Source: Candidatus Zhuqueibacterota bacterium (GTDB lineage Bacteria; BS750m-G25). From it: DNA of 12,934 nucleotides. The DNA lies in assembly GCA_016783505.1 (NCBI GenBank), contig JADHWK010000063.1, positions 1 to 12,934 on the forward strand. The letters are read 5' to 3'. How positions within the stretch are numbered: position 1 is the first letter of the stretch; each line of letters begins with the position of its first letter. A program made the position numbers and the translations under genes. Of the stretch, positions 1-12,934 are shown in pieces. The notes beneath the pieces are model-generated. The model searched no databases. It was not told the DNA's origin and was given only the letters and a program-made list of their open reading frames with translations.

Positions 1-669
1 GACGGGTTTGATCCTTTATATGATTACCCTGAACCACCTATTCCACCGGGCGGTAATTACGTACAAGTGTATTTCAATCATCCGGATTGGTTACCAGTTT
101 TAGGCTATAAATTCAACCGGGATATACGGGAACCCTTAGAACCCCTTGAAAGCATCTATTGGGAATTTGAAGTTGCCTCAACACCTAACGTAGAAGTTAC
201 CTTATCCTGGCCTGATATTAACGATGAAGTGCCTGAGGATTATCGAGACTTTCAACTTATCGAGGACGAAGTGGTTGTTATTGGGGATATGAGGGAAACA
301 ACCGAATATAGCTTCGTTTCTGAAGGATTGCGGCATTTTAGTATTGGGGCAACTTTGGGTATTTCAGATAGGATAATGGAAATTCCAAAGGTATATACAC
401 TTTCCCAAAATTATCCCAATCCCTTCAATCCCATAACTACCTTTAAATATGGGCTTCCTAAGCGGTCAGGGGTGAGCTTGAAGATCTATAATATCCTTGG
501 ACGAGAAGTGACTACCCTTATTGATCGAAATCAAGAAGCCGGATACCATCAGTTTCAATGGGATGCCCGAAATCTTTCTTCAGGGATATATTTCTACAGG
601 ATTCAAGCCTATGATGTTTCGGGTTCATCCGTCTTTTCCCAGACTAGAAAGCTGGTGCTTCTAAAATAG
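1..669 (+). CDS. C-terminal part of a T9SS-sorted secreted protein (5'-truncated)
   Basis: The frame is open from base 1 to TAG at 667-669, so the gene begins upstream; the GTG at 67 is only an internal codon. The visible 222 residues begin with a Pro-rich stretch, then a beta-rich segment (roughly residues 23-120). The end is a T9SS type A sorting / FlgD-Ig-like domain from about base 394. Its marks are YTLSQNYPNPFNP, then a Y-x-LP strand, IYNILGREV, AGYHQFQWDARNLSSGIYFYR, and a basic RKLVLLK tail. In this family the domain directs export through the outer membrane by the type IX system and is usually cleaved. The cargo function cannot be told from this fragment. A strong terminator follows within 25 bases, so it ends its transcription unit. 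Confidence 0.9.
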   Translation, partial: DGFDPLYDYPEPPIPPGGNYVQVYFNHPDWLPVLGYKFNRDIREPLEPLESIYWEFEVASTPNVEVTLSWPDINDEVPEDYRDFQLIEDEVVVIGDMRETTEYSFVSEGLRHFSIGATLGISDRIMEIPKVYTLSQNYPNPFNPITTFKYGLPKRSGVSLKIYNILGREVTTLIDRNQEAGYHQFQWDARNLSSGIYFYRIQAYDVSGSSVFSQTRKLVLLK

Positions 670-690
670 CTTCCATCAATCAGAAAAATC

Positions 691-723
691 AAGGCCAAGG
701 ACAGATCGTCTTTGGCCTTTTTT
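691..723 (+). terminator. Rho-independent terminator after the T9SS protein
   Basis: AAGGCCAAGGAC (691-702) pairs with GTCTTTGGCCTT (708-719) through a 12-bp stem containing one G-U pair, with a 5-base loop AGATC. A run of six T (718-723) follows. It lies 22 bases after the stop codon of the left-edge gene. Confidence 0.9.
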
Positions 724-814
724 GTTTACTATCCCGGATGAATAATTGTGGAATAGATCAATCTCTAAGTTTTGGATTCAGGCGATCTGATAGTAAATAA
801 GAATTAAAAAAGGG

Positions 815-843
815 TTGATTATTATCCCCATAAATATTATATT
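815..843 (+). promoter_or_regulatory. Sigma70-like promoter upstream of the nitrilase gene
   Basis: TTGATT (815-820) and TATATT (838-843) are separated by exactly 17 bases, in an AT-rich setting. The same geometry and the same -10 hexamer recur at 7373-7401 and 12568-12596. The start of transcription would be near 850, about 210 bases before the ATG at 1060. No experimental support is available from sequence alone. Confidence 0.55.
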
Positions 844-969
844 CAGTAAGCTGAATGTAACTAAAAAATTATGACATAAGGAAAAATCGGATTTTCATAA
901 TCGGTCAAGTTGGTCATCAGGTAACTGGCTAACGACTGACGCCCGACTGAAAGGTTGGTTTCTCAGGTC

Positions 970-1023
970 GGATAGGAATAAATTCCTATCCCGAAACTTC
1001 GGGATGGTAATTGATTGCCATCC
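970..1023 (+). repeat. Three consecutive hairpins in the nitrilase leader
   Basis: Hairpin A pairs 970-978 with 983-991 (GGATAGGAA/TTCCTATCC). Hairpin B is ATCCCGAAACTTCGGGAT at 988-1005. Hairpin C pairs 1002-1011 with 1014-1023 with one G-U pair. Neighbours overlap by a few bases and so compete at their bases. An alternative outer stem TCGGAT (968-973)/ATCCGA (1020-1025) could enclose all three. The B stem is identical to the inner stem of the arrays flanking the transposase at 1975-1992 and 2689-2706. It could be a regulatory leader, a dispersed REP-like element, or both. No T run follows, so it is not a terminator. Confidence 0.65.
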
Positions 1024-1059
1024 GATTAAACCGTTTTGAATTTATATAGAGAGGGAGAA

Positions 1060-1935
1060 ATGGCTCGCATTGTCAAATGTGGATTGATTCAAGCGAAGAA
1101 CGATGTTCCGGTTACCGAACCCCTGGAGAAGATTAAACAGGGGATGATGGAGAAGCATACGGAGATGATTGAACAGGCCGGAAAGCGGGGGGTTCAAATT
1201 CTATGCTTACAAGAGCTATTCACGGGTCCCTATTTTCCCGCCGAACAGGATTCCCGATGGTACAGCATGGCGGAGAAAATTCCAGAAGGGCCCACGGTTT
1301 CCCGGCTGATGGGGTTGGCGAAGAAACATCAGATGGTCTTAGTCGTTCCCATCTATGAGGAAGGGATGACCGGGGTTTATTACAACACGGCGGCGGTGAT
1401 TGACGCCGATGGGAAATACCTGGGCAAATACCGAAAGAATCACATTCCTCACCTTCATCCGGGATTCTGGGAAAAATTCTATTTTAAACCGGGTAATCTG
1501 GGTTACCCGGTCTTTGAAACCGCCTATGCTAAGGTGGGGGTTTACATCTGCTACGACCGACACTTTCCGGAAGGAGCCCGGTTGTTGGGGCTTTACGGGG
1601 CCGAGATCATCTTTAACCCATCGGCTACGGTGGCCGGGCTTTCCGAATACCTGTGGGAGCTGGAGCAGCCGGCCTATGCGGTGGCCAACGGCTACTTCGT
1701 GGGGGCCATCAACCGGGTGGGAACCGAGGCCCCCTGGAACATTGGCGAATTCTACGGCAAGAGCTACTTCTGCGACCCCCGGGGGCAGATCGTCGCCCAG
1801 GCCAGCCGGGATAGGGATGAATTGTTAGTAGCCGATCTTAACCTGGATATGATCCAGGAGGTCCGCAATTTCTGGCAGTTCTTCCGCGACCGGAGACCGG
1901 AGACCTACTGGGATTTAGCGGAACTGCTGCCATAA
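1060..1935 (+). CDS. pydC: Beta-ureidopropionase / N-carbamoyl-beta-alanine amidohydrolase (nitrilase superfamily)
   Basis: This 291-residue protein fits the carbon-nitrogen hydrolase family, which cleaves N-carbamoyl-beta-alanine to beta-alanine, CO2 and ammonia. The catalytic triad is visible: E52 in LQELFTGPYF, K126 in GKYRKNHIP and C164 in VGVYICYDRHFPE. Blocks typical of beta-ureidopropionase rather than general nitrilases include GNLGYPVF, GAEIIFNPSAT, LSEYLWELE, AINRVGTE and SRDRDELLVADL. There is no signal peptide, so it should be cytoplasmic. I chose the ATG at 1060 because GAGGGAG (1051-1057) is well placed before it; an in-frame TTG at 1036 lacks this. PreA and dihydropyrimidinase genes downstream provide the two preceding steps of reductive pyrimidine breakdown. 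A hydrolase of other N-carbamoyl amino acids is the main alternative. The symbol follows pathway use. Confidence 0.88.
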   Translation: MARIVKCGLIQAKNDVPVTEPLEKIKQGMMEKHTEMIEQAGKRGVQILCLQELFTGPYFPAEQDSRWYSMAEKIPEGPTVSRLMGLAKKHQMVLVVPIYEEGMTGVYYNTAAVIDADGKYLGKYRKNHIPHLHPGFWEKFYFKPGNLGYPVFETAYAKVGVYICYDRHFPEGARLLGLYGAEIIFNPSATVAGLSEYLWELEQPAYAVANGYFVGAINRVGTEAPWNIGEFYGKSYFCDPRGQIVAQASRDRDELLVADLNLDMIQEVRNFWQFFRDRRPETYWDLAELLP

Positions 1936-1967
1936 AAGATAGGGGCCTGGCTGGGATTGTGTCTATT

Positions 1968-2118
1968 AGAACCGATCCCGAAACTTCGGGATACGGTTCT
2001 GGACAAGATTCCGGAATGATTTCTGGGTAATTCAAAACCGATCTAAAGATGCGGTTCTGGAAAAGATTCCAAAACATTCCCGAGAATAACCAGAACCGTC
2101 ACTTTTAGTGCGGTTTTC
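1968..2118 (+). repeat. Left hairpin array (REP/BIME-like) upstream of tnpA
   Basis: Three hairpins are spaced by about 60-66 bases. H1 (1968-2000) has AGAACCG + ATCCCGAA, a 2-base centre, TTCGGGAT, a bulged A and CGGTTCT. H2 (2036-2056) has AACCG + ATCT, AA, AGAT, a bulged G and CGGTT. H3 (2093-2118) has GAACCG, a bulged T, CACT, TTT, AGTG and CGGTTTTC. Outer ACCG/CGGT arms are constant while inner arms change together on both sides, so pairing is kept. Spacers share AAGATTCC. GGTTCTGG (2053-2060) can also pair with CCAGAACC (2090-2097). Much of this is repeated at 2683-2774 on the other side of the transposase gene. Confidence 0.8.
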
Positions 2119-2161
2119 ACTCATTCAAATAAATTTCTTGTTATAAGAAGGATTAAAAAAA

Positions 2162-2617
2162 ATGATCTCTAACCTTCCCCTAAGAAAAGGATATCTTCCC
2201 AAGCAATATAGAAAGAAATTTGAGACCGATTCGGATGTCTCCATTACCCATACCAGTTATGCCCTGTATTATCTTCTGAGCTGGAGCGTGAAACAGAGAT
2301 TTCCTCTGATTGAGGAGGAAATCAGGGATCAGGTTGAAAAGTTGATCAACAAAAAATGTCTGGAACTTGGTGTTCACGATTTGGCCGTCGGGATAAATCC
2401 TGAACACGTCCATTCCGTCCTCAGTTTAAAACCGAATCATTACATCCCAGAGGTAGTAAAGGAATTGAAGGGATATTCGTCTCACGAGATTAATAAAAAA
2501 GGGGAATATTTTATTGATTGGACGAGGGGCTACGATATCAGAACGATCAGTCAGAAGAATTTGAAAGCGGCCATTCAATATGTTAAAAACCAACGAAAGC
2601 ATCACCGAGATGAATGA
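2162..2617 (+). CDS. tnpA: IS200/REP-associated-type Y1 HUH transposase (TnpA)
   Basis: The product has 151 residues, the usual size for IS200-family TnpA, single-strand DNA transposases that use one tyrosine. H82-V83-H84 (in NPEHVHSVL) forms the HUH metal site. Y140 in AAIQYVKNQRKHH is the expected nucleophile, with Q144 four residues on as in the family. VVKELKGYSSHEIN and WTRGYDIRTIS match the conserved LKG and W-x-x-GY blocks. AAGAAGGA (2145-2152) precedes the ATG. There is no tnpB. The gene sits between two related hairpin arrays (1968-2118, 2683-2774), which fits either an IS200-like element with structured ends or a domesticated REP-associated transposase (RAYT). It appears intact. It separates the nitrilase gene from the rest of the catabolic cluster. 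Confidence 0.88.
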   Translation: MISNLPLRKGYLPKQYRKKFETDSDVSITHTSYALYYLLSWSVKQRFPLIEEEIRDQVEKLINKKCLELGVHDLAVGINPEHVHSVLSLKPNHYIPEVVKELKGYSSHEINKKGEYFIDWTRGYDIRTISQKNLKAAIQYVKNQRKHHRDE

Positions 2618-2682
2618 GGGTGAGAAGACAAATGAGGGATAAGCTTTAATTTATATTATGGTTGTGGATGAGTTTAGGTTCC

Positions 2683-2774
2683 GAACCGATCCCGAAACTT
2701 CGGGATACGGTTCTAGACAAGATTCCAAAACATTCCCGAGAATAACCAGAACCATCCCGATCATTCGGGACGGT
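2683..2774 (+). repeat. Right hairpin array (REP/BIME-like) downstream of tnpA
   Basis: The first hairpin (2683-2714) repeats 32 bases of left hairpin H1 exactly; with its flank 43 of 44 bases match (1969-2012 against 2683-2726). The following 2719-2753 is identical over 35 bases to 2063-2097. A second hairpin (2751-2774) has arms ACCATCCCGA and TCGGGACGGT with one mismatch and loop TCAT. The right side thus looks like the left array with its middle hairpin removed. An open frame over this stretch is a by-product of the repeat and not a gene. Confidence 0.8.
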
Positions 2775-2820
2775 CTCTACTGGGAGGATGAGAGGACAAT
2801 ATTAGTTAAGGAGACAACCC

Positions 2821-4350
2821 ATGGCGATTATGATGGATGGTCACAGCTTAACCATTGAAAAATTATATGCGATAGCTTACGATCACGAGCTCGTCGAACT
2901 GCACCCCGAGGCGGTGAGACGGATGGAGATCTGCCGGGAGATGTTGGAGAGGAAGATCAAGGCCCGGGAGATCATGTATGGGGTCAATACCGGCATCGGG
3001 GAGTTCTCCGAGGTGATCCTAACCCCAGAGCAGGTGAAGCAATACCAACGGTATCTAATTTACAGCCATGCAGCCGGCATCGGCAAGCCGCTCCCGGAGG
3101 AAGTGGTAAGGGGGGCCATCGCCAGCCGGATAAATGTCCACTGCCACGGTAAATCCGGGCAGCGGCCGATCGTCACCCAGACCTTCCGTGAGATGCTCAA
3201 CAAGGGGGTGACGCCGGTGATGTTCGAGAAGGGTTCGGTGGGGGCTTGCGGCGATCTCTCGCCCATGGCCCAGATGGCCCTGGTGCTAATAGGGGAGGGG
3301 GAAGCCTTCTATAAAGGGGAGCGCCTGCCCGGCAAGGTGGCGATGGAGCGGGCTGGAATTCCCACTATCGTCTACGAAGCCAGGGATGGCCTGGCTGCCA
3401 TCAATGGCTCCAACGTGCTCACCGCCATCGCCGCCTTCATCATCTACGAAACCGAACGCTGGTTAAAGGTTTCGGAGATCGCTGCTGCTATGACTCTTGA
3501 GGTCCTCAAAGCGAACATGAAACCCTTCGATGTTCGGCTCCATACCGAACGGGGCTTCCGGGGGTCGGTGGTCTCGGCCGCCAACATCCTCCGGCTGACG
3601 GAGGGGAGCGAGATCTTGGCCCTGAAGGGAAAGAAGGTGCAGGATGCCTACAGCATGCGCAGCACCCCCCAGGTGACCGGCGCAGTGCGGGATGCATTAA
3701 AGTATGCCCGACAGCAGGTTGAGATCGAGCTGAACGGCGTCGGGGATAATCCCATTTTCTTGCCAGAAGACGGGGTTGTTTTGACCGGCGCCAATTTCCA
3801 GGGCACTCCGGTCTCCCTCCCCATGGAGATGGTAGGGACCGGGATTACTACCATCTGCGTGCTCTCCGAAAGACGGCTCAACCGGCTTTTAAACCCGGCT
3901 TTAAGTATGGGGCTGCCGGCCTTCCTGTCCAAGGGGGCGGGGATGTTCTCCGGTCTGATGCTCAGCCAGTACACCGCCGGCTCTCTGGTATGCGAGAATC
4001 GGATCTTATGCCATCCAGCAGCGACCGGATCGGTTCCCGCGGCGGCCGACCAGGAGGACTTTGTCAGCATGGGAATGAATACCTCGCTTAAGACCCGGCA
4101 GATACTGGACAATGCCTACGGGGTAGTGGCTATTGAACTGATCGCCGGGGCCCAGGCCTTGGATTTTCGGAAGCCCCACCGGCCCGGAAAGGGTGTCAGG
4201 GCTGCCTATGAAGTGGTGCGCAAGCACGTGGCCTATCTTGAGGAGGACCGGCCGTTGTTCGACGACCACAACGAGATGGTGGAAGTGGTTCGCTCCGATG
4301 AGCTTTTGGAAGCGGTCGAGGACGCCGTGGGTGAACTGGAAATCTATTAA
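2821..4350 (+). CDS. hutH: Histidine/aromatic amino acid ammonia-lyase with an Ala-Cys-Gly MIO triad
   Basis: The 509 residues match the length and order of the HAL/PAL family, which removes ammonia from histidine or aromatic amino acids using a self-made MIO group. Y53 (YGVNTGIG), H83 (YSHAAGIG), N195 (INGSN), Y277 and R280 (QDAYSMR), F326 (GANFQG) and E412 (DQEDFVS) sit where Pseudomonas HAL has its catalytic or substrate residues. This favours a histidine-like substrate. The MIO triad, normally Ala-Ser-Gly, is here A142-C143-G144 (codons GCT TGC GGC). The ATG at 2821 follows AAGGAG (2808-2813) by 7 bases. preA starts 18 bases after the stop, so the two are probably co-transcribed. No urocanase or other hut gene is in the window, so the symbol is by family and the physiological substrate is uncertain. 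Confidence 0.85.
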   Translation: MAIMMDGHSLTIEKLYAIAYDHELVELHPEAVRRMEICREMLERKIKAREIMYGVNTGIGEFSEVILTPEQVKQYQRYLIYSHAAGIGKPLPEEVVRGAIASRINVHCHGKSGQRPIVTQTFREMLNKGVTPVMFEKGSVGACGDLSPMAQMALVLIGEGEAFYKGERLPGKVAMERAGIPTIVYEARDGLAAINGSNVLTAIAAFIIYETERWLKVSEIAAAMTLEVLKANMKPFDVRLHTERGFRGSVVSAANILRLTEGSEILALKGKKVQDAYSMRSTPQVTGAVRDALKYARQQVEIELNGVGDNPIFLPEDGVVLTGANFQGTPVSLPMEMVGTGITTICVLSERRLNRLLNPALSMGLPAFLSKGAGMFSGLMLSQYTAGSLVCENRILCHPAATGSVPAAADQEDFVSMGMNTSLKTRQILDNAYGVVAIELIAGAQALDFRKPHRPGKGVRAAYEVVRKHVAYLEEDRPLFDDHNEMVEVVRSDELLEAVEDAVGELEIY

Positions 4351-4368
4351 GTAAAAAAAAACCTATGA

Positions 4369-5571
4369 ATGATGGATATCAAAGTCAATTTCTGCGGAAT
4401 ATCATCCCCTAACCCCTTCTGGCTGGCCTCAGGGCCGCCGACCAATACCATGGATCAGGTCATGCGGGCCTTTGAAGCCGGATGGGGGTGTGCGGTGTGG
4501 AAGACGATAGGGGTCCCGGTCGTCAATGTCAGTCCCCGACTGGCAGCCATCACCCTGAACGATCAACGGATGGTGGGGCTGCATAACATCGAACTCATCA
4601 GCGATAGGACACTCGAGGAAAATCTAAAAGAAATTGCCGAAGTCAAAAAGGAATATCCCGATCGGGCGGTGGTGGTCTCCTTGATGGGGGAGTTCCGGCG
4701 GCAGACCTGGCATGAATTGGTTAAGAGGGCCCAGGACACGGGTTGCGATGGGCTGGAGCTGAACCTCTCCTGCCCTCATGGATTGCCCGAGCGGGGAATG
4801 GGGTCGGCTATCGGGCAGGTCCCTGAATACACGAAGCAGATCACAGAATGGGTCAAAGAGGTCTCGGATATTCCCGTCATCGTTAAGTTAACGCCGAACA
4901 TCACCGATATCCGCTTCCCGGCCCGGGCGGCGGCTCAGGGGGGGGCAGACGGGCTTTCGGCGATCAACACCATAAAAAGCATTATCGGGGTGAATCTGGA
5001 TACCCTTCAGCCCCTGCCTACAGTGGAGGGCAGGTCCACCCCCGGGGGCTTAAGCGGGCCGGCGGTTAAACCCATCGTCCTGAGCATGATCACCCAACTG
5101 GCCAGGGACCCGGCACTGACCGTTCCCCTCTCGGGAATTGGGGGCATCGCCACCTGGCAGGATGCGGCGGAATTCATCCTGCTGGGCTGCACAACGGTTC
5201 AGGTGTGCACGGCAGTTATGCATTACGGCTACCCAATCGTCGAAGATATGATTAGTGGGCTGAAAAACTATATAGCTGAAAAAGGTTTTCAGACCCCGGA
5301 AGAGATGGTGGGGCTTTGCGTCCCCAGGGTTACCGATTGGGGAAACCTGGATCTGAACCATAAAGTCGTGGCCCGGATTAATGAAAACCTCTGCTTGAAA
5401 GATGACCTCTGCTTTGTCGCCTGCCGTGACGGGGGGCATCAGGCAATTCGTTATCCGAATAACGACCGGATTCCGGTGGTAGATGAAGAGAAATGCGTGG
5501 GGTGCAACCTGTGTTCGTTGGTCTGTCCGGTGGAGGGTTGTATTGTGATGGAAGGGGTGAATATTTGTTAG
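4369..5571 (+). CDS. preA: Dihydropyrimidine dehydrogenase subunit PreA (DHOD-like domain plus ferredoxin tail)
   Basis: This 400-residue protein has an FMN-binding dihydroorotate dehydrogenase-like barrel (about 1-320) and a C-terminal iron-sulfur region (about 335-395). It should reduce uracil and thymine to the dihydro forms in the cytoplasm. Diagnostic blocks are SPNPFWLASGPPTN, NLSCPHGLPERGMG, KLTPNITDIRFPARAA, SGIGGIATWQDAAEF and VQVCTAVMHYG. The second cluster motif is complete (C376, C379, C382, C386). The first is C342-x2-D345-x2-C348-x3-C352, with Asp where Cys is usual. PreA normally works with the FAD/NAD(P)H subunit PreT, which is absent here. ATG codons stand at 4369 and 4372 with only an A-rich stretch upstream; I chose the first. 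The gene follows the ammonia-lyase by 18 bases. Confidence 0.9.
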   Translation: MMDIKVNFCGISSPNPFWLASGPPTNTMDQVMRAFEAGWGCAVWKTIGVPVVNVSPRLAAITLNDQRMVGLHNIELISDRTLEENLKEIAEVKKEYPDRAVVVSLMGEFRRQTWHELVKRAQDTGCDGLELNLSCPHGLPERGMGSAIGQVPEYTKQITEWVKEVSDIPVIVKLTPNITDIRFPARAAAQGGADGLSAINTIKSIIGVNLDTLQPLPTVEGRSTPGGLSGPAVKPIVLSMITQLARDPALTVPLSGIGGIATWQDAAEFILLGCTTVQVCTAVMHYGYPIVEDMISGLKNYIAEKGFQTPEEMVGLCVPRVTDWGNLDLNHKVVARINENLCLKDDLCFVACRDGGHQAIRYPNNDRIPVVDEEKCVGCNLCSLVCPVEGCIVMEGVNIC

Positions 5572-5710
5572 CGAAAAGAGTATCATCCGTTCTTTCAAGG
5601 TTGAACCTTGTCGGAACGATCTTGGGAAAAGAATCCTTTACCTCCAGGTTAAAAAGTGAGGACAGAGAATTAAGGATATCTATCATGGCATAATCTGAAG
5701 GTTTTTGTAA

Positions 5711-5742
5711 TGCTTCAATCCCAAACATTCGGGATTGAAGCA
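5711..5742 (+). repeat. 12-bp hairpin with a CCC...GGG core
   Basis: TGCTTCAATCCC (5711-5722) pairs perfectly with GGGATTGAAGCA (5731-5742) around the loop AAACATTC. There is no T run after it, so it is unlikely to be a simple terminator. The core CCCAAACATTCGGG resembles the CCCGAAACTTCGGG stem of the arrays near tnpA and may be a distant member of that group. Confidence 0.6.
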
Positions 5743-5794
5743 ACTTTGGTGAAAAAAGTATGAGTTCGGGTGGTGAAGTGCAAAGGTTTTGCCT

Positions 5795-5823
5795 TTGATA
5801 TGCAAAAGTAGGGCTTTTATACT
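5795..5823 (+). promoter_or_regulatory. Sigma70-like promoter before dihydropyrimidinase
   Basis: TTGATA (5795-5800) and TATACT (5818-5823) are 17 bases apart. Transcription would start near 5830, giving a leader of about 39 bases before the ATG at 5869. The -35 box overlaps the 3' arm of a small inverted repeat (5781-5786/5792-5797), which could be incidental. Confidence 0.6.
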
Positions 5824-5868
5824 CCGTCACTCCGTCTCAAGTTCAGAAATTGTTGAAAGAAATTTGTT

Positions 5869-7245
5869 ATGGATACCATCATTAAAAACGGAACTATCGT
5901 AATGGCCGGGGAGAGCTACCGGGCTGACATAGGGATTGAGGGGGGTAAAATCATCGCCCTTGGGGAGCATTTGTTCGATCCTTCGGCAAAAGTAATTGAC
6001 GCCGATTGGAAGTACATTTTTCCCGGGGCCATTGACCCCCACGTCCATTTCCAACTACCTTTCTGCGGCACCGTATCCGCCGATGACTTCGAGAACGGAA
6101 CCAAGGCGGCCGCCTGTGGGGGGGTGACCACGGTGATTGATTTCGCTATTCAGAAAAAGGGGGAATCCCTGATGAAGGCCATCGAGGCCCGGCGGGCTGA
6201 GGCCGATGGTAAGGTCTGCGTGGACTATGCCCTCCACTCCGTTCCCACCGACTGGAACGAGGCCACCAAAGAGGAGATGAAGGCGGTCATTGATTACGGT
6301 ATTCCTACCTTTAAGATGTTTATGATCTACGCCAAGGAGGGGTTGATCTCTAATGATGACGCTTTGTTCGAGGGCCTGGAGGTAGCTGCTGAGTATGGGG
6401 GTCAGATCGGGGTCCATGCCGAATCGGTTCGGGTTCTGGACAAATTGATTGAACGATACCACAATGAGGCGGACATGAAAAAGTATGGGGCTTACCTGCA
6501 CGTACTGTCCCGGCCCAACTTCATCGAGGCCGAGGCGGTCCAGCGGGCTATAAAGTGGTCGCAGGTAACCGGGGGAAGGCTCTACATCGTCCACTTATCC
6601 ACCAAGGAGGGGGCGGAACTGGTCAAACGGGCCCGCCATCATGGGCTGAACGTCTATGCCGAAACCTGTCCCCAGTATTTGCTTTTGGACGATGAGGTCT
6701 TCAAAAGACCCAATGGACACCTTTTTGCCACCTGTCCCCAGATCAAGAAAAAAGAAGATTCAGAAGCTCTATGGCAGGGGTTGGCGAAGGGATACCTTTC
6801 CAACGTGGCCACGGACACCTGTACCTTCGATACTAAGCAAAAAGCGATGTGGGAAGGGGATTTCACCAAAATTCCCTTCGGGTTGCCGGGGGTGGAGACG
6901 ATGCTCTCATTGATGTACACCTTTGGAGTTGGTGGTGGGCGCTTTTCGGTCAACCGGCTGGTGGCCCTGACGAGCACCAATGCGGCTAAACTGATGGGGA
7001 TGTTTCCCCGCAAGGGGGCTATTACGGTGGGGTCAGACGCCGATCTGGTCATCTTCGACCCGAACAAAGATGTTACCCTGACCTATAAGGATCTTCAGAC
7101 TAACTGCGACTGGTCACCCTATGAAGGGATGAAGCTGAAAGGCTATCCTGAGGTAACCCTCTGCCGGGGCAAAGTAATAGCCGGGGGAGGAAAGTTTGTG
7201 GGTCAAACGGGATATGGAAGGTTTGTAAAAAGAGAACCGGTGTAG
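5869..7245 (+). CDS. hydA: Dihydropyrimidinase (hydantoinase family)
   Basis: The 458-residue protein is a cyclic amidohydrolase that opens dihydrouracil or dihydrothymine to the N-carbamoyl-beta-amino acid. The binuclear zinc ligands are visible: H58 and H60 (DPHVH), the lysine to be carboxylated K149 (TFKMFMIY), H183 (GVHAES), H242 (VHLST) and D316 (ATDTCTF). Y154 matches the family's catalytic-site tyrosine. GDFTKIPFGLPGVE, TSTNAAKLMGMFPRKG and VGSDADLVIFDP are characteristic of true dihydropyrimidinases and D-hydantoinases. No signal peptide is seen. The ATG at 5869 has only a weak purine-rich site upstream (GAAAGAA). It probably has its own promoter at 5795-5823. With preA and the nitrilase it completes the reductive pyrimidine pathway; hydantoin compounds are possible alternative substrates. 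Confidence 0.92.
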   Translation: MDTIIKNGTIVMAGESYRADIGIEGGKIIALGEHLFDPSAKVIDADWKYIFPGAIDPHVHFQLPFCGTVSADDFENGTKAAACGGVTTVIDFAIQKKGESLMKAIEARRAEADGKVCVDYALHSVPTDWNEATKEEMKAVIDYGIPTFKMFMIYAKEGLISNDDALFEGLEVAAEYGGQIGVHAESVRVLDKLIERYHNEADMKKYGAYLHVLSRPNFIEAEAVQRAIKWSQVTGGRLYIVHLSTKEGAELVKRARHHGLNVYAETCPQYLLLDDEVFKRPNGHLFATCPQIKKKEDSEALWQGLAKGYLSNVATDTCTFDTKQKAMWEGDFTKIPFGLPGVETMLSLMYTFGVGGGRFSVNRLVALTSTNAAKLMGMFPRKGAITVGSDADLVIFDPNKDVTLTYKDLQTNCDWSPYEGMKLKGYPEVTLCRGKVIAGGGKFVGQTGYGRFVKREPV

Positions 7246-7330
7246 CCGCACTCCTAAGGCTCGGGGTGCGGAGGCAGAAACCAATCAATCATATTTTCGT
7301 CACCATCCGCAGACATAAAGCCTGCGGCTA
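7246..7330 (+). repeat. Paired hairpin element after dihydropyrimidinase
   Basis: The first hairpin pairs CCGCACTCC (7246-7254) with GGGGTGCGG (7263-7271) with one G-U. The second pairs CCGCAG (7307-7312) with CTGCGG (7322-7327). The outer edges TAGCCGCA (7243-7250) and TGCGGCTA (7323-7330) are exact inverted copies, so the whole can also fold as one unit. The left copy includes the TAG stop. The second hairpin is followed by CTACTTTTC, so weak termination is possible. This TAGCCGCA/TGCGGCTA layout resembles dispersed intergenic repeats I recall from many environmental bacterial genomes. Confidence 0.55.
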
Positions 7331-7372
7331 CTTTTCTGGAATAGGGTTTTGTAAATGACGGAAATTTTTTCC

Positions 7373-7401
7373 TTGCATTAAAAATATAGGATAATTATAT
7401 T
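7373..7401 (+). promoter_or_regulatory. Sigma70-like promoter before the 5'-nucleotidase
   Basis: TTGCAT (7373-7378) and TATATT (7396-7401) are 17 bases apart. The -10 box is preceded by ATAAT, giving ATAATTATATT, exactly as at 12586-12596. Transcription would begin near 7408, about 54 bases before the chosen ATG at 7462. Confidence 0.65.
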
Positions 7402-7461
7402 AATGGTAAATTGCCGCTTAGGCGGACGATGAGATTGGCCCCAATGGAAAAAGGAGAATTA

Positions 7462-8979
7462 ATGAAAGCACTAAAGAAAAGAAGGGTTTGGTCAGTTGTT
7501 ATTTTAGGGTTGCTTTTTTCTTGTGCACCTAAAGAACCCCAACGGATCACGGTTCTGTACACAAACGATATGCATGCCCAATTCCTTCCTTCTAAAGCCA
7601 CCTGGATGGAGGGTGAGCCCAAGCCCCTGATCGGGGGGATGACGGCGCTAAAATATTATCTAGATCGAGAACGCGCCGCTGTCCCTGATGCGCTGATCCT
7701 GGACGCCGGAGACTGGATGACGGGAAACCCGATTTCCGACATTATGGTGGAAGGGGCCAAAGGGGGTGGTTTCATTCAGATGATGAATATGATCGGTTAC
7801 CATGCATCCGTGCTGGGCAACCACGAGTTCGACAACGGGGCGGAGAATGTTGAACAACTGATTAAGTTGGCAAATTTTGACGTCATCACCGCTAATTTGT
7901 TTCGGTTAGATAGTTTGTTCGCCCCATATCCATATCGGATTTATTCGCGGGGACAACTCAGGGTGGGGGTTATCGGTTTGATCCTCGAGGAACTATTCGG
8001 CGTGGTGGGTAAGGACCGGGTCTCCGGTCTTGAGGTGAGAAGTGTGGCCCGAACGGCACAGATTATCATTGATGAAATTGACCCGAAGACTGACCTTATC
8101 GTAATCGTTACACACCAGGGATGGGAAGAAGACAGCCTATTGGCCACCGTTATTCATGGGGCCGATGTGATCGTGGGCGGGCACTCACACACCCGATTGG
8201 AAGAACCGAAGGTGGTCAATAAGGTCATCATCGTCCAGGCGGGGTCCCATGCCCGCTACCTGGGGCGGCTGGACCTGACCGTGCAGGAAGATACGGTCTC
8301 AAACTACGCTGGCCGGTTAATCCCCCTCTGGGTGGAGGGCGTAAAGGTTGACCCGGGGATGGACAGTTTGGTGACCGCCTATCAAACCTTGATAGACGAG
8401 GAATACGGGGCGGTGATCGGGGAACTGGTAGCGCCCTTAGGGAGGAGTTATTACTACGGGGAAAGCGATCTCGGGAATTGGCTCACCGATGCCATGCGGG
8501 AAATGGGGCAGGCCGATTTCGCCCTGCTGAACAGCGGGGGGATTCGAAAGGACCTTGCCCCTGGTCCCATCACCAAATTAGACATTATGGAGCTTCTACC
8601 TTTCCACAATGTTATGGTAAGATTTAGTTGCACCGGGAAGGAACTGTTACAATTCATGGAGACCAATGCAGCCGCCGCTGCTTTCAAGCAGCACGGAATC
8701 CTTCAGCTTTCTGGGATGAACTATACCTTCGGGGTAGCCTCCCTGGATAGAGTTGAAATTGTCAGAGCCAGGGTGGGGGGGAAGGCCGTTGACCCGACCG
8801 GAATCTACACCGGGGTCACCGTGGACTTCGTGCTAGGCCATGCGGAGAAATATCTGGGGTTTGTGCCCCAGGAACAGGAAGGCCTAGGAATTGTGCTTTC
8901 GGATGTCATCATCAACTATATTTTAGAACACTCCCAGATAGGTCCACCCTCAGAGGGTCGTATGAAAGGATTGCCATAA
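7462..8979 (+). CDS. Lipoprotein 5'-nucleotidase / UshA-family metallophosphoesterase
   Basis: The protein has 505 residues from the ATG at 7462, which follows AAGGAG (7451-7456) by 5 bases. Further upstream in-frame starts would bury the signal sequence. Residues 1-20 are a basic and hydrophobic signal, and LFSC places a lipobox cysteine at C21, so it is likely a membrane-anchored lipoprotein facing the periplasm. The calcineurin-like domain (about 28-285) shows D36 and H38 (YTNDMH), D84 (DAGD), N120-H121 (LGNHEFD), H218 (THQG), and H241 and H243 (GGHSHT). The C-terminal 5'-nucleotidase domain (about 318-490) shows ESDLGNWLTDAM and LLNSGGIRKDL. The family hydrolyses nucleotides or UDP-sugars outside the cytoplasm. 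Here it could release nucleosides that feed the pyrimidine pathway encoded upstream; that link is inference. Confidence 0.88.
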   Translation: MKALKKRRVWSVVILGLLFSCAPKEPQRITVLYTNDMHAQFLPSKATWMEGEPKPLIGGMTALKYYLDRERAAVPDALILDAGDWMTGNPISDIMVEGAKGGGFIQMMNMIGYHASVLGNHEFDNGAENVEQLIKLANFDVITANLFRLDSLFAPYPYRIYSRGQLRVGVIGLILEELFGVVGKDRVSGLEVRSVARTAQIIIDEIDPKTDLIVIVTHQGWEEDSLLATVIHGADVIVGGHSHTRLEEPKVVNKVIIVQAGSHARYLGRLDLTVQEDTVSNYAGRLIPLWVEGVKVDPGMDSLVTAYQTLIDEEYGAVIGELVAPLGRSYYYGESDLGNWLTDAMREMGQADFALLNSGGIRKDLAPGPITKLDIMELLPFHNVMVRFSCTGKELLQFMETNAAAAAFKQHGILQLSGMNYTFGVASLDRVEIVRARVGGKAVDPTGIYTGVTVDFVLGHAEKYLGFVPQEQEGLGIVLSDVIINYILEHSQIGPPSEGRMKGLP

Positions 8980-9050
8980 CCTCAGTTCCTAGGTTTCTTA
9001 CGGGTGAACGAAAACAAGTAACAAATTATTTATAAATATCCATACTTGAC

Positions 9051-9100
9051 AAGTAGCAGTAGATAGGTTACACCAAAAGTAGCAGGTGATGAGTTACACT
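9051..9100 (+). repeat. Imperfect direct repeat beside a TTGACA box
   Basis: AAGTAGCAG begins both units (9051, 9077) and GTTACAC ends both, with a period of 26 bases. The first unit begins on the last base of TTGACA (9046-9051). The 17-base-spaced -10 position (TACACC, 9069-9074) is poor, so this may be an activator- or repressor-bound promoter, or chance. GTAAC at 9018-9022 is an inverted copy of the GTTAC part. Confidence 0.45.
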
Positions 9101-9236
9101 TAATTATGGTAATATTAATGAGTTTTTGCTCAGTCTCTCGCGGGAACGGACCTCTGACGCGGCAGCTCAGTTCAAGATCGTTAGCCAGCATGGGCACCTT
9201 ACCCAATTCGCCGGATTCGAAGCCGGAAAGGTATAC

Positions 9237-9295
9237 TCCACCCCGCCCTCGTCCTGCGGGAGAATGCAGGTTATTTGGGGACCATGCGGGGTGGA
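9237..9295 (+). other. Strong inverted repeat in a GC-rich non-coding stretch
   Basis: TCCACCCCGC (9237-9246) and GCGGGGTGGA (9286-9295) are exact reverse complements. The 39-base interior can fold further, for example CCTGC (9253-9257) with GCAGG (9266-9270). No T run follows. It could be part of a structured RNA or a remnant of a mobile element. It matches no RNA family I recognise: tmRNA, RNase P, SRP and 6S hallmarks were looked for and not seen. Confidence 0.4.
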
Positions 9296-9423
9296 CGGAC
9301 TGGCGAATCTGCGCGTGGACTGTCGGGGATGCGGTGGGCATGGCCGGAGGAAAAGCGGAGCCGGACAACGGTCGTTCGGCCCCAGTTTGGTCAGCAGAGT
9401 TGCTCAGTACCAGGAGACGGTAT

Positions 9424-9495
9424 ATGCTAAGCGTCATACTTGGTTGCATAGTTGTCGCAGTCGTCAATGTCAGTCTTTCTCTTTGGATTGTTTGA
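9424..9495 (+). CDS. Possible 23-residue single-helix membrane peptide
   Basis: An ATG at 9424 follows AGGAG (9412-9416) by 7 bases and opens a 23-codon frame: MLSVILGCIVVAVVNV and then SLSLWIV. Nearly every residue is hydrophobic, enough for one transmembrane helix, with no charged residue at all. It ends 45 bases before the DMT-like membrane protein gene. It might be a small membrane protein, a leader peptide, or a chance frame. I see no family match. Confidence rests only on the ribosome site and composition. Confidence 0.3.
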   Translation: MLSVILGCIVVAVVNVSLSLWIV

Positions 9496-9540
9496 TAATG
9501 TTGACTTCGTTGTTTATTCCTTGATCATGAAGTAGCCAGG

Positions 9541-10599
9541 ATGGAACTCAACAAATCACTGACAGAAAGGATGGCGGAGTACAGCATCTGGATTTTCGCC
9601 TTCGGATACTTCGCCAGTTACATACAATACAGCTTCATGGTCAAAGTTCTAAGCAAGGGGCTGCTCCCTAGCCTCAAAGGTCAGAGCTTGGCCGGGTTTT
9701 CGATTCTTCCAGTGTCAGTCACCGCCTCAGCGGTAGGGATGCTGGTTTTCCTGACCGCCATCCGTTGGTGGAAGTACGCCTCCCACAAGCGGATCATGGG
9801 ATTCAATCTTCCTCATCCCACCCGCTGGACGTTCCTCTCGGGTCTGTGCACCGCGCTCATCATCGGGACCACTACGCTGGCCTATACCTTCGAGGGGGTG
9901 AGCATCATCTTTGCTATGTTGCTAATGCGGGGTGGCATACTCATCATCGCTCCTATCGTTGACGCGCTGTCGAAACGGCACGTGCGCTGGTTCGCTTGGA
10001 TGGGCTTAGTCTGCTCCATGTGCGCTCTACTCGTTAGCCTGCTCGACACCGACGGCTACAACATCCCGCTTCTCTGCATCGCCGACATCATCATCTACCT
10101 GGCTAGCTACTTTGTTCGACTGAACTTTATGAGCCGCTTCGCCAAGTCGGAGGTGTCCGTCGCCAACCGGCGCTACTTTGTCGAGGAACAGATGGTGGCC
10201 GCCCCCTCGCTGGTCATTATGCTGGCGGCTGCGGCCCTCATCGGAAGGGGCGGGGTCCTACAGACCATTCGGACAGGCTTCACGGCCTATTGGGATACGC
10301 CATACATCCTGGAAATCCTGCTGGCCGGCGTGTTCTCACAAGGGACCGGCATCTTCGGCAGCCTGATCTTCCTCGACCGGCGCGAGAACACCTTCTGTGT
10401 CCCCATCAACCGATCCTCTAGCATCCTGGCCGGGGTGATTGCCTCGTACCTGCTGCTGTTCTTTCCCAACCAGAAACCGCCCCTGGAAAGTCAGCTCATG
10501 GGGGCAGGTTTCATCATTATCGCCATTATCTTCCTGGTCATCCCCCCAATATTGGCCAAGCGAAAGGCTCGCTTGCAGCAGTCGGGTCAGAGCGCGTAG
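9541..10599 (+). CDS. Ten-helix integral membrane protein, DMT (EamA-like) transporter type
   Basis: The product has 352 residues with about ten hydrophobic helices, near residues 14-34, 51-74, 97-116, 118-140, 150-169, 174-193, 218-236, 255-276, 292-309 and 318-339. It has a short cytoplasmic-like head and a basic tail. Ten helices in two halves, with MLLMRGGILIIAPIVD ending helix 4 and NRSSSILAGVIASYLLLFF in helix 9, resemble drug/metabolite transporters. No substrate motif is visible, so the substrate is unknown. The ATG at 9541 has only CAGG directly before it; M11 (9571) is another possible start with AAAGG before it. The gene appears to stand alone. A hypothetical membrane protein outside the DMT group remains possible. 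Confidence 0.65.
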   Translation: MELNKSLTERMAEYSIWIFAFGYFASYIQYSFMVKVLSKGLLPSLKGQSLAGFSILPVSVTASAVGMLVFLTAIRWWKYASHKRIMGFNLPHPTRWTFLSGLCTALIIGTTTLAYTFEGVSIIFAMLLMRGGILIIAPIVDALSKRHVRWFAWMGLVCSMCALLVSLLDTDGYNIPLLCIADIIIYLASYFVRLNFMSRFAKSEVSVANRRYFVEEQMVAAPSLVIMLAAAALIGRGGVLQTIRTGFTAYWDTPYILEILLAGVFSQGTGIFGSLIFLDRRENTFCVPINRSSSILAGVIASYLLLFFPNQKPPLESQLMGAGFIIIAIIFLVIPPILAKRKARLQQSGQSA

Positions 10600-10927
10600 G
10601 GGCATCGAACCTCGGGCTATGGGTTTTCGATTCCATTGGACCGCAACGAACATGCATGACCTTCAGCTATTACTAATACGGCAATATGCTTATTGAAAAT
10701 GTGCTATCAAGAGAATACCTCCCCGTTGCAGCCAGAAAAACCATTATTCTTGGCAGCCACAACCAGCCTACTACCGGTCAGCCCCATAGAGGGACACGCC
10801 AACTTACATGGGAATTACTGGCTCTTATGATATTTCCGTTGGTGGTCTGAGGGCGTGATCTGGAGTGCAGGTGCTACTCCTATTCGATTCCGGTTGTAAA
10901 AGTCTGGATTCGAGAGGAGGAAACGGC
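10600..10927 (+). other. Spacer with no supported feature
   Basis: A loose inverted repeat ATCGAACC/GGTTTTCGAT lies just after the membrane protein stop but lacks a T run. Apart from the ribosome site AGGAGG at 10915-10920, which belongs to the next gene, I see no gene, terminator or clear promoter. A short frame overlapping the end of the transporter gene is a shadow. Confidence 0.5.
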
Positions 10928-11272
10928 GTGCATAGTGCAAGTGTATGCGTTCGATTACTGGTTGTCGAGAGGATAGTCATCGAACATGTCTATTTCGACG
11001 AGGATGAAGGGGTGATCGTGGTGAAACTACTTCCCAACGTGCGGGAGATGAGACGACCACGGAAAGGGATCGAAATAACCTGGGATGACAAAATCCCTGG
11101 GATGAAAAACAACAACTTTGTCGTTGAGTATGGCACCCACGCTAAGGCCAAGGAATTCTTTAAGGGCGGCAAACCCCACGACCATAAAGGGGTTGTTGGT
11201 ATTTCAGAAACCCTGGTCAAAGAGGGAAATCTGCTTAAGGACAGGAAGGTCAGAATTGAGAAGATTATTTAG
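10928..11272 (+). CDS. Small hypothetical protein with an ISL3-transposase-like N-terminus
   Basis: The 114-residue frame starts at GTG 10928, placed 7 bases after a perfect AGGAGG (10915-10920). An in-frame CTG/GTG region further upstream has no such site. Residues 1-42 (RLLVVERIVIEHVYFDEDEG then VIVVKLLPNVREMRRP) resemble the start of ISL3-family transposases, which normally run on into a CxxC zinc ribbon. Here no cysteine pair follows. The remaining roughly 70 residues (ITWDDKIPG, THAKAKEFFKGG, KPHDHKGVVGISETLVKEGN) are hydrophilic, lysine-rich and unrelated to anything I recognise. It may be a truncated transposase fused to another reading frame, or an unrelated small protein. The function is unknown. 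Confidence 0.55.
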   Translation: MHSASVCVRLLVVERIVIEHVYFDEDEGVIVVKLLPNVREMRRPRKGIEITWDDKIPGMKNNNFVVEYGTHAKAKEFFKGGKPHDHKGVVGISETLVKEGNLLKDRKVRIEKII

Positions 11273-11284
11273 GTAACAGTTCAG

Positions 11285-11309
11285 ACACTAAGGCACCAAG
11301 ACACAAAGA
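11285..11309 (+). repeat. CACCAAGACACAAAG-type simple repeat
   Basis: ACACTAAGGCACCAAGACAC followed by AAAGA consists of degenerate repeats of an ACAC(T/C)AAG(G/A)-like unit. Such CTAAG/CCAAG/CAAAG strings are a familiar intergenic repeat type in environmental genomes. It is non-coding here, between two genes. Confidence 0.4.
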
Positions 11310-11335
11310 TAGATAAGAGAGGTGAAATGGAGTAC

Positions 11336-11375
11336 TGGATAATTGGATAGTTGGATAATTGGGGTATTGGGGCGT
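11336..11375 (+). repeat. Degenerating 8-base tandem repeat
   Basis: Five consecutive octamers can be read: TGGATAAT, TGGATAGT, TGGATAAT, TGGGGTAT, TGGGGCGT. The first three are nearly identical and the last two have drifted. The array lies in the leader of the P-loop gene, 35 bases before its ATG. An in-frame TTG inside the array would add residues, but I do not consider it the start. Confidence 0.6.
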
Positions 11376-11409
11376 CGTATCCATTAATCCATTTATTCAT
11401 AGTAAGGTC

Positions 11410-12126
11410 ATGGACAAAGACACCTTTGATGTCATTATTTTGATCGGTCGGCCGGCGGCGGGGAAGTCGGAGATCATTGACTATCTGAAAGATGTGGATG
11501 TGGAAACCCGCCGAAGACGATTCCATATCGGAAATTTCGAGGAGATTGATGACTTCCCCTATGTCTGGGAGACTTTCGAGATTGACGACATCTTCACCAA
11601 GCACGGAAGAGAAAGACTGTTCAGCGACGAGGATTATTATTTTAAAGATCCGTTCGTGTGGAACCTGCTCATCGAGCGGATCAATCTGAGTTTCGCCAAA
11701 AAGCTAGCCGCCGACCCCGTATACCTGGATAAGGTCACCGCCATAGTGGAGTTCTCCCGGGGAGGTGAGAACGGGTTCGGGGAGGCGTTTTCTTACCTTT
11801 CAGATGAGATCGTTAGCCGGGCCGGGATCATGTATATCAATGTTTCCTACGAGGAATCCTGCCGCAAGAACAGGAAAAGGGCCCGAAAGGGGGAGGAGGA
11901 CTCTATCCTCTACCATTCCCTGCCCGACGAGAAAATGGAGTTTTATTACAAGGTTAACGACTGGGAGAAGTTAACCGCAGCCGACCTCCAGTTCATTACC
12001 ATCCGCAACTTGCGAGTGCCCTACACCGTGTTTGATAACGAGCCCGATGTGACCGATAAACCCGACATTTTAGGACAGCGGCTGGAGGAAACACTGGGGA
12101 GGTTGTGGCGTATTCTTCGGGGCTAA
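11410..12126 (+). CDS. Orphan P-loop NTPase / kinase-like protein of unknown function
   Basis: The 238-residue protein begins at ATG 11410, just before a Walker A loop G13-RPAAGK-S20 in VIILIGRPAAGKSEI, the usual distance in small P-loop kinases. The frame extends upstream to a TTG inside a tandem repeat, which I judge non-coding. Further conserved-looking blocks are FEEIDDFPYVWETFEIDD, DEDYYFKDPFVWNLLIERI, AIVEFSRGGENGFGEAF, YINVSYEESCRKNRKRARKG and VPYTVFDNEPDVT. The combination of an acidic DED segment, a later EFSRG strand and a basic R/K cluster suggests a nucleotide-dependent phosphotransferase. I believe similar uncharacterised proteins occur in Chloroflexi and other bacteria, but the substrate is unknown. 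Only a weak AAGG precedes the ATG. A strong terminator follows at 12154. Confidence 0.75.
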   Translation: MDKDTFDVIILIGRPAAGKSEIIDYLKDVDVETRRRRFHIGNFEEIDDFPYVWETFEIDDIFTKHGRERLFSDEDYYFKDPFVWNLLIERINLSFAKKLAADPVYLDKVTAIVEFSRGGENGFGEAFSYLSDEIVSRAGIMYINVSYEESCRKNRKRARKGEEDSILYHSLPDEKMEFYYKVNDWEKLTAADLQFITIRNLRVPYTVFDNEPDVTDKPDILGQRLEETLGRLWRILRG

Positions 12127-12153
12127 AAGGCTAAACCCCCACAATTATAATAA

Positions 12154-12187
12154 AAAAGTACCTTACTTCAAGGTGCTTTTATTTTTG
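12154..12187 (+). terminator. Rho-independent terminator after the P-loop gene
   Basis: AAAAGTACCTT (12154-12164) pairs with AAGGTGCTTTT (12170-12180) over 11 bp with one U-G pair and a 5-base loop ACTTC. ATTTTTG follows. A-rich sequence lies upstream, so some activity on the other strand is possible. Confidence 0.85.
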
Positions 12188-12567
12188 CAGGGAGTTTTGA
12201 GAAATCTACCCAAATTTATGATCGTTGTTAATCGTCTTTGAATCCTTGGCCTGATGCATGAACGCTTGCAGCCGGGTCTGTTTCTTAGGCCCGATTCCGA
12301 ACCACCGTGTTTACGCTTACCGAACCGATATCCAAGTCAATATAATATCTTTCTTTGGTCAGGTATATACACCTGCTGTCCCGAAGCTTCGGGACGCAAA
12401 GAGTGTTTTAATGTAACAAGCAATCTCAAAAACACCTGATGTTTCACTTCGCTCAACAACCGGGGTTTCTGAATTGATGTTATTTATACGAAAAAAAATC
12501 GAAACAATCAAGTCTTTTTTCAACAAGGTATATTTTAGACGAGAGATGAAAATTATCCTTTTAAAGC
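12188..12567 (+). other. Repeat-bearing spacer before the last secreted gene
   Basis: No gene is supported. It contains the perfect palindrome at 12378-12395 and a TTCACTTCGCTCAACAACC segment (12443-12461). On the minus strand that segment reads as VVERSET in a meaningless frame, a string familiar from dispersed intergenic repeats. Flanking AAACACC (12429-12435) and GGGGTTT (12462-12468) form an imperfect stem around it. The rest is AT-rich and leads into a promoter. Confidence 0.5.
12378..12395 (+). repeat. Perfect 18-base palindrome
   Basis: GTCCCGAAGCTTCGGGAC is its own reverse complement. It shares TCCCGAA...TTCGGGA with the hairpins at 988-1005, 1975-1992 and 2689-2706, differing in the centre (GC in place of AC) and edges. 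No T run follows. Being symmetric it could be a dimeric regulator site, but membership of the window's dispersed hairpin family seems more likely. Confidence 0.7.
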
Positions 12568-12596
12568 TTGACAAAAACGGTAAAAATAATTATATT
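12568..12596 (+). promoter_or_regulatory. Near-consensus sigma70 promoter of the last gene
   Basis: TTGACA (12568-12573) and TATATT (12591-12596) are separated by 17 bases. It is the best promoter in the window. ATAATTATATT at its end repeats that at 7391-7401. The expected start near 12603 leaves a leader of about 14 bases before the ATG at 12617. Confidence 0.8.
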
Positions 12597-12616
12597 GAAC
12601 ATCATAAAGTTTCAGA

Positions 12617-12934
12617 ATGACCGGGAAAAATTTGGTGAAAGATTTAAAAGTTTTCTTTCTGTCACAATTGGTAATATTCGTATTGGGCAGTCAGCTTTGG
12701 GCCGTAGACGATAACACCCATTATACTACTGCCGGAAATATTGGTTTGACCATTACCAACTACGGCACCTTCGGGGACGGTTTTGTTATTCAGAACCCGG
12801 TGGATCAGCCTTCCTGCGAATATCCAATCGGGTCCGGGGTCGAACACCTCTTTGACGGCGGTCTATGGATAGGGGGGAAGAGGGGTGGAACAACCCTGGT
12901 GACCACCGGGGCGGTGGATGTCCCCTCGCTGGCG
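12617..12934 (+). CDS. N-terminal part of a secreted surface protein (3'-truncated)
   Basis: From the ATG at 12617 the frame stays open for 106 codons to the window end. Residues 1-29 are a signal peptide: a basic start (TGKNLVKDLK), a hydrophobic core (VFFLSQLVIFVLG) and a likely cut after SQLWA. The mature part reads NIGLTITNYGTFGDGF, CEYPIGSGVEHLFDGGLWIG and so on. I recognise this as the start of large secreted proteins of FCB candidate phyla, which usually end in a T9SS sorting domain like the one at the left edge. The end of this protein is outside the window, so that domain is inferred. The promoter at 12568-12596 fits this start. The function is unknown. Confidence 0.8.
   Translation, partial: MTGKNLVKDLKVFFLSQLVIFVLGSQLWAVDDNTHYTTAGNIGLTITNYGTFGDGFVIQNPVDQPSCEYPIGSGVEHLFDGGLWIGGKRGGTTLVTTGAVDVPSLA

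Follow-up and report, generated by a model that had tools for sequence, protein, structure and literature searches.

An IS200-class transposase gene between tagged, REP-like hairpin pairs that recur across the genome of a Candidatus Zhuqueibacterota bacterium

Domestication of a bacterial transposase is classically illustrated by REPs and their enzymes, a pairing linked to a single branch of the Y1 family. Here we ask whether a Y1 transposase gene of another kind, lying between two arrays of hairpins, belongs to an insertion sequence or to a REP system of its own. The window analysed (12,934 nt) is the entire 12.9-kb contig C80 of the source genome, which comprises 2.5 Mb in 89 contigs and is 60% complete. 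The tnpA gene and the two hairpin arrays (1970-2115 and 2684-2774) have a nitrilase-like gene on one side and a HutH-type lyase gene on the other; the individual features are listed in Table 1. The genes around this unit (1060-1935 and 4369-7245) are nitrilase-like, dihydroorotate/dihydropyrimidine dehydrogenase-like and amidohydrolase genes and resemble a cluster for the breakdown of pyrimidines or hydantoins, with the tnpA unit and the HutH-type lyase gene between them. The best named relatives of HutH were found in a MAG labelled Deltaproteobacteria (74%) and in Aminicenantes MAGs. When 80 HutH loci were scanned for an empty site of the tnpA unit, none had a TnpA, a nitrilase-like gene or PreA nearby, and no syntenic relative was found among them.

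Table 1. Coordinates of the transposase gene, hairpins and spacers in the window.
Feature	Position	Strand	Support
tnpA, IS200-class HUH/Y1 transposase, 151 aa	2162..2617	+	Pfam Y1_Tnp 74.4 bits; NCBIfam IS200 71.5 bits (cut-off 55); motifs EHVH, Y140, Y-x3-Q-x2-HH
HP1, long-tip REP hairpin, bulged A, then CTGG	1970..2002	+	
HP2, short REP hairpin, bulged G, then CTGG	2036..2060	+	covariance model E 9e-9, HP2 being itself a member of the model
Spacer, 29 nt, between the tags of HP2 and HP3	2061..2089	.	
HP3, inverted REP, bulged T, CCAG 5' of the hairpin on the + strand	2090..2115	-	
HP4, right-side copy of HP1, tag CTAG	2684..2716	+	block identity 43/44
Spacer of the right pair, 29 nt, within the block identical to the left array	2717..2745	.	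35/35 identity, 2719-2753 vs 2063-2097
HP5, inverted REP, CCAG, shorter outer arm, without bulge	2746..2774	-	

An initial sequence-only reading had described a lone Y1 TnpA between two hairpin arrays, and both the intact gene and all five hairpins are present. HP1 has the sequence AACCG-ATCCCGAA-AC-TTCGGGAT-A-CGGTT-CTGG and HP2 the sequence AACCG-ATCT-AA-AGAT-G-CGGTT-CTGG; HP4 is the same as HP1 except for CTAG after the stem, and the inverted HP3 reads CCAG-AACCG-T-CACT-TTT-AGTG-CGGTT. The constant ACCG/CGGT outer arms and the single-base bulge at one junction, both reported in that reading, hold for HP1 to HP4 (with arms of AACCG/CGGTT) but not for the inverted HP5, in which CCAG is followed by an outer stem of only ACC/GGT and a G.T pair occupies the bulge position of the other hairpins. 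Inner arms that vary and still pair were seen as described in HP2 (ATCT/AGAT) and HP3 (CACT/AGTG), and the blocks said to be shared by the left and right arrays proved exact, starting at 1969 and 2683 for the longer and at 2063 and 2719 for the shorter.

Two further features emerged, a constant CTGG/CCAG tag and the inverted pairing of the hairpins. Each hairpin carries the tag on a fixed side, so that hairpin-CTGG on one strand is CCAG-hairpin on the other (HP4 alone has CTAG), and HP2 and HP3, like HP4 and HP5, make up an inverted pair with the two tags directed towards one another on either side of the spacer. Judged from the DNA, this is the layout of a REPIN or BIME, with a different tag replacing GTAG. 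Fold energies relative to dinucleotide shuffles gave z-scores of -6.6 (1966-2115), -5.0 (2030-2120) and -4.8 (2682-2778), compared with -0.3 for nearby coding DNA. A terminator reading of the hairpins was rejected because the stems are followed by CTGG and not by a T-run. The tip of HP1 and HP4 also represents a second, untagged palindrome family, ATCCCGA-N4-TCGGGAT (for example at 988-1005 of the window), of which the source genome contains 67 exact copies, the reversed control none and three other genomes 0-1; the loop measures 4 nt in every site among those listed, and the outer arms vary by site (e.g., GGAGTGC/GCACTCC, TTCA/TGAA).

The protein is best called an IS200-class, HH-type outlier, as far as its sequence allows a classification. 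The EHVH motif and Y140-x3-Q144 are intact, the latter within YVKNQRKHH (Y-x3-Q-x2-HH), and the IS200 equivalog model NF033573 was passed at the score given in Table 1. By profile and motif it is not a RAYT / TnpA_REP of class 2: the protein failed the RAYT model REP_Tyr_transpos (NF047646; 26.7 bits, cut-off 80), has YVKNQRKHH instead of the Y-x3-NP motif that defines RAYTs (PMC6006769), and is accompanied in the window and at the dispersed copies by CCAG/CTGG at the REP foot instead of a GT[AG]G tag. The relatives of solved structure that were matched by sequence are IS200/IS605-type transposases, such as those of ISHp608/IS608, ISDra2 and similar elements; no REP transposase was among them. 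In a 40-row tree, TnpA was placed outside the supported group of classical IS200 and RAYT sequences (96/90) and beside the HH rows at a weak 75/53; neither of the constrained alternatives, IS200 (p-AU 0.19) or RAYT (p-AU 0.17), was rejected. The early guess that the system may be an intermediate fits this protein, which is IS200-class by profile and motif, not RAYT, and sits on a long, poorly resolved branch. The gene is present as a single copy in the source genome, and searches of GTDB contigs and viral contigs returned no close homologues, the best match elsewhere being at most 37% identical. A single-sequence structure prediction reached a pLDDT of 37, too low to be of use.

The sequence-only reading had named confinement of the hairpins to this locus as the sign of an ordinary insertion sequence and had suggested a REP/BIME-like organisation; the first is contradicted and the second supported, since the genome contains about 40 hairpins of the same design that have no tnpA with them and that are mostly arranged as inverted pairs with fixed spacing between genes. 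The pattern AACC-N8-26-GGTTCTGG matched 46 sites in the source genome, compared with five for the reversed pattern, and about 37 of the 46 are genuine stems, as judged by reading the listed sites. Ten short REPs, two of the window and eight dispersed ones, which match by construction, served to build a covariance model. At E<=0.1, the model matched at least 40 sites in the source genome, a lower bound because scoring covered 150 of the 2246 candidates. In each of 11 other genomes, all from outside the phylum, it matched no site or a single marginal one. The reversed-pattern control and the other genomes thus indicate that the hairpin family is specific to the source genome.

Tagged hairpins occupy at least 20 intergenic gaps besides the tnpA locus, and none of the 25 copies examined is located in an ORF of at least 80 aa. 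The 13 head/tail pairs all have tail-to-tail orientation, and their gaps measure 26-29 nt; the eleven away from tnpA have a gap of 27 nt, once 26, compared with 29 nt for those at tnpA. Two traits of REP/REPIN organisation, intergenic dispersal in many copies and regularly spaced inverted pairs, are found here. Lone tagged REPs without a partner are also present. The dispersed REPs include both tip types of the window, the lone copies have the bulge at the same position, and the CCAG/CTGG tag is common to the window and the dispersed copies. Among the dispersed REPs, the fifth stem pair shows a compensated change from G-C to T-A. Two-sided stem changes that preserve pairing were counted in five cells, compared with 1.4 in shuffles. 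Many copies form the core of elements of ~190-240 bp with imperfect complementary ends (GTCAGGCGCCCGGGCCTGTTGCAGAAC...), which the lone REPs lack, and near-identical pair-based elements of ~200 bp occur in unrelated contexts. At four loci (L026, L027, L032 and L052, compared with L034 and L049), a stretch of ~11-50 nt (TCCGC...GGAGGCTACGCTC) separates the second hairpin from the CCAG tag precisely at the expected guide/hairpin junction.

The source genome encodes three HH-type TnpAs. Palindromes of a different sequence (AACCGTT..AACGGTT with CACC- or CCCACGAAT-type stems) flank each of the other two, which are encoded on contigs C89 and C32, and AACCGTTNNAACGGTT occurs 17 times, mostly away from tnpA, compared with none in the control; the pattern CACC-N12-14-GGTG proved too loose to serve as a search. 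Two arrays of four hairpins without tnpA (L301, G000:C5:72032; L307, G000:C46:775) have covarying stems (AACCGTT, TAACCCCCAGTT, CCCCCGAAT and AACCGAT) in an order common to both, and look like two element ends without the gene. An L002-like tnpA remnant that retains approximately the first 12 and last 32 residues (L308, G000:C51 near 18518) lies among palindromes of the sister family and looks like an internal deletion derivative.

In a wider survey, 24 HH-type or near-HH loci, which had been picked by similarity to TnpA and not by their arrays, had a mean of 2.83 hairpins within +/-500 bp (0.31 in shuffles), and 12 of them exceeded all 40 shuffles. For 10 IS200-type loci used as comparison, the mean was 0.90 (0.35 in shuffles), and one locus exceeded all shuffles. 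The survey detects perfect stems only and scored 0 at E. coli rayT because the REPs there are bulged. Exact copies of the hairpins at the HH-type tnpA of two complete genomes (G129 and G323) were found beside that gene and nowhere else, and wide dispersal is therefore a result for the source genome only. A dense array around a further HH-type tnpA (L252, G215:C35:3310-6262) consists of 12 CCCCACGC/GCGTGGGG and six TTTTGTCC/GGACAAAA hairpins, neither type of which recurred in the 330 kb sampled.

We consider it rather probable that the locus represents a REPtron-like system, in which a lone IS200-class Y1 transposase with the Y-x3-Q-x2-HH motif is flanked by inverted, tagged and mostly bulged REP pairs, and in which REPs of this kind also recur in intergenic DNA elsewhere in the genome, for the most part as REPIN-like pairs. 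The tag, the bulge, the compensatory stem changes, the tail-to-tail pairs with a nearly fixed gap, the genome-wide copies and their intergenic location can all be read directly from the DNA. The transposases of IS608 and ISDra2 recognise hairpins with an unpaired base, and their place of cutting is set by pairing to a tetranucleotide guide on the 5' side of the hairpin; TnpA_REP of E. coli requires GTAG and the bulge (PMC8266576). By analogy, a TnpA dimer would bind the single-stranded hairpin via the bulged base as its recognition point, CCAG 5' of the hairpin would be the guide tetranucleotide that selects the cut, and Y140 would cut and rejoin single-stranded REP DNA, probably at the replication fork. 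REPINs would thus be spread by TnpA, whereas its own gene, present once, would not move. The 27-nt spacer of the dispersed pairs differs from that at tnpA, which indicates that they were not copied directly from the tnpA arrays; the assignment of enzyme to repeat therefore rests on the shared design (tag, bulge, arms and spacing), and the missing 40% of the genome could hold another tnpA.

The same organisation might be that of an IS200-type insertion sequence with multi-hairpin ends, whose miniature, non-autonomous derivatives (MITE- or PATE-like) retain only the end hairpins and make up the dispersed pairs, the transposase being an ordinary mobile-element enzyme. We regard this as less likely but as a serious alternative: the protein passes the IS200 profile and fails that of RAYT, exact hairpins are confined to tnpA in G129 and G323, and many dispersed copies lie within elements of ~200 bp with imperfect inverted ends. 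The sister family also agrees with this alternative, since its solo arrays resemble the two ends of an element without the gene and the deleted tnpA copy that retains only its ends supports an insertion sequence with miniature derivatives. However, a single copy of tnpA faces about 40 REPs, some of which are tagged but have no partner; moreover, both sides of tnpA carry pairs instead of single end hairpins, and the spacers of the dispersed pairs are unlike those at tnpA.

It seems improbable that the palindromes are host features, such as RNA hairpins, terminators or protein-binding sites, which spread for other reasons and among which tnpA merely happens to lie. Such features would explain why every copy examined is intergenic, why the second, untagged palindrome family occurs in many contexts, and the one terminator-like call, on the minus strand of HP5. 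They are at odds with the constant CTGG in place of a T-run, with inverted pairs of fixed spacing, with the lack of a match to any Rfam family, and with the clustering of five hairpins on both sides of tnpA, compared with about 40 genome-wide; in addition, hairpins flank HH-type tnpAs beyond shuffles more often than they do classical IS200 genes (12/24 vs 1/10).

If the REPtron-like reading is true and a genome-wide REPIN family belongs to an IS200-class enzyme, mobile elements would have turned into dispersed palindrome systems more than once, or an intermediate would survive. We tentatively entertain the wider possibility that the IS200-class branch with Y-x3-Q-x2-HH as a whole may be a second REP system of separate origin from RAYTs, each member with its own palindrome family and a tag other than GTAG, which was overlooked because surveys sought GT[AG]G. 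Since one genome contains three transposases of this kind and no fewer than two distinct families of dispersed palindromes, the pairing of enzyme and palindrome is directly testable.

Among known systems, IS200/IS605 elements (IS608, ISDra2) combine the same class of transposase with bulged hairpins and with a tetranucleotide on the 5' side of the hairpin that acts as a guide (PMC8266576), a role that CCAG would have here by analogy. They differ in having one subterminal hairpin per end, whereas the present locus has inverted pairs and arrays (three hairpins on the left, two on the right), dispersed copies free of tnpA and a single tnpA. TnpA_Y1 subclass 1.2 shares the Y-x3-Q-x2-HH motif, the IS200-class affiliation, a short protein and a low copy number, but is recorded as 'REP: no' (Quentin et al. 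2018, PMC6006769) and has a conserved C-terminal domain and a WQ motif; TnpA has WT and ends directly after HH (HHRDE). TnpA_Y1 class 3 is a mixture of IS and REPtron traits: its Y/Q motif is IS200-like, its gene is surrounded by several hairpins and its genomic copy number is high (Quentin et al. 2018, PMC6006769). Its CnGA foot could have a counterpart here in CAGA if the stem is counted from ACCG. Membership in class 3 was nevertheless ruled out, as Y and Q are separated by three residues, not four (Y-x4-Q and NHVH there, Y-x3-Q-x2-HH and EHVH here). REPtrons, with tnpA_REP/RAYT, GTAG-tagged REPs, BIMEs and REPINs in E. coli and Pseudomonas (PMC6006769, PMC8266576, PMC3733652), resemble the locus in the single-copy Y1 tnpA between REP pairs, the dispersed intergenic REPs, the inverted pairs, the tetranucleotide tag at the hairpin foot and the stem bulge. 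They differ in the enzyme motif (Y-x3-NP instead of Y-x3-Q-x2-HH), in the tag (GTAG/GTGG instead of CCAG) and in copy number (hundreds instead of about 40). The tag is best read as CCAG in place of GTAG/CGTC, and the locus looks like a separate version of the system of transposase-linked REPs described for another branch of these enzymes.
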